From: Labrys wisconsinensis
GTDB lineage: Bacteria > Pseudomonadota > Alphaproteobacteria > Rhizobiales > Labraceae
Reading direction: 5' to 3'
DNA length: 64,000 bases
NCBI RefSeq assembly: GCF_030814995.1
Contig: NZ_JAUSVX010000017.1
Location: 62,001 to 126,000, forward strand
Below are positions 1-64,000 of this stretch, one piece after another (the stretch's first letter is position 1; each line of letters starts with the position of its first letter). Under the pieces are notes generated by a model. That model was not told where the DNA came from, ran no database searches, and saw only the letters and a program-made list of their open reading frames with translations. Made by a program: the position numbers and the translations under genes.

Positions 1-540
1 CAGAGCGGCGCGGGCCACGAGGTCCAGGCCCTGCTGCGTGCCCGAGGTGATGACGATGCGGCTGGGATCGCAGCGCACGCCCCGGGCCGAACGCAGATAG
101 GCGGCGATAGCCCGGCGCAGGGCGAGGCCGCCGCGCGGATCGCCATAGCCGAAATGCTCCGGACCCGGACGGGCGAGGTGGCGCGACAGCAGGCCGCGGA
201 AGATGCGCAGCGTGCGCGCATCGCCCATGGCGACCCCCAGGGTGCAGGGCAGGGGTGCGGTCGGACCGTGCTCCGGCGGATCTGCCGCGACCGCGGCCGG
301 CAGGCGCGGCACGGCGCGCGCCACGAAGGTGCCCGCGCCGATGCGGGCCTCGGCAAAACCTTCGGCGACGAGCAGCTCGAAGGCGGCGACCGCGGCCGCC
401 CGCGACAGGCCGAAGCGGCGGGCGAGATCGCGCGTGGTCGGCAGCTTGGCGCCTGATGGCGCCAGGCCCGCCTCGATCAGCCGCCGGATGGCGGCATAGA
501 GCTCGCGGGTGCGCGGGCCGTCGCCCGGCAGGATCGGCAT
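1..540 (-). CDS. MocR/PdxR-type GntR regulator with aminotransferase-like domain (partial, C-terminus off the window)
   Basis: The visible N-terminal 180 residues hold a GntR winged helix (GAKLPTTRDLARRFGLSRA near residues 25-45), a linker, and the start of a fold-type I aminotransferase domain (YGDPRGGLALRRAIAAYL, then ITSGTQQGLDL). That order defines MocR regulators, which bind PLP or an aldimine and typically control vitamin B6 or amine genes. The rest lies beyond position 1. Start: the ATG at 540 is used. A TTG at 576 would add EQTNSPDWSAL, and a DWSAL-like stretch is common at MocR N-termini, so the longer form is possible; neither start has a clear RBS. It is divergent from a PNPOx-like gene, a usual MocR target, across a 70-bp gap rich in ATTGG/CCAAT half-sites. 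Confidence 0.9.
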   Translation of the reverse strand, partial: MPILPGDGPRTRELYAAIRRLIEAGLAPSGAKLPTTRDLARRFGLSRAAAVAAFELLVAEGFAEARIGAGTFVARAVPRLPAAVAADPPEHGPTAPLPCTLGVAMGDARTLRIFRGLLSRHLARPGPEHFGYGDPRGGLALRRAIAAYLRSARGVRCDPSRIVITSGTQQGLDLVARAAL

Positions 541-561
541 CAGCGCCGACCAGTCCGGTGA

Positions 562-607
562 ATTGGTTTGCTCCAATGGCTTGTGATTGGTTCTTTTTCG
601 GTCCAAT
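562..607. promoter_or_regulatory. Candidate MocR operator: two ATTGG/CCAAT inverted pairs
   Basis: The divergent intergenic region carries ATTGG (562-566), CCAAT (573-577), ATTGG (586-590) and CCAAT (603-607). ATTGGTT is directly repeated 24 bp apart (562 and 586). MocR/PdxR proteins are known to bind spaced direct or inverted repeats between themselves and their target gene. Assignment to this regulator is inference from position and symmetry. Confidence 0.5.
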
Positions 608-610
608 GCC

Positions 611-1399
611 ATGCGCCACACTGCGCCGATCAAGCCTGAGGATCAAGCCGTGACCGCCGACCCGATCGCCCCGTCCGATACGTTCCCCGTCACCGTGCGC
701 AACCGCGTGCGCCGGCTGCACGAGCGCGGGCACTACGACCGGGAGGCGGTCTATGCGGTGCTCGATGCCGGCATGCTCTGCCACGTCGCCTATGTCTTCG
801 ACGGCCAGCCCTATTGCACGCCGACCATGCACTGGCGCGAGGACGACAGGCTCTACTGGCACGGCTCCTCGGCGAGCCGGATGCTGCGCCAGCTCAAGCC
901 CGGCGTGCCGGCCTGCCTGACGGTCGCCCATCTCGACGGGCTGGTGCTGGCCCGCTCCGGCTTCAACCACTCCGCCAACTACCGCTCGGCCATGTGCTTC
1001 GGCACGGCTGGGATCGTCGACGACCCCGAGGAGAAGGCGCGGGCGCTGCACGGCGTGGTGAATCGCTTCTTTCCCGGCCGGGCGGCCGAGCTGCGCGCGA
1101 CCACGGGCCAGGAGAGCAAGGCCACGACCGTCATCGGCATGCGCATCGAGGAGGCCTCGGCCAAGGTGCGGGCCAAGGGCGTCGGCGACGACGAGGAGGA
1201 CTACGGCCACCCGGTCTGGGCCGGCGTGATCCCGGTGCGCACCGTCATCGGCGCCGACGAGCCGTGTCCGCGCCTGAAGCCCGGCATCGATCGGTCCGAA
1301 GGCCTCGCCGCCTATCGCGAGGGCCGGCGGCTGGACGAGGCGCTCCTGGAGACGCAGGATCTCTATGCCGCCGCCGAAGCTCTCGCCGGCGGCCGCTGA
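611..1399 (+). CDS. Pyridoxamine 5'-phosphate oxidase-like (split-barrel FMN-binding) protein
   Basis: 262 aa. After about 25 variable residues comes a split-barrel domain: VRRLHERGHYDREAVYAVLD, then a strand with HVAYVFDGQPYCTPTMHW and LYWHGSSASRMLRQL, the layout of PNPOx-like flavin reductases. The C-terminal third has a conserved-looking stretch (EEDYGHPVWAGVIP) seen in the longer members of this family. Substrate unknown; this family is separate from true PdxH. The ATG at 611 is chosen because it clears the operator half-sites; an in-frame ATG at 587 would overlap them. Probably co-transcribed with the LysE gene 14 bp downstream and controlled by the divergent MocR protein. Confidence 0.85.
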   Translation: MRHTAPIKPEDQAVTADPIAPSDTFPVTVRNRVRRLHERGHYDREAVYAVLDAGMLCHVAYVFDGQPYCTPTMHWREDDRLYWHGSSASRMLRQLKPGVPACLTVAHLDGLVLARSGFNHSANYRSAMCFGTAGIVDDPEEKARALHGVVNRFFPGRAAELRATTGQESKATTVIGMRIEEASAKVRAKGVGDDEEDYGHPVWAGVIPVRTVIGADEPCPRLKPGIDRSEGLAAYREGRRLDEALLETQDLYAAAEALAGGR

Positions 1400-1413
1400 C
1401 CAGGAGCCGCGCG

Positions 1414-2046
1414 ATGCCGTCGATCCAGGTGCTGGCCGCCTTCCTCGCCACCACGGCGATCTTCGCCTATATCCCCGGGCCGGCCATGCTCTATGCCGCG
1501 GCCCAGACGCTGGCGCGGGGCCGCTGGTCCGGGCTGATGGCGGCGTTCGGCATCCATCTCGGCGGCTACGTCCATGTCGCCGCGGCGGCCGCGGGCCTGT
1601 CGTTCCTGTTCCACGCGGTGCCGGTGCTCTACCTCGCCGTCAAGGTCGCGGGCGCCGGCTATCTCGTCTGGCTCGGCATTTCGCTGCTGCGCGCCGGTGG
1701 GCCGGCACAGCACGCCTTGCCGCATGCCGAGGCGAAGTCGGGCCGGCGCGCCTTCCTGGAGAGCGTGACGGTCGAAGTGCTCAATCCCAAGACGGCGATC
1801 TTCTTCCTCGCCTTCCTGCCGCAGTTCGTCGATGCCCAGGCCGCCTTCCCGGTGTGGCTGCAGTTCGCGCTGCTCGGCACGGTCGTCAACCTGATGTTCT
1901 CCTCCGCCGACCTCGTCTGCGTCATGCTGGCCGGCGCGGTGGTGGCGCGGCTCAAGCGCTCCGGCCGGGCCCAGCGCCTGATGCGGCGGGCCGGCGGCAC
2001 GGTGCTGGTCGGGCTCGGCGTGCACCTCGCCCTGCAGAGGAGCTGA
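1414..2046 (+). CDS. LysE/RhtB family amino-acid exporter
   Basis: 210 aa, the usual LysE size, almost entirely hydrophobic with about six membrane segments. It begins with a strand-like segment followed by the family motif YIPGPAMLYAAAQTLARG (the 'PGP' of LysE translocators), has a GYLVWLGISLLR helix, and the midpoint VEVLNPKTAIFFLAFLPQFV typical of RhtB/LysE. An AGGAG lies at 1402-1406, eight bases before ATG. It follows the PNPOx-like gene by 14 bp, so the pair likely forms one MocR-controlled unit exporting an amino acid or amine. Substrate cannot be read from sequence. Confidence 0.9.
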   Translation: MPSIQVLAAFLATTAIFAYIPGPAMLYAAAQTLARGRWSGLMAAFGIHLGGYVHVAAAAAGLSFLFHAVPVLYLAVKVAGAGYLVWLGISLLRAGGPAQHALPHAEAKSGRRAFLESVTVEVLNPKTAIFFLAFLPQFVDAQAAFPVWLQFALLGTVVNLMFSSADLVCVMLAGAVVARLKRSGRAQRLMRRAGGTVLVGLGVHLALQRS

Positions 2047-2060
2047 GGCGCACGGCCGCC

Positions 2061-2240
2061 TCACATCCGCATGGGCGGGGCCCGCTCGTCCGGATTGGGA
2101 TTCGGGATTTCGTCCGGCAGGCGCCCGGGGTCCGGCTCCTCGATCGGCGGCGGCCCCGGATTGTGGTCGGGATCGGGCGAGGGCGGCGGCACGTCCGGCG
2201 GCGATTTCTTGGGCTCGGGGGTCGGATCGGGCGTCGTCAT
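2061..2240 (-). CDS. Small proline-rich protein, unknown function
   Basis: 59 aa, starting MTTPDPTPEPKKSPPD and made largely of Pro, Asp, Glu and Asn (PPPSPDPDHNPGPPP, EEPDPGRLPDEIPNPNPDE). No signal peptide or membrane segment, so intrinsically disordered. Similar short acidic Pro-rich proteins occur in Rhizobiales, but I cannot name a family. A longer in-frame start at 2324 exists, but its extra residues look like out-of-frame GC-rich translation. It lies 14 bp past lysE on the opposite strand. Confidence 0.5.
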   Translation of the reverse strand: MTTPDPTPEPKKSPPDVPPPSPDPDHNPGPPPIEEPDPGRLPDEIPNPNPDERAPPMRM

Positions 2241-2449
2241 CGGCGGCCTCCCTGCTTGGGCGCATACCGGACGAACGGTGCAGGCCAAGGCAGGGTTCCG
2301 CCGCGGGCCGCTCGCGTCTGCCAATGAACTTGCGCGTCATGGCCCTTCCGATGCCGCCTTCGGCCCGGTGATGGCCGCGGTCTTCATTGTACTATCCGCC
2401 TCGTCCGTGCCTTTCCCCGGTGTCGAGCCGAGACAAGGTCCACGCCGGT

Positions 2450-3535
2450 CTAGCGTTCGATGACGAGGTCGCTCAGGGGTTTCGAGCAGCAGGGCAGGAA
2501 GAAGCCGGCATCGACCTCGCGCTGGCGGATGCCGCCATTGTGCTTCATGTCGACCTTGCCGCTGACGAGCTTGCACTTGCAGGTGCCGCACAATCCGTTC
2601 GCGCAGGAGGACGGCAGGCGGATGCCGGCCTTCTTCGCCGATGACAGCACGGTCTGCTCCTCGGAAACCTCGATCGTGCGGGACTGCCTGGCGAAGGCGA
2701 CCTTGAAGACCTTCGCTTGGGCTGCGGCCGGCCCCTGCGTTCCCGGCTCCTCGACCGCCGGGCCGTCGAAGCTCTCCTCGAAATAGGTGTGGGCCGGCGC
2801 GCCCAGCTCGGCACTGAGGGCGCGGGCGGCCTTCATGAAGGGCGCCGGGCCGCAGCACATGATGACGCGCTCGGCGAGGTCCGGCACGGCCAGGGACAGG
2901 AATTCCCGGGAGATGCGCCCGGCAAGGCCATGCCAGGCGCGCTCGCCGGTGATCTGCTCGGGCAGGAAGTGCAGGCGGAAGCCCTTCATCCGGTTGGCGA
3001 GGACCGCGAGCTCGTCGCGGAAGACGAGATCGCGCGGCGTCCTGGCTGCGTGCAGAAAGATCACATCCGCCGTCTGCCCCGTATCCGCGATATCCCGCAC
3101 GATGGACATCAGCGGCGTGATGCCCGATCCGCCCGACAGGAGCAGGAGCTTGGCGGCGGAGCCCGCCGGCCGCACGAACCGGCCGAGCGGCCCCATCGCC
3201 TTCACCGTGGCGCCGGGCGCGAGATGGTCGTGCAGCCAGTTCGAAACCCTGCCGCCGGCGGTGCGCTTCACCGTGATGGTGATGGCGTTCCGGCGCTTGG
3301 GCGAGGAGGACATGCTGTAGCAGCGGCTTTCGGCAAAGCCGTCGATCTCGAGCTCGAGCGAGAGGTGCTGCCCGGCGACGAAGTCGAAGGCCTTTGCCTC
3401 GGGCGACACGAAGGTGAAGCTCTTCACGTCGCGGGTTTCATCGTGGACATCGACGCACAGGAGCTGCTCGAAGGCCTCGGAATGCGCGGCGGCGGCCATG
3501 GGAGCGCCGGCCTGCAGAAGGGCTTCAATAGCCAT
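2450..3535 (-). CDS. gbcB: Rieske-oxygenase reductase component (GbcB-like): FAD/NAD(P)H oxidoreductase with C-terminal 2Fe-2S ferredoxin
   Basis: 361 aa. The FAD domain has RCYSMSSSP (about residue 75), the nucleotide-binding domain has LLSGGSGITPLMSIV (about 135), and a plant-type ferredoxin closes the protein with CANGLCGTCKC plus a distal Cys in FLPCCSKP. It passes electrons from NAD(P)H to the oxygenase encoded just upstream; the two genes overlap by 11 bp (ATG at 3535, gbcA stop at 3525), showing translational coupling. GbcB-type assignment follows from this pairing with a GbcA-like oxygenase. Carnitine or stachydrine demethylase reductases have the same architecture and are the alternatives. 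Confidence 0.85.
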   Translation of the reverse strand: MAIEALLQAGAPMAAAAHSEAFEQLLCVDVHDETRDVKSFTFVSPEAKAFDFVAGQHLSLELEIDGFAESRCYSMSSSPKRRNAITITVKRTAGGRVSNWLHDHLAPGATVKAMGPLGRFVRPAGSAAKLLLLSGGSGITPLMSIVRDIADTGQTADVIFLHAARTPRDLVFRDELAVLANRMKGFRLHFLPEQITGERAWHGLAGRISREFLSLAVPDLAERVIMCCGPAPFMKAARALSAELGAPAHTYFEESFDGPAVEEPGTQGPAAAQAKVFKVAFARQSRTIEVSEEQTVLSSAKKAGIRLPSSCANGLCGTCKCKLVSGKVDMKHNGGIRQREVDAGFFLPCCSKPLSDLVIER

Positions 3536-4778
3536 TGGCGCGCATCCGATCGATGTACCAGGTCGCGAAATTGTCGAGCTGGCCTTCCGTGAACGGCGAA
3601 TAGGGCCCCGGCTCATAGGCCGGGTCGAGAATGCCGGCATGCGAGCGGGCCACCAGCTGCGCGTCCTGGCCGTTGGTGGCGATCCACACGCTGGTGAGCT
3701 TGTCGAGATCGTAGTCCCGGCCCTCGACGGCATCTTTGTGGACGAGCCATTTGGTGCGCACCAAGGTCCGGTCCGGCCCGAGCGGGATGATCAGCGTGGT
3801 GACGGCGTGGTCGCCCATGAAATGGTGCCAGCAATTGTGGCCCCACAGATGGGTGTCGCCGAGATCCTTGCGCGTCATCGTGCCCATCAGCTTGGCCGAG
3901 GCGGCGGTGGCGTCCGGCGTCTGCGACTCGCCGGCCCCGGCGATGACCAGGCGCTGGGTCCGGAAATTGGTGGCGCAGTCGACGAGCTGCTCGACGGCGG
4001 CCGACGGATGGCCTTGGGCCTCCCACTGCCGGGTGCGCTCGTCATAGAGGGCCTGGTGCTTTTCGGCCTCCTCCCGATCCTCGGGGTTGAGGGTTTCGGG
4101 GTCGAAGCCGAAATCGAGATCGATGAAGGAGACGCACAGCTCGGGATGATTGGACGAGCAGTGGTAGCATTCCCGGTTGTTCTCGATGGTCAGCTTCCAG
4201 TTGCCGGTCTCGATGATCTCGGTCTGGAAGGCGACCTTGCTGTTGGCGAGATCGTAGGGCGCCAGGCGCTCCTTCATCGTCCGCTCCAGCGCATCGATAT
4301 CCTCCGGCGGGGCTTCCGAGAGGCAGACATAGATGAGGCCGCCGATCGACTTGAAGTGGACCGGCTTGAGGCTGCGGCAGGTCTTGTCGAACGAGGTGCC
4401 CATATGGGGCGCATAGGCAAGCTCGCCGGAGAGCTCATAGGTCCACTGATGATAGGGGCAGACCAGCTTCGAGATGATCGAGGAGCCGCTGTCCAGCAGG
4501 CGGGTGCCGCGATGGCGGCAGACATTGTGGAACACGCGGATCCGACCGTCGTCGTCGCGCAGCAGGATGATGCTGGCGCTGCCGAGATCGATCACGTGAG
4601 CATCGCCGGGCTCCGGCACGTCGCATTCGAGGCCGACATAGATCCAGTGCTTGTGAAAGAACACGTCCAGGTCCGCCTCGAAGACATCCTGGCGGGTGTA
4701 GAGCCCGGCGGGGAGGGAATGGCCCTGGCTGCGCCGGTCCAGGAGGGGCGAGATCGCAGACGAGAAGGTCTTAAGCAT
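3525..4778 (-). CDS. gbcA: Rieske-type aromatic-ring-hydroxylating oxygenase, glycine-betaine demethylase GbcA-like
   Basis: 417 aa. Rieske 2Fe-2S ligands are Cys87/His89 (CRHRG) and Cys107/His110 (CPYHQW). The mononuclear iron site is in NRECYHCSSNHPEL, about residue 205, with the Asp expected later in the chain. GbcA converts glycine betaine to dimethylglycine plus formaldehyde with electrons from GbcB. The N-terminal stretch (DVFEADLDVFFHKHWIYVGLE) resembles GbcA/Stc2 quaternary-ammonium demethylases more than ring dioxygenases. Stachydrine or another betaine is a realistic alternative substrate. No dimethylglycine or sarcosine oxidase lies nearby. A LysR gene is divergent. Confidence 0.82.
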   Translation of the reverse strand: MLKTFSSAISPLLDRRSQGHSLPAGLYTRQDVFEADLDVFFHKHWIYVGLECDVPEPGDAHVIDLGSASIILLRDDDGRIRVFHNVCRHRGTRLLDSGSSIISKLVCPYHQWTYELSGELAYAPHMGTSFDKTCRSLKPVHFKSIGGLIYVCLSEAPPEDIDALERTMKERLAPYDLANSKVAFQTEIIETGNWKLTIENNRECYHCSSNHPELCVSFIDLDFGFDPETLNPEDREEAEKHQALYDERTRQWEAQGHPSAAVEQLVDCATNFRTQRLVIAGAGESQTPDATAASAKLMGTMTRKDLGDTHLWGHNCWHHFMGDHAVTTLIIPLGPDRTLVRTKWLVHKDAVEGRDYDLDKLTSVWIATNGQDAQLVARSHAGILDPAYEPGPYSPFTEGQLDNFATWYIDRMRANGY

Positions 4779-4843
4779 GAGTTTGTCTCATCGAAGGCAT
4801 GCGCATTCTGCGCCTCGTAAATCGACCTCTCAACGGCACAAAT

Positions 4844-4861
4844 GTTTACGCTTGGTATAAT
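4844..4861 (+). promoter_or_regulatory. Candidate LysR-box / promoter between gbcA-like and lysR genes
   Basis: The 150-bp divergent gap holds TTTACGCTTGGTATAAT, which contains a T-N11-A arrangement with partial dyad (TTTAC ... GTATAA) as in LysR boxes. It ends in a perfect TATAAT (4856-4861) reading toward the lysR gene. If used as -10, the transcript would start near 4868, which favours the TTG start at 4927 over the ATG at 4870. No good -35 is visible. Confidence 0.35.
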
Positions 4862-4926
4862 CGGATGTAATGCGATCCGCGGACGGGCCGTCGCCCCGCG
4901 GTGGATACGAGAGGAAGGCTGGCACC

Positions 4927-5844
4927 TTGGCCAATCTGCGCAGGAAGCTTCCGCCCCTGACGGCGCTGACCGCCTTCGAGGCCGTGGCGCGCCTGGCGAG
5001 CTTCACCAGGGCGGCGGAGGAGCTCGGCGTCACCCAGGCCGCCGTCAGCCGGCAGATCCATCTGCTCGAGCAGACTTTTGGCTATCCCCTGTTCCGGCGC
5101 CTGCACCGGCGGATCGAGCCGACCGAGAACGGCAGGCTGCTCGCCTCGACCACCACGACGGCCTTCAATCTCATCGCCGAGACGATCGCCGATCTTTCGA
5201 AGGAGGAGGCCGAGGACGAGCTGGCGATCTCGGCGACCATGGCCTTCTCACAGTTCTGGCTGCTGCCCCGGATCTCGTCCTTCTCGAAGGCCCATCCGAA
5301 CCTCAAGCTTCGCATCGTCACGCAGGACAATGTCATCAATGTCGACAGCGGCGAGGTCGATCTCGCCATCCGCTTCGGCAGCGGCTTCTGGCCGAACGGA
5401 CATGTGGAGCTTCTGTTCAACGACGAGATCTTCCCGATCTGCAGCCCCGAATATGCCGAGGAGATCGGGGAGCTCCATGATCCCGCGGAGCTGACGCGAT
5501 ATCCGCTGATCAGCAACGACACCACCGATCCGACATGGACGGGCTGGACTGAATGGCTCGCGGCCTTCTCCGTCGCCGCCCCCGCCAGGCCGTCGGGCAT
5601 GCGCTGCAGCTTCTACACCGAGGCGATCTACGCCGCCCTCAACGGTCACGGCATCGCGCTCGGCTGGCGACGGCTGGTCGAAGATCTTCTCGCCCAGCGT
5701 CGGCTGGTAAGGATGACCGACAAGGCGATCGTCACGCGCAATGCCTATTTCCTGATTCTGCCCAGGCGCCGGGCGAGAAAGACCAGCGTGGACCTGCTGA
5801 TAGAGTGGCTCAAGGACGAGGCCAGCACCCTGCAGATCCCATGA
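4927..5844 (+). CDS. LysR family transcriptional regulator (GcvA-like), likely regulator of the divergent gbcAB-like genes
   Basis: 305 aa from a TTG start. The N-terminal winged helix reads LTAFEAVARLASFTRAAEEL then GVTQAAVSRQIHLLEQ, typical of GcvA-subgroup LysR proteins. The remainder is a periplasmic-binding-like effector domain (ISATMAFSQFWLLPRI; VDLAIRFGSGFW). TTG at 4927 is chosen because GAGGAAGG sits at 4911-4918 with 8-bp spacing, the resulting length is normal, and the upstream TATAAT would leave an ATG-4870 start almost leaderless. Divergence from the Rieske oxygenase suggests it senses the betaine substrate or product (inference); in Pseudomonas this pathway uses an AraC-type regulator instead. 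Confidence 0.9.
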   Translation: MANLRRKLPPLTALTAFEAVARLASFTRAAEELGVTQAAVSRQIHLLEQTFGYPLFRRLHRRIEPTENGRLLASTTTTAFNLIAETIADLSKEEAEDELAISATMAFSQFWLLPRISSFSKAHPNLKLRIVTQDNVINVDSGEVDLAIRFGSGFWPNGHVELLFNDEIFPICSPEYAEEIGELHDPAELTRYPLISNDTTDPTWTGWTEWLAAFSVAAPARPSGMRCSFYTEAIYAALNGHGIALGWRRLVEDLLAQRRLVRMTDKAIVTRNAYFLILPRRRARKTSVDLLIEWLKDEASTLQIP

Positions 5845-5914
5845 GACCTGCCGAGATGTGGCCTCGGCCGGGTCACGCGTCACGCCGTCGGGTCGACTTT
5901 CCGGCTGATCCGCA

Positions 5915-5949
5915 CGCCTCCCTCAGCGACGAGCTCGCGGAGGGAGGCG
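5915..5949. terminator. Bidirectional hairpin terminator between converging lysR and RND genes
   Basis: CGCCTCCCTC (5915-5924) pairs perfectly with GAGGGAGGCG (5940-5949) across a 15-nt loop. It lies in the 114-bp gap between two converging genes. No U-run follows on either strand, so termination efficiency is uncertain. Confidence 0.55.
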
Positions 5950-5958
5950 GCGTTGGCG

Positions 5959-8900
5959 CTACTCCGCCGCGATCGACTGCGGCTTGAGCTCCGGCTCCTC
6001 GGCCTGGGACGCCTCCTCTTCGGGCCGGCCGCCGAAGCGCGCCAGCCATTCGGAGAGCTGGTCGAGATAGAGATAGACCACCGGCGTGGTGAACAGGGTG
6101 AGCACCTGGCTGACCAACAGGCCGCCGACCATGGCGTAGCCCAGCGGCTGGCGGATCTCGGCGCCGGTGCCCTGGCCCAGCATCAGCGGCACGCCGCCGA
6201 GCAGGGCCGCCATGGTGGTCATCAGGATCGGCCGGAAGCGCAGGAGGCAGGCGCGGCGGATGGCGTCGTGCGCGCTCATGTGCTGCTCGCGCTCGGCGAC
6301 GATGGCGAAATCGACGAGCATGATGCCGTTCTTCTTGACGATGCCGATCAGCAGGATGACGCCGATCAGCGCGATCAGGCTGAAGTCGAAGTGGAACAGC
6401 ATCAGCGTCGCGAGGGCGCCGACGCCGGCCGAGGGCAGGGTCGAGAGGATGGTGATCGGGTGGATGTAGCTCTCGTAGAGGATGCCGAGGATCAGGTAGA
6501 CCACGACGAGGGCCGCCAGGATCAGCATCGGCACGGTTGAGAGCGAATCCTGGAAGGCCTGGGCGTTGCCCTGGAAGGTGGTGGTGATGGTCGGCGGCAG
6601 CTTGATCGCCTGCTCGGCCTGCTGCACCGCCGCGGTCGCCTGGCCGAGCGCGACGCCGGCCGAGAGGTTGAAGCTGATGGTGACGGCCGGGAACTGGCCC
6701 TGGTGGCTGATCGACAAGGGCTGGATCGGCGTGGTCGTCCACTTGGCGAAGGCCGAGAGCGGCACCTCGCCGCCCGTGGACGGCGAGCGCATGAAGATCT
6801 TGTCCAGGCTGGTGAGATCGCCCTGCAGTGCGGGCAGGATCTCCAGGATCACCTCGTAGCTGGAGAGCTGGGTGAAATATTGCGCGATCTGGCGCTGGCC
6901 GAAGGCGTCGTAGAGCGTGGCGTCGATCGCATCCGCCGTCAGGCCGTAGCGGGCCGCCTGGTCGCGGTCGACCGTCACGGTCAGCGTGGCGCCCTGGGTC
7001 TGCTGGTCGGTGGCGACGTCGCGGATCTCGGGCAGCTTCTTCATCGAGTCCAGCACCTTCGGCGCCCACTGGTTGAGCTCGTCGATGTCCGAGCCCTGCA
7101 GGGTGAACTGGTACTGGGTGCGCGAGGCACGGCCGCCGACGCGCACGTCCTGGGCCGACTGCAGGAACAGCCTGGCGCCCTCGACCTTGGCGAGCTGGGG
7201 CTGCAGGCGGGCGATGATCTGGTCGGACGAGACGTCGCGCTGGTCACGCGGCTTCAGCGTGATGAACATGCGCCCGGTGTTGAGCGGGTTGCCGTTGCCG
7301 CCGATCGCCATGGCGACATGGTCGACCGCCGGATCCTTCATCACGATGTCGCCGAGGGCCTGCTGGTGGCGCATCAGGTCGGCGATGGAGATGTCCTGCG
7401 CCGCCTCGGAGATGCCGGTAATCAGGCCCGTGTCCTGCTGCGGGAAGAAGCCCTTGGGGATCTCCGTGAACAGGTAGACCGACAGGCCCAGCGTCAGGAA
7501 GAACACGATGAGCGTGGCGAAGCGATGATCGAGGACGAGGTCGAGGCCGCGCTCGTAGGCGCGCAGCAGGGCCTCGAAGCCGCGTTCGCTGAGCTGGTAG
7601 AGGCGGCCGTGCTTCTCCTGGTCGTGGCCCTTGAGGAAGCGCGAGGCCATCATCGGCGTCAGCGTCAGCGACACGGCCGCCGACACCAGGATGGTCATCG
7701 ACAGCGTCACGGCGAATTCGCGGAACAGGCGGCCGATGATGCCGCCCATCAGGAGGAGCGGGATCAGCACGGCGATCAGCGAGACGCTGATCGAGACGAT
7801 GGTGAAGCCGATCTCGTTGGCGCCGCGGATGGCGGCCGCCATCGGCTTCTCGCCCTCCTCGATGTAGCGGGTGATGTTCTCCAGGACGACGATGGCGTCG
7901 TCGACCACGAAGCCGACCGCGATGGTGAGGGCCATCAGCGACAGGTTGTCCAGGCTGTAGCCGCACATCCACATCAGCGCGCAGGCGCCCAGCAGCGCCA
8001 GCGGCACCGTGATGCTGGGGATGATCGTCGCCCAGACGCTGCGCAGGAAGACGAAGATCACCATCACCACCAGGCCGATGGTCAGGAGCAGGGTGAACTG
8101 CACGTCGTGCACCGAGGCGCGGATGGTCTGGGTGCGGTCGCTCAGCGTCGAGATCTTGATCCCGGGCGGCATCGCGGCCCTGAGCTGCGGCAGGGCGGCC
8201 ATGATCTTGTCGACGGTCGAGATGACGTTGGCGCCGGGCTGCTTGAAGATGATCAGGAAGACGCCGCGCTTGCCGTCGGCCCAGGCGGCCTGGGTGTCGT
8301 CCTGCGCCGCGCTCACCGCCGTGCCGATATCGCGGACGCGGAGCGGGCTGCCGTTGCGCCAGGCGACGATGGCGTTGTTCCAGTCCTTCGCCGCCGTCAT
8401 CTGGTCATTGGTGTAGATGGTGTAGGAGCGCGTCGTGCCGTTGACCGTGCCCTTGGGGTTGTCGACCGTGGCGATCGACAGCGGGGTGCGCACGTCCTCC
8501 AGCGACAGGCCCTTGGCCACCAGCTTGGCCGGATCGACCTGGATGCGGATCGAGGGCTTCTGCTGGCCGCCGACGGATACCTGCGCGACGCCGGAGATCT
8601 GGCTGATGCGCTGGGCGAGCTTGGTCTCGACCTCGTCGTCGACCACGGTGAGCGGCAGCGTGTCGGAGGTGGCGCCCAGCAGCAGGATCGGCGAGTCCGC
8701 CGGGTTGACCTTGCGATAGGTCGGCGGGCTCGGCAGGTTCTTCGGCAACTGCCCGCTGGCCGCGTTGATCGCCGACTGAACGTCGTTGGCGGCCGCATCG
8801 ATGTTGCGGTCGAGGTCGAACTGGATGGTGATCGAGGTCGAGTTCAGCGTGCTCGTCGAGGTCATCTGCGAGACGCCGGGGATCTGGGCGAACTGGGTCT

Positions 8901-9108
8901 CCAGCGGCTGGGCCAGCGAGGAGGCCACCGTGGTCGGGTCGGCGCCCGGCAGCGTCGCCTGGACCTGGATGGTCGGGAAGTCGACCTGGGGCAGCGGCGC
9001 CACCGGCAATTGCGGATAGGCGATGATGCCGACGAACAGGATGCCGACCATCACCAGCGAGGTGGCGATAGGCAGCCGGATGAAGGGGGTGGAGACGCCG
9101 CCGGCCAT
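5959..9108 (-). CDS. RND family multidrug efflux permease (HAE1; MdtB/MdtC-like)
   Basis: 1049 aa, full family length. It starts with a cytoplasmic tail and TM1 (PIATSLVMVGILFVGIIAYP), then the periplasmic porter region (LPQVDFPTIQVQATLPGADP). TM4 carries the paired acidic proton-relay residues (TIAVGFVVDDAIVVLEN), and a second periplasmic loop and TM7-12 follow, the twofold RND layout. It drives proton-coupled export of lipophilic compounds across the envelope. The adaptor gene ends one base upstream, so the two are one operon. No TolC-type outer-membrane factor is encoded nearby. The subfamily is inferred from the N-terminal PLPQVDFP-type motif. Confidence 0.95.
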   Translation of the reverse strand: MAGGVSTPFIRLPIATSLVMVGILFVGIIAYPQLPVAPLPQVDFPTIQVQATLPGADPTTVASSLAQPLETQFAQIPGVSQMTSTSTLNSTSITIQFDLDRNIDAAANDVQSAINAASGQLPKNLPSPPTYRKVNPADSPILLLGATSDTLPLTVVDDEVETKLAQRISQISGVAQVSVGGQQKPSIRIQVDPAKLVAKGLSLEDVRTPLSIATVDNPKGTVNGTTRSYTIYTNDQMTAAKDWNNAIVAWRNGSPLRVRDIGTAVSAAQDDTQAAWADGKRGVFLIIFKQPGANVISTVDKIMAALPQLRAAMPPGIKISTLSDRTQTIRASVHDVQFTLLLTIGLVVMVIFVFLRSVWATIIPSITVPLALLGACALMWMCGYSLDNLSLMALTIAVGFVVDDAIVVLENITRYIEEGEKPMAAAIRGANEIGFTIVSISVSLIAVLIPLLLMGGIIGRLFREFAVTLSMTILVSAAVSLTLTPMMASRFLKGHDQEKHGRLYQLSERGFEALLRAYERGLDLVLDHRFATLIVFFLTLGLSVYLFTEIPKGFFPQQDTGLITGISEAAQDISIADLMRHQQALGDIVMKDPAVDHVAMAIGGNGNPLNTGRMFITLKPRDQRDVSSDQIIARLQPQLAKVEGARLFLQSAQDVRVGGRASRTQYQFTLQGSDIDELNQWAPKVLDSMKKLPEIRDVATDQQTQGATLTVTVDRDQAARYGLTADAIDATLYDAFGQRQIAQYFTQLSSYEVILEILPALQGDLTSLDKIFMRSPSTGGEVPLSAFAKWTTTPIQPLSISHQGQFPAVTISFNLSAGVALGQATAAVQQAEQAIKLPPTITTTFQGNAQAFQDSLSTVPMLILAALVVVYLILGILYESYIHPITILSTLPSAGVGALATLMLFHFDFSLIALIGVILLIGIVKKNGIMLVDFAIVAEREQHMSAHDAIRRACLLRFRPILMTTMAALLGGVPLMLGQGTGAEIRQPLGYAMVGGLLVSQVLTLFTTPVVYLYLDQLSEWLARFGGRPEEEASQAEEPELKPQSIAAE

Positions 9109-9109
9109 G

Positions 9110-10372
9110 TCAATGCGCTCCCTGTTCGGAGGCCTCGGCGAGCTTGTCGCCCCCGGCCTGGCCGCCCATCGGGGTGGCGGCGACCTCGGTGCCCGGCTGC
9201 AGCCGGTACTGGCCCTCGACGACCACGGTCTGGCCCGGGGTCAGGCCGTCGGTGATCACGGACTGGCCGGTGCCGGTCTGGCTGACCTTGATGGTCTGCA
9301 TCGCGACCTTGTTGTCGGCGCCGACGACGAAGGCATAGAGCCCGTTGGGCCCGCGCTGCACCGTATCCTCGGGCACGACGACCACCTGCTTGAGCGTGTC
9401 GACCCGCATGCGCGTCGACACCGACAGGCCCGGCCAGAGGGCGTTGTCGCCGTTCTCGAAGGTCGCCTTCATGCCGATCGTGCCGCTCGCCTCGTTCACC
9501 GCATTGTCGACCAGCGCCAGATGCCCGCGCGACAGCACGCTCTGCCCGTCGGAGCTCAGGGCGGCCACCGGCACCTCGCCGGCGGCGAGCGCCTTGTTGA
9601 TTGCCGGGATGCTCTCCTCCGGCGCGGTGTACACCACGGAGATCGGCTGCAGCTTGACGATGGTGACGATGCCGTTCGTGTCGCTGGCATGGACGATGTT
9701 GCCGGGATCGACCAGACGGAAGCCGGTCTTGCCGGTGAGCGGCGACTTGATCGAGGTGTAGTCGAGCTGGGTCTGGGCGTTGTCGATCGTCGCCTGGTCG
9801 CCCTGGATCTGGGCGGTGAGCTGGTCGACCAGCGCCTGCTGGGTGTCGAGCTGCTGGCGCGAGGCGAAGTCCTGCTTGGCCAGGCTCTGATAGCGCTGGA
9901 GGTTGAGCTTGTCGTCGCGCAGGCTCGCCTCGTCCTGGGCCTTCTTGGCGACCGCCTGGTCGAGCGCCGCCCGATAGGGGCGCTTGTCGATCTCGACCAG
10001 CGGGTCGCCCTCCTTCACCATCTGGCCCTGCTTGAAGAACACCTTGGTGATCTGGCCGTCGACGCGGCTGCGCACGGTGACGGTGTCGTAGGCCTGCACG
10101 GTGCCCAGGCCCGTGAGGTAGACGGGGAAGTCGGCCTTGCGCACCTGCGCCACCGTGACCGGCACGGGCGCGGGCTTCGGCGCCGCCTTGGCCGTCGCGT
10201 CCGCCCCGGCCGGCTCGGCGCGCAGCGTCGCGGCGAAGGCGGGAACCGCGGCAAGATAGGGCGCCGACTGTGGCACCACGCGGGCGACCAGGGGCACCAG
10301 CGTCGCCCGCTGCCACCAGCCTACCCCTCCGACGAGGAGAAGGACGACCACCACTTTGGAGAGACGCTTCAT
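9110..10372 (-). CDS. RND efflux periplasmic adaptor (membrane fusion protein)
   Basis: 420 aa from MKRLSKVVVVLLLVGGVGWW, an N-terminal membrane anchor. A lipoyl-like half (VTVAQVRKADFPVYLTGLG; TVRSRVDGQITKVFFKQGQ) flanks an alpha-hairpin (DQAVAKKAQDEASLRDDKLN), followed by beta-barrel and membrane-proximal domains (DTVQRGPNGLYAFVVGAD). It bridges the RND permease to an outer-membrane channel. An upstream in-frame ATG (10441) adds residues unlike an export signal, so 10372 is preferred. It sits 220 bp past the TetR gene's 3' end on the same strand. Confidence 0.93.
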   Translation of the reverse strand: MKRLSKVVVVLLLVGGVGWWQRATLVPLVARVVPQSAPYLAAVPAFAATLRAEPAGADATAKAAPKPAPVPVTVAQVRKADFPVYLTGLGTVQAYDTVTVRSRVDGQITKVFFKQGQMVKEGDPLVEIDKRPYRAALDQAVAKKAQDEASLRDDKLNLQRYQSLAKQDFASRQQLDTQQALVDQLTAQIQGDQATIDNAQTQLDYTSIKSPLTGKTGFRLVDPGNIVHASDTNGIVTIVKLQPISVVYTAPEESIPAINKALAAGEVPVAALSSDGQSVLSRGHLALVDNAVNEASGTIGMKATFENGDNALWPGLSVSTRMRVDTLKQVVVVPEDTVQRGPNGLYAFVVGADNKVAMQTIKVSQTGTGQSVITDGLTPGQTVVVEGQYRLQPGTEVAATPMGGQAGGDKLAEASEQGAH

Positions 10373-10533
10373 GGATCTGCCATCGGATGTGAACGGGGCC
10401 GGCGCTTCGGGATGTCGAGGCCGTCGGACGGTCTCGGGCATCCCGCGGGATTCCAGGACATCGGGCTATGCAGGATTTCCGAGCTCCGCCCGCAGGGCGA
10501 TTTCAGAAATATTGCATAGTTTCAAAGTTTTAT

Positions 10534-10572
10534 CGGAATTTCCTGGACCGGGGTCCGATCCGGGAAATTCCG
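10534..10572. terminator. Long inverted repeat downstream of tetR, upstream of the efflux operon
   Basis: CGGAATTTCC (10534-10543) pairs perfectly with GGAAATTCCG (10563-10572). Nested inside is GGACC-GG-GGTCC (10545-10556). It lies 20 bp past the tetR stop and about 160 bp before the adaptor start. It may be the tetR terminator, though it has no strong U-tract, or a regulatory site of the efflux promoter. Confidence 0.4.
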
Positions 10573-10592
10573 CCTAAGGCGCGTGCCGGGCC

Positions 10593-11228
10593 TCACGCCC
10601 CGGCCTGCGCCTCGCCGGAATGGGCGTACTCGCTGGGCAAGGCCCGCGGCAGGCCGCGGTTCGCCCCAAGGCCGTGCAGCGCCAGGCTGACGATGGCCAT
10701 GGCCATGGTGGCGTCGCTGAAACGCTCCAGGCCGATGCCGCTGCGCACCATCGCCATCATGAAATGGGCGGCGAGACCGGCGTCGAAGGGCTGGGCCTCG
10801 CCGCGGGCCTGCGCTTCCTCGATCACCGCACGCAACCGGGTCTCCAGATGGCCCCGGCGCTGGCGGAACAGGCGGCGCCGCGAGGTCTCGGGCTCGTCGA
10901 CCGTCCGGATCGCGGCGAAATGGGTGCGGAAGGTCGGCACCATCTCGCCGATCAGGCGGATGAGCCTCTGCTCGAAGGTGCCGGGCAGAAGCAGGGCTTC
11001 GTCGAGGCGCTTTTCCAGATCATCCAGCGCCTCGCTGATCACGGCCGCGAAGAGATCCTCCTTGCCGGCGAAGTAGCGATAGACCGTCGGCTTGCCGATG
11101 CCCGCCTCGAAGGCAATATCCTCCATCGAGGCCGCCGCATAACCTTGCCGCGCGAAGATCCGGCCCGCTGCATGCAGCAGGTTGTTCCGGCGGACGTCAC
11201 GCCATCTTTCCCTCGAAAGGTTTTCCAA
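10593..11228 (-). CDS. TetR/AcrR family transcriptional regulator, probable repressor of the efflux operon
   Basis: 211 aa from a TTG start. The N-terminal HTH reads LLHAAGRIFARQGYAAASME then DIAFEAGIGKPTVYRYF and KEDLFAAVI, the classic TetR signature. The C-terminal half is the ligand domain. TTG at 11228 is preferred because GAGG precedes it by 7 bases and the frame leaves a perfect palindromic operator 35 bp upstream. A GTG at 11258 would nearly touch the operator and lacks an RBS. It lies directly upstream of the RND adaptor and permease on the same strand, the common arrangement for a local repressor. Confidence 0.88.
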   Translation of the reverse strand: MENLSRERWRDVRRNNLLHAAGRIFARQGYAAASMEDIAFEAGIGKPTVYRYFAGKEDLFAAVISEALDDLEKRLDEALLLPGTFEQRLIRLIGEMVPTFRTHFAAIRTVDEPETSRRRLFRQRRGHLETRLRAVIEEAQARGEAQPFDAGLAAHFMMAMVRSGIGLERFSDATMAMAIVSLALHGLGANRGLPRALPSEYAHSGEAQAGA

Positions 11229-11262
11229 AGTCCGGCCTCGAAGCAGAGCGTCGACCACGAAT

Positions 11263-11278
11263 GAAACTCGCGAGTTTC
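11263..11278. promoter_or_regulatory. Perfect 16-bp palindrome, candidate TetR operator
   Basis: GAAACTCGCGAGTTTC is a perfect palindrome 35 bp upstream of the chosen tetR start. Size and symmetry match TetR-family operators. A weaker related element, GAAATATTGCATAGTTTC (10506-10523), sits in the gap before the efflux genes, but with two extra central bases. Confidence 0.6.
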
Positions 11279-11525
11279 GTCTTGAGCCGAGATTGTGATG
11301 GAAATATGCGCGTCCGCCTCTGCCGGCGGACGGAGCGGGGCCTGTGTCAAGCACATCCCCGTGAGAAATATTTCCACATTGTATCGCCGATTTGCCCGGC
11401 GTGTTGCATTGCACAAATTCGAGGCGATCAGACGCCTGCCGGTCGCCTCCGGGCGGGGCGGGCGCGGGCGCCTGCGTCTGCGGACGAGGCTCTTTGTCGC
11501 AGGGCGCGCTCGTGTGCCGTCGGGC

Positions 11526-12278
11526 TCACTCGCGCGGCAGCACGCCGACGATCGGGCCGAGCGGCCGCAGGCTGTCGGTGCGCCCGAGGGTGGGGGCGTA
11601 GAGGGCGGAGATGCTGCCGTCGAGGAACAGGGCGTCGGGGCAGTGCAGGGCGTCGCGGAAGAGATGCGCGAACTCGCCGAAGGTGACCGGCTCCTCGGAG
11701 ATGGCGAAGACGGCGGTGCCCCTGTCCTGCACGCCGACGCCGTTGCGCATCTTGGCGGAGGTGCCGCTCTCGGAGATCTTGGGATGGAGGCGGCCGGCGA
11801 TCACCAGCATCGGGCCGGACTGGGTGGCGAGCTCCGGGCGGAAGCCGGGCTGGGCGCGCAGCCTGAGATAGCGCCCGGTCTCGACGATGGCGGCGCCGTC
11901 CTTGTCGACATAGAAGATGCCGTTCGGCTTCATGTGGAAATTGCCGGGGCCGTTGGCGGTGTTGACGCGCACCCATTCGCGGCCGTTCTCGACATAGAGG
12001 CCGGCGGGCGACAGGTCCGGGCGGTACATGCCGGCATTCATGGCGAAGGTCAGGCGGCCGCCCTCGGGCATCTCGCGTAGCCGGGCGAAGGAGCCGAGCG
12101 CCTCGCCGTCGGCGCCCTTCCAGAACAGGCGGATGGTGTCGTGCCTGAGGTCCGCGGTGCAGACGGTGAAGGCCTTGCCGCCATAGGTGAGGGCGCGGCA
12201 CGGCCCGTCCTCGGCCGCCACCGGCGCGGCGAGCAGGGCGAGGGCCGCCAGAGCGAGGAGGCTGCGCCGGAGAGGCAT
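11526..12278 (-). CDS. Phosphodiester glycosidase (NAGPA/DUF2233) family exported protein
   Basis: 250 aa with a clear Sec signal peptide (MPLRRSLLALAALALLAAPVAA). The mature part carries family signatures: FAMNAGMYRPDLSPAGLYVE, then GNFHMKPNGIFYV, LATQSGPMLVIAGRLHP, KMRNGVGVQDRGTAVFAIS, and a C-terminal ALFLDGSISALY. These belong to the NAGPA-like domain that in known members hydrolyses phosphodiester-linked glycosides. The bacterial substrate is unknown; a periplasmic or envelope glycan target is plausible. Start at 12278 is set by the signal peptide; a longer ORF begins upstream. The 297-bp gap toward tetR holds the palindromic operator and an AT-rich stretch with GAAATATTTC at 11365-11374. 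Confidence 0.85.
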   Translation of the reverse strand: MPLRRSLLALAALALLAAPVAAEDGPCRALTYGGKAFTVCTADLRHDTIRLFWKGADGEALGSFARLREMPEGGRLTFAMNAGMYRPDLSPAGLYVENGREWVRVNTANGPGNFHMKPNGIFYVDKDGAAIVETGRYLRLRAQPGFRPELATQSGPMLVIAGRLHPKISESGTSAKMRNGVGVQDRGTAVFAISEEPVTFGEFAHLFRDALHCPDALFLDGSISALYAPTLGRTDSLRPLGPIVGVLPRE

Positions 12279-12443
12279 GCGAGGTCCCTGGAGATGAGGA
12301 GCGCCGATGGCTGGATAAGGCGTCCAGCGGCATTTGCAAACTGCCGCGCTGTTCTCCCCAGGGAGCGGAAGGCTGGCGCCGCGCCGAGACCGAGCAGGGA
12401 CATGCCGTCGCCCGCTGCCCCGACCATGCGACGCCAAGCGACA

Positions 12444-13613
12444 TCAACTTTTTCGCGTCCGCACATGACCGAAAGAATAGTCCGCCAACGGCACCTCGTG
12501 CCGGGCGTTGTCCTCGAAGCCAAAGATGACGCCATGGCCCGCGATCCGCTCGGCATGGGCGAGCCCTTCGACAATCGTCACCGGCTGGCGCGCCAGGCCC
12601 AGCTCGTGGAGCGACCCGCCCCGGACGTTCTCGAGCACGAGGCCGTTGTCCACGGCACAAAGAGCATGGATCGAGAGCTCGACGAAATAGTGTGGTGCAA
12701 CCGGCTTGTTCCACGCCGCGGCAAGACTGGCGATCTTGATCCACGGGCTGAAGCCGCCGACCCGGGCAATGTCGGCTTGAACAATGTCGATCGCATCCGC
12801 CATCAGGAAGCGGCGAAAGTCCTCGATCGTATAGAGGCTCTCGCCAAGCGCGATCGGGATTGACGTCTTGCGCCGGAGGTTCGCGTGGTCGCCGACATCA
12901 CCGGTCTTGAGGGGCTCCTCCATCCAGCCGATGTCGTAGGACTCGAACGCGCGACACCGGTTGATGGCTTCGCCCAGGTCCCACGCCTGATTCGCATCGA
13001 CCACCAGCTTGCAGTCCGGTCCGATGGCCTGACGAGCCGCCGCGACCCTTTCCACGTCGACGCTGATGTCGGGGTGCCCGACTTTGATCTTGAACCAGCG
13101 ATATCCATCCGCCTTGAGCGCCATCTGCGTCGAGGCCAGCTCTTCTGAGGTCATGTAGAGGTCAATGCCGCTGGTATAGGCGGGGATTGACGAGGCGTGC
13201 CCGCCCAATTCGAGAAACATCGGGCGGTCGGATGCTTGCGCTCGCACCTCCCACAGGGCGACGTCGATTGCCGCGAGCGCCAGCGTCGTGATGGCTCCCA
13301 TGCCTGTGCGGAGCAGATGATGGAACAGGCCATGTGCGGCGGCGATGACGTAGCGCGCGTCGCGCCCGATCAGCTCTGTCAGGCAGTAATCCTGAAGGAG
13401 CGAGCGGATGGCTGTTCCGCCAACGCCAACCGTGTAGCTGAAGCCTCGTGCGATCTTGCCGTTGACCGTCAGCTCGAGGATGACGATCTCGAGCGCCGGC
13501 ACCCGGTGCGTCGCGTCTTCCCATGGCACGCTCGGAGGCAGCCGAAACAACCGGACACGCGCATCCTCGACGATCAGGGGGTGATCATCTGCAAATTCAG
13601 CTCCGTTGAGCAT
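12444..13613 (-). CDS. Enolase-superfamily dehydratase (mandelate racemase/muconate lactonizing family), probable sugar-acid dehydratase
   Basis: 389 aa. The N-terminal capping domain is followed by a TIM barrel with KIK at 175-177, metal ligands Asp206 (VVDANQAWD), Glu232 (MEEP) and Glu258 (ALGES), and His308 (APHYF). This matches MR-subgroup acid-sugar dehydratases such as L-fuconate or L-rhamnonate dehydratase, which turn the aldonate into a 2-keto-3-deoxy acid. Exact substrate cannot be assigned. It is the last gene of a six-gene transporter-catabolic operon; its ATG overlaps the ATPase stop (TAATG). Confidence 0.85.
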   Translation of the reverse strand: MLNGAEFADDHPLIVEDARVRLFRLPPSVPWEDATHRVPALEIVILELTVNGKIARGFSYTVGVGGTAIRSLLQDYCLTELIGRDARYVIAAAHGLFHHLLRTGMGAITTLALAAIDVALWEVRAQASDRPMFLELGGHASSIPAYTSGIDLYMTSEELASTQMALKADGYRWFKIKVGHPDISVDVERVAAARQAIGPDCKLVVDANQAWDLGEAINRCRAFESYDIGWMEEPLKTGDVGDHANLRRKTSIPIALGESLYTIEDFRRFLMADAIDIVQADIARVGGFSPWIKIASLAAAWNKPVAPHYFVELSIHALCAVDNGLVLENVRGGSLHELGLARQPVTIVEGLAHAERIAGHGVIFGFEDNARHEVPLADYSFGHVRTRKS

Positions 13614-14377
13614 TACGCAGCCACTCCGGCCTTGGCACCAAAGGAACCCGTGATACGCGCGACGATCTCGTCATCGCTTGTCTCCTTGAGCAGCACTGAG
13701 CCGACATGGTGTCCTCGCCTCAGCACGACGGCCTTATCGGCAATCGACCGCATCTCTTCGAGATTATGGGTGATGAGCAGCACTGCGATGTTGCGTTCTT
13801 TGCGCAGCCGCTGGACTGTCTTGACGACATTGGCGCTTTCCTCGACGCCGAGAGCCGCCGTTGGCTCGTCGAGGATCAGCAGCTTCGACTTTCCCCTGAC
13901 GGCCCGCGCGAAGGCGAGCGCCTGGCGCTGACCGCCGCTGAAGCGGTTGGTCGGGGCTCTCATGTCGGGGACATTGACGCCGAGATCCTGCAACGTGGCA
14001 ACGGTCACCTTCTCCATCGCCTTGCGATCGAGAATCTTGAAGGGGCCAAAGCCTCGATAGAGTTCGCGCCCGAGAAAGAGGTTCCCGGGCGCGTTGAGGT
14101 TCGGACACAGCGCCAGATTCTGAAAGACGGTCTCGATGCCGGCCTCGCGCGATTGCTGCGGGTCGGAGAGGACACGGTCGGCGCCCTCGATGCAGATGCT
14201 GCCGATGTCGGGCCGCAACAGCCCCGAGAGCAGGGAGACGAGGGTCGACTTCCCCGCTCCGTTGCCACCCATCAGGGCAACGGCTTCCCCAGCTGCCAGC
14301 TCGAAGCTGATGCCCTTGAGGGCGGCGATGCCGCCGAAGGACTTGCTGACATTTCTGACCTCGAGAAAAGGCGTCAT
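13613..14377 (-). CDS. Sugar ABC transporter ATPase (CUT2, single-domain, FrcA-like)
   Basis: 254 aa with Walker A GGNGAGKST (about residue 37), Q-loop, signature RFSGGQRQALAFARAV, Walker B LLILDEPTAALG and the switch His (LLITHNLEEM). Most CUT2 importers use a double-length RbsA; a one-domain ATPase like this is the FrcA arrangement known from rhizobial fructose uptake, implying it works as a homodimer. It overlaps the permease gene by 4 bp and the dehydratase by 1 bp. Confidence 0.92.
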   Translation of the reverse strand: MTPFLEVRNVSKSFGGIAALKGISFELAAGEAVALMGGNGAGKSTLVSLLSGLLRPDIGSICIEGADRVLSDPQQSREAGIETVFQNLALCPNLNAPGNLFLGRELYRGFGPFKILDRKAMEKVTVATLQDLGVNVPDMRAPTNRFSGGQRQALAFARAVRGKSKLLILDEPTAALGVEESANVVKTVQRLRKERNIAVLLITHNLEEMRSIADKAVVLRRGHHVGSVLLKETSDDEIVARITGSFGAKAGVAA

Positions 14378-15426
14378 GCGGCCGCCTCCTGCAGGCCGAG
14401 CCGAGCGGCCAACCTCTGCCGGATGACGATGAGCAGCACGGCGACGATGATGACCGCGCCGCGAACGAAATTCAGATAGAGCGGGTTGACCGCGACCAGA
14501 TTGAGCACATTGTCGATCGACGACAGGAGGATCACGCCACCCAGCACGCCCCAGAGGCTGCCCGCTCCACCCGACAGGGCGATGCCGCCGATGATGATTG
14601 CCGCGAAGACCGTGAAGGTGATGCCGTCTCCCGAATTCGCCGATGCCGAGTCGAGGCGCGCCGCATTCAACCAGCCGGCCAATCCCGCCAGGCCTCCCGA
14701 AAGCGCATAGACGATCGTGACCGTCCTGAAGGGCGAGATGCCGTTCTCGCGCGCTGCCTCTACATTGCCGCCGACAGCGTAGATGTGGCGACCGATGACC
14801 GAAGCCTTCAACCAGCAGGCAAGCATCAGGCAGACCGTGAAGGAAACAATCACGATCCAGCTGACGCCGAAGACTTCATTGTAGCCGACCCAGCTATAGA
14901 CGCTCGGAAGAGTATAGACCGTGGTCGCCTGCGTCGGGATCGCCGCAGCGCCCTTCAGGGTCAGCAGCATGCCCAGCGTCACGATGAACGGGTTGACGCC
15001 GAGTCCCTGGACGAGCAGGCCGTTCAGCATTCCGATGCCGACGCCGATCGCAATCCCGAGCGGGATGCAAAGGAGAGGCGACAACTCGACGCCGGCGCCA
15101 ACCGGCGCCGGCATCATCAGCCATGCGATGAACATGGAGGAGAAGCAGAGCGTCCCCTCCACGGACAAGTCGATGTTGCCCGTGATCATGGCGAGCGCAC
15201 CGCCGCAAGACAGCAGCAGAAGGATCGACGAGGCAAGCAACAGGTTCTGCAGGTTGGTTGTCGTGGCGTAGAAGGGAACGAACGCGGCAAACAGCGGGAG
15301 AGCGACCGCCAAAATCGGAAGGATGGGATTGAGGAGAATGATCTTCCCGACAGTTGCGACAATCCCTTTCGCACCAGAAGCGTCAGCGGCAGGTCTCACG
15401 AGGAGGGCTTCCGATTTCGACGACAT
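14374..15426 (-). CDS. Sugar ABC transporter permease (CUT2, RbsC/FrcB-like)
   Basis: 350 aa, about ten hydrophobic segments. Family landmarks are GALAMITGNIDLSVEG (RbsC-type 'GGIDLSVG' region), MLNGLLVQGLGVNPFIVTLG, YAVGGNVEAARENGIS (the ATPase-contact loop) and the C-terminal GAGSLWGVLGGVILLSSIDN. It forms the membrane channel as a dimer with the ATPase. Three bases separate it from the binding-protein stop. Confidence 0.93.
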   Translation of the reverse strand: MSSKSEALLVRPAADASGAKGIVATVGKIILLNPILPILAVALPLFAAFVPFYATTTNLQNLLLASSILLLLSCGGALAMITGNIDLSVEGTLCFSSMFIAWLMMPAPVGAGVELSPLLCIPLGIAIGVGIGMLNGLLVQGLGVNPFIVTLGMLLTLKGAAAIPTQATTVYTLPSVYSWVGYNEVFGVSWIVIVSFTVCLMLACWLKASVIGRHIYAVGGNVEAARENGISPFRTVTIVYALSGGLAGLAGWLNAARLDSASANSGDGITFTVFAAIIIGGIALSGGAGSLWGVLGGVILLSSIDNVLNLVAVNPLYLNFVRGAVIIVAVLLIVIRQRLAARLGLQEAAA

Positions 15427-15429
15427 GCC

Positions 15430-16494
15430 TCATTCCTTGTACGTGTTCGCCCAGAAGATCTTGCTGTCGACATTCGAGGCGTCGATTGGATTGGCCGTCA
15501 GAAGGACGGTCGGCCCGGTCGCCTTGTCGTCGATAAGTCGGGGGGCGTTCGTGGTCACGCCAGCCTTGTCCATGACGCCCTGCCAAGCCTGCGCGAAGGG
15601 CTTGCCGTCGAGCGACTCGTTGGCGAGGTAGACATTGCTGGCGCACATGCCGTCGATCGGATAGTTGAGCGAGAATTCCTGCCAACCCTCCCGAATGGCC
15701 TTCAGCCCGCCTGGGATGCCGCCGAGACCGCCGATGAGCACATGCTTTGCGCCCTTGTTGTCGGTGTAGCCATTGCGCTTCAGCACGGGGATCAGAAAGG
15801 GCGTGAGAAAGTCGCTCTCCGTAAAGATCGCGTCGACTGGCCCGCGCGTCATCGCATCCTGAAGGCCGCTGACCGCAGGTTCCGGCTTCCAATTGGTGAC
15901 GACCTCGACCATGTCGACAGTGATGCCCTCGATCGGCGCCTGGATGACCTTGTTGAAACCCTCCCTGCGCAAGCGCACCGGTTCCGTGGCGACTGCGCCC
16001 ACCAGATGAACCAGCCGGTAGGCCTTTTGGCCTGTTTCCGCCGCACGCTTCTGCAAGAGCCCGATCATGCGCTTTGCAGCCGCCGCACCTGTCGCGCTCT
16101 CGTCCATGGCCACCGTTGCGGTCAGCGTCGTGTTCGGAACGGCCGTGTTGAAGGCGTAGACTTGGATGTTGCGCGCCATGGCCCGCTTGAGGGCAGGCAC
16201 GACAGCACTCGAATCGATCGATGCGATCATCATCGCGGCGGGTGCCTTCTGAATCGTCGTGTCGATCTGGTTGACCTGCGTCTCCATGGAGTAGTTGCCG
16301 TCGAGCAAGGTCAGATCAGCCCCGATATCCTTGGCAGCCCGCTTGGCTCCGACATTGCACCCTTGCCAGAACTCGTCCTGGAAATAGGCATTCAGGAGCG
16401 TCATGGTGAGCTTCTTGTCGGCCGCGCCGGCCGCGCTCGACCACACCGAAAGCGCAAGCGCCGATGCTGCCAAGAGATGGATTTTCTCTCTCAC
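15430..16494 (-). CDS. Periplasmic sugar-binding protein (CUT2 ABC importer)
   Basis: 354 aa from a GTG start with GGGGAGG nine bases upstream. Signal peptide VREKIHLLAASALALSVWSS with cleavage near AAGAADKK. The mature part is a type-I periplasmic binding fold: LLNAYFQDEFWQGCNVGAKR, GNYSMETQVNQIDTTIQKAP, then AMMIASIDSSAVVPALKRAM. Partner of the adjacent permease and ATPase. Ligand not identifiable by eye, but the neighbouring enzymes point to a 6-deoxyhexose such as L-fucose or L-rhamnose. Confidence 0.92.
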   Translation of the reverse strand: MREKIHLLAASALALSVWSSAAGAADKKLTMTLLNAYFQDEFWQGCNVGAKRAAKDIGADLTLLDGNYSMETQVNQIDTTIQKAPAAMMIASIDSSAVVPALKRAMARNIQVYAFNTAVPNTTLTATVAMDESATGAAAAKRMIGLLQKRAAETGQKAYRLVHLVGAVATEPVRLRREGFNKVIQAPIEGITVDMVEVVTNWKPEPAVSGLQDAMTRGPVDAIFTESDFLTPFLIPVLKRNGYTDNKGAKHVLIGGLGGIPGGLKAIREGWQEFSLNYPIDGMCASNVYLANESLDGKPFAQAWQGVMDKAGVTTNAPRLIDDKATGPTVLLTANPIDASNVDSKIFWANTYKE

Positions 16495-16547
16495 GATAGT
16501 CCTCCCCGTTTCATTGTTTGCGAGATCACGTCTCGCTTCGTAAGCCG

Positions 16548-17537
16548 TCAGTTGATCAGGCGCTCCTGCCTCAGTGCGCGCCACAGCGTCTCCGGAATGT
16601 CCGCCTTGGTCATGGCGAGGTTCTCTGTCACTTCGCCGGCGCCGCCCATTCCGACGAGCACGGACGAGACCGCTTGATTTTGCAGCGGAAACTGCAGGGC
16701 CGCCGCTTTGAGGGGGACGCCATGCGCAAGGCAGACCGCCTGCAGCCGCTCGACCCTGCGTGTGATCTCAAGGGGCGTCGTCGAGTAGTTGTAATGGGCG
16801 CCCGGTGTGACGCCGGTCGCCAGAATTCCCGACTGGAACGGCGCGCCGACGACGATGCTCACGCCGCTGTCGTGAGCGCGTCCGAGGAACTCGCCGCCGC
16901 TCTGGTCGAGAAGCGTGTAGCGAAGAGCGAGCAGGATGAAGTCAAGCTCGCCGAGAGCCAGAAACCGATCGCAGAGCGTGAGCTCGTTGGCCCCGGCTCC
17001 GATCGCCCTGATGACGCCATTGTTCCGGAGCTCGCGAAGGGCTTGCAGCCCGCTCTGTTCGAGCGACTGGAAGTGAGCATCGACAATCTCCGTGCTCCCC
17101 ATGTGCCAGAGGCCGAGATCGTGGAGGACCACGCAGTCGAGGCGGTCGACGCCCAGCCGCTGCAGGCTGTCCTCGACCTGCCGAAGGATCCCGTCACGCG
17201 AGAAGTCGAACTCGTCGCGGAATGGCGGTGAATCGACGAAGATGCCCGCGTTCCGCGCGCGCGCCGATGGGTGGAGGCGACGTCCCACCTTGGTCGAAAG
17301 CACGTACTCGTCCCGCGGCAGGCCGCTGAGGTAGAGACCGAGCCGCCGCTCGCTCAATCCCAAGCCGTAGAGCGGCGCCGTGTCGAAGTAGCGGATTCCA
17401 GCTTCGATCGCGGCCTCGACCGTCGCGGCCGCCTCGCGTTCCGGCAACGCCCGATAGAGGTTGCCGAGCGGCACAGCGCCGAACCCGAGCACGTCGACGC
17501 TCACGCCCGACCTTCCGAGGGCACGCCGCGCGCTCAC
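16548..17537 (-). CDS. Aldo/keto reductase, probable L-fucose / D-threo-aldose 1-dehydrogenase
   Basis: 329 aa. The AKR tetrad is visible: Asp/Tyr in RYFDTAPLYGLGLSERRLG, Lys in VLSTKVGRRL, His in DCVVLHDLGLWH. Length and the APLYGLGLSE motif match D-threo-aldose dehydrogenases, which oxidise L-fucose to its lactone, the first step of the non-phosphorylative pathway. It overlaps the mutarotase gene by 4 bp and precedes the transporter genes, so uptake and oxidation are co-expressed. The exact sugar is inferred from context. Confidence 0.85.
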   Translation of the reverse strand: MSARRALGRSGVSVDVLGFGAVPLGNLYRALPEREAAATVEAAIEAGIRYFDTAPLYGLGLSERRLGLYLSGLPRDEYVLSTKVGRRLHPSARARNAGIFVDSPPFRDEFDFSRDGILRQVEDSLQRLGVDRLDCVVLHDLGLWHMGSTEIVDAHFQSLEQSGLQALRELRNNGVIRAIGAGANELTLCDRFLALGELDFILLALRYTLLDQSGGEFLGRAHDSGVSIVVGAPFQSGILATGVTPGAHYNYSTTPLEITRRVERLQAVCLAHGVPLKAAALQFPLQNQAVSSVLVGMGGAGEVTENLAMTKADIPETLWRALRQERLIN

Positions 17538-17851
17538 CCCTCAAGCTCCCAGGCCTTCGGCAGAAGATAGGGATAGCCGGTCTCGGGGTTGATCTCCGCC
17601 TTCATGATGTTGGCGTTGAAGGCGCCCCACCGCTTGAAGACCTCGCTGTCCTTCATGACCGCATAGACCTTCTCGATGTCGTCGCACTCGAACGTGCCGA
17701 ACAGGGTGAGGCCGTGGCGAAAGACCGCGTAGTTCCGTTGGCCGGCGCGGCGGATCTCCTCGACCAGCTCCGGCCAGATTTCGTCGTGCCGTCTCTTGTA
17801 TTCGTCCTCAAAGCCGGGGCGCACTTCGAGGACCCACGCGTGACGCGGCAT
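17534..17851 (-). CDS. L-rhamnose mutarotase family protein (RhaM/COG3254)
   Basis: 105 aa, same size as E. coli RhaM. Family residues are visible in DEYKRRHDEIWPELVEEIRR (the Y..RH..IWPEL block with the active-site His) and NYAVFRHG. It interconverts the alpha and beta anomers of a deoxysugar. Members of this family serve both L-rhamnose and L-fucose pathways, so the sugar is not decided. First gene of the minus-strand operon, just downstream of two LacI-type operators. Confidence 0.9.
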   Translation of the reverse strand: MPRHAWVLEVRPGFEDEYKRRHDEIWPELVEEIRRAGQRNYAVFRHGLTLFGTFECDDIEKVYAVMKDSEVFKRWGAFNANIMKAEINPETGYPYLLPKAWELEG

Positions 17852-17862
17852 GCTTCTCCTCC

Positions 17863-17880
17863 CGAGGTATCGTTACCTCG
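17863..17880. promoter_or_regulatory. LacI-type operator 1
   Basis: CGAGGTA-TCGT-TACCTCG is a near-perfect dyad (7-bp arms) 12 bp upstream of the mutarotase ATG. Its core GGTATCGTTACC differs by one base from the neighbouring palindrome at 17887. Confidence 0.7.
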
Positions 17881-17886
17881 GATAGA

Positions 17887-17898
17887 GGTATCGATACC
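17887..17898. promoter_or_regulatory. LacI-type operator 2 (perfect palindrome)
   Basis: GGTATCGATACC, a perfect 12-bp palindrome, lies in the divergent gap between the mutarotase and lacI genes. Together with operator 1 it can control both promoters. Confidence 0.7.
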
Positions 17899-17966
17899 AA
17901 ATGGGATTGTCAACGGCAGTGTGGAAGGACTAGGTTGAGAGTCTGAAGGGCGGACATGAGGCGGGC

Positions 17967-18995
17967 ATGGCGGAGAGTCGGCGCAAGGAGCGACGGGTGC
18001 GACTGATCGACGTCGCGCGTTCGGCAGGCGTTTCCACCATGACGGCCAGCCGCGTGATGAGGGGGGAGCCAACCGTCGCGGTCGCCTCGCGCGATGCCGT
18101 CCATGCCGCTGCAGCCCGCCTGGGCTACGTGCCGAACCAGGTCGCCGGCAGCCTGCGCTCCCAACGATCGGGCATCATCGCGGTTATCGTGCCGACCCTG
18201 ACGGGCTCGGTCTTCGCCGAGACGGTCCGGGGCATCACCGACACATTCGATGCCTACGATTATCAACTGATGATCGGCGAATCCTCCTATGACATCGAGC
18301 GCGAGGAAAAAGTCATCGCGGCTCTTGTTCAACGCCGACCGGACGCCATCATCATTGCAGGCGTGAAGCATACGCCTCAGGCGCGCAGCCTGCTCCGGTC
18401 GGCCGGGGTGCCGGTCGCCGAGATCTGGGACCAGACCACACATCCAATTGATATTATTGTTGGATTCTCGAATTTTCAGGCCGCCTACGACATGACCAGG
18501 GGCCTGCTCGACAAAGGCTACCGGCGGCTCGCCCTGGCAACGGGTCCGGTGATCCCGGGCAACCGCGCCGGCGAACGCACGGAAGGCTATCTCGCTGCGC
18601 TGAAAGACGCCGGCATCCATCCAGGTCCGTCGATTGTCGTTCCCTACTACAACTTCCTCGATAGTTCCCTGAAGGGCGGGAATGTCGTCGCGGACTTTCT
18701 TCGGGACAATTCATCGATCGACTGCCTGTTCTGCACCAACGAGCTCATCGCCATCGGCGCCGTCGTGGCATGCGGCCGCCGCGGCGTAAAAGTGCCCGGC
18801 GACGTCGCGATCGCAGGCTTTGGTGATGTCGAGGCGGCATCGATCATCACCCCTGATCTGACCACCGTGAAGATCCGCGGCTTCGAGATGGGGCGGCGAG
18901 CTGCCGAAATTCTGGCTCGACGGCTTCTCGGTGAAACCTCGGAGCCGGAGATCGTCGATGTCGGCTATGAGCTCAAGTGGCGGAGCAGCGCGTGA
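17967..18995 (+). CDS. LacI family transcriptional regulator of the sugar locus
   Basis: 342 aa. HTH: RLIDVARSAGVSTMTASRVM, with hinge helix AAAARLGYVPNQVAGSLRSQ; GntR-like subgroup of LacI. The ligand domain follows (GIIAVIVPTLTGSVFAETV; VAIAGFGDVEAASIITPDLT). The central part is noticeably AT-richer than neighbouring genes. Position between the catabolic operon and the lactonase, with related operators before both, makes it the local repressor (inference). Confidence 0.93.
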   Translation: MAESRRKERRVRLIDVARSAGVSTMTASRVMRGEPTVAVASRDAVHAAAARLGYVPNQVAGSLRSQRSGIIAVIVPTLTGSVFAETVRGITDTFDAYDYQLMIGESSYDIEREEKVIAALVQRRPDAIIIAGVKHTPQARSLLRSAGVPVAEIWDQTTHPIDIIVGFSNFQAAYDMTRGLLDKGYRRLALATGPVIPGNRAGERTEGYLAALKDAGIHPGPSIVVPYYNFLDSSLKGGNVVADFLRDNSSIDCLFCTNELIAIGAVVACGRRGVKVPGDVAIAGFGDVEAASIITPDLTTVKIRGFEMGRRAAEILARRLLGETSEPEIVDVGYELKWRSSA

Positions 18996-19013
18996 GATCT
19001 CAGTCGCCCTGCA

Positions 19014-19025
19014 GATAACGATACC
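19014..19025. promoter_or_regulatory. LacI-type operator 3, upstream of the lactonase gene
   Basis: GATAACGATACC followed by AAACG matches GGTATCGATACCAAATG of operator 2 at 14 of 17 positions. It lies 18 bp past the lacI stop and 43 bp before the lactonase ATG, so the lactonase appears to have its own operator. Confidence 0.6.
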
Positions 19026-19068
19026 AAACGGCCGCGATACTAAGGACAGACTCTCTTCCGAGGCGTTC

Positions 19069-19956
19069 ATGCGAACAGTCGTCGATGCGCATCATCATCT
19101 GTGGGATCCCCGGGTTGAGGACTATCCCTGGCTTCGTGGTCCGCCCTACCCGAGCTCTGTCGCCGGCGACGTCGCGCCGATAGCAAAGCCCTATCTGGCT
19201 GGTGACTATCTCGCCGACACGGCGGCCTTCGATATCCGCAAGACCGTCCACGTGGACGGCGGCTGCAAGAATCTCCTGGCGGAGACGGCCTGGCTGGCCG
19301 ATCGAGCAGGGGAGAGCGGTTATCCCAACGCCATCGTCGCGGGAGCGCGGTTGCACGATCCGGCGTTTGCCGAACACCTCGAGCAGCAGCTGCGCTATCC
19401 TCAGCTTCGCGGTGTCAGACAGATCCTGAACTGGGATCCGGATCCTCTCCTCACCTTCACCGACCGTCCCGATTATATGACGGACAGCCGTTGGCTCGAC
19501 GGCTATCGGCAGCTCGCAAGGCACGGACTGAGCTTCGATCTGCAGGTCTATCCCTGGCAGCTCGAGGCGGCCGCAAAGCTGGCTTCGCAGTTCCCGGACA
19601 CGCTCGTCATCTTGAACCATGCCGGCATGCCCTTTCACCAGCGCGGCAAAGGCTTGGAAACATGGCAAAGAGGCATGCGCGCTTTGGCCGAATGCGACAA
19701 CACCAGCACCAAGATTTCCGGTTTGGGAATGGTTGATTGGCACTGGACTGTCGCTTCGATCCGTCCGCTCGTCCTTGAGACGATCGATATTTTCGGCGCG
19801 GATCGCTGCATGTTCGCCAGCAACTTTCCTGTTGATAAGCTTTACAGCTCATTTGAAGTGCTGTTTCGCGCCTTCGAAGAGATCGTGGCTTCGTTTTCAA
19901 GCCAGGAACAGGAAAAGCTGTTCTCCGGAAACGCCGAGAAGTACTATCGCATCTGA
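19069..19956 (+). CDS. Amidohydrolase (COG3618), probable sugar lactonase
   Basis: 295 aa. It opens with the metal-binding VVDAHHHLWDP, has LNHAGMP at about residue 185 and a C-terminal DRCMFASNFPVDKL carrying the conserved Asp region. COG3618 members include L-rhamnono- and L-fucono-lactonases and 2-pyrone-4,6-dicarboxylate hydrolase. With the adjacent dehydrogenase and dehydratase, aldonolactone hydrolysis is the best role. ATG at 19069 places the family motif near residue 5; the longer ORF overlaps lacI. Confidence 0.85.
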   Translation: MRTVVDAHHHLWDPRVEDYPWLRGPPYPSSVAGDVAPIAKPYLAGDYLADTAAFDIRKTVHVDGGCKNLLAETAWLADRAGESGYPNAIVAGARLHDPAFAEHLEQQLRYPQLRGVRQILNWDPDPLLTFTDRPDYMTDSRWLDGYRQLARHGLSFDLQVYPWQLEAAAKLASQFPDTLVILNHAGMPFHQRGKGLETWQRGMRALAECDNTSTKISGLGMVDWHWTVASIRPLVLETIDIFGADRCMFASNFPVDKLYSSFEVLFRAFEEIVASFSSQEQEKLFSGNAEKYYRI

Positions 19957-20072
19957 CCGCGGCTCAGTCGTTCCCGCCACCCCGCAAGGCGAGCGCGTGC
20001 TCGACGCGTCGGCCATGCCGCGCGGTCCCGCCGGCCGGATCGCGTCGCGGGAGGCCGACCCGGCGCGCAGGC

Positions 20073-21074
20073 CTACTGGTCGTCCTCGCCCTTCATCGGG
20101 TCGACGATCGAGCCGGTGAACTCGGGAGCCGCCGGCTGCATGCCGCTGCGCTGGGCGGTGGCGACCCAGTCCGCCGGCACGCGCGGGCGGCAGACATGGA
20201 GCTGGCGCGCGGCGCTGTGGCGGGCGAGGTCGAGATGCAGGTGGTTCTCGTGCAGGCCGTCCGAGGTGCCGGGGCCGAGCACGGTGGTGAAGGTGCGGCA
20301 GGCGCCATAGGCGACGTCGCGCCAGAAGCTGCGCTCCTGCGGCGAGCCGCGCCAGCCCCTGAGCACCGTGGTCTCGCGGCCGTCGGCGAGCCTGAAGCCC
20401 TTGACGTCGATGGCATTGGCATAGGCGTGCTCGGACATGCGGCCATGGCTGGCATTGTCACGCCGGCGGCAGGAATAGCTGCCGAAGGAGGTCATCTCGA
20501 CGATCGGCGAGCCGAAATTCGCCAGCGCCGCCGGCTGGGCATCGGTGGCGAGCCATCGCGTCAGGGCCGGGATCATCGAGCAGGACAGGACGACGCTGCG
20601 GTCCAGCGACACCGCGAAGGGACCGCCGTCGCGCATGCGCACGGCCGGCGCGGCGGGCAGGCCGGGCAGGGCGCCGCCCTGCGGTCCGCCGAGGTCCTGA
20701 TAGCTCGATTGCGGCGGGGGCCCGTCCGGCAGCTGCAGCGGCGTGGACATGGCCGGCGGCGCGCCATCGGGTGCCGGCGCGCCGTCGTCCGGCACCGGGG
20801 CCGGCGGGCGCATGGACGCGAAGGCGGCGGACGGGCCGGTGCCGTCGAGCGAGGCGACGCGGAAGGGATGGTCGAGGCCGCAGGTGCCCGGGCCCTCGAT
20901 CGGCTTGGCGATGCGGATGCCGGCGCTCTCGTGCACCGCGCCCGAGGCCAGGCAGGCGGCCTCCACCTCGGCGCGCCAGGGCTCGCGCTCCTCGGAGGTG
21001 AAGAAGGTCCCGCAGGCGGCAACGCTCGCAACGGCACCGACGGCGATGACGATGGACGCAACACGACGCAACAT
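20073..21074 (-). CDS. Extensin-like C-terminal domain lipoprotein
   Basis: 333 aa with a lipobox-type signal (VAAC at about residue 20), then a Pro-rich disordered linker (PPAPVPDDGAPAPDGAPPA) and an extensin-like C domain. The domain shows VVLSCSMIPALTRWL, SHGRMSEHAYANAIDVKGF, LHENHLHLDLA and multiple paired Cys. This domain resembles D-Ala-D-Ala peptidase/extensin folds, and the HxH-type residues (HENHLHLD) suggest a metal peptidase-like site. Likely anchored in the envelope and acting on peptidoglycan (inference). The start is set by the lipoprotein signal. Confidence 0.85.
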   Translation of the reverse strand: MLRRVASIVIAVGAVASVAACGTFFTSEEREPWRAEVEAACLASGAVHESAGIRIAKPIEGPGTCGLDHPFRVASLDGTGPSAAFASMRPPAPVPDDGAPAPDGAPPAMSTPLQLPDGPPPQSSYQDLGGPQGGALPGLPAAPAVRMRDGGPFAVSLDRSVVLSCSMIPALTRWLATDAQPAALANFGSPIVEMTSFGSYSCRRRDNASHGRMSEHAYANAIDVKGFRLADGRETTVLRGWRGSPQERSFWRDVAYGACRTFTTVLGPGTSDGLHENHLHLDLARHSAARQLHVCRPRVPADWVATAQRSGMQPAAPEFTGSIVDPMKGEDDQ

Positions 21075-21270
21075 GCGCGGACAATGCCGGCAAATTCGGA
21101 AAGGAAATCTTAACCGGCAGGCGCTGGGCGAGTCCCGAATCCGGAGACCGGACCGCGCCTGGCCCATGCCTCCGGCCGGACCACGGCTCCGGTCCGCGAT
21201 CGGAAATCCCGGCCGACGGCGCAGTGCTTCGGCGACTCGCGGACGGGCCGTGCTATAAGCTGCGGCAGGA

Positions 21271-21303
21271 CATGCGGGCCGGACGGGAACTCCGGCCCGC
21301 ATG
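21271..21303 (+). promoter_or_regulatory. Leader hairpin with T-run upstream of the mocA-like gene
   Basis: CATGCGGGCCGGA (21271-21283) pairs perfectly with TCCGGCCCGCATG (21291-21303) across 7 nt, followed by ATTTTGG. It ends 16 bp before the ATG at 21320 and follows an extended -10-like TGCTATAAG (21251-21259). No plus-strand gene lies upstream for it to terminate, so a 5'-UTR attenuator is possible. Confidence 0.5.
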
Positions 21304-21319
21304 ATTTTGGAATCGGGCC

Positions 21320-21910
21320 ATGGACGAGGACGACCTCATCCTCGAGGGCTTCGCCGGCGTGGTGCTGGCCGGCGGCGCCTCCAGGCGCATGGGCAGCAAC
21401 AAGCTGCTGCTCGAGGTGGCCGGGCGGCCGATGATCCGCCATGTGGTCGAGACGGTGCGCGGCGTGCTGCCCCGCGTCGTGGTCGTGACCGGCCATCAGG
21501 AGAAGCGGATCCGCGAGGCGCTGGACCGGCTTCCCGTCGCCTATGTCCATTCCGGGTCGGAGGCGGGGCAGGGCGCTGCCGTCGCCGCGGGGCTGGCCTA
21601 TGCCGACCCCGCCATCGCCGCGCTGGTCTGCATCGGCGACCAGCCGCGGCTCACCGGTCGCGAGATCCTCGGGCTGATCGAGGCTTGGCTCGCCGGCGGG
21701 CGCATGCGGGTCCTCGTGCCGGTGCGCCAGGGCGTGCGCGGCTATCCCATGGTGGTGCCGGCCGGTTTTGCCGCTGCGGGGGTCGACCTCGCCGCGGCGG
21801 ATCTCGTCACCGCCCATCCCGACGCGGCCGCCCCCTTCGCCACGCGCAACCCGGTCTACGAATCCAGCGTCGACACGCCCGAGGACTATCGGCACCTGTT
21901 CTCGATCTGA
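21320..21910 (+). CDS. MobA/MocA-like nucleotidyltransferase, probable molybdenum cofactor cytidylyltransferase
   Basis: 196 aa. NTP-binding motif VVLAGGASRRMGSNKLLLEV at about residue 14, then VVVTGHQEKRI, AGQGAAVAAGL and CIGDQPRLTG with the metal-binding Asp. The GDQP motif favours MocA-type enzymes that make the CDP form of Moco for xanthine-oxidase-type proteins. No Mo-enzyme lies nearby, so the role is family-based. It converges on the GFA gene with a 12-bp gap. Confidence 0.82.
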   Translation: MDEDDLILEGFAGVVLAGGASRRMGSNKLLLEVAGRPMIRHVVETVRGVLPRVVVVTGHQEKRIREALDRLPVAYVHSGSEAGQGAAVAAGLAYADPAIAALVCIGDQPRLTGREILGLIEAWLAGGRMRVLVPVRQGVRGYPMVVPAGFAAAGVDLAAADLVTAHPDAAAPFATRNPVYESSVDTPEDYRHLFSI

Positions 21911-21922
21911 GCGGATGCCCGC

Positions 21923-22372
21923 CTATCCCTGCCCCTGATAGGCACGGACCAGCCCTTCCCAGGCGTCGTCGGGGGGAAAGCGCTCGAAGCCGTGGCGCGC
22001 GCCGGTGACGGCGAAGGGGAAGCGCTCGGCGGTCATGGTCTCGACGAACGGCTCCAGGCCGGCTGGATCATCGAGCATGGGTGTGCGGACATTGACCATG
22101 AAATCGAGGCCGGGCGGGCGCGTGAACAGCCAGCTCTTGCAGCGTGGGCAATGGTGATGCATGGCCGGCTCGCCGACGCCGCCGATCACCGTCTCTCCTC
22201 CGATCACCGCGAAGCCGGCGGCCGGCACCGCCACGCTCAGCGAATAGGGGCCGCCGCTCATGCGCTGGCAGCCGCGGCAATGGCAGGCCATGGTGACGAG
22301 CGGCCGCGCCGTGATCCGGAAGCGGACATCGCCGCAGCGACAGCCGCCCTCGCGCTCGAACGCATCCGTCAT
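21923..22372 (-). CDS. GFA (glutathione-dependent formaldehyde-activating / CENP-V) family protein
   Basis: 149 aa zinc protein. The Cys sets of the family are visible: GGCRCGDVRF, ACHCRGCQRMSGG and HHHCPRCKSWLF. It resembles the GFA fold rather than being demonstrably a formaldehyde enzyme; many members have unknown substrates. Single gene, converging on the nucleotidyltransferase. Confidence 0.88.
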   Translation of the reverse strand: MTDAFEREGGCRCGDVRFRITARPLVTMACHCRGCQRMSGGPYSLSVAVPAAGFAVIGGETVIGGVGEPAMHHHCPRCKSWLFTRPPGLDFMVNVRTPMLDDPAGLEPFVETMTAERFPFAVTGARHGFERFPPDDAWEGLVRAYQGQG

Positions 22373-22518
22373 GGCGCCTCCTCCTGCATGCGAAGTGCCA
22401 GTGCCGCCTCGCCGAAGTCAAGGCCGCCGCGTGCCGGCTCCGGCACCGCGTCCGGCGCGGAGATGGACGCGGCAGCGCAGTTCTGGTCTAAGGCAGGGTC
22501 CCATCCGGAAGTCCTGCC

Positions 22519-23694
22519 ATGCCCCTGACCCTCACGCTCGAAAACACCCTTCCCGTCGACGGCACCGCCGGAACCCTGATCGGCCGCGTCTGGCTGCCGG
22601 AGGCGGACGGCCCGGCCGTGGTGGTGGCCAAGGGCGAGACGCTGCACGACATTACCCGCACCTTCCCGACCGTGCGCGACCTCGCCGAGGCGCGCAATCC
22701 CGCCCAGGCGGCCAAGGCGGCGCCCTCGGAGCCGGTCGGCACCATCGCCGAGATCCTGGCCAACACGCCGGCCCAGGCACGCGACCCGCGCCGGCCCTGG
22801 CTGCTGGCGCCGGTCGACCTGCAGGCGATCAAGGCGGCCGGCGTCACCTTCGTGGTCTCGATGCTGGAACGGGTGATCGAGGAGCGCGCCCGCGGCGATG
22901 CCGGCGCGGCGGCCGCCATCCGGGCCGAGATCGTCAAGCTGGTCGGCGACGACCTCGCCAGGCTCAGGCCCGGCTCGGCCGAGGCCACACGGCTGAAGGA
23001 GGTGATGATCGCCCAGGGCGTGTGGTCGCAATATCTGGAGGTCGGCATCGGGCCGGATGCGGAGATCTTCACCAAGGCGCAGCCCATGGCCGCCGTCGGC
23101 ACCGGCTTCGACGCCGGCATCCATCCGGTCTCGACCTGGAACAATCCGGAGCCGGAAGTGGTGCTGGCCGTCTCCTCGGCCGGCCGGATCGTCGGCGCCA
23201 CGCTGGGCAACGACGTCAACCTCAGGGACGTGGAGGGCCGCTCGGCGCTGCTGCTCGGCAAGGCCAAGGACAACAACGCCTCCGCCACGCTCGGACCGTT
23301 CCTGCGCCTGTTCGATTCCACCTTCTCGCTCGACCATGTCAGACGCACCGAGGTGACGCTGACGGTGGAGGGCGAGGACGGCTTCCGCATGACCGGCAGC
23401 AGCTCGATCGCCCGGATCAGCCGCGACCCCGGCGATCTCGTCGCGCAGATGATCGGCCCGAACCACCAATATCCCGACGGGGCGATGCTCTATCTCGGCA
23501 CGATGTTCGCGCCGGTGGAAGATCGCGACGCGCCGGGCAGGGGCTTCACCCACAAGGTCGGCGACATCGTCACCATCGCGGCCCGGGAGCTGGGCGCGCT
23601 GACCAACCGCATCGTCCGCTCGAACGAGGCCGCACCCTGGACCTTCGGCACCAGCCACCTCATGCGCAACCTGGCGCGGCGCGGCCTGCTATAG
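22519..23694 (+). CDS. Fumarylacetoacetate hydrolase (FAH) family protein
   Basis: 391 aa, the longer FAH form. A 110-residue N-terminal region precedes the FAH core: FVVSMLERVIEERARGDAG, FTKAQPMAAVGTGFDAGIHP, PEPEVVLAVSSAGRIVGATL with the E-x-E metal-binding type pair, GNDVNLRDVEGRSALLLGK, and YLGTMFAPV. Family members cleave C-C bonds or hydrate/decarboxylate 2-keto acids; substrate unknown. The 3' end overlaps the next, converging gene by 6 bp. Confidence 0.87.
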   Translation: MPLTLTLENTLPVDGTAGTLIGRVWLPEADGPAVVVAKGETLHDITRTFPTVRDLAEARNPAQAAKAAPSEPVGTIAEILANTPAQARDPRRPWLLAPVDLQAIKAAGVTFVVSMLERVIEERARGDAGAAAAIRAEIVKLVGDDLARLRPGSAEATRLKEVMIAQGVWSQYLEVGIGPDAEIFTKAQPMAAVGTGFDAGIHPVSTWNNPEPEVVLAVSSAGRIVGATLGNDVNLRDVEGRSALLLGKAKDNNASATLGPFLRLFDSTFSLDHVRRTEVTLTVEGEDGFRMTGSSSIARISRDPGDLVAQMIGPNHQYPDGAMLYLGTMFAPVEDRDAPGRGFTHKVGDIVTIAARELGALTNRIVRSNEAAPWTFGTSHLMRNLARRGLL

Positions 23695-24366
23695 CGCGCG
23701 CTGAACGAACCAGGGCCACGCGAAGGCATAGGCAACCACGCCCAGGAAGGCGCCGATCAGCAGCCAGACGACGGCGTCGAGCTTGCGCCGCCACTGGCTC
23801 TGGCGCTCCGGCCCGGCGTCGGCCGGGGGGGAGGGCGCGGCCGGGGCGGCCTGCGTGGCCTGTGCCTGGGCCAGCCCGGCGCGCAGGCGTGCCTCCGCCG
23901 CGTCGGCGTCGAGCGGCTTGCCGCGCTCGGCGCGGTTGAGCCGCCCCTCGACGCTGTCCGACCGCAAGGCCTTCTCGCGCTCGATCAGGCGCAGCGCCAC
24001 GTAATTGGTCACCGTCGCGCGCATGGAGGCGACGTCCTCGCTCTCGGCCATCAGGCGCTGGCCCCAGCGCGTATCCTGCACGAAACGATATTCGCGCGTG
24101 CCGCGGGCCATCTCGACATAGGCGAGCATGTCGACATAGAGGCGCGGGTGCTCGCCGGGAACGAGACCGTGGTCGAACAGGTCCACGCCCTCGGGAAGCT
24201 GGGCGAAGACCGGCGCCAGGAGGTCGCTGAGCACCTCCAGGCGCGCCAGCTCGACCCCGCGCAGGTCGGCGATCGCGGCCGCACGCTCGGCGTCGTCGAG
24301 CCGCGCCTTGCGGATGGCCTCGCGCAGGCTGGGCGGCTCGGTGGACGGCGGCGTGCGATATTCCAT
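23689..24366 (-). CDS. Conserved-looking protein with C-terminal membrane anchor, unknown function
   Basis: 225 aa; no family recognised. It is mostly helical and charged (REAIRKARLDDAERAAAIAD; LIEREKALRSDSVEGRLNRA), then an Ala/Pro-rich linker and a single C-terminal membrane segment (VVWLLIGAFLGVVAYAFAWP), so it is tail-anchored with its bulk in the cytoplasm. ATG at 24366 (MEYRTPP) is preferred; an ATG seven codons upstream is possible. Divergent from queE across 318 bp. Confidence 0.65.
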   Translation of the reverse strand: MEYRTPPSTEPPSLREAIRKARLDDAERAAAIADLRGVELARLEVLSDLLAPVFAQLPEGVDLFDHGLVPGEHPRLYVDMLAYVEMARGTREYRFVQDTRWGQRLMAESEDVASMRATVTNYVALRLIEREKALRSDSVEGRLNRAERGKPLDADAAEARLRAGLAQAQATQAAPAAPSPPADAGPERQSQWRRKLDAVVWLLIGAFLGVVAYAFAWPWFVQRAL

Positions 24367-24521
24367 AAGCAGAAGTCTCCGAGGCATATCATAGCGGCTC
24401 GGCGACGAAGGTCGAGCATGGTCAATCAGATGTTAAGAACAAGATGGCGCGGCGATGTTCCTGCGAGGGCGAAAGCATCGCGCGCCGGGTGATCCGACGC
24501 AGTTTTCGCGCCGGCCGCGAC

Positions 24522-24572
24522 GGGACTGCAGCCTCTTGCAGTCCCGGCAGGGACTGCGATCTCTTGCGTCCC
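24522..24572 (+). repeat. Two tandem hairpins upstream of queE
   Basis: Hairpin 1: GGGACTGCA (24522-24530) pairs with TGCAGTCCC (24537-24545). Hairpin 2: GGGAC (24550-24554) pairs with GTCCC (24568-24572), with GC pairs inside. The units are near-direct repeats 28 bp apart with loops containing CTCT. They lie 113-163 bp before queE in the 318-bp divergent gap, which otherwise shows no gene. They do not resemble a preQ1 aptamer. Confidence 0.55.
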
Positions 24573-24684
24573 GCTTAAGGCAGCCATGCCGACAAACCGG
24601 TTTCAAGCCGTCGGCGCGCGGATTATACGGCATGCGCGAAAGCCGGCCCCCATTCGATCGGGCCGGCGGGATCGGAGCCAGGGC

Positions 24685-25320
24685 ATGAGCGGCTACGCCG
24701 TGAAGGAGATCTTCCTGACGCTGCAGGGCGAGGGCGCGCAGGCCGGCCGTGCCGCCGTGTTCTGCCGCTTCGCCGGCTGCAACCTCTGGTCCGGCCGCGA
24801 GGCGGACCGGGCGGGCGCGCAGTGCCGCTTCTGCGACACCGATTTCGTCGGCATGGACGGCACCCGGGGCGGGCGCTACCCCGACGCGGAGGCGCTCGCC
24901 GCCACCCTGGCGGCGGAATGGGGACCGGGGCGGGAGGAGCGCTTCTGCGTCCTCACCGGTGGGGAGCCGCTCCTGCAGCTCGATGCGGCGCTGGTGGCGG
25001 CGCTGCACCGCGAGGGCTTCGAGATCGCGGTCGAGACCAACGGCACGCTCGAGCCGCCGGCCGGGCTGGACTGGGTCTGCGTCAGCCCGAAGGGCAGCAC
25101 GGAGCTGGCGATCCGCGGCGGCCACGAGCTCAAGCTGGTCTATCCCCAGGCCGAGGCGCCGCCCGAGCGCTATGCCGGCCTGCCCTTCGAGCGCTTCTCG
25201 CTGCAGCCGATGGACGGGCCCGACGTCGCGGCGAACACCGAGCGCGCCATCGCCTATTGCCTCGCCCATCCGCAATGGCGGCTGAGCCTCCAGACCCATA
25301 AATGGACCGGAATCCGATGA
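24685..25320 (+). CDS. queE: 7-carboxy-7-deazaguanine synthase QueE
   Basis: 211 aa radical-SAM enzyme converting carboxytetrahydropterin to CDG in preQ0/queuosine synthesis. The cluster-binding Cys are in CRFAGCNLW and CRFCDTDF, with a longer first spacing as in the extended-loop QueE subtype. LTGGEPLLQ and ETNGTLEPP follow. Start MSGYAVKEIF at 24685 is the family N-terminus (KEIFLTLQGEG). Its stop overlaps queD (ATGA). Confidence 0.95.
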   Translation: MSGYAVKEIFLTLQGEGAQAGRAAVFCRFAGCNLWSGREADRAGAQCRFCDTDFVGMDGTRGGRYPDAEALAATLAAEWGPGREERFCVLTGGEPLLQLDAALVAALHREGFEIAVETNGTLEPPAGLDWVCVSPKGSTELAIRGGHELKLVYPQAEAPPERYAGLPFERFSLQPMDGPDVAANTERAIAYCLAHPQWRLSLQTHKWTGIR

Positions 25321-25673
25321 AGATCACCCAGGCCTTCACCTTCGAGGCCGCGCATTGGCTGCCGCACGTGCCGGAAAGCCACCGCTGCCGCCGCATGCAC
25401 GGCCATTCCTACCGGGTCGAGCTGCGCCTGGAAGGCGCGGTCGACCCGCATACCGGCTTCGTCGCCGATTTCTTCGACGTGGAGGCGGCGTTCGGGCCGC
25501 TGCTGGCGCGGCTCGACCATTATTGCCTGAACGAGGTCGAGGGGCTCGAAAATCCCACCGCCGAGAATATCGCGATCTGGATCTGGGACCGGACCAAGCC
25601 GCTGATGCCGCAGCTCGCCGCGGTGACCGTCTACGAGACGCCGCAATCCTGGGCGGACTATGAGGGGCGCTGA
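25317..25673 (+). CDS. queD: 6-carboxytetrahydropterin synthase QueD
   Basis: 118 aa. Zinc and catalytic residues: [20 protein letters not shown] (Cys plus HGH), [22 protein letters not shown], and [13 protein letters not shown] with the catalytic Glu near the C-terminus (TVYETPQS). It makes CPH4 from dihydroneopterin triphosphate. Overlaps queE by 4 bp. Confidence 0.95.
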
Positions 25674-25704
25674 GGTGTCGCGACCGGCTGGGGGAGGAGA
25701 GGGC

Positions 25705-26409
25705 ATGGACGAAGGCGCGCTCGTGCTGTTTTCCGGCGGCCAGGATTCGAGCACGTGCCTGGCCTGGGCGCTCGATCGGTTCGCAACCGTCGAGACCGTC
25801 GGCTTCGACTACGGCCAGCGCCATCGCATCGAGCTCGACTGCCGCGCGCGGCTGCGCGAGGCGATGGCGGCGATGCAGCCGGACTGGGCGGCTCGGCTCG
25901 GCCCGGACCACACCGTGCCCCTCGCGGCGCTCGGCGAGATCTCCGCGACGGCGCTGACCCGCGAGGTCGCCATCGCCATGGACGAGGGCGGCCTGCCCAA
26001 CACCTTCGTGCCCGGCCGCAACCTCGTCTTCCTCACCTTCGCGGCGGCGCTCGCCTATCGCCGAGGGCTGCGGCACATCGTCGGGGGCATGTGCGAGACG
26101 GACTATTCCGGCTATCCCGACTGCCGCGACGATACGATCAAGGCGCTGCAGGTCGCGCTCAACCTCGGCATGGCGCGCCGCTTCGTCCTGCACACGCCGC
26201 TGATGTGGATCGACAAGCGCCAGACCTGGGCCCTGGCCGAGGCGATCGGCGGGCAGCCGCTGGTCGACCTCATCGTCGAGGACAGCCATACCTGCTATCT
26301 CGGCGAGCGCGGGCGACGCCACGATTGGGGCCATGGCTGCGGCACCTGCCCGGCCTGCGAGCTGCGCGCGCGGGGCTGGCGCGAGTATCGGGCCGACGCT
26401 GCGACGTAG
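25705..26409 (+). CDS. queC: 7-cyano-7-deazaguanine synthase QueC
   Basis: 234 aa ATP-dependent enzyme forming preQ0 from CDG. PP-loop [16 protein letters not shown] at residue 7, [27 protein letters not shown], and the zinc site CYLGERG...CGTCPAC near the C-terminus. Start MDEGALVL at 25705 follows GGGAGGAGAGGGC. The queE-queD-queC order gives all post-GTP-cyclohydrolase steps to preQ0; queF is not in the window. Confidence 0.95.
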
Positions 26410-26422
26410 ACCTGTATCGATG

Positions 26423-26450
26423 TGATGAAAACGTCTATACGTTTTCATCA
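26423..26450. promoter_or_regulatory. Perfect 12-bp inverted repeat, candidate TA autoregulatory operator
   Basis: TGATGAAAACGT (26423-26434) and ACGTTTTCATCA (26439-26450) are exact inverse complements around CTAT. It ends 19 bp before the antitoxin GTG. The AT-rich arms and the central TCTATAC, which resembles a -10, suit a promoter-operator better than a terminator of queC. Confidence 0.6.
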
Positions 26451-26469
26451 TGAGAGGTCGGAGAGCGGC

Positions 26470-26748
26470 GTGGCGAAGGAAGCTGTCTTCACCCTGAAGC
26501 TGGAACCGGAGCTGCGCGATGCCTTCGTCGCTGCGGCAGAGGCAGCGCATCGGCCGGCATCCCAGGTGGTGCGGGAGCTGATGCGCGACTACATCCAGCG
26601 CCACCAGGACGAGCAGGACTATGACGCGTTCCTGCGCGCCAAGGTGGCGGCCGCGCGATCCTCGGTGTCCGCCGGCCGCGGCCGTCCGAACGATGATGTC
26701 GAGGCCGATTTCGCCAGGCGACGCAACGAAGCCATGCGCCGGACGTGA
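26470..26748 (+). CDS. Antitoxin, ribbon-helix-helix type, of a type II TA pair
   Basis: 92 aa from a GTG start with GGAG upstream. The N-terminal half (AVFTLKLEPELRDAFVAAAE, then SQVVRELMRDYIQRH) is a ribbon-helix-helix DNA-binding unit. The C-terminal half is charged and likely flexible, wrapping the toxin. GTGA overlap of 4 bp with the toxin gene. An in-frame ATG at 26422 lies within the palindrome and is rejected. Confidence 0.82.
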   Translation: MAKEAVFTLKLEPELRDAFVAAAEAAHRPASQVVRELMRDYIQRHQDEQDYDAFLRAKVAAARSSVSAGRGRPNDDVEADFARRRNEAMRRT

Positions 26749-27029
26749 GGGTGATCTGGACGCCGGAGGCGGAGTTGGACCGCGCCGACGTGTGGGACTC
26801 CATCGCGACCGACAGTCCCCGTTCAGCAGCGCGCATGGATCAACTTTTCAGCGAGGCTGCCGCGAGGCTGGCGGACTATCCAAGGTTCGGGCGTGTGGGA
26901 CGAATCCCGGGCACCCGCGAGCTGGTCGTCCACGAGAACTATCGTCTCGTCTATGAAATCGTCGAGGAAACGGTTTGGATCCTCGCTCTCGTCCATGCCG
27001 CCCGTCGGTCGCCGCCGACAAGGGAATAG
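26745..27029 (+). CDS. RelE/ParE superfamily toxin
   Basis: 94 aa from GTG overlapping the antitoxin stop. Typical ParE/RelE layout: VIWTPEAELDRADVWDSIA, a helical hairpin (AARMDQLFSEAAARLADYPR), FGRVGRIPGTRELVVHENYR and LVYEIVEETVWILALVHAAR, the C-terminal strand with basic residues. Whether it poisons gyrase (ParE) or cleaves mRNA (RelE) cannot be decided by eye. Confidence 0.85.
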   Translation: MRVIWTPEAELDRADVWDSIATDSPRSAARMDQLFSEAAARLADYPRFGRVGRIPGTRELVVHENYRLVYEIVEETVWILALVHAARRSPPTRE

Positions 27030-27039
27030 GGGATCGGCA

Positions 27040-27588
27040 ATGCAGGCTGTCACGATCCGCCGTCTCGTCGTTGCCGACGCAGAGGATTTCCGCGCCATCC
27101 GCCTCGCTGCCTTGCTGACGGCTCCGGAGGCGTTCGGGTCCGTCCATGCGCTCGAGGTGGAGCGGCCGCTCGCCGCCTTTGCCGAGCGGCTCGCGACCTC
27201 GGCCGTGCTCGGCGCCTATGACGGCGGGCGCATCGGCGGCATGGCCGGCTTCTGGCGTGCCAACGGGCCGAAGGACAGCCACAAGGGCTTCGTCTTCGGC
27301 ATGTTCGTTGCGCCCGAACTGCGCGGCCGCGGTGTCGGCGCGGCTCTGATCGCGGCCGTCATCGCCGCTGCCCGGGGCGAGGTCGAGCAGCTGCACCTGG
27401 CCGTGCTCCGGAGCAACGCCGCGGCGATCGCCCTCTATCGGGCCGCGGGCTTCGCGGTCTACGGCATCGAGCCGCGGGCTCTGAAGGACGCCTCGGGCTA
27501 TGCGGACGAGCTCTTGATGGTGCGCATCCTGCAGCCTGGCGTGGAGACGCCGGGGGACATCGTCGATCCCTCCAATTCCAGGACCTAG
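27040..27588 (+). CDS. GNAT family N-acetyltransferase
   Basis: 182 aa. GNAT core: VTIRRLVVADAEDFRAIRL, acetyl-CoA site FVAPELRGRGVGAALIAAV, and AVLRSNAAAIALYRAAGFAV. Substrate unknown; RimI/PhnO-like proteins share this layout. It follows the toxin gene by 10 bp and may be co-transcribed with the TA pair. Its 3' end overlaps the converging metallophosphoesterase by 4 bp. Confidence 0.88.
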   Translation: MQAVTIRRLVVADAEDFRAIRLAALLTAPEAFGSVHALEVERPLAAFAERLATSAVLGAYDGGRIGGMAGFWRANGPKDSHKGFVFGMFVAPELRGRGVGAALIAAVIAAARGEVEQLHLAVLRSNAAAIALYRAAGFAVYGIEPRALKDASGYADELLMVRILQPGVETPGDIVDPSNSRT

Positions 27589-28490
27589 CTCAACCGCTGG
27601 CGGCGCAGCTCCTCCGGCGGGTGGCCCGCGGCCACGAAGCCGCGCACGGTGAGGCCGATGTGCCAGGCGCCGGCCTCGCCGCTGATCGAGAACAGGTTGT
27701 AGGAGGCCGGCCAGCGCGCCCGCTCGGGCGCGGCCGAGGCCGAGGGCGTGCACACCACCGGGATCGGTCCGCTCGGGCCGTTGGCGCGGTGCACGCGGCC
27801 GGTGTGGATATGGCCGTGCAGCACGAGCTCGGCCCCGGTCTCGCGCAGCACCGCGGCGAGGCGGTCGGCGTCCATCAGCATGGCGGTCGGGCCGGCATCC
27901 TGGCGGCGAACGGGGTGGTGCAGCATCACCACGCGGCAATAGCCCTCGTGGCCCAAGTGCTCCAGCGCATCGCGCAGGCGCGAGATCTGCCTGAGGCCGA
28001 GCTTGCCGGTCGCCATGAACGGCGCCGTCGGCACGGCGGTCGACAGGCCGATCAGCGCGATCCTGCCGCGGATGCGCACATAGGGAAAGCGCTCGGCCTC
28101 GTCGAGGGGATGGGCGCCGCTGTTGTCGCCGCGCATCCAGGGATCGAAGGCCGAGAGCAGCCGCACCGCGCCGCCCTTGGTGTAGGCGTCGTGGTTGCCG
28201 GGCACCAGCGACAGGTGGTCGGGCGCGCCGACCCGCTCGAGGAACAGGCGGGCCGCCGGAAACTCGCCGGGCAGGGCGAGATTGACCACGTCGCCGGTCA
28301 GGGCGATGTGGTCCGGCTTCTGGGCGTGCAGGTCGACGAGGAGCTGCTCCAGCACGTCCATGCGATGGACGTCGCGCCGGCCGCGGTTCCAGTTGAGCCA
28401 GCCCAGCACCCGCTTGCCCGCGAGCTCGCGCACCATGGCGCGGGGCAGGGGGCCGATATGCGGGTCGGAGAAATGTGCGAGCGTGAACAT
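27585..28490 (-). CDS. Calcineurin-like metallophosphoesterase
   Basis: 301 aa. All metal motifs of the fold are present: HFSDPHIG, ALTGDVVN, LVPGNHDAY, MLHHPV and LHGHIHTGR. Close in layout to CpdA-type phosphodiesterases; substrate not assigned. Family-typical start MFTLAHFSDPH. No signal peptide, so cytoplasmic. Confidence 0.9.
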   Translation of the reverse strand: MFTLAHFSDPHIGPLPRAMVRELAGKRVLGWLNWNRGRRDVHRMDVLEQLLVDLHAQKPDHIALTGDVVNLALPGEFPAARLFLERVGAPDHLSLVPGNHDAYTKGGAVRLLSAFDPWMRGDNSGAHPLDEAERFPYVRIRGRIALIGLSTAVPTAPFMATGKLGLRQISRLRDALEHLGHEGYCRVVMLHHPVRRQDAGPTAMLMDADRLAAVLRETGAELVLHGHIHTGRVHRANGPSGPIPVVCTPSASAAPERARWPASYNLFSISGEAGAWHIGLTVRGFVAAGHPPEELRRQRLS

Positions 28491-28576
28491 TCCGCAGGTT
28501 TAGCCGTCGACGTTGCCCGCGGCTAGGGGGCGCGCAATCGATCGCGCCTCCGCTCGGAGCGGCATCGAGCCGCTCC

Positions 28577-30619
28577 TCAATCCCCGCCTGCCTCCAGCCA
28601 GCGCACCTCGTCCGGCGTCAGGGCGATGTCGAGGGCTGCGATGCTGCTGTCGAGCTCGGCGAGGGTGCGCGGGCCGATCAGCGGCACCACCGGGAAGGGC
28701 TGGTGCAGGACATAGGCGAGGGCCACGTGGATCGGATCCTTGCCGAGCCTGCGGGCGAGCGCCACGGCGCGGTCGCGGCGGGCGAAATTTTCCTCGCTGT
28801 ACCAGACGCGGACCATCTCGGCATCCCCGCGCCCGTCGCGGCCGGCGCGCTCGGTGAAGAAGCCGCGCGCCTGGCTCGACCAGGCGAAGTTCGGGATCTG
28901 GCGCGCCTTGAACCAGGCCTTCCAGGCTTCGTCCGAGGAGGAGACGCAGCCGGCCCAGATCACGTCCTGCATCTGCGCCAGGGCGAAATTGTTCGACAGG
29001 GCGCCGGGCCTTTGCCGCCCGGCGCGCTCGGCATAGGCGATGGCCTCGTCCATGCGCTCGCGCGTCCAGTTGGAGCCGCCGAAGAGGCCGCGGATGCGGC
29101 CGGCCCGCACCTCGGCGTCCATCGCGTCGACGAATTCGCCGACCGGCACGTCCGGATTGTCGCGGTGCATGAAATAGACGTCGACATGGTCGGTCTTGAG
29201 CCGCTCCAGGGTCTGGGCGAGCTGGCGGCCGATCACCTCGGGATAGCACAGCGGCGTATGCGCGCCCTTGCCGATCACCACGGCCTCCTCGCGCACGCCG
29301 CGGCTGGCGAGCCATTCGCCGAGCAGCGTCTCGGTATAGCCGGAGGCATAGATCCAGCCGGTGTCGAACAGGTTGCCGCCCGCCTCGAAGAAGGCGTCGA
29401 GCAGGATTGCGCCGGAGGAGAAGCTGCGGAAATCCTCAAAGCCCAGCGCGACGACCGAGGCTTCGCGCGCCAGCCCGGCGAGGCGCCGCCTGGGGATGGC
29501 GCCGCCGCGCTTCAGCGGTGCGCCGGAGATGGTGGCGGTGCGGCGGGAGGCCTTCTCGATGTCGTATTCGAGGCCGGCCGCGGCGCGCCAGCGGTCGAGG
29601 ACACGCAGATTGCCGAGCGTGTCGGCCCAGCTCATGCCGGGCGCGGCGAGCTCCTGCGCCCCGGCGCGGATCGCCTCGGCCGCGGCGTCGGCCTCGAAGG
29701 CATAGAGCCAGCCGGGCTCGTCGACCTCGACCGTGCGGGCGCCACCGTCCCGGCCGACGATGTCGATGCGCCCGACGCCGCCCTGCTTGCCGCCGGCGAA
29801 CCAGAAGTCCCTGACCTCGATCCGCCCCTCGGTGCCGAAGATGCGCAGCACGTTGTCCTGGGCGAGCGAGATCGAGCAGGACACGTCGGCGATGATCCCG
29901 CCGGGGAAGGTCAGGACCGCCGAGGCCCATTCGTCGACGCCGGAACGGCCGAGACGGGCGGCGCCGGCAACCGCGACGGGATCGAGGAAGGGCCGGCCCG
30001 TGGCTGCGCCGGCGATCAGCCGCGCCATCGACACGGGATAGCCGCCGACGTCGAGGATGCCGCCGCCGGCGAGGTCGTTGGCATAGAGGCGGTGCTCCGG
30101 CGCGAAGGACGGCATGGCGAAGCCGAAGCTGGAGCGGATCAGGCGGACCTCGCCGACGGCGCCGGCGCGGACGAGCTCGACCAGCCGAGCCGTCTGCGGA
30201 TGGCTGCGATACATGAAGGCCTCGGCCATGAAGGTGCCGGCCTTGCGCGCTGCGTGGAACATGGCGTCGGCCTCGAAGGCGGTGAGGCCGAGCGGCTTTT
30301 CCACCAGGACGTGCTTGCCCGCCTCGGCCGCCCGGATGGCCCAGGGCGCGTGGAAGGGATGGGGCGTGGCGACATAGACGGCCTCGACCTCCGGATCGGC
30401 CAGCAGGGCCTCGTAGCCGGCCAGGATGCGGGCGCCGGGAAAATCCGCGGCGAGTCCGGCCTTGCCGGGGTCGCGGGTGGCGATGGCGACCAGCCTGCCG
30501 GTCCGCGAATGGGCGAGGCCGCCGGCAAAGGCCTTGGCGATGCCGCCGGGGCCGATGATGCCCCAGCGCAGGATGTCTTGGGTCACGGCGATGTCCTCTT
30601 CAAAGACCGGTTCTTTCAT
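28577..30619 (-). CDS. Fusion protein: Gfo/Idh/MocA oxidoreductase + aldo/keto reductase
   Basis: 680 aa with two full enzyme domains in one frame. Residues about 15-350 are a Gfo/Idh/MocA dehydrogenase: Rossmann WGIIGPGGIAKAFAGGLAHS, EKPLG motif (HVLVEKPLGLTAFEAD), AEAFMYRSHPQ, and LAGGGILDVGGYPVSMARL. After a short basic linker (AIPRRRLAGLAREAS), residues about 370-680 are an AKR barrel: NLFDTGWIYASGYTETLLGE, VVIGKGAHT, DVDVYFMHRDN-type His (HVDVYFMHRDNPDV) and PLIGPRTLAELDSS. Both domains use NAD(P), suggesting paired oxidation and reduction of one sugar. It lies 10 bp past the CUT1 ATPase in the transporter operon. Confidence 0.92.
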   Translation of the reverse strand: MKEPVFEEDIAVTQDILRWGIIGPGGIAKAFAGGLAHSRTGRLVAIATRDPGKAGLAADFPGARILAGYEALLADPEVEAVYVATPHPFHAPWAIRAAEAGKHVLVEKPLGLTAFEADAMFHAARKAGTFMAEAFMYRSHPQTARLVELVRAGAVGEVRLIRSSFGFAMPSFAPEHRLYANDLAGGGILDVGGYPVSMARLIAGAATGRPFLDPVAVAGAARLGRSGVDEWASAVLTFPGGIIADVSCSISLAQDNVLRIFGTEGRIEVRDFWFAGGKQGGVGRIDIVGRDGGARTVEVDEPGWLYAFEADAAAEAIRAGAQELAAPGMSWADTLGNLRVLDRWRAAAGLEYDIEKASRRTATISGAPLKRGGAIPRRRLAGLAREASVVALGFEDFRSFSSGAILLDAFFEAGGNLFDTGWIYASGYTETLLGEWLASRGVREEAVVIGKGAHTPLCYPEVIGRQLAQTLERLKTDHVDVYFMHRDNPDVPVGEFVDAMDAEVRAGRIRGLFGGSNWTRERMDEAIAYAERAGRQRPGALSNNFALAQMQDVIWAGCVSSSDEAWKAWFKARQIPNFAWSSQARGFFTERAGRDGRGDAEMVRVWYSEENFARRDRAVALARRLGKDPIHVALAYVLHQPFPVVPLIGPRTLAELDSSIAALDIALTPDEVRWLEAGGD

Positions 30620-30629
30620 GGCGCTGCGA

Positions 30630-31715
30630 TCAGCGCAGGCGTTGGCCCGCGCCGTCGAACAGCAGGGCGACGTCGGCGGGGATGGCGACGGTGAGGCTGT
30701 CGGCGCCGCCGCTGCGGCGCTGCTCGTCGCGCTCGACGACGATCTGCTCGCCGGCGGCGCTGGCGTAGACGTAGCTGGTGGAGCCGAGATGCTCGACCAC
30801 GTCGATCCCGAGCGTGAGATCGGCCGCTCCCTGGCCGGGCGCGGCGAAATGCTCGGGGCGGATGCCGAGGCTCAGGCGGCTGCCGCGCTCGGGCGGCGGG
30901 CCGGCCAGCGCCTTGGTCAGGCGCAGGCCGGCATGGTTGACGAGGGCGAGCGTCACCGTGCCCGCACCGGCGTCCACCACCTCGGCGGCGAGGAAGTTCA
31001 TCTTCGGCGAGCCGACGAAGCCGGCGACGAAGCGGTTGGCCGGGTCGTCGTAGAGCTCGAGGGGGCGGCCGATCTGCTCGACATGGCCGTCCCGGAGCAC
31101 GACGATGCGGTCGGCGAGGGTCATCGCCTCGGTCTGGTCGTGGGTGACGTAGATCATGGTGGTGCCGAGCTCCTTGTGGAGCCGGGAGAGCTCGACGCGC
31201 ATCTGCACGCGCAGCTCGGTGTCGAGGTTGGAGAGCGGCTCGTCGAACAGGAACACGTCGGGCTCGCGCACGATGGCCCGGCCGATGGCGACGCGCTGGC
31301 GCTGGCCGCCGGAGAGCTGGCGCGGCCGGCGCTGCATCAGGTCGGCGATGCGCAGGATCCCGGCGGCGCGCCGCACCCGCCGCTCGGTGTCGGCCTTGGG
31401 GTTGCCGGTCATGCGCAGGCCGAAGGAGAGGTTCTGCTCGACCGTCATGTGGGGGTAGAGCGCGTAGGACTGGAACACCATGGCGACGCCGCGCTCGCTG
31501 GGCTCGACATCGTTGACCACCCGGCCGCCGATGGCGATCTCGCCGCCGGAGACGTCCTCAAGCCCGGCGATCATGCGCAGCAGCGTGGACTTGCCGCAGC
31601 CCGAAGGCCCGACGAACACCACGAACTCGCCGTCCTCCACCGCCAGGCTGGCGCCGTGGATGGTCTCGAAGGCGCCGTAGCGCTTGACCACCTTGCTGAG
31701 CGAGACCCCTGCCAT
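30630..31715 (-). CDS. Sugar ABC transporter ATPase (CUT1, UgpC/MsmK-like)
   Basis: 361 aa. Walker [24 protein letters not shown], signature [20 protein letters not shown], Walker [13 protein letters not shown], switch THDQTEAM, then the regulatory C-terminal TOBE/OB domain ([17 protein letters not shown]). ATPases of this type can serve several CUT1 importers. ATG at 31715 gives the standard N-terminus ([11 protein letters not shown]). Confidence 0.94.
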
Positions 31716-31726
31716 GCCCCGCGCTC

Positions 31727-32569
31727 CTATTTCACGGCGCCGGCGGCGATGCCGGCGACGAAATGGCGCTGCAGAGCCACGAAGACCACCAGCATCGGCG
31801 CGGTGAGCATCACCGCCCCCGCCATGATGCCGCCCCAGGAGACCTTGGTGAGGCCGACCAGGCCGCCCAGCGCCACCGGGGCCGTGAACATCTCGCGATT
31901 GGTGCTGATCAGCAGCGGCCAGAGGTAGTTGTTCCAGGAAGCCAGGAACAGGATGATCGAGAGCGCCGCCAGGGCCGGCCGGGCGAGCGGCAGGGCGATG
32001 AAGAGATAGATCCGCCATTCCCTCACGCCCTCGACGCGGGCGGCGTCGAAGAGGTCGGCGGGCATCATCGCGAAGGCCTGGCGCATGAACAGGACGCCGA
32101 GCGAGTTGAACAGCGGCGGCACGACCAGGCCGATCCAGCTGTTGCCGAGCCTGAAGTCGCGCACCACCATGATGAATTGCGGGATGACCACCACGAAATA
32201 GGGCAGGGTGATGGTGCCGAGGATGATGCCGATCACCAACGGCTTGCCGACGAAGTGGTAGCGGGCCAGCGCCCAGCCGGCCATGGAGGTCAGGACCACG
32301 GAGAGCAGCGTGTAGATCGTCGCCACCGCGATGGAGAGCCCCAGGGCGCGGACGAAGTCGGTGTCGTGCTGCAGATTCTCGACGTTGGCAAGGAACTGGT
32401 CGGAGGGCATGAGCTGCAGGCCCGGGCCGAACAGGCCGGTGTCGGGCAGTGTCGCGGTGACGAACATCATCCACAGGGGGAACAGCCAGATCAGCGCCAG
32501 CGGCGCCAGGACGGCGTGCAGGGCGATCGAGCGGAGCCGCGCCGCGGCGGCCTTGCTGCGCGCGGTCAT
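31727..32569 (-). CDS. Sugar ABC transporter permease (CUT1, MalG-like)
   Basis: 280 aa, six membrane segments, start [19 protein letters not shown]. The EAA loop reads [24 protein letters not shown] overlap with the upstream permease. Forms the heterodimeric channel with that protein. Confidence 0.93.
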
Positions 32570-33426
32570 TGCGGCTCGCGCCCCAGGCGCATGTTGAGAA
32601 GCGAGATCAGGGCGGCGAGCCCCGCCATGGTGTAGGCGATGGCCGAGGCATAGCCGAAGTTCAGCGAGGTGAAGCCCTGGCGGTAGAGGAACAGGCCGAG
32701 CGTCTCGGTGCCGCCGCCCGGCCCGCCGCGATTGGTGATGAGGAAGGGCTCGGCGAAGAGCTGCATGGTGCCGATCACCGACAGCACGATGCAGAAGACG
32801 ATGATCGGGCGCAGCAGCGGCAGGGTGATGTGGAGGAACTGCCGGAGCTTCGACACCCGGTCGAGCGTCGCCGCCTCGTAGACGTCCTCCGGGATCGCCT
32901 GCAGCCCGGCCAGGATCAGGATGGCGTTGTAGCCGGCCCAGCGCCAGGTGACGGCGATGATCAGGAGCGTCATGGCCCAGGGCGTCTCGGAGAACCAGGC
33001 GATCGCGGGCAGGCCGACGAGGCCGAGCAGCTTGTTGATGACGCCGAACTCGACGTTGAACATCAGCCGGAACAGGGCGGAATAGGCGACCTCGCCGACC
33101 ACGACGGGGGCGAAGAAGGCGAAGCGGAACAGGCCCCGCGCCTTCAGCATCGGCGAGTTCAGCAGCACCGCCATGACGGTCGCCAGCGCGATCATGACAG
33201 GCACCTGGATCACGAGGATCAGCAGCGTGTTCTTCAGGGCGTTGTAGAAGGCGGGGTCGTGGACGAGCCGGCCCCAGTTGAACAGGGGATCGACTTTCCA
33301 CGGCGTGCTGCGGGTGTTCTGGAACGAGATCAGCAGCGAGTTGACGACCGGCCAGATCCAGAAGGCGGCGAACACCAGGAGATAGGGCGCGAGGAAGCCG
33401 TAGGCACTCCGGTTGCGCAGGCGCAT
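32566..33426 (-). CDS. Sugar ABC transporter permease (CUT1, MalF-like)
   Basis: 286 aa, six membrane segments beginning [23 protein letters not shown] loop [36 protein letters not shown] is typical of MalF-like permeases. ATG at 33426 removes an upstream extension that runs through the hairpin-rich gap after the binding-protein gene. Confidence 0.93.
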
Positions 33427-33459
33427 CGTCGAGGGGTCTCCTGGCTTCTGCGGGATGCT

Positions 33460-33494
33460 CCGCCGGCATCGCCGGGAGGTGGCGATGCCGGCGG
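33460..33494 (-). other. Stable hairpin between binding-protein and permease genes
   Basis: CCGCCGGCATCGCC (33460-33473) pairs perfectly over 14 bp with GGCGATGCCGGCGG (33481-33494), loop 7 nt. Two further small hairpins follow within the same 151-bp gap (CGACGC/GCGTCG near 33508-33525 and GGCGG/CCGCC near 33550). Such structures between malE- and malF-type genes are known to protect or attenuate mRNA so that the binding protein is made in excess. Confidence 0.55.
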
Positions 33495-33577
33495 GCGCGC
33501 CGGCTGCGACGCTGAAGGCGTCGGCGGCCGGTGCGAAGGATGAGGCGGGCAGGCGGTGCTGCCGCCGGCCCTGCGCC

Positions 33578-34864
33578 TCACGGAGCGACGGGCAGGCCGG
33601 TGGCGGCGGCGATCTGGTTGGCGGCGTCGTCGAGCGCGGCCTTGGCGTCGGGATAGCTTCCGGCCAGGAACTTGGTCTGGACCGCGCGGACGACGCTCTC
33701 GGCGTCGTTCTGGAACTGCGTGCCGTGGGTCGGATGGATCTTGGGGAGCGTCGCCAGGATGTCGGTCCAGATCTTCTGGCCGCCCCAGTAGGGTTGCGGC
33801 TGGGAGACAAAGGGGTCTTCCAGCGCGCTGAGCAGGGAGGGCACCAGGCCATAGGCCTTGAGCATGGTCACCTGGCCTTCATTGGTGGCGAGCGTGTATT
33901 TCACATAGGCGTAGGCGGCTTCCTTGCTCTTGGAGCTGGCCGAGATGGCGAGCGAGGAGCCGCCGATATTGGCCGCGCGTGCGCCGTCGGCGGTCACGCC
34001 CGGCATGGGATAGACGCCCCATTGGCCCGCCAGCTTCGGCGCGTTGGTGCGGATCGTGCCCTCGTACCAGCCGCCATACATCTGGGTGGCGACGGTGCCG
34101 GCGCCGTTGGCCGCCACCTTCTCGTCCCAGTTGGCGGGGGCGAGCAGGCCGGCATCCTTCATCTTCCTGATCGCGGCGAGGGCGGCGACGCAGCCGGGCT
34201 GGGCGACGGCGACCGCCTTGCCGTCGGCGGAGAAATAGCCGCAGCCCTGCTCGTTGGCGATCATCCGGAAGAATTCGCTGTCGCCGTTGAAATTGGCCTC
34301 GCTCATGACCACGCCGGGATTGGCCGCCTGGATCTTCTTGCCGGCGGCGATGAAGTCGTCCCAGGTCTTGATCGAGGCCGGGTCGACGCCGGCCTTCTCA
34401 TAGAAGTCGCGGCGATAGAACATCATCACCGGCCCGGAATCCCAGGGCATGGCGTAGACCTTGCCGTCGTGCTCGAGCTCGGCGCGCTTGAAGTCGGGGA
34501 ACCTGGCCGCGTCCTCGGCGCCGTAGCCGAGGGTCTTGAGGTCGGCGAAGCAGTCGGGGAACTGGGTCCAGTAGCTCTCGGCCTTGTAGTTCTCGATCGA
34601 GATGATGTCGGGCAGGCCCTCGCCGCCGGCGGCGCAGGCGGCGATCGACTTGTCGTAGACCGGCTGGTTGCCGATATCCTCGACGGTGACCTTCACGTCG
34701 GGGTAGAGCTTGTTGAAGCCTTCGACGGTCGCCTTGAGCGAGGAGGCGGCGATGTCCCAGCTCCAGATGGTGATGCTGCCCGAGGGCTGCGCCGTCGCGG
34801 TGCCCGCGGCGGCCAACAGGGCAGCAGCGGCGCACAGGCTCGTGTGGCGTAGCGCGATACGCAT
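33578..34864 (-). CDS. Extracellular sugar-binding protein (CUT1 ABC importer)
   Basis: 428 aa with signal peptide (ALRHTSLCAAAALLAAAGTA, cleavage near ATAQPSG). Family-1 binding protein features: SITIWSWDIAASSLKATVEG, FNKLYPDVKVTVEDI, MPWDSGPVMMFYRRDFYEKA, and GGSSLAISASSKSKEAAYAY. First gene of the transporter-fusion-enzyme operon, with the AraC regulator divergent. Ligand unknown. Confidence 0.93.
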   Translation of the reverse strand: MRIALRHTSLCAAAALLAAAGTATAQPSGSITIWSWDIAASSLKATVEGFNKLYPDVKVTVEDIGNQPVYDKSIAACAAGGEGLPDIISIENYKAESYWTQFPDCFADLKTLGYGAEDAARFPDFKRAELEHDGKVYAMPWDSGPVMMFYRRDFYEKAGVDPASIKTWDDFIAAGKKIQAANPGVVMSEANFNGDSEFFRMIANEQGCGYFSADGKAVAVAQPGCVAALAAIRKMKDAGLLAPANWDEKVAANGAGTVATQMYGGWYEGTIRTNAPKLAGQWGVYPMPGVTADGARAANIGGSSLAISASSKSKEAAYAYVKYTLATNEGQVTMLKAYGLVPSLLSALEDPFVSQPQPYWGGQKIWTDILATLPKIHPTHGTQFQNDAESVVRAVQTKFLAGSYPDAKAALDDAANQIAAATGLPVAP

Positions 34865-34951
34865 GGCGTTCTCCTCCCGTCCTTATTTGGCTTTTGTACC
34901 AGCCGGCAGTAGCTTAGCTTCGATTTCCAGCCAGTCCGCGAAAACGGGAAC

Positions 34952-35929
34952 ATGAATTCGGCGGAAAGTAAGGTGGCCGGCAGGCCGGTCTACCAGCCCG
35001 GCGAAGGCGGCGTCGAAGGACGGCCGACCCGGCTGCAGATGTTCCATGCGGTGCCGCTGGTCATGGCCAAGCCGCATTGGCACGCCCAGGTGGAGGTCAA
35101 CTTCATCGCCCGCGGCGCCGTGCACTACCGCATGCACACCCATGAGATCAGCCTCGGCACCGGACAGATCTGCCTGTTCTGGGGCGGGCTGCCGCACCAG
35201 ATGGACGACCTCACCGACGATGCCATCTACGCCGGCGCGCATCTGCCGCTGATCCATTTCTTCCGCCTGAAGCTGCCCGAGGCGGTGCCGCGCCGGCTGA
35301 TGCAGGGGGCGACGCTGGTGACCGGCAGCACGGATGCCTCGGACCAGCACAATTTCGAGCGCTGGAACCGCTATGCCCGCTCCGGCGATCCGGTGAAGGC
35401 GCAGCACGCGGTCGACGAGCTCCTGCTGCGGCTGGAGCGGGTGCGCTTCGAGCCCTACGACCTGGTGCCGGCGCAGCCCCGGTCGGCGCCGTGCGAGGAG
35501 GGCGACCAGCAGTCGACCCGCAAGGTCGGGCGGATGTGCGACTACATCGCCGACAACTTCCTCAACGACATCGATTCGATCGACATCGCCGGGGCGGCGG
35601 AGCTGCATCCCAAATATGCGATGGCCATCTTCAAGCGCGCGACGCGCATGACCATCAATGAATATGTCAGCCTGCTGCGGCTGAGCTATGCGCAGGCGCT
35701 GCTGCTGCGCGACGATGCCAATGTGCTGCGCGTCGCCATGGAGAGCGGCTTCGGCTCGCTCAGCGCCTTCAACAAGCTGTTCCGCAAGGTGGCCGGCATG
35801 TCGCCGTCGGATTTCCGCCGCGATGCCGACAGCCTGCCGCAGCCGCGCCGCGGCCGGCGCCCCCCGGCGCGGTCCGGGCTGGCGGCCGGGCCGGGCGCGG
35901 CGCTGCCGAGCTGGCCTCCGAACTCATGA
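34952..35929 (+). CDS. AraC family regulator with N-terminal cupin domain
   Basis: 325 aa. N-terminal cupin sensor (HWHAQVEVNFIARGAVHYRM; ICLFWGGLPHQM). C-terminal double HTH: ADNFLNDIDSIDIAGAAELH, TRMTINEYVSLLRLSYAQAL and MESGFGSLSAFNKLFRKVAG. The tail after residue 295 is Pro/Arg-rich and may be frame run-on. Divergent from the CUT1 sugar operon with an 87-bp gap, so it is the likely activator of that operon (inference). Confidence 0.92.
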   Translation: MNSAESKVAGRPVYQPGEGGVEGRPTRLQMFHAVPLVMAKPHWHAQVEVNFIARGAVHYRMHTHEISLGTGQICLFWGGLPHQMDDLTDDAIYAGAHLPLIHFFRLKLPEAVPRRLMQGATLVTGSTDASDQHNFERWNRYARSGDPVKAQHAVDELLLRLERVRFEPYDLVPAQPRSAPCEEGDQQSTRKVGRMCDYIADNFLNDIDSIDIAGAAELHPKYAMAIFKRATRMTINEYVSLLRLSYAQALLLRDDANVLRVAMESGFGSLSAFNKLFRKVAGMSPSDFRRDADSLPQPRRGRRPPARSGLAAGPGAALPSWPPNS

Positions 35930-36478
35930 GCATCCTGCCCCGGACCGGGCGGAGCGGGGCGCGGCGCCGGGCTCGTCCCGGCCGACGGAGCGCAGGAAGG
36001 CGGCGGCCTCCGTCGGGCTCCTGAGGACGATCAGCCGGCCCTCGAAAGCGGCGAGCGACGCCAGCACGCGCGGGCGCTGGTCGCGGTTGAAGCGCGCGAC
36101 GTAGCGGATGAAGGAGAGCGTCAGGCGCTCGGGGCAGCCCGGCGTCATGTCGTGGCGGGTGTGGCCGAACCATTGCACGGCGCGGCGGCACACCCGCCAC
36201 AGACATCGCCAGGCCGGGAAGTCGAAGAACACCACCGTGTCGGCCGCTGCCACGCGCGGCGCGAGCGTGCGGGTGTAGTTGCCGTCCATGACCCAGGCCG
36301 GCCCGGCGGTGAGCGTCTGCACCGCCGCGCCCCATTCGTCCTCCTGGCGCGGGATCCAGCCCGGCCGCCAATAGTGCTGGTCGAGGTGGATCAGCGGCAG
36401 GCCGCTGCGCTCGCTGAGCTCGCGCGCGAGCGTCGACTTGCCGGCGCCGGAGCAGCCGATGATCAGGACCCTCTGCAT
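35924..36478 (-). CDS. P-loop small-molecule kinase-like ATPase (adenylate-kinase/FlaR-like)
   Basis: 184 aa. Walker A GCSGAGKSTLARELSE at residue 8, then LIHLDQHYWRPGW and VMDGNYTRTL, the signature of the 'DNA topology modulation/FlaR' subgroup of AAA kinases. Substrate unknown. Its stop overlaps the araC stop region by 6 bp. Confidence 0.85.
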   Translation of the reverse strand: MQRVLIIGCSGAGKSTLARELSERSGLPLIHLDQHYWRPGWIPRQEDEWGAAVQTLTAGPAWVMDGNYTRTLAPRVAAADTVVFFDFPAWRCLWRVCRRAVQWFGHTRHDMTPGCPERLTLSFIRYVARFNRDQRPRVLASLAAFEGRLIVLRSPTEAAAFLRSVGRDEPGAAPRSARSGAGCS

Positions 36479-36549
36479 GCCCCCCTTTTACCATGCGTCG
36501 CCCGCCGGCCCGAAGCCCCCGGGGCGGGCGGGGGCTGCGCGTTCTCGCC

Positions 36550-36957
36550 TCAGGCGGCCGGGCCCGCCCCTTCGAAGGCGAAGCCCTCGTCCGCCCAGCC
36601 CGTGATGCCGCCGATCATCACCTTGACCGGCAGGCCGAGCCTGGCCAGGCGCAGGGCGGCCTTGTCGGTGCCGTTGCAGTGCGGACCGGCGCAGTAGACG
36701 ACGAACAGCGTGCCGACCGGCCACTCCGCCATGCGGCCGGCCGTCATCTTGCCGTGCGGCAGGTTGATCGCGCCGGGAACATGCGCGCGAGTGTAGAGGG
36801 CGGGGCCGCGCACGTCGAGCAGCACGAAGTCGGCCGAGCCCGTGCGCAAGGCCTCGTGCACGTCCCAGCAATCGGTCTCGAAGGCGAGGCGGCGGGCATA
36901 GTGGGCGGCGACCGCCTCGGGAGAGGCGGCAGGGATCTCGGTGACGCGGCTCGGCAT
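36550..36957 (-). CDS. Rhodanese-like domain protein
   Basis: 135 aa, one rhodanese domain: DFVLLDVRGPALYTRAHVPG, AINLPHGKM, and the active-site loop VVYCAGPHCNGTDKAA with the catalytic Cys. Sulfur-carrier role plausible; substrate unknown. Divergent from the glxA-like gene 63 bp away. Confidence 0.88.
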   Translation of the reverse strand: MPSRVTEIPAASPEAVAAHYARRLAFETDCWDVHEALRTGSADFVLLDVRGPALYTRAHVPGAINLPHGKMTAGRMAEWPVGTLFVVYCAGPHCNGTDKAALRLARLGLPVKVMIGGITGWADEGFAFEGAGPAA

Positions 36958-37020
36958 GGCTGGCTCCTCTTGGAACGGTGCGAGCATGGCGGCTGGGATC
37001 GCGCTTGCCCATTGGCCGGA

Positions 37021-38094
37021 ATGCCAAGTAACGTCGAGATCGTGCCAACCGCTCCGCCCGCCCCATCCGGTCCCCTGGTCGCCGTGCTCGCCTATGACGG
37101 GCTGTGCACCTTCGAGTTCGGCATCGCCTACGAAGTGTTCGGGCTGCCCCGGCCGGAGATGGGTCCGGACTGGTATCGCTACCGCGTCGCCGCGATCGAA
37201 CCGGGGCCGCTGCGCGCCGCGGGCGGGCTGACGGTCCATGTCGACGATGGCCTGGAGATTCTCGAGGAGGCCGACCTCGTCGTCGTCCCCGGCTGGCGCG
37301 GCATCGACGCCGCGGTGCCGGCGCACCTGGTCGCGGCGCTGCAGCGGGCGCAGCGGCGCGGGGCGCGCATCCTGACGCTGTGCTCCGGCATCGTCGTGCC
37401 GGCCGCGGCGGGGCTGCTGGCCGGGCGGCGCGCCACCACCCATTGGCGCTACGTGCCGCACGTCGCGGCGCGCTTTCCCGACATCCTCCTCGATCCCGAC
37501 GTGCTCTATGTCGACGCGGGCGACGTGCTGACCGCGGCGGGCAGCGCCGCCGGCATCGATCTGTGCCTGCACGTGGTGCGGGGCGATTTCGGCCCGGACG
37601 CCGCCAACGGCGTCGCCCGCCGCCTGGTGGTGCCGCCGCATCGCGAGGGCGGCCAGGCTCAGTTCATCCTGGCGCCGGTGCCGCGGGAGCGCGAGGGCGC
37701 GCGCCTCGGCCCGCTGATCCACTGGATGCGCGAGCGCCTCGACCGCGACCAGCCGGTGCGCCTGCTCGCCCAGCGGGCGGGCATGAGCCTGCGCACCTTC
37801 CAGCGCCGCTTCGAGGCGGCGACCGGGCTGCCGCCCGGCGAATGGCTGCTGCAGGAGCGCCTGCGCCACGCCCGCGACCTGCTCGAGCGCGACATGCGCG
37901 CCACGCTCGACGACGTCGCCGCCGCCAGCGGCTTCGGCACGCTCGCGACCATGCGCCACCATTTCCGCGCCCGCCTCGGCACCAGCCCGGGCGCCTATCG
38001 CGAGCGCTTCGCGCTGCAGCCGCCGCAAAAGAAAACGGCGCCGCACGAGGCGGCGCCGTTTCGCAAAGGGGTGGATGCGTTCAGTGGGCGCTGA
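37021..38094 (+). CDS. GlxA/FtrA family regulator: DJ-1/PfpI domain + AraC HTH
   Basis: 357 aa. The N-terminal class-I amidotransferase-like domain has LVAVLAYDGLCTFEFGIAYE and LTLCSGIVVPAAAGLLAGRR with the nucleophile-elbow Cys. The C-terminal AraC double HTH has LLAQRAGMSLRTFQRRFEAA and VAAASGFGTLATMRHHFRAR. Family activators govern amine, nitrile or osmolyte catabolism; target unknown. The normal protein end (YRERFALQP) is followed by 20 residues encoded by a hairpin, the terminator of the converging small gene, so the 3' tail is probably non-functional. Confidence 0.9.
   Translation: MPSNVEIVPTAPPAPSGPLVAVLAYDGLCTFEFGIAYEVFGLPRPEMGPDWYRYRVAAIEPGPLRAAGGLTVHVDDGLEILEEADLVVVPGWRGIDAAVPAHLVAALQRAQRRGARILTLCSGIVVPAAAGLLAGRRATTHWRYVPHVAARFPDILLDPDVLYVDAGDVLTAAGSAAGIDLCLHVVRGDFGPDAANGVARRLVVPPHREGGQAQFILAPVPREREGARLGPLIHWMRERLDRDQPVRLLAQRAGMSLRTFQRRFEAATGLPPGEWLLQERLRHARDLLERDMRATLDDVAAASGFGTLATMRHHFRARLGTSPGAYRERFALQPPQKKTAPHEAAPFRKGVDAFSGR
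38033..38061 (-). terminator. Intrinsic terminator for the minus-strand small ORF, embedded in the glxA-like 3' end
   Basis: AAACGGCGCCGC (38033-38044) and GCGGCGCCGTTT (38050-38061) form a perfect 12-bp stem with a 5-nt loop. Read on the minus strand it is followed by TCTTTTGC, a U-rich tail, 20 bp past the stop of the 33-codon ORF. On the plus strand it is followed by CGC only, so its orientation favours the minus strand. Confidence 0.7.
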
Positions 38095-38182
38095 AGGTCA
38101 TCAGGGCCAGCGCGCTGCGCGCGGGGCTGGCCTGCTGACGAATCCTCGCGGCGGCCACGAGCATCCGGAGAAAGGCGATCAT
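38081..38182 (-). CDS. Putative small gene, 33 aa, unknown function
   Basis: ATG at 38182, stop at 38081. The sequence is MIAFLRMLVAAARIRQQASP followed by ARSALALMTFSAH: an amphipathic basic peptide with a hydrophobic start. Too short for standard gene finding. Support comes from the terminator placed exactly past its stop and from a TATAGG-like element about 55 bp upstream on its strand; no strong RBS is seen. It could instead be the coding shadow of a small RNA. Confidence 0.4.
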   Translation of the reverse strand: MIAFLRMLVAAARIRQQASPARSALALMTFSAH

Positions 38183-38378
38183 TGTCTCGAACCAGGGCCG
38201 GCGGCCCCTTGGTCTCCTCTATTGATGGCGCTCCTATAGCTCAGCCGAGAGACTAAGGCCAGCTTGCCCGGGCGGCGGGGCGCGCTGGACAGCCATGCGG
38301 GCGGCGCAGAGGGCTTCGACGAAGTTTTATCGCCGCGAGAGAATTGCAGGATAGGACGCTCTTCTTTAAATCTTCGCC

Positions 38379-38867
38379 ATGCGCTTCAAGGAAACGACCT
38401 TTCGCCAGCGGCTGGGACGGCTGATGATGCCGTTCTTCATGATTTATTTTCGCCTGCACCGCGGCATGACCTTCGGGGTGCGCGGCGCCGTGCTCGACGG
38501 GGAGGGGCGGGTGTTCCTGGTCAAGCACACCTATGTTCCCGGCTGGTACCTGCCCGGCGGCGGTGTCGATCCCGGCGAGACGGCGGAGGAGGCGCTGGCG
38601 CGCGAATTGATGGAGGAGGGCAATATCCGCCTCACCGGGCCGGCCGAGCTCCAGGGGCTGCACCTCAACCGGGAGGTCAGCCGGCGCGACCATGTCGCCT
38701 TCTACATCGTGCGCGCCTTCGAGCAGACCGCGCCGCGCGGCGCCGACGACGAGATCGCCGCCTGCGGCTTCTTTCCGCTCGACGCCCTGCCGGAGGACGC
38801 CACGGCGGCGACGCGGCGGCGGATCGACGAGATTGCCGGCCGGCGCCGGCCCGACGGCTCCTGGTAG
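38379..38867 (+). CDS. NUDIX hydrolase
   Basis: 162 aa. Nudix box GGGVDPGETAEEALARELME followed by EGN, at about residue 58. The N-terminus (LMMPFFMIYFRLHRGMTFGV) is hydrophobic and may associate with membrane. Substrate unknown. The 3' side runs toward a GNAT gene on the same strand after a 207-bp gap with no visible gene. Confidence 0.88.
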   Translation: MRFKETTFRQRLGRLMMPFFMIYFRLHRGMTFGVRGAVLDGEGRVFLVKHTYVPGWYLPGGGVDPGETAEEALARELMEEGNIRLTGPAELQGLHLNREVSRRDHVAFYIVRAFEQTAPRGADDEIAACGFFPLDALPEDATAATRRRIDEIAGRRRPDGSW

Positions 38868-39074
38868 GGCGCACCGACCGGGCCGCGGCCGCGCGCCCCG
38901 TGCCGAAAGGCACCGGCCGGGCCTTCCAAGCGGCGGCGGACCGTGCTAAGCGGCGCGCCATGTCGATTTTCCGCTCCCAGCGACGACGAGCCGCGGGCAG
39001 GACCCGCACTCCTCAGCACGCCTGACCGGCAGCGCCGGCCGGGCGCGACCCGCTTCCGACCGGACCCGACACGA

Positions 39075-39572
39075 ATGCCCGACATCCCCATCGACCTGTT
39101 GACCGAGCGGCCCGAGGACGGCCCGGCCATCGACAAGCTGCACGAGCGCGCCTTCGGCCCCGGCCGCTTCGCCCGCACCGCCTTCCGCCTGCGCGAAGGC
39201 GTGCCGCCGCGGCTGGACCTTTCCTTCGTGGCTCGGGTCGGGTCGATGATCGTCGGCTCGAACCGCCTGACCCCGATCGCTATCGGCGGCCACCCGGCGC
39301 TGCTGCTCGGACCGCTGACCGTGGAGCCGGCCTTCCGCTCGCGCGGCATCGGCATGGCGCTGCTGCAGACCTCGCTGGAGGCAGCGGCGGCAGACGGGCA
39401 CCGGCTGGTGATCCTGGTCGGCGACGAGCCCTACTACGGCCGCATCGGCTTCCGGCGGGTGCCGGTGGGCCAGGTGACGCTGCCCGGCCCGGTCGACCCG
39501 CAACGCCTCCTGGTCAAGGAACTGGCCGAGGGAGCTTTCCACGGCGTCGCGGGCATGGCGCGGGGACGCTGA
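39075..39572 (+). CDS. GNAT N-acetyltransferase (YhbS-like)
   Basis: 165 aa. Acetyl-CoA motif LTVEPAFRSRGIGMALLQTS, then LVILVGDEPYYGRIGFRRV, characteristic of the COG3153 (YhbS) group. ATG at 39075 is chosen because the family N-terminus begins about here (IDLLTERPEDGPAIDKLHER). It converges on the Sel1-repeat gene with a 5-bp gap. Confidence 0.88.
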   Translation: MPDIPIDLLTERPEDGPAIDKLHERAFGPGRFARTAFRLREGVPPRLDLSFVARVGSMIVGSNRLTPIAIGGHPALLLGPLTVEPAFRSRGIGMALLQTSLEAAAADGHRLVILVGDEPYYGRIGFRRVPVGQVTLPGPVDPQRLLVKELAEGAFHGVAGMARGR

Positions 39573-39577
39573 GGGAG

Positions 39578-40684
39578 CTACTGCCCGTCGTCGGCATCGG
39601 CGGTCTTGGCGTCGTCCGAGCTCTCCGCGTCCTCCGCCTTGTCGCGCCAGGACTGGGCCTGCGCCGCGTCCCGGGGCACGCCCCTGCCGGCCTCGTAGAG
39701 CGCCGCCAGGTTGAGCATGGCCTGCGCATTGTTCAGGCCCGCCGCCTTTTCGTAGAGCGCCTTCGCTTTCGCCAGATCGGCGGGAACGCCGAGCCCGTGC
39801 TCATAGGCCCAGCCGAGATTGTCGGTGCCGGCGGCATCGCCCGCCTGCTCGGCCTTGCCGTAGAGCTCGAACGCCTCCTTCTCGGATTTCGGACCGCCGC
39901 GGCCGTCGAGATACATGTTGCCGAGGGCGGAGAGCGCGCCGGTGTTGCCGGCCTCGATCGCCTTGCGGTACCAGGCGCGAGCGGCCATCGGGTCGGCCGG
40001 CACACCGGTTCCGGCCTCGTAGACGGCGCCGAGATTGTACATCGCCTGCGCCTGGCCCTTGGCCGCCGCCTCCTCGTAGAGGGCCTTGGCCCGCTTCGGG
40101 TCGCGGGCGACGCCGGCGCCGGTCTCGTAGGCCCAGCCGAGATTGGTGGTGCCGTCGGCATCGCCGGCCTCGTGCGACCTGCGGAGCAGCGCGAAGGCTT
40201 TGGCGTCGTCCTTCTTCACGCCTTCGCCATCGGCATAGAGCGCGGCCAGGTTGTTCATGGCCAGCGGCAGGCCGGCGTCGGCGGCCCGGCCGTAGAAAGC
40301 GATCGCCTTGGCGAAATCCTTGTCCACGCCCTCGCCGCGCTCGTAGAGCGCGCCGAGATTGTTGAGCGCATAGAGATGGCCGGCCGCGGCGGCCTTCCCG
40401 TACCAGGCGACGGCGTCCCGGGCCTTGCCGCCGGCCTCCAGCGCACGGCCGAGCTGGAAGGCGAAGCGCCGCACCTTGGGCTCCGCCGCCACGGCCTTGC
40501 GGCAGGCGGCGACCGCCGCCGGCGCCGCGATCGCCGCGAAGGCGACGCCGGCCACCCCGGCCGGCTTGTCGGGATCGGCGGGATAGCTCGCCAGGACGTC
40601 GCAATCCGTGGCGGCGGGCGCTGCCGCGGCCGGCGCGGCGAGGAGCGGCAGGAGCGCGGCGAGAGCGAGGGCAAGGCGGGACAC
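39578..40684 (-). CDS. Sel1-like tetratricopeptide-repeat exported protein
   Basis: 368 aa from a GTG start with AGGAGGT just upstream. Signal peptide SRLALALAALLPLLAAPAAA. The rest is about seven to eight 36-residue Sel1 repeats, each with A-x2-LGxxY-x-x-G-x-GV (e.g. ALNNLGALYERGEGVDKDFA, TTNLGWAYETGAGVARDPKR), ending in an acidic tail. Such periplasmic solenoids mediate protein contacts. Repeats show in the DNA as a 108-bp imperfect period. Confidence 0.9.
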   Translation of the reverse strand: MSRLALALAALLPLLAAPAAAAPAATDCDVLASYPADPDKPAGVAGVAFAAIAAPAAVAACRKAVAAEPKVRRFAFQLGRALEAGGKARDAVAWYGKAAAAGHLYALNNLGALYERGEGVDKDFAKAIAFYGRAADAGLPLAMNNLAALYADGEGVKKDDAKAFALLRRSHEAGDADGTTNLGWAYETGAGVARDPKRAKALYEEAAAKGQAQAMYNLGAVYEAGTGVPADPMAARAWYRKAIEAGNTGALSALGNMYLDGRGGPKSEKEAFELYGKAEQAGDAAGTDNLGWAYEHGLGVPADLAKAKALYEKAAGLNNAQAMLNLAALYEAGRGVPRDAAQAQSWRDKAEDAESSDDAKTADADDGQ

Positions 40685-40758
40685 GGCACCTCCTGCGGCA
40701 GACGACGGCAGCCCATCCTGACAGCGCGGGAAAGGCGTGGGGTTCCGCCCGGAACAGC

Positions 40759-41976
40759 TTACGCCGTGGCGTCGATGGCGGCGCGCAGGATCCGCTCCCA
40801 TGCCTCGGCGTCGGCGGGATAGTCGGCATCGATCCAGCGCCGCTCGGCCTCCTGCAGCACGCGGCCGAGCCGCGGGCCGGGCGCGACGCCGAGCCGCGCC
40901 GCCCGTGCCCCGCTGAACGGGCTCTTCGGCGGCGGCCAGGCCTCGGCCAGGTCGAGGACGGGCCGCCATCCCGCATCGCCGGAGCGGGCCCATGCCAGCA
41001 GCACGGCATCGCGGAAATCGGCCTCCCGCAAGCGGTAGAGCAGGTCGCGGGCGGGTTTTCCGGCCAGCGGGGCGCGGAGCCGCTCGCCGGTCGCCGCCAT
41101 GACCTCGAGCCGTCGCGCCTCCGCATTGGCGAGGCGCAGCCGTTCGGCGAGGCGGGCGGCGTCCTCGCGCACGAACAGGGCCAGGGCGCCGAGGCGGCGC
41201 ACCGGGTCCGGCGCCAGCCCCCGTGCCGCCTCCAGCGCCGCGAGGCGACGGAACGCCGCGACGCGGGCGACGCCGCCGAAGAGGGCGAGGAGGAAGCCGG
41301 CCCCGTCCATCTCGGCCAGCACGTCGCCGGCACCGGGGGCGAGGAGGAGCTTGATGAGCTCGGCCCGCACCCGCTCCCGCGACAGCAGCGCGAGGCCGCC
41401 GCGCCCGCGCACGGCAGCGGCCATGGCCGTCGCGTCGACCGGGCCCTCGCCGAAGCGGGCGTGGAAGCGGAACAGGCGCAGGATGCGCAGATAGTCCTCG
41501 GCGATGCGCCTGTCGGCATCGCCGATGAAGCGCACCCGCCGCGCCGCGATGTCGGCGAGGCCTCCGGCATAGTCGTGCACCGTGCCCTCGCGCGACAGCG
41601 ACAGGGCGTTGATGGTGAAGTCGCGGCGCAGGGCGTCGGCGGCGAAGTCGCGGCCGAAGCGGACCACGGCATGGCGGCCGTCGGTCTCGACGTCCTGGCG
41701 CAGCGTCGTCACCTCGAAGGCCTGGCCGCCGGCAATCACGGTGACCGTGCCGTGGTCGATGCCGGTCGGCACCACCTTCCAATGCGCCGCCGTGCAGCGC
41801 TGCACGACGACGTCGGGCGTCGCCGTCGTGGCGATGTCCCAGTCGGCCACCTGCTCGTCGAGGAGGGCGTTGCGCACCGCGCCGCCGACGACGCGCGCCT
41901 CCTCGCCGTCGTGGTCGAGCGCGGCGAGGACCGTGCTGAGCGGGGGCTGTGCCAGCCAGGGGAAGCGGGGCGTCAT
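40759..41976 (-). CDS. cca: CCA tRNA nucleotidyltransferase / poly(A) polymerase-type
   Basis: 405 aa. Catalytic motif VVGGAVRNALLDEQVADWDI (G-G-x-V-R and DxD-type), RRDFTINAL, and RFIGDADRRIAEDYLRILRL then FRFHARF, class-II tRNA nucleotidyltransferase signatures. It adds or repairs the 3' CCA of tRNAs. ATGA overlap with the DUF6111 gene; the CoA pyrophosphatase-DUF6111-cca trio is a recurrent Rhizobiales arrangement. Confidence 0.93.
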   Translation of the reverse strand: MTPRFPWLAQPPLSTVLAALDHDGEEARVVGGAVRNALLDEQVADWDIATTATPDVVVQRCTAAHWKVVPTGIDHGTVTVIAGGQAFEVTTLRQDVETDGRHAVVRFGRDFAADALRRDFTINALSLSREGTVHDYAGGLADIAARRVRFIGDADRRIAEDYLRILRLFRFHARFGEGPVDATAMAAAVRGRGGLALLSRERVRAELIKLLLAPGAGDVLAEMDGAGFLLALFGGVARVAAFRRLAALEAARGLAPDPVRRLGALALFVREDAARLAERLRLANAEARRLEVMAATGERLRAPLAGKPARDLLYRLREADFRDAVLLAWARSGDAGWRPVLDLAEAWPPPKSPFSGARAARLGVAPGPRLGRVLQEAERRWIDADYPADAEAWERILRAAIDATA

Positions 41977-42236
41977 TGCATCGTCGGCTCGACCAGCTTG
42001 CCGTTCTCCAGATGGGCGGGGACATAGACGCTGCCGGCCGGAGCGCCGCCGAAATGGCCGACCAGGCCGAGGCCGATCCCGGTGGTCACCAGGGCGCCGA
42101 GGAGCAGCCAGAGCAGCGGCGCGTTGCGCCAGGCCCGGCGCTCCATCGGATTGATTCGCTTCATCGCGAGCCACAGCGCATAGAGCGCGAAGGGGATCAG
42201 GAAGAGCAGCAGCTCGTAGAGCAGGGGCCGCGCCAT
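41973..42236 (-). CDS. DUF6111 family small membrane protein
   Basis: 87 aa, two membrane helices (YELLLFLIPFALYALWLAMK and LLWLLLGALVTTGIGLGLVG) joined by a basic loop, then a short periplasmic tail (GSVYVPAHLENGKLVEPTMQ). Function unknown. Starts within the stop of the CoA pyrophosphatase gene and overlaps cca by 4 bp, so co-translated with both. Confidence 0.85.
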   Translation of the reverse strand: MARPLLYELLLFLIPFALYALWLAMKRINPMERRAWRNAPLLWLLLGALVTTGIGLGLVGHFGGAPAGSVYVPAHLENGKLVEPTMQ

Positions 42237-42877
42237 CACGCATATATCCGATCGTACAGGGTCCGCAGGATGCCCGCGGTCACGCCCCATATATAGCGGT
42301 CCTCGAACGGCATTGCGTAGTAGCTGCGCATGGCGCCGCGCCATTCCCGGCTCTCGCGCCGATGGTTGGCCGGATCCATCAGGAAGGCGAGCGGGCATTC
42401 GAAGGCCTCGTCCACCTCGGCCGGGTTGAGCGTGAGCGCGAATCCCGGGGCGATCAGCGCCACGACGGGCACGACGCGAAAGCCCGAGGTGGTGAGATAG
42501 AGGTCGAGATAGCCGAGCGGCGCGACATGGGCCGGGGGAAGGCCGATCTCCTCCTGCGCCTCGCGCAGCGCCGCGGCGAGGGGGCCGTCGTCGCCCGGAT
42601 CGATGCGCCCGCCGGGAAAGGCGATCTGGCCGGAATGGCTGCGCAGCGCCGTCGAGCGGCGGGTGAGCAGCACGGTGGCTCCATCGGGGTGCTCGACCAC
42701 GCCGATCAGCACGGCCGCGGGCTTGCCCGGCCCGGCCGGCGCCTCGGCGGCGAGATCGGGCGAGAAGCTGTGGTCGCCGATGGCCGGCGCCTCGGCCTCG
42801 GCGCCGACCGGCGGCGGCGCGGGCCGGAGCCGGCGCCGGGCCCGGGCGAGGAAATCGGCGAGGAACGGATCGGGCAT
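42236..42877 (-). CDS. CoA pyrophosphatase-like NUDIX hydrolase
   Basis: 213 aa. NuCoA motif LTRRSTALRSHSGQIAFPGG directly before the Nudix box RIDPGDDGPLAAALREAQEE then IGL; this pair defines CoA/acyl-CoA diphosphatases (NudL/NUDT7-like). ATG at 42877 is the first plausible start (MPDPFLADFLARARRRLR). Upstream gene ends 35 bp away. Confidence 0.92.
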   Translation of the reverse strand: MPDPFLADFLARARRRLRPAPPPVGAEAEAPAIGDHSFSPDLAAEAPAGPGKPAAVLIGVVEHPDGATVLLTRRSTALRSHSGQIAFPGGRIDPGDDGPLAAALREAQEEIGLPPAHVAPLGYLDLYLTTSGFRVVPVVALIAPGFALTLNPAEVDEAFECPLAFLMDPANHRRESREWRGAMRSYYAMPFEDRYIWGVTAGILRTLYDRIYA

Positions 42878-42912
42878 GGGATCGTCCGGCGTCGGCTGGC
42901 CGGGGCCGGCGC

Positions 42913-43908
42913 TCACCGGCCCGCGATCGTGGCGGCGTAGAGCGCCGGATCGACATTGCCGCCGGAGAGCACCAGCGCCGTGGTGGCGCCCTCCGCCCGG
43001 AAGCGGCCGGTCAGCACGGCGGCGAGGGCGACCGCGCCGCCGGGCTCGACCACCAGGCGCAGCTCGGCAAAGGCATAGGCCATGGCGGCGCGCACCTCCT
43101 CGTCGCTGACGGCGAGGCCGCCGGCGAGGAGGCGGTGGTTGATCGGGAAGGTCAGGGCGCCCGGCGTCGGCGACAGCAGCGCGTCGCAGATCGAGCCGGC
43201 GAGGCTCGGATTGGTCAGGCGCTCCCCGGCGACGAGGGAGCGCCCGGTGTCGTCGAAGCCGGCGGGCTCCACCGCGGTGACCCGGGTGGGCGGGCTGAGG
43301 GCGTGGAGCGCGCTGGCGACGCCGGCGATCAGGCCGCCGCCGCCGCAGGGCGTCAGCACGTGGTCGAGCCCGGCGTCGAGCTGCCGGGCCTGCCGGGCGA
43401 GCTCGCTGCCGATCGTACCCTGGCCGGCCATGATCATCGGGTCGTCGAAGGGCGGCACCAGCACCGCCTGCCGCGCCTCGGCGAGGCCGCGCGCCATGGC
43501 GGCGCGATCGTCGGTGTGCCGGTCGAACAGCACGATCTCGGCGCCGAAGGCCCGGGTGCGCTCGATCTTCACCGCCGGGGCGTCCTGCGGCATGACGATC
43601 ACTGCCGGCATGCCGAGCTCTGCCGCGGCGGCGGCCACCGCCTGTCCGTGATTGCCGGAGGAGAAGGCGACGACGCCGTTGCGACGCTCGGGCCCGGCGA
43701 GGCTGGAGAGCTTGTTGAAGGCGCCGCGGAACTTGAAGGAGCCGGTGCGCTGCAGCACTTCCGGCTTGACCAGCACCCGGCCGCCGGCCCGCCGGCTGAG
43801 GTCGCGGCTCTCCAGGAGCGGCGTCGTCACGGCATGTCCGGCGAGCCGGCGTTCCGCCGCTTCGATGTCGGCGAGGGGGATCGGTGCGGCGTCCATGACG
43901 GCTTCCAT
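42913..43908 (-). CDS. Threonine/serine dehydratase-like PLP enzyme
   Basis: 331 aa, catabolic size without an ACT domain. PLP-Lys in RTGSFKFRGAFNKL, SSGNHGQAVAAAAA, glycine loop TPCGGGGLIAG, and SGGNVDP at the end. Threonine dehydratase, serine racemase or hydroxy-aspartate dehydratase activity are all possible. ATG at 43908 is used; a second ATG at 43896 is close. Confidence 0.87.
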   Translation of the reverse strand: MEAVMDAAPIPLADIEAAERRLAGHAVTTPLLESRDLSRRAGGRVLVKPEVLQRTGSFKFRGAFNKLSSLAGPERRNGVVAFSSGNHGQAVAAAAAELGMPAVIVMPQDAPAVKIERTRAFGAEIVLFDRHTDDRAAMARGLAEARQAVLVPPFDDPMIMAGQGTIGSELARQARQLDAGLDHVLTPCGGGGLIAGVASALHALSPPTRVTAVEPAGFDDTGRSLVAGERLTNPSLAGSICDALLSPTPGALTFPINHRLLAGGLAVSDEEVRAAMAYAFAELRLVVEPGGAVALAAVLTGRFRAEGATTALVLSGGNVDPALYAATIAGR

Positions 43909-43940
43909 TGCTGTGTCGCGCCCGGACGGCCCGGGTGCCC

Positions 43941-45299
43941 TCAGTTGATAGCAGAGACCGGCCGGCCCCGCAGGGCGCTGACGACGGCGCCGGCCGCCGA
44001 CAGCGCCACCCCGACCAGGATGGCGGCATAGGCCTGGTCGCGGCTGCCGGCGAGAGCGAAGATCACCGCCGCCAGGGCCGCGCCCATGGACTGGCCGAGC
44101 AGGCGCGCCGTCGACTGCATGCCGCTGGCCCCCCCGCTGCGCTGGGGCGGGGCCGAGGTGATGATGGTCTTGTTGTTCGGCGACTGGAACAGGCCGAAGC
44201 CCAGGCCGCACACCGCCAGGCGCCAGGCGATGTCGGCCAGGGCGGGATGGGCCGGCAGCAGCACCAGCAGCACCAGCCCGACCGTCATCACGGCGAGGCC
44301 GAGGCCGCCGAGCAGCCCGGCGGGATAGTGGTCCGACAGGCGGCCGGCGATCGGCGACATCAGGGCGGTCGCCACCGGCCAGGGCGTCATCAGGAAGCCG
44401 GTCGCCACGGCGGAGAGGCCGAGCTGGTTCTGGAAGTAGAAGGGCAGCGACACGTAGAGCAGCATCTGCGACCCGAAGGCGCAGATCGAGGTCGCCATCG
44501 ACAGCGCGAAGATCGGGATGCGCATCAGGTCGACCGGCAGCAGCGGCTGCGGCATGGCGAGCTGGCGGCGGGCGAGCACGGCGCCGAAGGCGGCGGCCGC
44601 GACCAGGGGCAGCCAGGCCGGCGCCGGGCCGCCGCCGCGGCCGATGCCGTCGACGCCGTAGATCAGCAGGCCGAAGGTCGCGGCGCTGAGGACGGCGCTC
44701 ACCACGTCGAAGCGGCCGCCGGAGCGCGGCGTCAGCGGCAGGGTGCGCGAGGCGACGGCGAGGGCCAGCACGCCGAGCGGCACGTTGACCAGGAACAGCC
44801 ATTGCCAGGGCGCGACGGCGAGGATCGCGGCGCCCACGGTCGGGCCGGCGGCGGCCGAGACCGCCACGACGAGCGCCGTGTTGCCGACGCCGCGCCCGAT
44901 CATCGCCGAGGGATAGATGAAGCGCACCAGGGCGATGTTGACGCTCATGATGCCGGCGCCGCCGAGCCCCTGCAGCGCCCGCGCCGCCGTCAGCATCGAG
45001 AGCGAGGGCGACAGGGCGCAGAGCAGCGAGGCCAGGGTGAACAGCGCCAGCCCCCAGCAATAGATGCGGCGATAGCCGAAGATGTCGCCGAGCGAGGCCA
45101 GCGGCAGGAGGCTCATGGTGACGGCCAGCTGATAGGCGTTGACCACCCAGATCGCCTCGGGGGCCTCGACGTGGAGGTCGCGCGCGATCGAGGGCAGCGC
45201 CACGTTGACGATGGCGCCGTCGAGCACGGCCATGGTCAGGGCGATGGCGACGGCCAGGAAGGCCCAGGCGCGCTGCGGGTGGGGAAGTCCATCGGGCAT
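43941..45299 (-). CDS. MFS transporter, DHA2 (EmrB/QacA) type
   Basis: 452 aa, about 12-14 membrane segments. Motif LTMAVLDGAIVNVALPSIAR in TM1, motif A SLGDIFGYRR, and motif-C-like GPTVGAAILAVAPWQWLFLV. Proton-driven drug exporter or related. Start at 45299 gives the standard N-terminus (PHPQRAWAFLAVAIAL). An imperfect palindrome lies about 58 bp upstream. Confidence 0.9.
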   Translation of the reverse strand: MPDGLPHPQRAWAFLAVAIALTMAVLDGAIVNVALPSIARDLHVEAPEAIWVVNAYQLAVTMSLLPLASLGDIFGYRRIYCWGLALFTLASLLCALSPSLSMLTAARALQGLGGAGIMSVNIALVRFIYPSAMIGRGVGNTALVVAVSAAAGPTVGAAILAVAPWQWLFLVNVPLGVLALAVASRTLPLTPRSGGRFDVVSAVLSAATFGLLIYGVDGIGRGGGPAPAWLPLVAAAAFGAVLARRQLAMPQPLLPVDLMRIPIFALSMATSICAFGSQMLLYVSLPFYFQNQLGLSAVATGFLMTPWPVATALMSPIAGRLSDHYPAGLLGGLGLAVMTVGLVLLVLLPAHPALADIAWRLAVCGLGFGLFQSPNNKTIITSAPPQRSGGASGMQSTARLLGQSMGAALAAVIFALAGSRDQAYAAILVGVALSAAGAVVSALRGRPVSAIN

Positions 45300-45356
45300 G
45301 GCGGGGTCTGCATTCGCGGCCGGTGCCGGCGGCCGGCCCGGGGGAAGACAGCTATT

Positions 45357-45370
45357 ACGATACGATTCGT
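45357..45370. promoter_or_regulatory. Imperfect palindrome upstream of the MFS gene
   Basis: ACGATACGATTCGT has symmetric outer arms (ACGA/TCGT) in a locally AT-rich stretch, 58-71 bp before the MFS start. It is of a kind bound by TetR-like repressors, but no such regulator gene is adjacent. Confidence 0.3.
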
Positions 45371-45400
45371 CTTGAAAGCAAGGCGGCCGCCCTCGTGACC

Positions 45401-46096
45401 CTACGGCGCCGGCCCCCCGGAGGCGGGCTGGCGATTCGCGCCGGCGAGCTTGCGGGCCAGCGCCTCGCCGATGACCCGGTGCACGGCCGAGGCGAGGGTC
45501 GGATCGGCCTTGGCGGCGTCCTGCAGCCTGGTGCGGTCGATGGCGATCACACGCGTCGGCCCCTCGCAGCTCACCGATGCGGTGGCGGGCGCGGCGGTGA
45601 GGAAGCCGACCTCGCCGACGAGCTCGCCCGGGCCGAGATGGGCGACGAGCCGCTCGTCGATCCGCACCTCCGCCCGTCCCTCGCAGATGAGGTAGAGCGC
45701 GCCGATCGGCGTGCCCTGCACGGCCAGGAGCGCGCCGGGCGCCAGATCGTACCAGGCGCCGGCCTTGACGATCTCGGCGATCTGGCCGTCGTCGATGCCC
45801 GGGAACACGGCGCGCAGCAGCCGCAGGTCGGGCAGGGCCCTGACCCGGCTGCGGGCCCGGTGGAGAGCCCAGATGCGCCAGAGATTGATGGCGATGAAGG
45901 CGACGTCCCAGCCGATCGCGGTGATGAGGTCGTCGCCCGTGTTGAGGAAGTAGACGATCTCGATGAGCATCGACACCGTGGCCAGCACCCGCAGCCACAG
46001 CATGCTCGTCACCAGGAAGGAAAAGGCCATGATGACGTAGGAGCAGTTGCCGAGCAGGTCGTTCCACCGGATGGCTGAGATCAGCGTGCCGAGCAT
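45401..46096 (-). CDS. Membrane protein with C-terminal cyclic-nucleotide-binding-like domain
   Basis: 231 aa. Residues 1-85 hold three or so hydrophobic segments (YVIMAFSFLVTSMLWLRVLA; LITAIGWDVAFIAINLWRIW), resembling Popeye-type membrane regions. Residues 95-215 form a cNMP barrel (GALYLICEGRAEVRI; LGPGELVGEVGFLTAAPATA). In the phosphate cassette Glu is kept, but the Arg that grips the cyclic phosphate is Ala/Thr, so canonical cAMP binding is doubtful. No output domain. Confidence 0.82.
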   Translation of the reverse strand: MLGTLISAIRWNDLLGNCSYVIMAFSFLVTSMLWLRVLATVSMLIEIVYFLNTGDDLITAIGWDVAFIAINLWRIWALHRARSRVRALPDLRLLRAVFPGIDDGQIAEIVKAGAWYDLAPGALLAVQGTPIGALYLICEGRAEVRIDERLVAHLGPGELVGEVGFLTAAPATASVSCEGPTRVIAIDRTRLQDAAKADPTLASAVHRVIGEALARKLAGANRQPASGGPAP

Positions 46097-46210
46097 GATC
46101 GCCTCGCGAGCCGCGTCGCGGCGGCCGGTCGCGGCCGCGCCGACGGGCGGTGCGCCAGCTTCGCACAGGCAAGGCGATTGTCCACCGCGGCCGGAGCGCG
46201 CGGCGGGCGC

Positions 46211-47158
46211 TCAGCCCGGCGCGCCGGCGGCGGGCAGGTCGCGCACGACGCGGAAGCCGATATCCGGGCCGCCGGTGAACGGCTTGGTGTTCCAGCGCTT
46301 GCCCGAGCGCAGGAACCAGGGCACGTCGCTCCAGGCGCCGCCGCGCCGGACGCGCTCGTCGCACTTGCCCTCCCGCATCGGCGAGCCGTCCGCGGGCACT
46401 TCCACATAGGTCTTCTTGTAGCAGTCCTCGGTCCACTCCCAGATGTTGCCGTGGACCTGGTAGAGCCCGAACCGGTTGGGGCGGAAGCTGTCGACCGGCA
46501 GGGTCCCGGTCGAATCCTCGCCGCGCGGGCCGCTGCCGTAGGGGATGGACGCCTTGTAGTTGGCCTGCGCCGGCGAGATGGTCCGGCCGAACCAGAACGG
46601 CGTCCTGGTGCCGGCGCGGGCGAAATATTCGCGCTCCGCCTCGGTCGGCAGGCGGTAGGTCCGCCCGGCCGTGCGCGACAGCCAGGCGAGATAGGTCTTG
46701 GCCTCGTCCCAGTTGACGTCGATCACCGGTCGCCGGCCGCGTCCGAAGCCGCGATCGTCCGGCTTGGCCGGGCAGGCGCCGGCGGCGGCGCAGGCGTCCC
46801 ACTCGTCGAAGGTGACGGCGAATCGCCCGACGGCGAAGGCGGCAGGGATGGTGACGGCGTGCTGGGGATGCTCGTCCGCGTCGGCATCCGGCTCGTTCGC
46901 CGGCGTGCCCATGACGAACTTGCCGGGCGGCACGACCACCATCTCCGGGCAATGCTCGCATTCGCGGAAGCTGTCCCGCGGCTTCAGCGCCTGCTCGCGC
47001 TCCGGCGTCAGGGGCGTGAAGCCGGGCGGGAAGATCTGAACGGGCCCGGCCTCGCTGGCCGGCGCCCTCGGACCTTCGGCGGCCGACGCAGGGCCGGCGC
47101 AGGCCAGCAGCGCTGCGAGGGCGAGGCCACGGAGGAGGGGACGGGCGATGGTCGACAT
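46211..47158 (-). CDS. Formylglycine-generating-enzyme-like (SUMF1/FGE) exported protein
   Basis: 315 aa with signal peptide (RPLLRGLALAALLACAGPAS). FGE-sulfatase fold motifs: MVVVPPGKFVMGTP, VDVNWDEAKTYL-type (VIDVNWDEAKTYLAWLS), YRLPTEAEREYFARAG, GLYQVHGNIWEWTEDCY and RRGGAWSDVPWFLRSGKRWN. The copper-binding/catalytic Cys pair expected in the last block of true FGE is absent, so it probably does not make formylglycine; such proteins often act as binding or regulatory modules. Confidence 0.87.
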   Translation of the reverse strand: MSTIARPLLRGLALAALLACAGPASAAEGPRAPASEAGPVQIFPPGFTPLTPEREQALKPRDSFRECEHCPEMVVVPPGKFVMGTPANEPDADADEHPQHAVTIPAAFAVGRFAVTFDEWDACAAAGACPAKPDDRGFGRGRRPVIDVNWDEAKTYLAWLSRTAGRTYRLPTEAEREYFARAGTRTPFWFGRTISPAQANYKASIPYGSGPRGEDSTGTLPVDSFRPNRFGLYQVHGNIWEWTEDCYKKTYVEVPADGSPMREGKCDERVRRGGAWSDVPWFLRSGKRWNTKPFTGGPDIGFRVVRDLPAAGAPG

Positions 47159-47258
47159 GCGGCGGGGCTCCGGCACGTGGAGCCCTGGACATACACCGCC
47201 CGCTTCCCGCGGCGTGGATCCGGCGGAACAGGACGGGCCAGCGGCCCGCCGGGGCGGA

Positions 47259-47744
47259 TCAGGACGCCTTGGCCTTGCGCGGCGCGCGCGCCGGCTTGGC
47301 CTTGGCGGCGGTGCGCACCTGGCCGAGGCCCATGGTCTTGGCCAGCTTGGAGCGGGCCGCCGCATAATTGGGCGCCACCATCGGATAATCGTGCGGCAGG
47401 CTCCACTTCTCCCTGTATTGGGCGGGAGTCATGTCGAAAGCCGTGCGAAGATGACGCTTCAGCGACTTGAACTGGCGCCCGTCCTCCAAGCAGATGATGT
47501 AGTCGGGCATGACCGACTTCTTGATCGGCACCGCCGGCTTCGGCGCTTCGACGGTCGGGGCGGGTTCTCCCGCCGCAACTTTCCTGAACGCGGCGTGCAC
47601 CTCGCCGATGAAGCCCGTGAGGGCCGCGGCGGAGATCGAATTGTTGCTCACATAGGCGGCGACGACGTTCGCCGTGAGCTCCAGAAGATCGTCGGATCCG
47701 GTCGGAGCGGAGGGGGTATCCATGGGCTTTTCTGCCACGTTCAT
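47259..47744 (-). CDS. MucR/Ros family transcriptional regulator
   Basis: 161 aa. N-terminal helix LLELTANVVAAYVSNNSIS, zinc-finger-like core IICLEDGRQFKSLKRHLRTA, FDMTPAQYREKW, then a basic Ala/Lys tail like histone tails. MucR proteins bind AT-rich DNA and control exopolysaccharide, motility and the cell cycle in rhizobia. The second Cys is Asp (CLED) and the second His of the finger is Ala (HLRTA), a pattern known in zinc-independent family members. Start MNVAEKP (47744) or MDTPSAP (47723). Upstream DNA (47745-47850) is AT-rich, which fits autoregulation. Confidence 0.9.
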   Translation of the reverse strand: MNVAEKPMDTPSAPTGSDDLLELTANVVAAYVSNNSISAAALTGFIGEVHAAFRKVAAGEPAPTVEAPKPAVPIKKSVMPDYIICLEDGRQFKSLKRHLRTAFDMTPAQYREKWSLPHDYPMVAPNYAAARSKLAKTMGLGQVRTAAKAKPARAPRKAKAS

Positions 47745-48066
47745 TGATGATGCGAGTTCGCTATACAAAAACCGGGCGGCACGCAAGGATTTTGTCTTTC
47801 AGGGCCACAGTAGACAATCTTTTTCTCGGGGAGAACGATTATCGACGCGCTGCAATACGACCGGCATGCAAGACATGGTAGCGAGTCGTGCAAGTGAGAC
47901 GGGCAGGTGGCAAGCTCTCGCGTGCCGCGGGCAAGCAGAATTAACCAGATCGCCCGGCGAGCACCCGCGGTCTTCGCTCCGCTGCGCCGCTCTTACATGG
48001 TCTCGGGCCGACCCGCGCCTTCGGCAGCAAGGCTCGCGCGGTGATTCGGCTCGCGACGGCAGCAGC

Positions 48067-48672
48067 TCAGTCCGCCCCGCCGATCTCGTGCGCCGGCGCC
48101 ATGGCGAAGAAGCTGCCGCCGGAGGCGACGCCGAACATGTCGACGCCGTCGACCGCCCGGGTCTCGCCCATGGCGACGAGATCGTAGAACAGGGCGCGGC
48201 TCACCCGGGCCCAGAGCCCGGCGCGGACATGCACATAGGGCTTGAGCCCGTCCGAGGCGCCGGCCTCGAAGCGCAGGGGATGGTCGGGGCCGGCAACGGT
48301 CCAGTCGTCGACATTGGTGCGGAAGGACAGCGTGCGGGACGGCGCCTCCCCGGCCACGGCCATCTCCACCGCGACGAAGGGCGCGTCCTCCACGGCGATG
48401 CCGACGCGCTCGACCGGCGTCACCAGCACGTAGCGCTCCGGGTCCCGGCGCAGGATCGAGGCGAAGAGCTTGACCAGGGGCAGGCGGCCGATCGGGCTGC
48501 CGAGATAGTACCAGGTGCCGTCGGCGGCGATGCGCATGTCGATGTCGCCGCAGAAGGCCGGATGCCACAGGTGCACCGGCGGCGGTTCCCTGGCGCCCGC
48601 CGCCGCGGTCCTGGCGGCCTCGGTCAATCCGTCCAGGTTCGGTCTTCTCGGTTCGCTCACCGGCGCTTCCAC
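48067..48672 (-). CDS. DUF1285 family protein
   Basis: 201 aa. Family signatures: PVHLWHPAFCGDIDMRIAAD then GTWYYLGSPIGR, VGIAVEDAPFVAVEM, and VHVRAGLWARVSRALFYDL. Soluble; function unknown. In many alphaproteobacteria this gene sits beside the moxR-DUF58-DUF4159 block, as here (divergent from moxR), suggesting a shared pathway. A GTG four codons downstream is an alternative start. The 343-bp gap to moxR has no gene; it holds a hairpin CGCCGGCCTCGC/GCGAGCCGGCG (48762-48790). Confidence 0.87.
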   Translation of the reverse strand: MEAPVSEPRRPNLDGLTEAARTAAAGAREPPPVHLWHPAFCGDIDMRIAADGTWYYLGSPIGRLPLVKLFASILRRDPERYVLVTPVERVGIAVEDAPFVAVEMAVAGEAPSRTLSFRTNVDDWTVAGPDHPLRFEAGASDGLKPYVHVRAGLWARVSRALFYDLVAMGETRAVDGVDMFGVASGGSFFAMAPAHEIGGAD

Positions 48673-49015
48673 ATGACGCGGTCACGATACTTTGATCGAA
48701 TGCGGAGGGAAACCCCGTGAGGGGCGGGGACCAAGCCTTTGGAAATGCTGGCATGATGCCGCGCCGGCCTCGCATGGGGGCGAGCCGGCGAGGGAAACCC
48801 GGACCGGGGGCGACGGCGTTTCCTCAGCGGCATCCCGGGCGCGACGGGACGATAGGCCGCAGCCGTCCGGGGCTCCGCCATGGGCTCGGCGGCCGCCTTT
48901 CCGCCACCATCGGCCCGGATGTTGCTTCCGGACGTTTGTCCGAGCCCGTGTCGGGCCTGTGCAGAGATGGGCCGCCAGTCTTGCCGGACTCGCCGCAGTC
49001 CGGGACCATGAGGAG

Positions 49016-50017
49016 ATGATGAGCAGCGAACCCGCCACCAGCCTCGACGAGGTGATCGTCCGTTCCGCCGAGAGCACCGCAGCCCAGATCAAGGCGGCGC
49101 GCGCGGCGATCCACGCCGTGATCTTCGGACAGGAGGCGGTGGTCGACGGCGCGCTGATCACGCTGCTCTCGGGCGGGCACGGCCTGCTCGTCGGCGTGCC
49201 GGGCCTCGCCAAGACCAAGCTGGTGGAGACGCTCGGCATCGTGCTCGGGCTCGATGCCCGGCGCGTGCAGTTCACCCCGGACCTGATGCCCTCCGACATC
49301 CTCGGCTCGGAGGTGCTGGAGGAGACTTCGGCCGGCAAGCGCGCCTTCCGCTTCCTGCAGGGCCCGATCTTCGCCCAGCTCCTGATGGCCGACGAGATCA
49401 ACCGCGCCTCGCCGCGCACCCAGTCGGCGCTGCTGCAGGCCATGCAGGAATATCACGTCACCGTCGCCGGCGACCGGTTCGACCTGCCCAAGCCCTTCCA
49501 CGTGCTGGCGACGCAGAACCCGCTGGAGCAGGAGGGCACCTATCCCCTGCCCGAAGCCCAGCTCGACCGCTTCCTGATGCAGATCGACGTGCCCTATCCC
49601 GACCGCGAGGCGGAAAAGCGCATCCTCTTGTTCACCACCGGCGTCGAGGAGATTCCGCCCAGGCAGGCGATGACCACCGACGACCTCCTCAACGCCCAGC
49701 GCCTGGTGCGGCGCCTGCCGGTGGGCGAGAGCGTGGTGGAGGCGATCCTCGACCTGGTGCGGGCCGCCCGGCCCGGCGCGCTGAAGGAGCTGGAGGGCAA
49801 GATCGCCTGGGGGCCGGGGCCCCGCGCCAGCCAGGCGCTGATGCTGGCGGTCCGCGCCCGCGCGCTGCTCGAGGGGCGCTTCGCCCCCTCGGCGGACGAC
49901 GTGGTGGCGCTGGCACAGCCGATCCTCAAGCACCGCATGGCCTTGACCTTCGCCGCGCGCGCCGAGGGCGATACGATCGAGGGCGTGATCGCACGCCTCG
50001 TCCGGACGATAGGATAG
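49016..50017 (+). CDS. MoxR family AAA+ ATPase
   Basis: 333 aa. Walker A variant GVPGLAKTKLVETL, pore/sensor FTPDLMPSDILGSEV, Walker B LLMADEINRASPRTQSALLQ, sensor ATQNPLEQEGTYPLPEAQLD. MoxR chaperones activate partners carrying vWA/MIDAS domains; two genes downstream such a domain is encoded. Tandem ATGs (49016 and 49019) leave the start uncertain by one codon; AGGAG at 49011 fits 49019 better. First gene of a four-gene operon. Confidence 0.94.
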   Translation: MMSSEPATSLDEVIVRSAESTAAQIKAARAAIHAVIFGQEAVVDGALITLLSGGHGLLVGVPGLAKTKLVETLGIVLGLDARRVQFTPDLMPSDILGSEVLEETSAGKRAFRFLQGPIFAQLLMADEINRASPRTQSALLQAMQEYHVTVAGDRFDLPKPFHVLATQNPLEQEGTYPLPEAQLDRFLMQIDVPYPDREAEKRILLFTTGVEEIPPRQAMTTDDLLNAQRLVRRLPVGESVVEAILDLVRAARPGALKELEGKIAWGPGPRASQALMLAVRARALLEGRFAPSADDVVALAQPILKHRMALTFAARAEGDTIEGVIARLVRTIG

Positions 50018-50021
50018 GGAT

Positions 50022-50939
50022 TTGGCGGTAGCCACGCGCCTTCTCACCGATGCTGACGCCCGGCCCGGCCCGCGCATCGAGCAGCATGCGCTCGATCTCG
50101 CCCACGCCCTGCCGCGGCTCGCCGTCGAGGCCCGGCGGGTGGCCAGCGCGGCGGTGCACGGGCTGCACGGCCGGCGCCAGGCCGGCGTCGGCGAGAATTT
50201 CTGGCAGTTCCGGCGTTTCAGCTTCGGCGAAGCGGCGGCGCGGGTGGACTGGCGCCGCTCGGCCCGCGACGACCATCTCTACGTGCGCGAGCGCGAATGG
50301 GAATCGGCCCATACGGTCTGGCTCTGGGCCGACCGCTCGGCCTCCATGGCCTATGCCTCGTCGCTGGCCCAGGCGCCCAAGATCGAGCGGGCGCTGGTGC
50401 TGACCCTGGCGCTGGCCGACCTCATGGTGCGCGGCGGCGAGCGCGTCGGGCTGATCGGCACGGCACGGCCCTCCTCCAGCCGCAACGTGGTCGAGCGTTT
50501 CGCCGAGGCGATGCTCGCCGACCGCACCGCACCGCAGGGCCTGCCGGCCGCCACGGCGCTGGCGCCGCACACCGAGGCGGTGCTGGTCGGGGATTTTCTC
50601 GCGCCGGCCGCCGAGACGGCCGCCCGGATGGCGGCGCTGGCTTCGCGCGGGGCGCGTGGGCACCTCGTCATGGTCGCCGACCCGGTGGAGGAGACCTTCC
50701 CCTTCGCCGGGCGCTCCGAGCTGGTCGATCCGGAGGACGGGTTCCGGCTGACCGCCGGGCGCGTCCAAGCTCTGCGCGAAGGCTATGTCGAGCGCCTCGC
50801 CGCCCATCGCGAGGCGCTGCGCCGCGACATGCGCCGCTTCGGCTGGACGCTGACGCTGCACCGCACCGACAGGCCGGCCTCCCAGGTCCTGCTGGCGCTC
50901 TATCCGCTGCTGCAGGCGTCCGGAGGGACGCGGCCGTGA
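50022..50939 (+). CDS. DUF58 domain protein
   Basis: 305 aa from a TTG start 4 bp after moxR. The DUF58 signature is at residues 60-90 (FSFGEAAARVDWRRSARDDH, then LYVREREWE), followed by a vWA-like fold (TVWLWADRSASMAYASSL, with D-x-S-x-S). No membrane segments. In MoxR systems this protein partners with the ATPase. GTGA overlap with the next gene. Confidence 0.9.
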   Translation: MAVATRLLTDADARPGPRIEQHALDLAHALPRLAVEARRVASAAVHGLHGRRQAGVGENFWQFRRFSFGEAAARVDWRRSARDDHLYVREREWESAHTVWLWADRSASMAYASSLAQAPKIERALVLTLALADLMVRGGERVGLIGTARPSSSRNVVERFAEAMLADRTAPQGLPAATALAPHTEAVLVGDFLAPAAETAARMAALASRGARGHLVMVADPVEETFPFAGRSELVDPEDGFRLTAGRVQALREGYVERLAAHREALRRDMRRFGWTLTLHRTDRPASQVLLALYPLLQASGGTRP

Positions 50940-53719
50940 TCCCGCTCGCCTTCACCGCGCCGATGATGCTGCTGGCGCTGGCGGCGCTGCCGGCGCTCTG
51001 GGTGCTGCTGCGCCTCGTGCCGCCGCGGCCGCGGCGGATCGACTTTCCGCCGCTCAAGCTGCTGCTCGGCCTGACGCCGACCGAGGAGACCCCGGCGCGC
51101 ACGCCCTGGTGGCTGACGGCGCTGCGCCTCGGCCTGGCGGCGCTGATCATCCTGATGCTGGCCGGGCCGGTATGGAATCCGCGGGCCGGCCCGGCGGCGG
51201 GATCCGGGCCGCTGCTGCTGCTGGTCGACAACGGCTGGGCCTCGGCCCGCGACTGGGAGCTCAGGACCCGGGTGGTCGAGGACCGCATCGCCGCCGCCGA
51301 GGCCGCCGGGCGCTCCGTCGCCCTGCTGGCGACGGCCGAGCCGGCGGCGGACCTGTCGCTCGCCGCGGCGCCGGATGTGCGCGCCCACCTGCGGGCGCTG
51401 AGGCCCGAGCCGTGGACGCCGGACCGGGCCGCGCATCTCAAGAGCCTGTCGGACTTCCTGACGCGCGAGCCGGCGGCCGAGATCGTCTGGTTCGCCGACG
51501 GGCTCGCCGCCCGTCCCGACGCCTTCGTCGACGGGTTGAAGACGCTGCTCGCCGGCCGTCCGGTCGAGGTGGTGCAGGATACCAGCCGCGGTGCCCTGGC
51601 CCTCGCCGGCGCCGACAATGCTCCCGGCGCCCTGACGGTCCGGGTGCTGCGCGCCCTCGACGGCGCGCCGCCGGCCGGCGTGGTGCGGGCCCGCGACGTC
51701 AAGGGCCTGCCGGTCGGCGAGGCGCGCTATGCCTTCGCCGCCGGCGAGCGCGAGACGGCGGCGCGCTTCGATGTGCCGGTCGACCTGCGCAACGACGTCG
51801 CCCGCATCGAGATCGCCGGCGAGCACTCGGCCGGCGCGGTGCAGCTGCTCGACGACCGCTGGCGGCGGCGAACCGTCGGCATCGCCTCCGGCCAGACCGC
51901 GGACACCGCCCAGCCGCTGCTGTCGGGCACCTATTATCTGACGCAGGCGCTGCAGCCCTTCGCCGACGTGCGGCCGGCCGAAGGCACCTCGCCGGGCGAA
52001 TCGATCCTGCGCTTCATCGACGACAAGCTGCCGGTCATCATGCTGGCCGATGTCGGCAAGCTCGGCGAGGCCGAAGGCAGGCTGGGCGACTGGGTCGACG
52101 GCGGCGGCGTGCTGGTGCGCTTCGCCGGCTCGCGCCTGACCGCCGCCTCGGACACGCTGGTGCCGGTGACGCTGCGCCGGGGCGGACGCACGCTCGGCGG
52201 CGCGCTGTCGTGGGAGCGGCCGCAGGCGCTCGGCACCTTCCCGCAGAACGGGCCCTTCGCCGGCATGGCCGTGCCGGGCGACGTGACGGTGACGCGGCAG
52301 GTGCTGGCCGAGCCCGACGGCGACCTGCCCGCCCGCACCTGGGCGGTGCTGGCCGACGGCACGCCGCTGGTCACCGCGGCCCGGCACGGCAAGGGCCTGG
52401 TGGTGCTGTTCCACGTCACCGCCGACACGACCTGGTCGAACCTGCCGCTCTCCGGCAGCTTCGTGGAGATGCTGCGGCGGCTGGTGGCGCTGGCGGGCAC
52501 CACGGTCAAGGTCGGCGACGAATCGCGGCGCGCCGCCGAGCCGACCATGCTGGCGCCGGCCCGCACCCTGGACGGGACCGGCAGCTTCGAGGCGCCGCCG
52601 GCGACGGCCCGGCCGGTGCGCGCCGACGCTCCCGGCATCGGCGGCAACGAGCATCCGCCCGGCTTCTACGGGCCGCCGGAAGGGCTGGTCGCCGTCAACA
52701 CCCTGGCCAAGGACGCGACGCTGACGCCGCTCGTGCCGGACTGGCCGGGCGCGCGCCTCTCCTCCTACGCGGTGGCGGCGCCGCGCGACCTCGCCCCGGC
52801 GCTGCTGCTGGCGGCCCTGGCGCTGCTCATGGCCGACAGCCTGCTGGTCTTCGCCCTGGCGGGCGGCGCGGCGCGGCTGAGGCGCCTCACGGGCGCGGCC
52901 GGCGGCGCGGCGCTGCTGGCGCTGGCGCTCGTCCTGCCGCATCCCGGCGGCGCGCGGGCGCAGGACAAGCCCGCCGTCGACTTCGAGGCGGCGCTGAAGA
53001 CGCATCTGGCCTATGTCGTCACCGGCGACAAGGACACGGACGACACCAGCCTGGCCGGCCTGCGCGGCCTCACCGCCTTCATCACCGACCGGACGGCGCT
53101 GGAGCCGGGACCGCCGATGGGCATCGACCTCGCCCGCGACGAGCTCGCCTTCCACGCGCTGATCTACTGGCCGATCGTCCCGGGCGCCCCGCCGCCGCCC
53201 CCGGCCGTCATGGCCAAGGTCGACGCCTTCATGAAGTCGGGCGGCACCATGCTGTTCGACACCCGCGACGCTCTGGAGCAGAGCGCGGGCCTCGGCTCGA
53301 CCCCGGCCGGAGCAACCCTGCAGAAGCTCTTGTCGTCCCTCGACATTCCCGAGCTGGAGCCGGTGCCGCGCAACCATGTCCTGACCAAGACCTTCTACCT
53401 CATGGAGAAGTTCCCGGGCCGCTATGACAGCGGCGACACGTGGGTCGAGGCGATGCCGGCCGAGAGCGCCGACGAGAGCGACCGGCCGGCCCGCGCGGGC
53501 GACGGCGTCTCGCCGATCATCATCACCTCGAACGATCTCGCGGGGGCATGGGCGGTGGGGCCCGACCTCAGCCCGCTGTTCCCGCTGACCCCGGGCGGCC
53601 CGCGCCAGCGCGAGATGGCCTATCGCGGCGGGGTGAACCTGGTGATGTATGCGCTGACCGGCAACTACAAGGCGGACCAGGTGCATGTCCCGGCGCTGCT
53701 GGAGAGGCTGGGGCAATGA
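50936..53719 (+). CDS. BatA-like N-terminus + DUF4159 membrane protein
   Basis: 927 aa. Residues 1-80: two membrane segments with the Bat-type motif PPRPRRIDFPPLKLLLGLTP. A large extracytoplasmic middle (about 80-615) is followed by a second membrane pair (LLLAALALLMADSLLVFALA and LLALALVLPHPGGARAQ at 619-680). Then DUF4159 (681-927: VVTGDKDTDDTSLAGLRGLT, FHALIYWPIVPG, FDTRDALEQSAG), a GATase-like domain outside. Overlaps both neighbours by 4 bp. Function unknown; probably an envelope complex with the MoxR/DUF58 pair. Confidence 0.9.
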   Translation: MIPLAFTAPMMLLALAALPALWVLLRLVPPRPRRIDFPPLKLLLGLTPTEETPARTPWWLTALRLGLAALIILMLAGPVWNPRAGPAAGSGPLLLLVDNGWASARDWELRTRVVEDRIAAAEAAGRSVALLATAEPAADLSLAAAPDVRAHLRALRPEPWTPDRAAHLKSLSDFLTREPAAEIVWFADGLAARPDAFVDGLKTLLAGRPVEVVQDTSRGALALAGADNAPGALTVRVLRALDGAPPAGVVRARDVKGLPVGEARYAFAAGERETAARFDVPVDLRNDVARIEIAGEHSAGAVQLLDDRWRRRTVGIASGQTADTAQPLLSGTYYLTQALQPFADVRPAEGTSPGESILRFIDDKLPVIMLADVGKLGEAEGRLGDWVDGGGVLVRFAGSRLTAASDTLVPVTLRRGGRTLGGALSWERPQALGTFPQNGPFAGMAVPGDVTVTRQVLAEPDGDLPARTWAVLADGTPLVTAARHGKGLVVLFHVTADTTWSNLPLSGSFVEMLRRLVALAGTTVKVGDESRRAAEPTMLAPARTLDGTGSFEAPPATARPVRADAPGIGGNEHPPGFYGPPEGLVAVNTLAKDATLTPLVPDWPGARLSSYAVAAPRDLAPALLLAALALLMADSLLVFALAGGAARLRRLTGAAGGAALLALALVLPHPGGARAQDKPAVDFEAALKTHLAYVVTGDKDTDDTSLAGLRGLTAFITDRTALEPGPPMGIDLARDELAFHALIYWPIVPGAPPPPPAVMAKVDAFMKSGGTMLFDTRDALEQSAGLGSTPAGATLQKLLSSLDIPELEPVPRNHVLTKTFYLMEKFPGRYDSGDTWVEAMPAESADESDRPARAGDGVSPIIITSNDLAGAWAVGPDLSPLFPLTPGGPRQREMAYRGGVNLVMYALTGNYKADQVHVPALLERLGQ

Positions 53720-55815
53720 TGGCGGGCCTGTCCCTCTCGTTCTCGCCCTTCCTGCCCTGGCCGGTGCTGTGGGCTGTCGCCGCCGTCGCCGGCGTGGTCG
53801 CCCTGCTCAATCTCGGCGCCGGGCTGCGTGGGGCGATCGTGCGGGCCCTGGCCCTGGCGCTGGCCGTGCTGGCGCTGGCCAACCCGTCGGTGATGCGCCA
53901 GGACCGCGAGACGCTGCCGAACGTGGTGGCGGTGGTGCTGGACCGCTCGGCCTCGCAGGGGCTGGGTGAGCGCACGGCGCAGACCGATGCGGTGCGCGAC
54001 GCGCTGGCCGCGCGCCTCAAGGGCCTGCACGACACCGAGGTGCGCATGATCGATGCCGGTGCCAACGGCATCGGCGCCGACGGCACGCAGCTGTTCGGCG
54101 CGCTCGCCAACGCGCTCGGCGACGTGCCGCCCGAGCGGGTGGGCGGCGCCATCATCGTCACCGACGGCGAGGTGGACGACGTGCCGGCCAAGGCGGCGGC
54201 GCTCGGCTTCAGCGCGCCGGTGCACGCCCTGATCACCGGCCATGCCGACGAGCGCGACCGGCGCATCGCCCTGGTGGAGGCGCCGCGCTTCGGCATCGTC
54301 GGCAAGACCCAGACCGTGCGCTTCCGCGTCATCGACCATGGGCCGGACATGCCGGGCAGCGCCACCGTGGTGGTGCGCCGCGACGGCGAGGAGATCGCCC
54401 GGCGCAGCGTCGCGGTCGGCGCGGTCTCCGACGTCGACGTCGAGATCGCCCATGGCGGCGCCAACATCGTCGAGCTCGACGCCGAGGCCGTGCCGGGCGA
54501 GCTCACCGACGTCAACAACAAGGCGGTTTTGTCGATCGAGGGCATCCGCGACAAGATGCGGGTTCTGCTGGTCTCCGGCGAGCCGCACGCGGGCGAGCGC
54601 ACCTGGCGCAATCTCCTGAAGGCCGACGCCAATGTCGAATTGGTGCACTTCACCATCCTGCGCCCGCCGCACAAGCAGGACGGCACGCCGATCAACGAAT
54701 TGTCGCTGATCGCCTTTCCGACGCGCACCTTGTTCGCGGAGAAGATCTCGGATTTCGACTTGATCATCTTCGACCGCTACGCGCAGGAAGGCATCCTGCC
54801 GCAGATGTATTTCGACAACATCACCGAATATGTCCGCAACGGCGGCGCGGTGATGCTGGCCTCCGGCCCGGACTACGCCTCCGACTCCAGCCTCTGGGGC
54901 ACCTCGCTCGCCGACATCCTGCCGGCCGAGCCGACCGGCGGGGTGATCGAGCAGCCGTTCCGGCCGAAGGTCACCGATCTCGGCAAGCGCCATCCGGTGA
55001 CGCGCGACCTGCCGGGATCGACCGTCGACCCGCCGGCCTGGAGCGAATGGTTCCGCACGGTGGAGACCACGCAGAAGGGCGGCACGGAGGTGATGTCCGG
55101 CGCCAAGGACGAGCCGCTCCTGGTGCTGTCGCGCCAGCAGAAGGGGCGGGTGGCGATGCTGCTGTCCGACCATGTCTGGCTGTGGGCGCGCGGCTTCGAG
55201 GGCGGCGGGCCCTATGTCGACCTGCTGCGGCGCCTGTCGCATTGGCTGATGAAGGAGCCGGACCTGGAGGAGGAGGCGCTCCGGGCCTCCGCGCGCGGCG
55301 CCGACCTCCTGGTCGAGCGCCAGACCATGGCCGACACCGCGGCGCCGGTGACCGTGACCGGGCCGACCGGCGAGCAGAGCCAGCTGCAGCTCAAGGAGGC
55401 CGAGCCCGGCCTGTGGCGCGGCACGTTCGCCACCAGAACCATGGGCCTGTGGCGCGTCACCGACGGCACGCTGACGGCGCTGGCCAATGTCGGGCCGGCC
55501 AATCCGCGCGAATTCCAGGAGGTGGTCTCGACCGAGGCGCGCCTGGCGCCGCTCACCGAGGAGACCCACGGCACGGTCCGCCGCGTCGCCGACCCCGCCG
55601 GCGGAAGCGGCGTCGTCGTGCCGCGCGTGGCGCTGGTGTCGACGGGCAGCAGCTTCGGCGGCGAGGGCTGGATCGGGTTCAAGCAGGCCGATGTCAGCGT
55701 GGTGCGCGGCGTCGGCGTGCTGCCGTTGTTCGGCGGGCTGCTCGGGCTGGCCTTGCTGCTCGGCGCGCTGGCGGCGATGTGGGCGCGGGAAGGCTGGGTG
55801 CCGCGGACGCGGTGA
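53716..55815 (+). CDS. Membrane protein with vWA/MIDAS-like and GATase-like domains
   Basis: 699 aa. Two N-terminal membrane segments (LPWPVLWAVAAVAGVVALLN; GAIVRALALALAVLALANPS), then a vWA-like domain with MIDAS-type D-x-S-x-S (VVLDRSASQG, about residue 76) and IIVTDGEVDD. An Ig-like portion and a class-I-GATase-like region without an obvious nucleophile Cys follow (LLVSGEPHAGERTW; MLASGPDYASDS; RVAMLLSDHVWLWARG). A C-terminal membrane helix ends the protein (GVLPLFGGLLGLALLLGALA). Last gene of the moxR operon, overlapping DUF4159 by 4 bp; a likely MoxR client. Confidence 0.85.
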   Translation: MMAGLSLSFSPFLPWPVLWAVAAVAGVVALLNLGAGLRGAIVRALALALAVLALANPSVMRQDRETLPNVVAVVLDRSASQGLGERTAQTDAVRDALAARLKGLHDTEVRMIDAGANGIGADGTQLFGALANALGDVPPERVGGAIIVTDGEVDDVPAKAAALGFSAPVHALITGHADERDRRIALVEAPRFGIVGKTQTVRFRVIDHGPDMPGSATVVVRRDGEEIARRSVAVGAVSDVDVEIAHGGANIVELDAEAVPGELTDVNNKAVLSIEGIRDKMRVLLVSGEPHAGERTWRNLLKADANVELVHFTILRPPHKQDGTPINELSLIAFPTRTLFAEKISDFDLIIFDRYAQEGILPQMYFDNITEYVRNGGAVMLASGPDYASDSSLWGTSLADILPAEPTGGVIEQPFRPKVTDLGKRHPVTRDLPGSTVDPPAWSEWFRTVETTQKGGTEVMSGAKDEPLLVLSRQQKGRVAMLLSDHVWLWARGFEGGGPYVDLLRRLSHWLMKEPDLEEEALRASARGADLLVERQTMADTAAPVTVTGPTGEQSQLQLKEAEPGLWRGTFATRTMGLWRVTDGTLTALANVGPANPREFQEVVSTEARLAPLTEETHGTVRRVADPAGGSGVVVPRVALVSTGSSFGGEGWIGFKQADVSVVRGVGVLPLFGGLLGLALLLGALAAMWAREGWVPRTR

Positions 55816-55860
55816 GGGGCGGAGGCGGGGCGGGCATGCGCAAGCTGCAGCGCCCGCGCG

Positions 55861-56226
55861 TCAGTCCTTCATCCTGCAGGTGACGGGACCATTGTCGAGC
55901 ATGAGCTGGTTGCCGCCGGCATCGGTGACGATCTGGCCGATATAGAGGCCTTTCGCCTTGTCGCGCTGCGCCGAGATCACGACCCTCACGCGGGTGCTTT
56001 CCTCCGCATCCATTGCGACCAGAAGCAGATTGCCGTCGCGAAAGCTGAACAGCGTCACCTTGGACGGGTAGTCGAACTCGATCGACGGCAAGACGCCGGG
56101 CTTCTTCGGCACGTCGAAGGTGAGCTCCTGATCCTTGGGATAGGAGCAGGCGATCGATGTCGCAGCGGCGGAAGCCGCCCGAGGGACGATCAGCAGGGCA
56201 AGGCAGAGAATCGCGGCGCGCTTCAT
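55861..56226 (-). CDS. Small exported protein, unknown function
   Basis: 121 aa with signal peptide (MKRAAILCLALLIVPRAASA). The mature part is a predicted beta-rich domain with two Cys (TSIACSYPKDQELTF near the start, NGPVTCRMKD at the end) that could form a disulfide. No family recognised. ATG at 56226 is fixed by the signal peptide. Converges on the moxR operon end. Confidence 0.7.
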   Translation of the reverse strand: MKRAAILCLALLIVPRAASAAATSIACSYPKDQELTFDVPKKPGVLPSIEFDYPSKVTLFSFRDGNLLLVAMDAEESTRVRVVISAQRDKAKGLYIGQIVTDAGGNQLMLDNGPVTCRMKD

Positions 56227-56399
56227 GGGCAGGCTCCGAGCTGGCACCTCTACTGGGGCCAAAGTCTACGACGCGAGAGCATCGATCGCGATCAAACCAG
56301 CAGGAGTGGCCGACCGGACGAGGTCGCCTGTGGGACCGGCGCCCCGAGACTGACGAGCGGAGCCGTAGCGCACTGCGCGCCGTACCGGCCAACACCCGA

Positions 56400-56924
56400 T
56401 CACCCGTCCTTCCCCTTCCACGTCCGGCAGGGAAAGCGCCTGGCGATCCGGTTCAGCGCGCCGTCATGACCGAGCGCCGCGTCCCACTGGCTGACCATCA
56501 GCTTGTTCGGCTCGGCGACCGGCCGCAGGCCGTGCAGCACGGCGCCGGCCCGCTCCGGTGTCAGATAGCGCGCCAGCAGCCCGAGCCCGATCGCAGCCGA
56601 GCGGTGGACGCCCTGCATGCAGTGGATCAGCAGCCTGGCATCCGCGGGCAGCCCGTCCGTCCAGGCGCAGACGGCCGCCACGTGCTCGGGCGTCGGCGCC
56701 CGGCCTTCGTCCTCGTCCTCGACATCGTCGAAGAGGAGGGCGAGATGCCGGTCCTCGGGAATGCCCTGCATGGTCCTGAGCTTGATGGCAGGCTGGCGGA
56801 TGGACAGGAGATGGGTCGTGCCCCAGGCCTGCCCGTGCTGGCGCGCCTCGTAGGCGCTGCAGACGCGGATGGCGCAGGTCCAGGCGTGCGGGTGCAAGCC
56901 TCCGTCCGTGAGCGGTGCGAACAC
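56400..56924 (-). CDS. Tyrosine/dual-specificity protein phosphatase family protein
   Basis: 174 aa. P-loop HCMQGVHRSAAIG (HCx5RS) at about residue 101, with a general-acid candidate Asp in LLFDDVEDEDEG upstream, the DSP layout. The start MFAPLTDGG is the only convincing one. Similar phosphatase-like proteins are common in Rhizobiales; substrate unknown. Confidence 0.85.
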   Translation of the reverse strand: MFAPLTDGGLHPHAWTCAIRVCSAYEARQHGQAWGTTHLLSIRQPAIKLRTMQGIPEDRHLALLFDDVEDEDEGRAPTPEHVAAVCAWTDGLPADARLLIHCMQGVHRSAAIGLGLLARYLTPERAGAVLHGLRPVAEPNKLMVSQWDAALGHDGALNRIARRFPCRTWKGKDG

Positions 56925-57099
56925 GGCAGGTCTCCGATGTCGGAATGGCCGGAATCTGACATGGCGGGATTCCGGTGGTCAAGACGGTCAGCCCCTCCAG
57001 GCGAGGATATGCCCTGTCGCGAGGCATGCCGGACGCCGGCCCGGCATTGACGCGCCGCCCGCGTCGGCCCAAACCTCGGCCGCCACCCGGAGACGCGCC

Positions 57100-58122
57100 A
57101 TGCCCTATCTCGCCGACCCCGGCCGCTATGCCGGCCTCGCCTATCGCCGCACCGGCCGCAGCGGCTTGCGGCTGCCGGTGATCTCCCTCGGGCTCTGGCA
57201 GAATTTCGGCGGCGTCGATGTCGCAGAGACCGGCCGGGCGATGGTCCGGCGCGCCTTCGACCGCGGCGTCACCCATTTCGACCTCGCCAACAATTACGGC
57301 CCGCCGCCGGGCTCGGCCGAGGAGCATTTCGGCGGGATCCTGGCGAGCGACCTGCAGCCCTATCGCGACGAGATCATCGTCTCGACCAAGGCCGGCTACG
57401 ACATGTGGCCGGGGCCCTATGGCTCGCTGAACTCGCGCAAGAGCCTCCTCGCCAGCCTCGACCAGAGCCTGAAGCGCATGGGGCTCGACTATGTCGACAT
57501 CTTCTATTCGCACCGGCCGGACCCGCAGACGCCGCTCGAGGAGACGATGGGGGCGCTCGACAGCGCCGTGCGCCAGGGCAAGGCGCTCTATGTCGGCCTG
57601 TCTTCCTATTCCCCCGAGCAGACGCGGCAGGCCGCCGGCATCCTCGCGGCGCTCGGCACGCCCTGCCTGATCCACCAGCCCTCCTATTCCATGATCAACC
57701 GCCATGTGGAGGGCGGGCTGCTCGACACGCTGGCCGAGCTCGGCATCGGCTGCATCGCCTTCTCGCCGCTGGCGCAGGGCCTGCTCACCGACAAATATCT
57801 CGCCGGCGTGCCGGCGGGCTCGCGCGTCACCCGCGGCGGCTCGCTCAGCGAGCGCATCCTGACACCGGACACGATCGCGCGCCTGAAGGGCCTCGACGCC
57901 GTGGCCCGGCGCCGCGGCCAGAGCCTGGCCGGGATGGCGATCGCCTGGGTGCTGCGCCAGCCGGCAATGACCTCGGCGTTGATCGGCGCGCGCACGGTGG
58001 AGCAGCTCGACGCCTGCCTCGATGCGGCGGACGGCCCGGGATTCTCGGCCGAGGAGCTCGCCGAGATCGACCGCCACGCCCTCGACGGCGGCGTCGACCT
58101 ATGGACCCGGGCGCGGGGGTAG
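57100..58122 (+). CDS. Aldo/keto reductase, L-glyceraldehyde 3-phosphate reductase (YghZ) type
   Basis: 340 aa. Start region YAGLAYRRTGRSGLRLPVIS and HFDLANNYGPPPGSAEEHFG with catalytic Tyr are hallmarks of the YghZ/MgrA group. STKAGYDMWPGPYG (Lys), YVDIFYSHRPDPQTPLEETM (His) and SALIGARTVEQLD complete the AKR. Members reduce L-glyceraldehyde 3-phosphate or methylglyoxal with NADPH. Converges on the ogt gene. Confidence 0.92.
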   Translation: MPYLADPGRYAGLAYRRTGRSGLRLPVISLGLWQNFGGVDVAETGRAMVRRAFDRGVTHFDLANNYGPPPGSAEEHFGGILASDLQPYRDEIIVSTKAGYDMWPGPYGSLNSRKSLLASLDQSLKRMGLDYVDIFYSHRPDPQTPLEETMGALDSAVRQGKALYVGLSSYSPEQTRQAAGILAALGTPCLIHQPSYSMINRHVEGGLLDTLAELGIGCIAFSPLAQGLLTDKYLAGVPAGSRVTRGGSLSERILTPDTIARLKGLDAVARRRGQSLAGMAIAWVLRQPAMTSALIGARTVEQLDACLDAADGPGFSAEELAEIDRHALDGGVDLWTRARG

Positions 58123-58133
58123 GCGGGCCGGGC

Positions 58134-58712
58134 TCAGCGCTTCGGGCGGGCCTTGGCGGCCAGCGGGAGGTCGTCGAACAGGAGCGGGGCGTCGCCGGTG
58201 CGGGCCCGCTCGATGGTGAGGATCCTGAGCTTGGTCTCGACCCCGCCATTGGCGGAGAAGCCGCCGGTGCGCCCGCCGGCTGCCAGCACGCGGTGGCAGG
58301 GCACGATGACGGCGACAGGGTTCTGGCCGAGCGCCTGGCCGACGGCGCGCGCCGCGCCGGGGTCGCCCAGCCGGGCCGCGACCTCGCCATAGGTCAGCGT
58401 CTCGCCGGGCGGAATGGCGCGCGCCACGTCGTAGACGCTGCGGTGGAAGGGCGGCACGCCGTCGAGGTCGAGCGCGATGGCGGAAAGATCGCCGCGACCG
58501 CTGGCGAGCAGGGCGCGCACGGCCTCGATCGCCGCCGCCACCGCCGCTGACGGCGGGCTCTCGACGGCCTGGGGAAAACGCGCCTTCAGGCGCGCGCCGG
58601 TGCGGGCGGCGCTCGCCTCTGGCAGCTGCAGGCCGACGATGCCGCGCGCGCTCCAGGCAAGGGCGCAGGGGCCGATGGCCGTGTCGAAGACGGTGAATCC
58701 CTGGGAGTCCAT
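58134..58712 (-). CDS. ogt: Methylated-DNA-protein-cysteine methyltransferase
   Basis: 192 aa. Active site PVAVIVPCHRVLAAGGRTGG; helix FHRSVYDVARAIPPGETLTY; ARAVGQALGQNP. It transfers O6-alkyl groups from guanine to its own Cys. No N-terminal Ada domains, so a stand-alone Ogt. The C-terminal extension (RARTGDAPLLFDDLPLAAKA) is slightly longer than usual. Confidence 0.93.
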   Translation of the reverse strand: MDSQGFTVFDTAIGPCALAWSARGIVGLQLPEASAARTGARLKARFPQAVESPPSAAVAAAIEAVRALLASGRGDLSAIALDLDGVPPFHRSVYDVARAIPPGETLTYGEVAARLGDPGAARAVGQALGQNPVAVIVPCHRVLAAGGRTGGFSANGGVETKLRILTIERARTGDAPLLFDDLPLAAKARPKR

Positions 58713-58812
58713 GGGCGCCGACCATAGCATCCGCCGGCCGGATCGGCCACGGTGGGCTCGCGAGGCGCCGGGACCGGGATGGGGCCCGGCCATGGACGCG
58801 GGAGAGACCGGC

Positions 58813-59004
58813 ATGCCGATGATACGGGTGGAGCTGCTGGACGGGCGCACCGTCGAGCAGAAGCGCGAATTCGCCGCGGCGGTGACGCAGGAGGCGGTGA
58901 GGGTGCTGCGCTGCCCGGCCGAGGCGGTCGACGTGGTGTTCGTCGACGTCAGGCACCACGACTGGGCGACCGGCGGCCGGCTGGCTTCCGACCCGCAGGA
59001 CTGA
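58813..59004 (+). CDS. 4-oxalocrotonate tautomerase family protein
   Basis: 63 aa. After Met removal the N-terminus is Pro (MPMIRVELLDGRTVEQKREF), the catalytic base of this superfamily. AAAVTQEAVRVLRCPAEAVD and VVFVDVRHHDWATGGRLASD follow. Small hexameric tautomerase; substrate unknown. Divergent from ogt. Confidence 0.85.
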   Translation: MPMIRVELLDGRTVEQKREFAAAVTQEAVRVLRCPAEAVDVVFVDVRHHDWATGGRLASDPQD

Positions 59005-59018
59005 GGCGCTCCCGCGGG

Positions 59019-59696
59019 CTACCCGCCCCCCGTCAGGCCGGCGACGACGTCGGCGGCACGGGCCACCACGCCGAAGACGCCGTCCTCGACCGTGACCATG
59101 TGCACGGCGGCGGCATGGGCGTAGGCGTCGCCGCTGGCGCAGGCGTCCTCGACGAGCAGGCACTGGAAGTTGCGGTCGGCGGCTTCCCGCAGGGTGGTGG
59201 TGACGCAGACGTCGGTGGTGCAGCCGGTGAAGAGGATGTGGGTGATGCCCCTGGCCCTGAGCACGTGCTCGAGGTCGGTATGGGTGAAGGCGCCGTTGGC
59301 GGTCTTGTCGACGATGACGTCCTCGCCCGCGACCGCGATCTCGGGCACGATGGCAAAGCCCGGCGCGGAGCGCAGCAGCACGTCGGTGCCCTCCAGGCCG
59401 GCCCGGCGCCGGCGCCAGCGTTCGTAGTCTGTCATGTCGGCGAGGTCGGCGCGGTAGCCCTGGCGGGTGTGCACGATGAGGCAGCCGGCGGCGCGGGCCG
59501 CGGCGATGACCGCGTTGACCGCCGGCAGGATGGCGCGCAGCGGCGCGGGGTCATAGCCCTTGCGGGCGAAATAGCCCTGGCCCGACAGGAAGTCGACCTG
59601 CATGTCGATGACGAGCAGCGCCGTCCGCTCCGGACGGAGCCGCCCGTCATAGGGATAGTCGAACGGCCGGGCGGCGATCTGTCGGGACTCGGGCAT
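59019..59696 (-). CDS. Isochorismatase-like cysteine hydrolase (RutB/biuret hydrolase type)
   Basis: 225 aa. Catalytic triad: Asp in LLVIDMQVDFLSGQGYFA, Lys in VIVDKTANGAFTHTDL, Cys in LFTGCTTDVCVTTTLREA. The N-terminal PFDYPYDGRLRPERTALL and length match ureidoacrylate/biuret amidohydrolases. ATG at 59696 (MPESRQ) is preferred to one 11 codons upstream. No Rut genes nearby. Confidence 0.9.
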   Translation of the reverse strand: MPESRQIAARPFDYPYDGRLRPERTALLVIDMQVDFLSGQGYFARKGYDPAPLRAILPAVNAVIAAARAAGCLIVHTRQGYRADLADMTDYERWRRRRAGLEGTDVLLRSAPGFAIVPEIAVAGEDVIVDKTANGAFTHTDLEHVLRARGITHILFTGCTTDVCVTTTLREAADRNFQCLLVEDACASGDAYAHAAAVHMVTVEDGVFGVVARAADVVAGLTGGG

Positions 59697-59772
59697 CGGT
59701 GCGGCTCCCCCAAGGAGGCAAGAGTGCACGCTCGTGCCGGACGAGTCGATTCCCGACGTGCCGCGCGCGGGA

Positions 59773-60324
59773 TCAGGCCGTGTGCCTGGCGACCCAGGCG
59801 GTGAAGGCCTTGCCGTAGGCGACGAGGAAGTCGCTCGTGCCCTCGTTGGCGAGCGCGTCTCCTTCGAACAGGCTGCCGGTGCCGCCGATATAGGCTTCCG
59901 GCTGGTCGAGCGTCGGCATGGCCAGGAAGGAGAGGGACTGGCGCAGGTGATGGTTGGCGCCGAAGCCGCCGATGGCGCCGATCGAGGTCGAGACCACGCC
60001 GGCGGGCTTGCCGATCAGCACGCCCTGGCCATAGGGGCGCGAGCCGACGTCGACGGCGTTCTTCAGGACGGCCGGCACCGAGCGGTTGTACTCGGCCGTG
60101 ACGAACAGCACGGCGTCGGCCGCCTTGATCTCGTTGCGGAAGGCGACCCACTCGGCCGGCGGCTGGGCCTCGAGGTCCTGGTTGAAGAAGGGCAGGTTGC
60201 CGATCTCCACGAAGGTGAAGGCGAGGTCGGGGGTGAGGGCGGCGAGGGCCTTGGCGACCTTGCGGCTGAAGGATTCCTTGCGCAGGCTGCCGACGAGGAC
60301 GGCAACGGTCTTCTGGGCGGGCAT
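59773..60324 (-). CDS. NADPH-dependent FMN reductase (ChrR/azoreductase-like)
   Basis: 183 aa flavodoxin-fold enzyme. FMN phosphate loop GSLRKESFSRKVAKALAALT, FVTAEYNRSVPAVLKNAVD then VGSRPYGQGVL, and GAIGGFGANHHLRQSL. Reduces quinones, chromate or azo compounds in known relatives. ATG at 60324 gives the family N-terminus. Confidence 0.9.
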   Translation of the reverse strand: MPAQKTVAVLVGSLRKESFSRKVAKALAALTPDLAFTFVEIGNLPFFNQDLEAQPPAEWVAFRNEIKAADAVLFVTAEYNRSVPAVLKNAVDVGSRPYGQGVLIGKPAGVVSTSIGAIGGFGANHHLRQSLSFLAMPTLDQPEAYIGGTGSLFEGDALANEGTSDFLVAYGKAFTAWVARHTA

Positions 60325-60508
60325 GGTGGCTCCGAATGGCTTGCGGCGGGTGCCCGGACGGCACCCCGGCTTCGCCATATGCCGGCAAAGCGCGGCGCTT
60401 TCCAACAGCCGCGATCGCGACGAGGCCTTGCAGTTTTGCAAAGGCCGCCGATTCGACTCTTTCGCAGGCCGGGCCTAGACTTAACCCCCCTCATCCAAGG
60501 GACGGACC

Positions 60509-60751
60509 ATGCGCAGCACCGACGCTCGTCCAAGGGATCTGGCCCGCAAGCACGCCAGCCGCCGCGCCGAGCCGGAGGACGGCTTTCGCCGCGAGACCTT
60601 CACGCTGCCGCGTGAGGAGGCGCGGGCGCATGCGCGCGACCTGTTCGCGCGCTATCCCAAGGCAGCCTACATGACCGAGATCGAATATTGGGAGGAGCTG
60701 CCCGACGGGCGGATCTGCGTCACCATGCGCCGCCTGCCGGCAGCGGACTAG
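60509..60751 (+). CDS. Small conserved-looking protein, unknown function
   Basis: 80 aa, basic and Arg-rich (DLARKHASRRAEPEDGFRRE) then a short alpha/beta part (YPKAAYMTEIEYWEELPDGR) ending ICVTMRRLPAAD. No family recognised. AAGGGACGG precedes the ATG. The 3' end and stop are tandemly duplicated in the DNA immediately downstream, and a hairpin follows. Confidence 0.6.
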   Translation: MRSTDARPRDLARKHASRRAEPEDGFRRETFTLPREEARAHARDLFARYPKAAYMTEIEYWEELPDGRICVTMRRLPAAD

Positions 60752-60788
60752 GGAACGGCGGCGCCTGCCGGCGGCGGACTGAGGAACG
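60730..60788. repeat. 31-bp-period tandem duplication spanning the small gene's stop codon
   Basis: CGCCTGCCGGCAGCGGACTA at 60731 recurs as CGCCTGCCGGCGGCGGACTG at 60762, continuing GGGAACG and AGGAACG. Both copies would encode LPAAD followed by a stop (TAG in copy 1, TGA in copy 2). Confidence 0.7.
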
Positions 60789-60808
60789 CCCTCGGGAGAG
60801 GGCGTTCC
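60783..60808. terminator. Bidirectional hairpin terminator between converging genes
   Basis: GGAACGCCCTC (60783-60793) and GAGGGCGTTCC (60798-60808) form a perfect 11-bp stem with a GGGA loop. It sits between the small plus-strand gene and the YodC-like gene. No U-run on either side. Confidence 0.6.
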
Positions 60809-60836
60809 GTCGAGAGGGGACGGTCGGGAGGCTGGG

Positions 60837-61085
60837 TTACGCCACCGCCTTGGAATGCTCCTCGTCTTCCTCTTCCTCCTCGTCTTCCTCTTCGTCGTCT
60901 TCCTCGTCCTCGGCCTCGTCGTCCTCGACCTCGACCAGGTCGAGGGCCAGGAACGGCAGCGTATCGCGGAAGAGGTCGCCCTCCTCGCCCATCCAGACGC
61001 AGACCGCGTCCGTATCCTTGACCTCGACCACGGTCATCGGCTGACCGCCCGACTTCAGCACCACCACGTCTCCAGCCTTGATCAT
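60837..61085 (-). CDS. YodC family (DUF2158) protein with long acidic tail
   Basis: 82 aa. Residues 1-45 are the DUF2158/YodC beta domain (MIKAGDVVVLKSGGQPMTVV; VCVWMGEEGDLFRDTLPFLA). Residues 50-77 are almost uninterrupted Glu/Asp, then HSKAVA. The acidic run gives a marked pyrimidine tract on the plus strand (60860-60940). Function of the family is unknown; the tail suggests binding of basic proteins or nucleic-acid mimicry (speculation). Confidence 0.8.
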   Translation of the reverse strand: MIKAGDVVVLKSGGQPMTVVEVKDTDAVCVWMGEEGDLFRDTLPFLALDLVEVEDDEAEDEEDDEEEDEEEEEDEEHSKAVA

Positions 61086-61174
61086 CGCCGCCTCCTGTTG
61101 CGTGCGCCAGCCAGGATGTTCGAACTCCGCCCGCGGACGGCCTCGAAAATCCTGATCAATCTCAATGGATTAGA

Positions 61175-61217
61175 CGAATCTCTCAAATCGGAGCCACGGT
61201 CCGTCCCGAGAGATTCG
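61175..61217. repeat. Inverted repeat between hemF and the YodC-like gene
   Basis: CGAATCTCTC (61175-61184) is the exact inverse complement of GAGAGATTCG (61208-61217), with a 23-nt spacer and partial extension outward. Located 45 bp past the hemF stop and about 90 bp before the YodC-like start; terminator or operator undecided. Confidence 0.4.
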
Positions 61218-61261
61218 ACTGAGGAGCCTAGGGCGCTTGCATGACGGCGCGACGAAGGCCC

Positions 61262-62164
61262 TCACGGCCATTTCACCACGGGCGGCAGCGAGGACAGGAT
61301 CGAATCGACATTGCCGCCCGTTCGCAGGCCGAACAGGGTGCCGCGGTCGTAGATCAGGTTGAACTCGACATAGCGCCCGCGCCGCACCAGCTGCTCCTCG
61401 CGCTCGGCCTCGCTCCAGGGCGTCGCGACATTGCGCTGCACCAGGCCGGGATAGACGCCGAGAAAGGCCTCGCCCACGGCGCGGGTGAAGGCGAAATCGG
61501 CGTCCCAGTCGCCCGAGCTCAGCCAGTCGTAGAAGATGCCGCCGATGCCGCGCGGCTCGTTGCGGTGCTTGAGGAAGAAATACTCGTCGCACCAGGCCTT
61601 GAACCGGGCGTGGTCGGCGACGGCATGGGCATCGCACGCCGCCTTCAGCGCGGCGTGGAAGGCGATGCTGTCGGGATCGTCCTGGCTGCGCCGGCGCTCC
61701 AGCACCGGGGTGAGGTCGGCCCCGCCGCCGAACCAGGCCTTGGACGTCACCACGAAGCGGGTGTTCATGTGCACGGCCGGCACATTGGGATTGTGGAGAT
61801 GGGCGATCAGCGAGATGCCCGAGGCCCAGAAGCGCGGGTCATCGGCGGCGCCGGGGATGTCCTTGCGGAATTCCGGCGAGAACTCGCCGAACACCGTGGA
61901 GCAGTGCACGCCGACCTTCTCGAAGACGCGGCCGTGCATCAGCCCCATCACCCCGCCGCCGCCGGGCAGGCCGGAATGGTCGGTGCGCTCCCAGGGCCTG
62001 CGCTCGAAGCGGCCCGGCGGCCGGTCGGCCAAGGGCATGGTCGCCGGCAGCGCGTCCTCGATGGCCTCGAAGGCGGCGCAGATCCGGTCGCGCAGCGCTT
62101 CGAACCAGGCGCGGGCCGCCGCTTTCCTGGCTTCGATGTCGGGGGGCAGGGAGGTGTCGGTCAC
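61262..62164 (-). CDS. hemF: Oxygen-dependent coproporphyrinogen III oxidase
   Basis: 300 aa from a GTG start ([20 protein letters not shown]), normal HemF length. Family blocks: [66 protein letters not shown] and [20 protein letters not shown]. It converts coproporphyrinogen III to protoporphyrinogen IX with O2. The trmL start is 155 bp upstream; the pairing with trmL and the bc1 genes is common in Rhizobiales. Confidence 0.96.
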
Positions 62165-62318
62165 GGCAGGGGTTCCGTCTCGCAGGCGGGAGCCTCGAGC
62201 CGGGATGCGATCCCGGTCGAGGATATCCCGCCAAGGCCTTGAACGGCCGGGGCTCTTCGCGCGCTGCCCGGCCCGGGCGGCGCCCGCCGGCAGCCATTCG
62301 TTGCGCCGCACCATAGTG

Positions 62319-62798
62319 TCACGAGGCCGCCGAGGCGAGGGCGGCGAGCGCGCCGGTCTGCCGCAGCGCCTCGCCGAGCACCATGGCCGCCGCGACGGCG
62401 ACGTTGAGCGAGCGCAGGCCCGGGCGCATCGGCACCAGGAGCCGGGCGTCGGCGGCCGCGTGCACCGCGTCGGGCACGCCGGCGGATTCGCGCCCGACCA
62501 TCACGACGTCGTCGGCGTCGAAGGCGAACTCGGCATAGGGCAGGGCGGCCCGGGTCGAGAGCAGGACGAGGCGGCGTCCGCGCCCCCGCCGCCAGTCCTC
62601 GAAGGCGGCGAAGGAGACGTGGCGCGTGATGGCGATGCGGTCGAGATAGTCCATGCCGGCGCGGCGGAAGGCGCGGTCGGAGACCGGGAAGCTGGCGGGC
62701 TCGACGATGGCCGCCTCGACGCCGAGGCAGGCGCACAGGCGCAGCATGGTGCCGGCGTTCTGCGGAATGTCGGGCTGGTAGAGAGCGAGCGTGAGCAT
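62319..62798 (-). CDS. trmL: tRNA (cytidine/uridine-34-2'-O)-methyltransferase
   Basis: 159 aa SPOUT methyltransferase. Start [20 protein letters not shown], then [24 protein letters not shown], and the knot [20 protein letters not shown]. Modifies the wobble position of tRNA-Leu. Divergent from petA across a 296-bp gap that must hold the bc1 promoter; no clear -35/-10 pair could be picked there. Confidence 0.95.
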
Positions 62799-63094
62799 TG
62801 CGCGCGATTCTTAAGGAGGCCGCTGCGGCTTGTCGACGCGTCGGCGGATTGTGGCAGCCATGCGGCAGCCCCGGCGTCCTGATGCGACATAGCGCCTTGC
62901 GGTCATGTGCGATCTAGACAACTTCGCAACAGGATGGCATGAGCCGAAGCATCGGAGTTGCCCCCGTTTCGCCGTGATCTGGGAGGTCGCGACGATAGGG
63001 AGTTGAGTCCAAAGATGGGTGGCCGCGGCTTCGGGCCCTGGCACGCCCGGCGTTCCGGTTCGGGGCCGGGGCGGGTGCAAAGAAGGATCGAGCC

Positions 63095-63628
63095 GTGGCT
63101 TCCACGCACGACACCACCATACCGGTCAGCCGCAGGGATATCATCTATGTCGCCACCGGCGCCGTCGGCGCCGTGGGGGTGGCGAGCGCGATCTGGCCCT
63201 TCATCAGCCAGATGAATCCCGACCAGGCGACGATCGCCGCGGGCGCCCCCGTCGAGGTCGACCTGACGCCGATCGTCGAGGGCCAGGAGATCAAGATCTT
63301 CTGGCGCGGCAAGCCGATCTATGTGCGCCACCGCACGCCTGTCGAGATCAAGGCCGCCGAGGACGTCGACGTCGCGACGCTGCGCGACCCGCAGCCCGAT
63401 TCCGATCGCGTCAAGAAGGACAAGTCGCAATGGCTGGTCGTCATCGGCATCTGCACGCATCTGGGCTGCGTGCCGATCGGCTACGAGGGTGACTACAAGG
63501 GCTGGTTCTGCCCCTGCCACGGCTCGCAGTACGACACGTCCGGCCGCATCCGGCAGGGGCCGGCGCCGCTGAACCTGTACATTCCGCCCTACGCCTTCGA
63601 GGGCGACGCCAAGATCGTCATCGGTTGA
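63095..63628 (+). CDS. petA: Ubiquinol-cytochrome c reductase Rieske iron-sulfur subunit
   Basis: 177 aa from a GTG with AAGGA upstream. Twin-arginine-type anchor [20 protein letters not shown], then the Rieske cluster CTHLGC and CPCHGSQYD. Transfers electrons from ubiquinol to cytochrome c1 in complex III. First gene of petABC; petB follows after 43 bp. Confidence 0.97.
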
Positions 63629-63671
63629 CGCCGATTTCAGACCCAAGAAAACCAGCCAAGGTCATGAACTC

Positions 63672-64000
63672 ATGAGCGGACCGTCGACCTGGACTCCCAA
63701 GAGCGCCATCGGGCGCTGGTTCGAAAGCCGCCTGCCGATCGGCGGCCTCGTCCATTCCTCCTTCATCGCCTATCCCACGCCCCGCAACCTGAACTACTGG
63801 TGGACCTTCGGCGCCATCCTGTCGTTCATGCTGGTGGCGCAGATCGTCACCGGCGTGGTCCTGGTGATGCACTACACGCCCGAGGCGACGATGGCCTTCT
63901 CCTCCGTCGAGCACATCATGCGCGACGTGAACTATGGCTGGCTGATCCGCTACCTGCACTCCAACGGCGCCTCGATGTTCTTCCTCGCCGTCTACGTGCA
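63672..64000 (+). CDS. petB: Cytochrome b of the bc1 complex (partial, C-terminus off the window)
   Basis: The first 109 codons are visible: [60 protein letters not shown] and [11 protein letters not shown], the highly conserved N-terminal helices A-B with heme-ligand-bearing segments. The gene is cut by the end of the window. Confidence 0.97.

Follow-up and report, generated by a model that had tools for sequence, protein, structure and literature searches.

A Gfo/Idh/MocA–aldo/keto reductase fusion encoded in a sugar transport operon of Labrys wisconsinensis: a possible coupled NADP(H)-linked dehydrogenase-reductase

Introduction

Why would a bacterium keep two complete oxidoreductases of unrelated families on one polypeptide chain, at the end of a sugar transport operon? 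The question is raised by a gene of Labrys wisconsinensis (genome size 8.9 Mb) located in the 64,000-nucleotide stretch of contig NZ_JAUSVX010000017.1 analysed here, which we refer to as the window. The first half of the encoded protein belongs to the Gfo/Idh/MocA family and the second half to the aldo/keto reductases (AKRs). Both enzyme families are thoroughly known, and the fused gene is already present in public records, mostly under one-half names. The records listed call it "aldo/keto reductase", "Gfo/Idh/MocA family oxidoreductase" or "probable oxidoreductase protein"; these names cover one half or neither, and at least one half is therefore hidden.

Redox-neutral use of two sugars is known from the glucose–fructose oxidoreductase of Zymomonas and the aldose–aldose oxidoreductase of Caulobacter, in which one active site performs both half-reactions; tightly bound, non-released NADP(H) is a mark of the glucose–fructose oxidoreductase type. 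Both enzymes adopt the Gfo/Idh/MocA fold, like the first domain of the fusion, whereas the fusion has a second, unrelated active site, that of the AKR.

Results

The fused gene and its start codon

The frame is open on the minus strand from 30619 to 28577 and encodes 680 residues from the ATG at 30619, which bears out the first-pass annotation, where an uninterrupted 680-codon frame had been described without its strand. The start of the gene is likely the GTG at 30586 rather than this ATG, because an AGAGGA-like site, resembling a ribosome-binding site, is located just upstream of the GTG, the start positions of annotated relatives align with it, and residues 1–13 of the AlphaFold model of the 680-residue version have pLDDT values below 50. 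The gene and its regions are as follows.

28577..30619, minus strand: fused gene, longest open reading frame, ATG at 30619, 680 residues
28577..30586, minus strand: fused gene from its probable true start, GTG at 30586, 669 residues
29816..30571, minus strand: Gfo/Idh/MocA domain (Pfam residues 17–268; the structural match extends to about residue 350)
29456..29575, minus strand: variable basic linker, about residues 349–388
28592..29404, minus strand: aldo/keto reductase domain (Pfam residues 406–676)

On the strand opposite the fused gene, a frame of 663 residues (28703–30694, plus strand) is open, probably as a product of G+C-rich codon bias; the antisense strand is also open in some relatives (L016, L023).

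Domain organization and conserved residues

Three Pfam domains were recognized along the chain.

Residues 17–130: GFO_IDH_MocA, E 1.2e-22
Residues 145–268: GFO_IDH_MocA_C3, E 2.8e-19
Residues 406–676: Aldo_ket_red, E 3.3e-42

The Rossmann domain and the C-terminal domain of the Gfo/Idh/MocA half both exceed their Pfam cut-offs, and the Aldo_ket_red match, with 145 bits where 24 are required, spans profile positions 24–287 of 291, in keeping with an AKR-type barrel of about 300 residues. Among NCBIfam models, inositol 2-dehydrogenase (TIGR04380) scored 83.7 bits against a cut-off of 355 and D-xylose 1-dehydrogenase Gfo6 scored 83.8 bits against 350, so that neither assignment was reached.

The linker of the window copy, at about residues 349–388, contains nine Lys or Arg residues and four Asp or Glu residues, in agreement with its earlier description as basic. 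The median identity to the window is 50% in the linker and 71.5% and 75.3% in the two halves (111 rows, the window's own copy included), and the ten most distant rows retain 35–50% identity in the first half, 46–55% in the second half and 16–34% in the linker. Judged from the alignment, both halves appear constrained, and the linker much less so.

The putative catalytic residues of the Gfo/Idh/MocA half (K108, D190 and Y194) are unchanged across all 112 aligned rows, which represent 111 distinct fused sequences with the window counted twice, many of them close kin. The same holds for the complete EKP motif (E107, K108 and P109) and for D419, Y424, K451 and H485, the putative catalytic tetrad of the AKR half. 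We take the EKP lysine and the downstream Asp and Tyr to be the catalytic residues of the Gfo/Idh/MocA family, and the four residues of the second half to be the Asp-Tyr-Lys-His tetrad of aldo/keto reductases. The check on both active sites that had been proposed with the first-pass annotation thus found all seven putative catalytic residues unchanged, and these residues, together with the Pfam matches, uphold its description of two complete enzyme domains on one chain.

Individual residues also suggest the cofactor. Arg49 is matched by an arginine in KijD10 and in dihydrodiol dehydrogenase, which are presumably both NADP-dependent enzymes, and the GPRT motif of the AKR half is common to the deoxynivalenol (DON) 3-epimerase chain and to AKRtyl, an enzyme solved with NADPH. 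Because of the Arg49 match and the shared GPRT motif, NADP(H) is suggested as the cofactor of both domains. R651, in the AKR half, is kept in 110 of the 112 rows.

Distribution and conservation of the fusion

Both halves were found in one frame in 144 of 191 fetched loci, which yield 111 distinct sequences, the window's own among them. Loci were counted as fused when both halves scored above the limit within one stop-to-stop frame; the single frame is thus a definition, and the order of the domains is a result. The Gfo/Idh/MocA half precedes the AKR half in all 144 loci, and the order first noted in the window therefore recurs throughout the fused set. The rest of the fetched loci comprise 7 with neither half and 40 with one half only or with the halves apart, the latter including G542 (three copies), G603 (four pieces at contig ends) and relatives with a single half that were obtained as outgroups or through searches with one half.

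In a larger scan, the best 80 of 531 confirmed relatives are all full-length fusions (80/80), hosted by Mesorhizobium, Kaistia, Devosia, Pelagibacterium, Phyllobacterium, Rhizobium, Agrobacterium and Labrys. The fused gene is present at 74–76% identity in three of the four other genomes of the window's family and at E ≤ 1e-90 in 12 of 398 genomes from the phylum (the window's own included), and in 197 plasmid records at least 80% of the gene is found in a single place.

The fusion is not a sequencing artefact, since relatives carry both halves in one frame. A frameshift or missed stop near 29,500–29,560, the weak point named at the outset, is ruled out: the frames of relatives continue through this region (144 of 191 loci; 80 of 80). 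Two stops flagged in individual copies were set aside; that of the G004 copy is its own terminal stop and not an interruption, and the TGA of the G111 copy, which falls at codon 667 of the 668 codons matched, is read as a terminal stop.

With a limit of E ≤ 1e-40, the AKR half has matches in 12 of the 398 phylum genomes, all in open frames of at least 678 residues. At E ≤ 1e-70, matches occur in 10 of 289 genomes of the class, the window's included: eight in frames of at least 665 residues, one split (G542) and one at a contig end (G603), with the other listed matches among the 289 genomes at 6e-31 or weaker. Plasmid AKRs of Deinococcus and Enterococcus are 35% and 37% identical to the AKR half, and no Gfo gene accompanies them in the annotated stretches listed, whose gene tables are incomplete.

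Predicted structure and nearest known enzymes

The AlphaFold model of the whole chain has a pLDDT of 87.5 and a pTM of 0.89. The high pTM suggests that the arrangement of the domains is defined in the model. The AKR half modelled alone has a pLDDT of 80.1 and a pTM of 0.81, with its residues 42–50 (the Asp419–Tyr424 region) below a pLDDT of 50.

The nearest structural homologues of the first domain are dihydrodiol dehydrogenase (2o48; Z 41.1, rmsd 2.0, 317 residues aligned) and the 3-ketoreductase KijD10 (Z 39.7); aldose–aldose oxidoreductase scores Z 37.0. KijD10 and dimeric dihydrodiol dehydrogenase are among the best matches of this domain in both sequence and fold, and their chains, of 350 and 334 residues respectively, are without a fused AKR. 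The closest fold to the AKR half is that of DepB (Z 28.9, rmsd 2.7, 283 residues aligned, 23% identity in the structural alignment), with near-ties within one Z unit in the deoxynivalenol AKR 7utf (Z 28.7) and Tas (Z 28.3). The search with the whole chain was filled with first-domain matches and says little on solved two-domain structures. No solved chain among the sequence matches listed (60 of 136 and 60 of 173) spans both halves; the longest has 433 residues, so that none of them could cover both.

Two of these neighbours belong to systems in which an oxidation is paired with a reduction. As described in an excerpt of PMC10301637, DepA and DepB carry out the 3-epimerisation of deoxynivalenol as two enzymes, the first oxidising and DepB reducing. 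Unlike the halves of the fusion, DepA and DepB are separate proteins, and DepA is a PQQ dehydrogenase, not a member of the Gfo/Idh/MocA family. An excerpt of PMC11239390 describes DgpA, a Gfo/Idh/MocA enzyme that oxidises C3 of glycosides and regenerates its NAD+ through the reduction of 3-oxo-glucose in a ping-pong manner. DgpA shares the fold of the first domain, with 24% identity in the structural alignment (7xr9); at 367 residues, its chain has no fused AKR, in contrast to the fusion.

Gene context in the window

The fused gene is the last in a minus-strand run of binding protein, permease 1, permease 2, ATPase and fusion, and the earlier placement of the gene inside a sugar ABC operon is thereby confirmed.

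30630..31715, minus strand: UgpC/MalK-type ABC ATPase gene, from family profile matches
31727..32569, minus strand: carbohydrate ABC permease gene 2, named from annotated orthologues
32566..33426, minus strand: carbohydrate ABC permease gene 1, named from annotated orthologues, with a 4-base overlap with permease gene 2
33578..34864, minus strand: sugar-binding protein gene (SBP_bac_1, Pfam)
34952..35929, plus strand: divergent AraC-type regulator gene, best NCBIfam match MelR (167.9 against 253 bits, below the cut-off)

The binding protein points to no particular substrate, as its NCBIfam matches are far below the cut-off and its best solved relatives (6q5g and 6h0h) are sugar binders without a named ligand.

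On the 3' side of the fused gene, a calcineurin-like phosphoesterase gene (27585–28490, minus strand) follows on the same strand after a gap of 86 bases, and its end overlaps a convergent GNAT gene. Genes resembling QueE and QueC of 7-deazaguanine synthesis, named by eye from sequence, are found a few kilobases away (24586–26409, plus strand).

Gene context in relatives

The set of AraC-type regulator, binding protein, two permeases and ATPase, recognized by similarity to the window's genes, accompanies the fusion in 69 of the 80 best loci, and an AraC-type regulator is near it in 72 of the 80. Three of the 11 loci lacking the full operon have short 5' flanks, and at least five of the 11 contain less similar ABC genes. 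A second lineage with a ROK regulator comprises Rhizobium tumorigenes, Sinorhizobium sp. C101 and S. meliloti pSymA (gene tables incomplete); R. tumorigenes and Sinorhizobium sp. C101 have an ABC set beside the fusion, and R. tumorigenes has a GH42 beta-galactosidase among the neighbours.

The family scan of neighbours excludes G506, G601, G508, G481 and G642, as well as the outer flanks at the 69 loci with the standard operon. A gene annotated as alpha-glucosidase/alpha-galactosidase is nearby in Phyllobacterium A18/5-2, and G624 has GH3, a gene of the ROK family, and one additional AKR and one additional Gfo gene nearby. In G354, the neighbours of the fusion include two additional Gfo genes, a pair of genes resembling xylose isomerase and a gene for a binding protein, along with glycine-dehydrogenase-like and NAD-kinase-like genes. 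Inositol-type genes in Devosia were considered as a substrate clue and discarded; they are at least 3.6 kb away with other genes between, and thus give no strong indication.

Non-sugar contexts also occur, in two distant members. Sinorhizobium BG8 has ETF-QO and another ABC transporter beside the fusion, and G325 has allantoin/oxamate-type genes around it. The sugar context of the fusion is therefore usual, not universal. The fusion occurs with a helix-turn-helix/AraC-type regulator but without transporter genes in M. atlanticum (L072) and, by annotation, in S. medicae pSymA (L192), so that the core unit may consist of the regulator and the enzyme.

Two further observations concern single loci. 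The fused relative of G325 (L125, 4186–12983) is flanked by AllG/AllH-like, isochorismatase and amidase genes; a setting of nitrogen-compound genes was unexpected. In S. meliloti ml66 pSymA (L107), a gene annotated as aminoglycoside nucleotidyltransferase ANT9 (11149–11925) is found just 3' of the fusion.

A split pair and the origin of the fusion

In G542, a low-G+C genome of the window's class, the halves are two genes in the same order whose stop and start codons overlap in ATGA, and the split halves keep the motifs EKP, DVGxY, FDTxxxY, GKGAH and HRD. Their neighbourhood includes genes for a binding protein and a LacI regulator, another Gfo gene, a gene resembling TIM-barrel isomerases and one for a class II aldolase, as well as further ABC genes recognized by eye. 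Both domain trees place the respective G542 half as sister to the fused protein of G325, with supports of 99 and 100; these are quick trees with open deep forks, in which G542 was flagged for odd composition and, in the first-domain tree, G325 for a long branch.

The simplest reading is that the G542 pair arose by fission of a fused ancestor. Two separate fusions may instead account for the pattern, and the trees do not separate this alternative from one fusion with later fission in G542. Because of the split pair and of the same sister relation in both trees, the two activities likely serve one shared pathway. They travel together under fission as under two fusions, and this is thus the best evidence here for a single pathway.

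Discussion

We propose that the fusion is a bifunctional NADP(H)-linked dehydrogenase-reductase of sugar catabolism, coupled on one protein, a proposal to which we give an even chance. Most likely, the Gfo domain oxidises, the AKR domain reduces, and NADP(H) is recycled on the same protein. The Gfo/Idh/MocA domain, through Lys108, Asp190 and Tyr194, would abstract a hydride from a hydroxyl on the ring of a sugar that is either imported or released by a glycosidase, and the AKR domain, through Asp419, Tyr424, Lys451 and His485, would give a hydride back to a ketone. The cofactor pair would be recycled on one protein, resulting in a redox-neutral couple. The net outcome would be the inversion of one carbon (epimerisation via a keto-sugar), conceivable by analogy with DepA and DepB, or the turnover of a 3-keto-sugar intermediate, by analogy with DgpA. 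We infer the direction of each half, the shared cofactor pool, the identity of the sugar and the net reaction. The glycosidase genes of R. tumorigenes (GH42), Phyllobacterium (alpha-glucosidase/alpha-galactosidase) and G624 (GH3), and the Gfo and xylose isomerase-like genes of G354, argue for a sugar role; the non-sugar neighbours in G325 and Sinorhizobium BG8 argue against a pure one. A fusion may also be of use for co-expression or stability, with no redox coupling involved.

The two outcomes of the coupled dehydrogenase-reductase can each be taken further. It is possible, if doubtful, that the fusion is a self-contained redox epimerase in which two unrelated NADP(H) sites of opposite facial selectivity act on one and the same sugar carbon; the keto-sugar would pass between the sites and the cofactor would be reused, a design that differs both from one-site epimerases and from glucose–fructose oxidoreductase. 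The second outcome, taken alone, would make the fusion a helper of a glycoside 3-keto pathway and not an epimerase, which we regard as rather unlikely. The Gfo domain would oxidise glycoside C3, cleavage by elimination would follow, and the AKR would reduce the released 3-keto-sugar to an ordinary sugar, so that the process would be redox-neutral overall, but on two different molecules. The C3 oxidation by DgpA, with NAD+ regained from 3-oxo-glucose (excerpt of PMC11239390), provides a precedent, and further Gfo and TIM-barrel isomerase-like genes are present in the G354 and G542 clusters; against this, no candidate cleaving enzyme is found among the genes read in the window operon.

Redox coupling is itself dispensed with if both domains work sequentially in the same direction, as two reductases or two dehydrogenases drawing on the cell's NADP(H), for example in the reduction of a dicarbonyl or keto-aldose, with the fusion providing only co-expression. 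Most AKRs reduce in vivo, and KijD10 and 1,5-anhydrofructose reductase, fold neighbours of the first domain, are named as reductases. This alone would not account for the retention of a Gfo and an AKR domain on a single chain; in our judgement, redox coupling is simpler, and a same-direction pair is improbable. The non-sugar neighbours in G325 and BG8, and the regulator-only contexts of L072 and, by annotation, S. medicae, would also suit a carbonyl-detoxifying or broad-range fusion without a fixed sugar substrate, whose position in the operon is a regional coincidence. Such an enzyme is very improbable, as the same sugar operon is kept in 69 of 80 loci and the fusion of a second lineage is accompanied by another set of sugar ABC genes, to which R. 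tumorigenes adds GH42.

The first-pass annotation knew of no characterised enzyme with this domain order, and no described enzyme with the Gfo/Idh/MocA–AKR architecture was found in open-licence PMC text, with several of the queries narrow. A search of the same text with guessed S. meliloti locus tags found nothing. In an excerpt of PMC5118466, R. leguminosarum pRL90280 is a "conserved hypothetical protein"; this tag, too, was guessed and is not mapped to the fused gene. The fusion is widespread and conserved in soil and plant-associated bacteria, and apparently uncharacterised. If the coupling by the proposed dehydrogenase-reductase is real, the fusion would let root-associated bacteria form rare sugar epimers, or turn over 3-keto-sugars, by a compact and cofactor-neutral route, would be a ready biocatalyst, and would give a function to a gene carried on many rhizobial plasmids.
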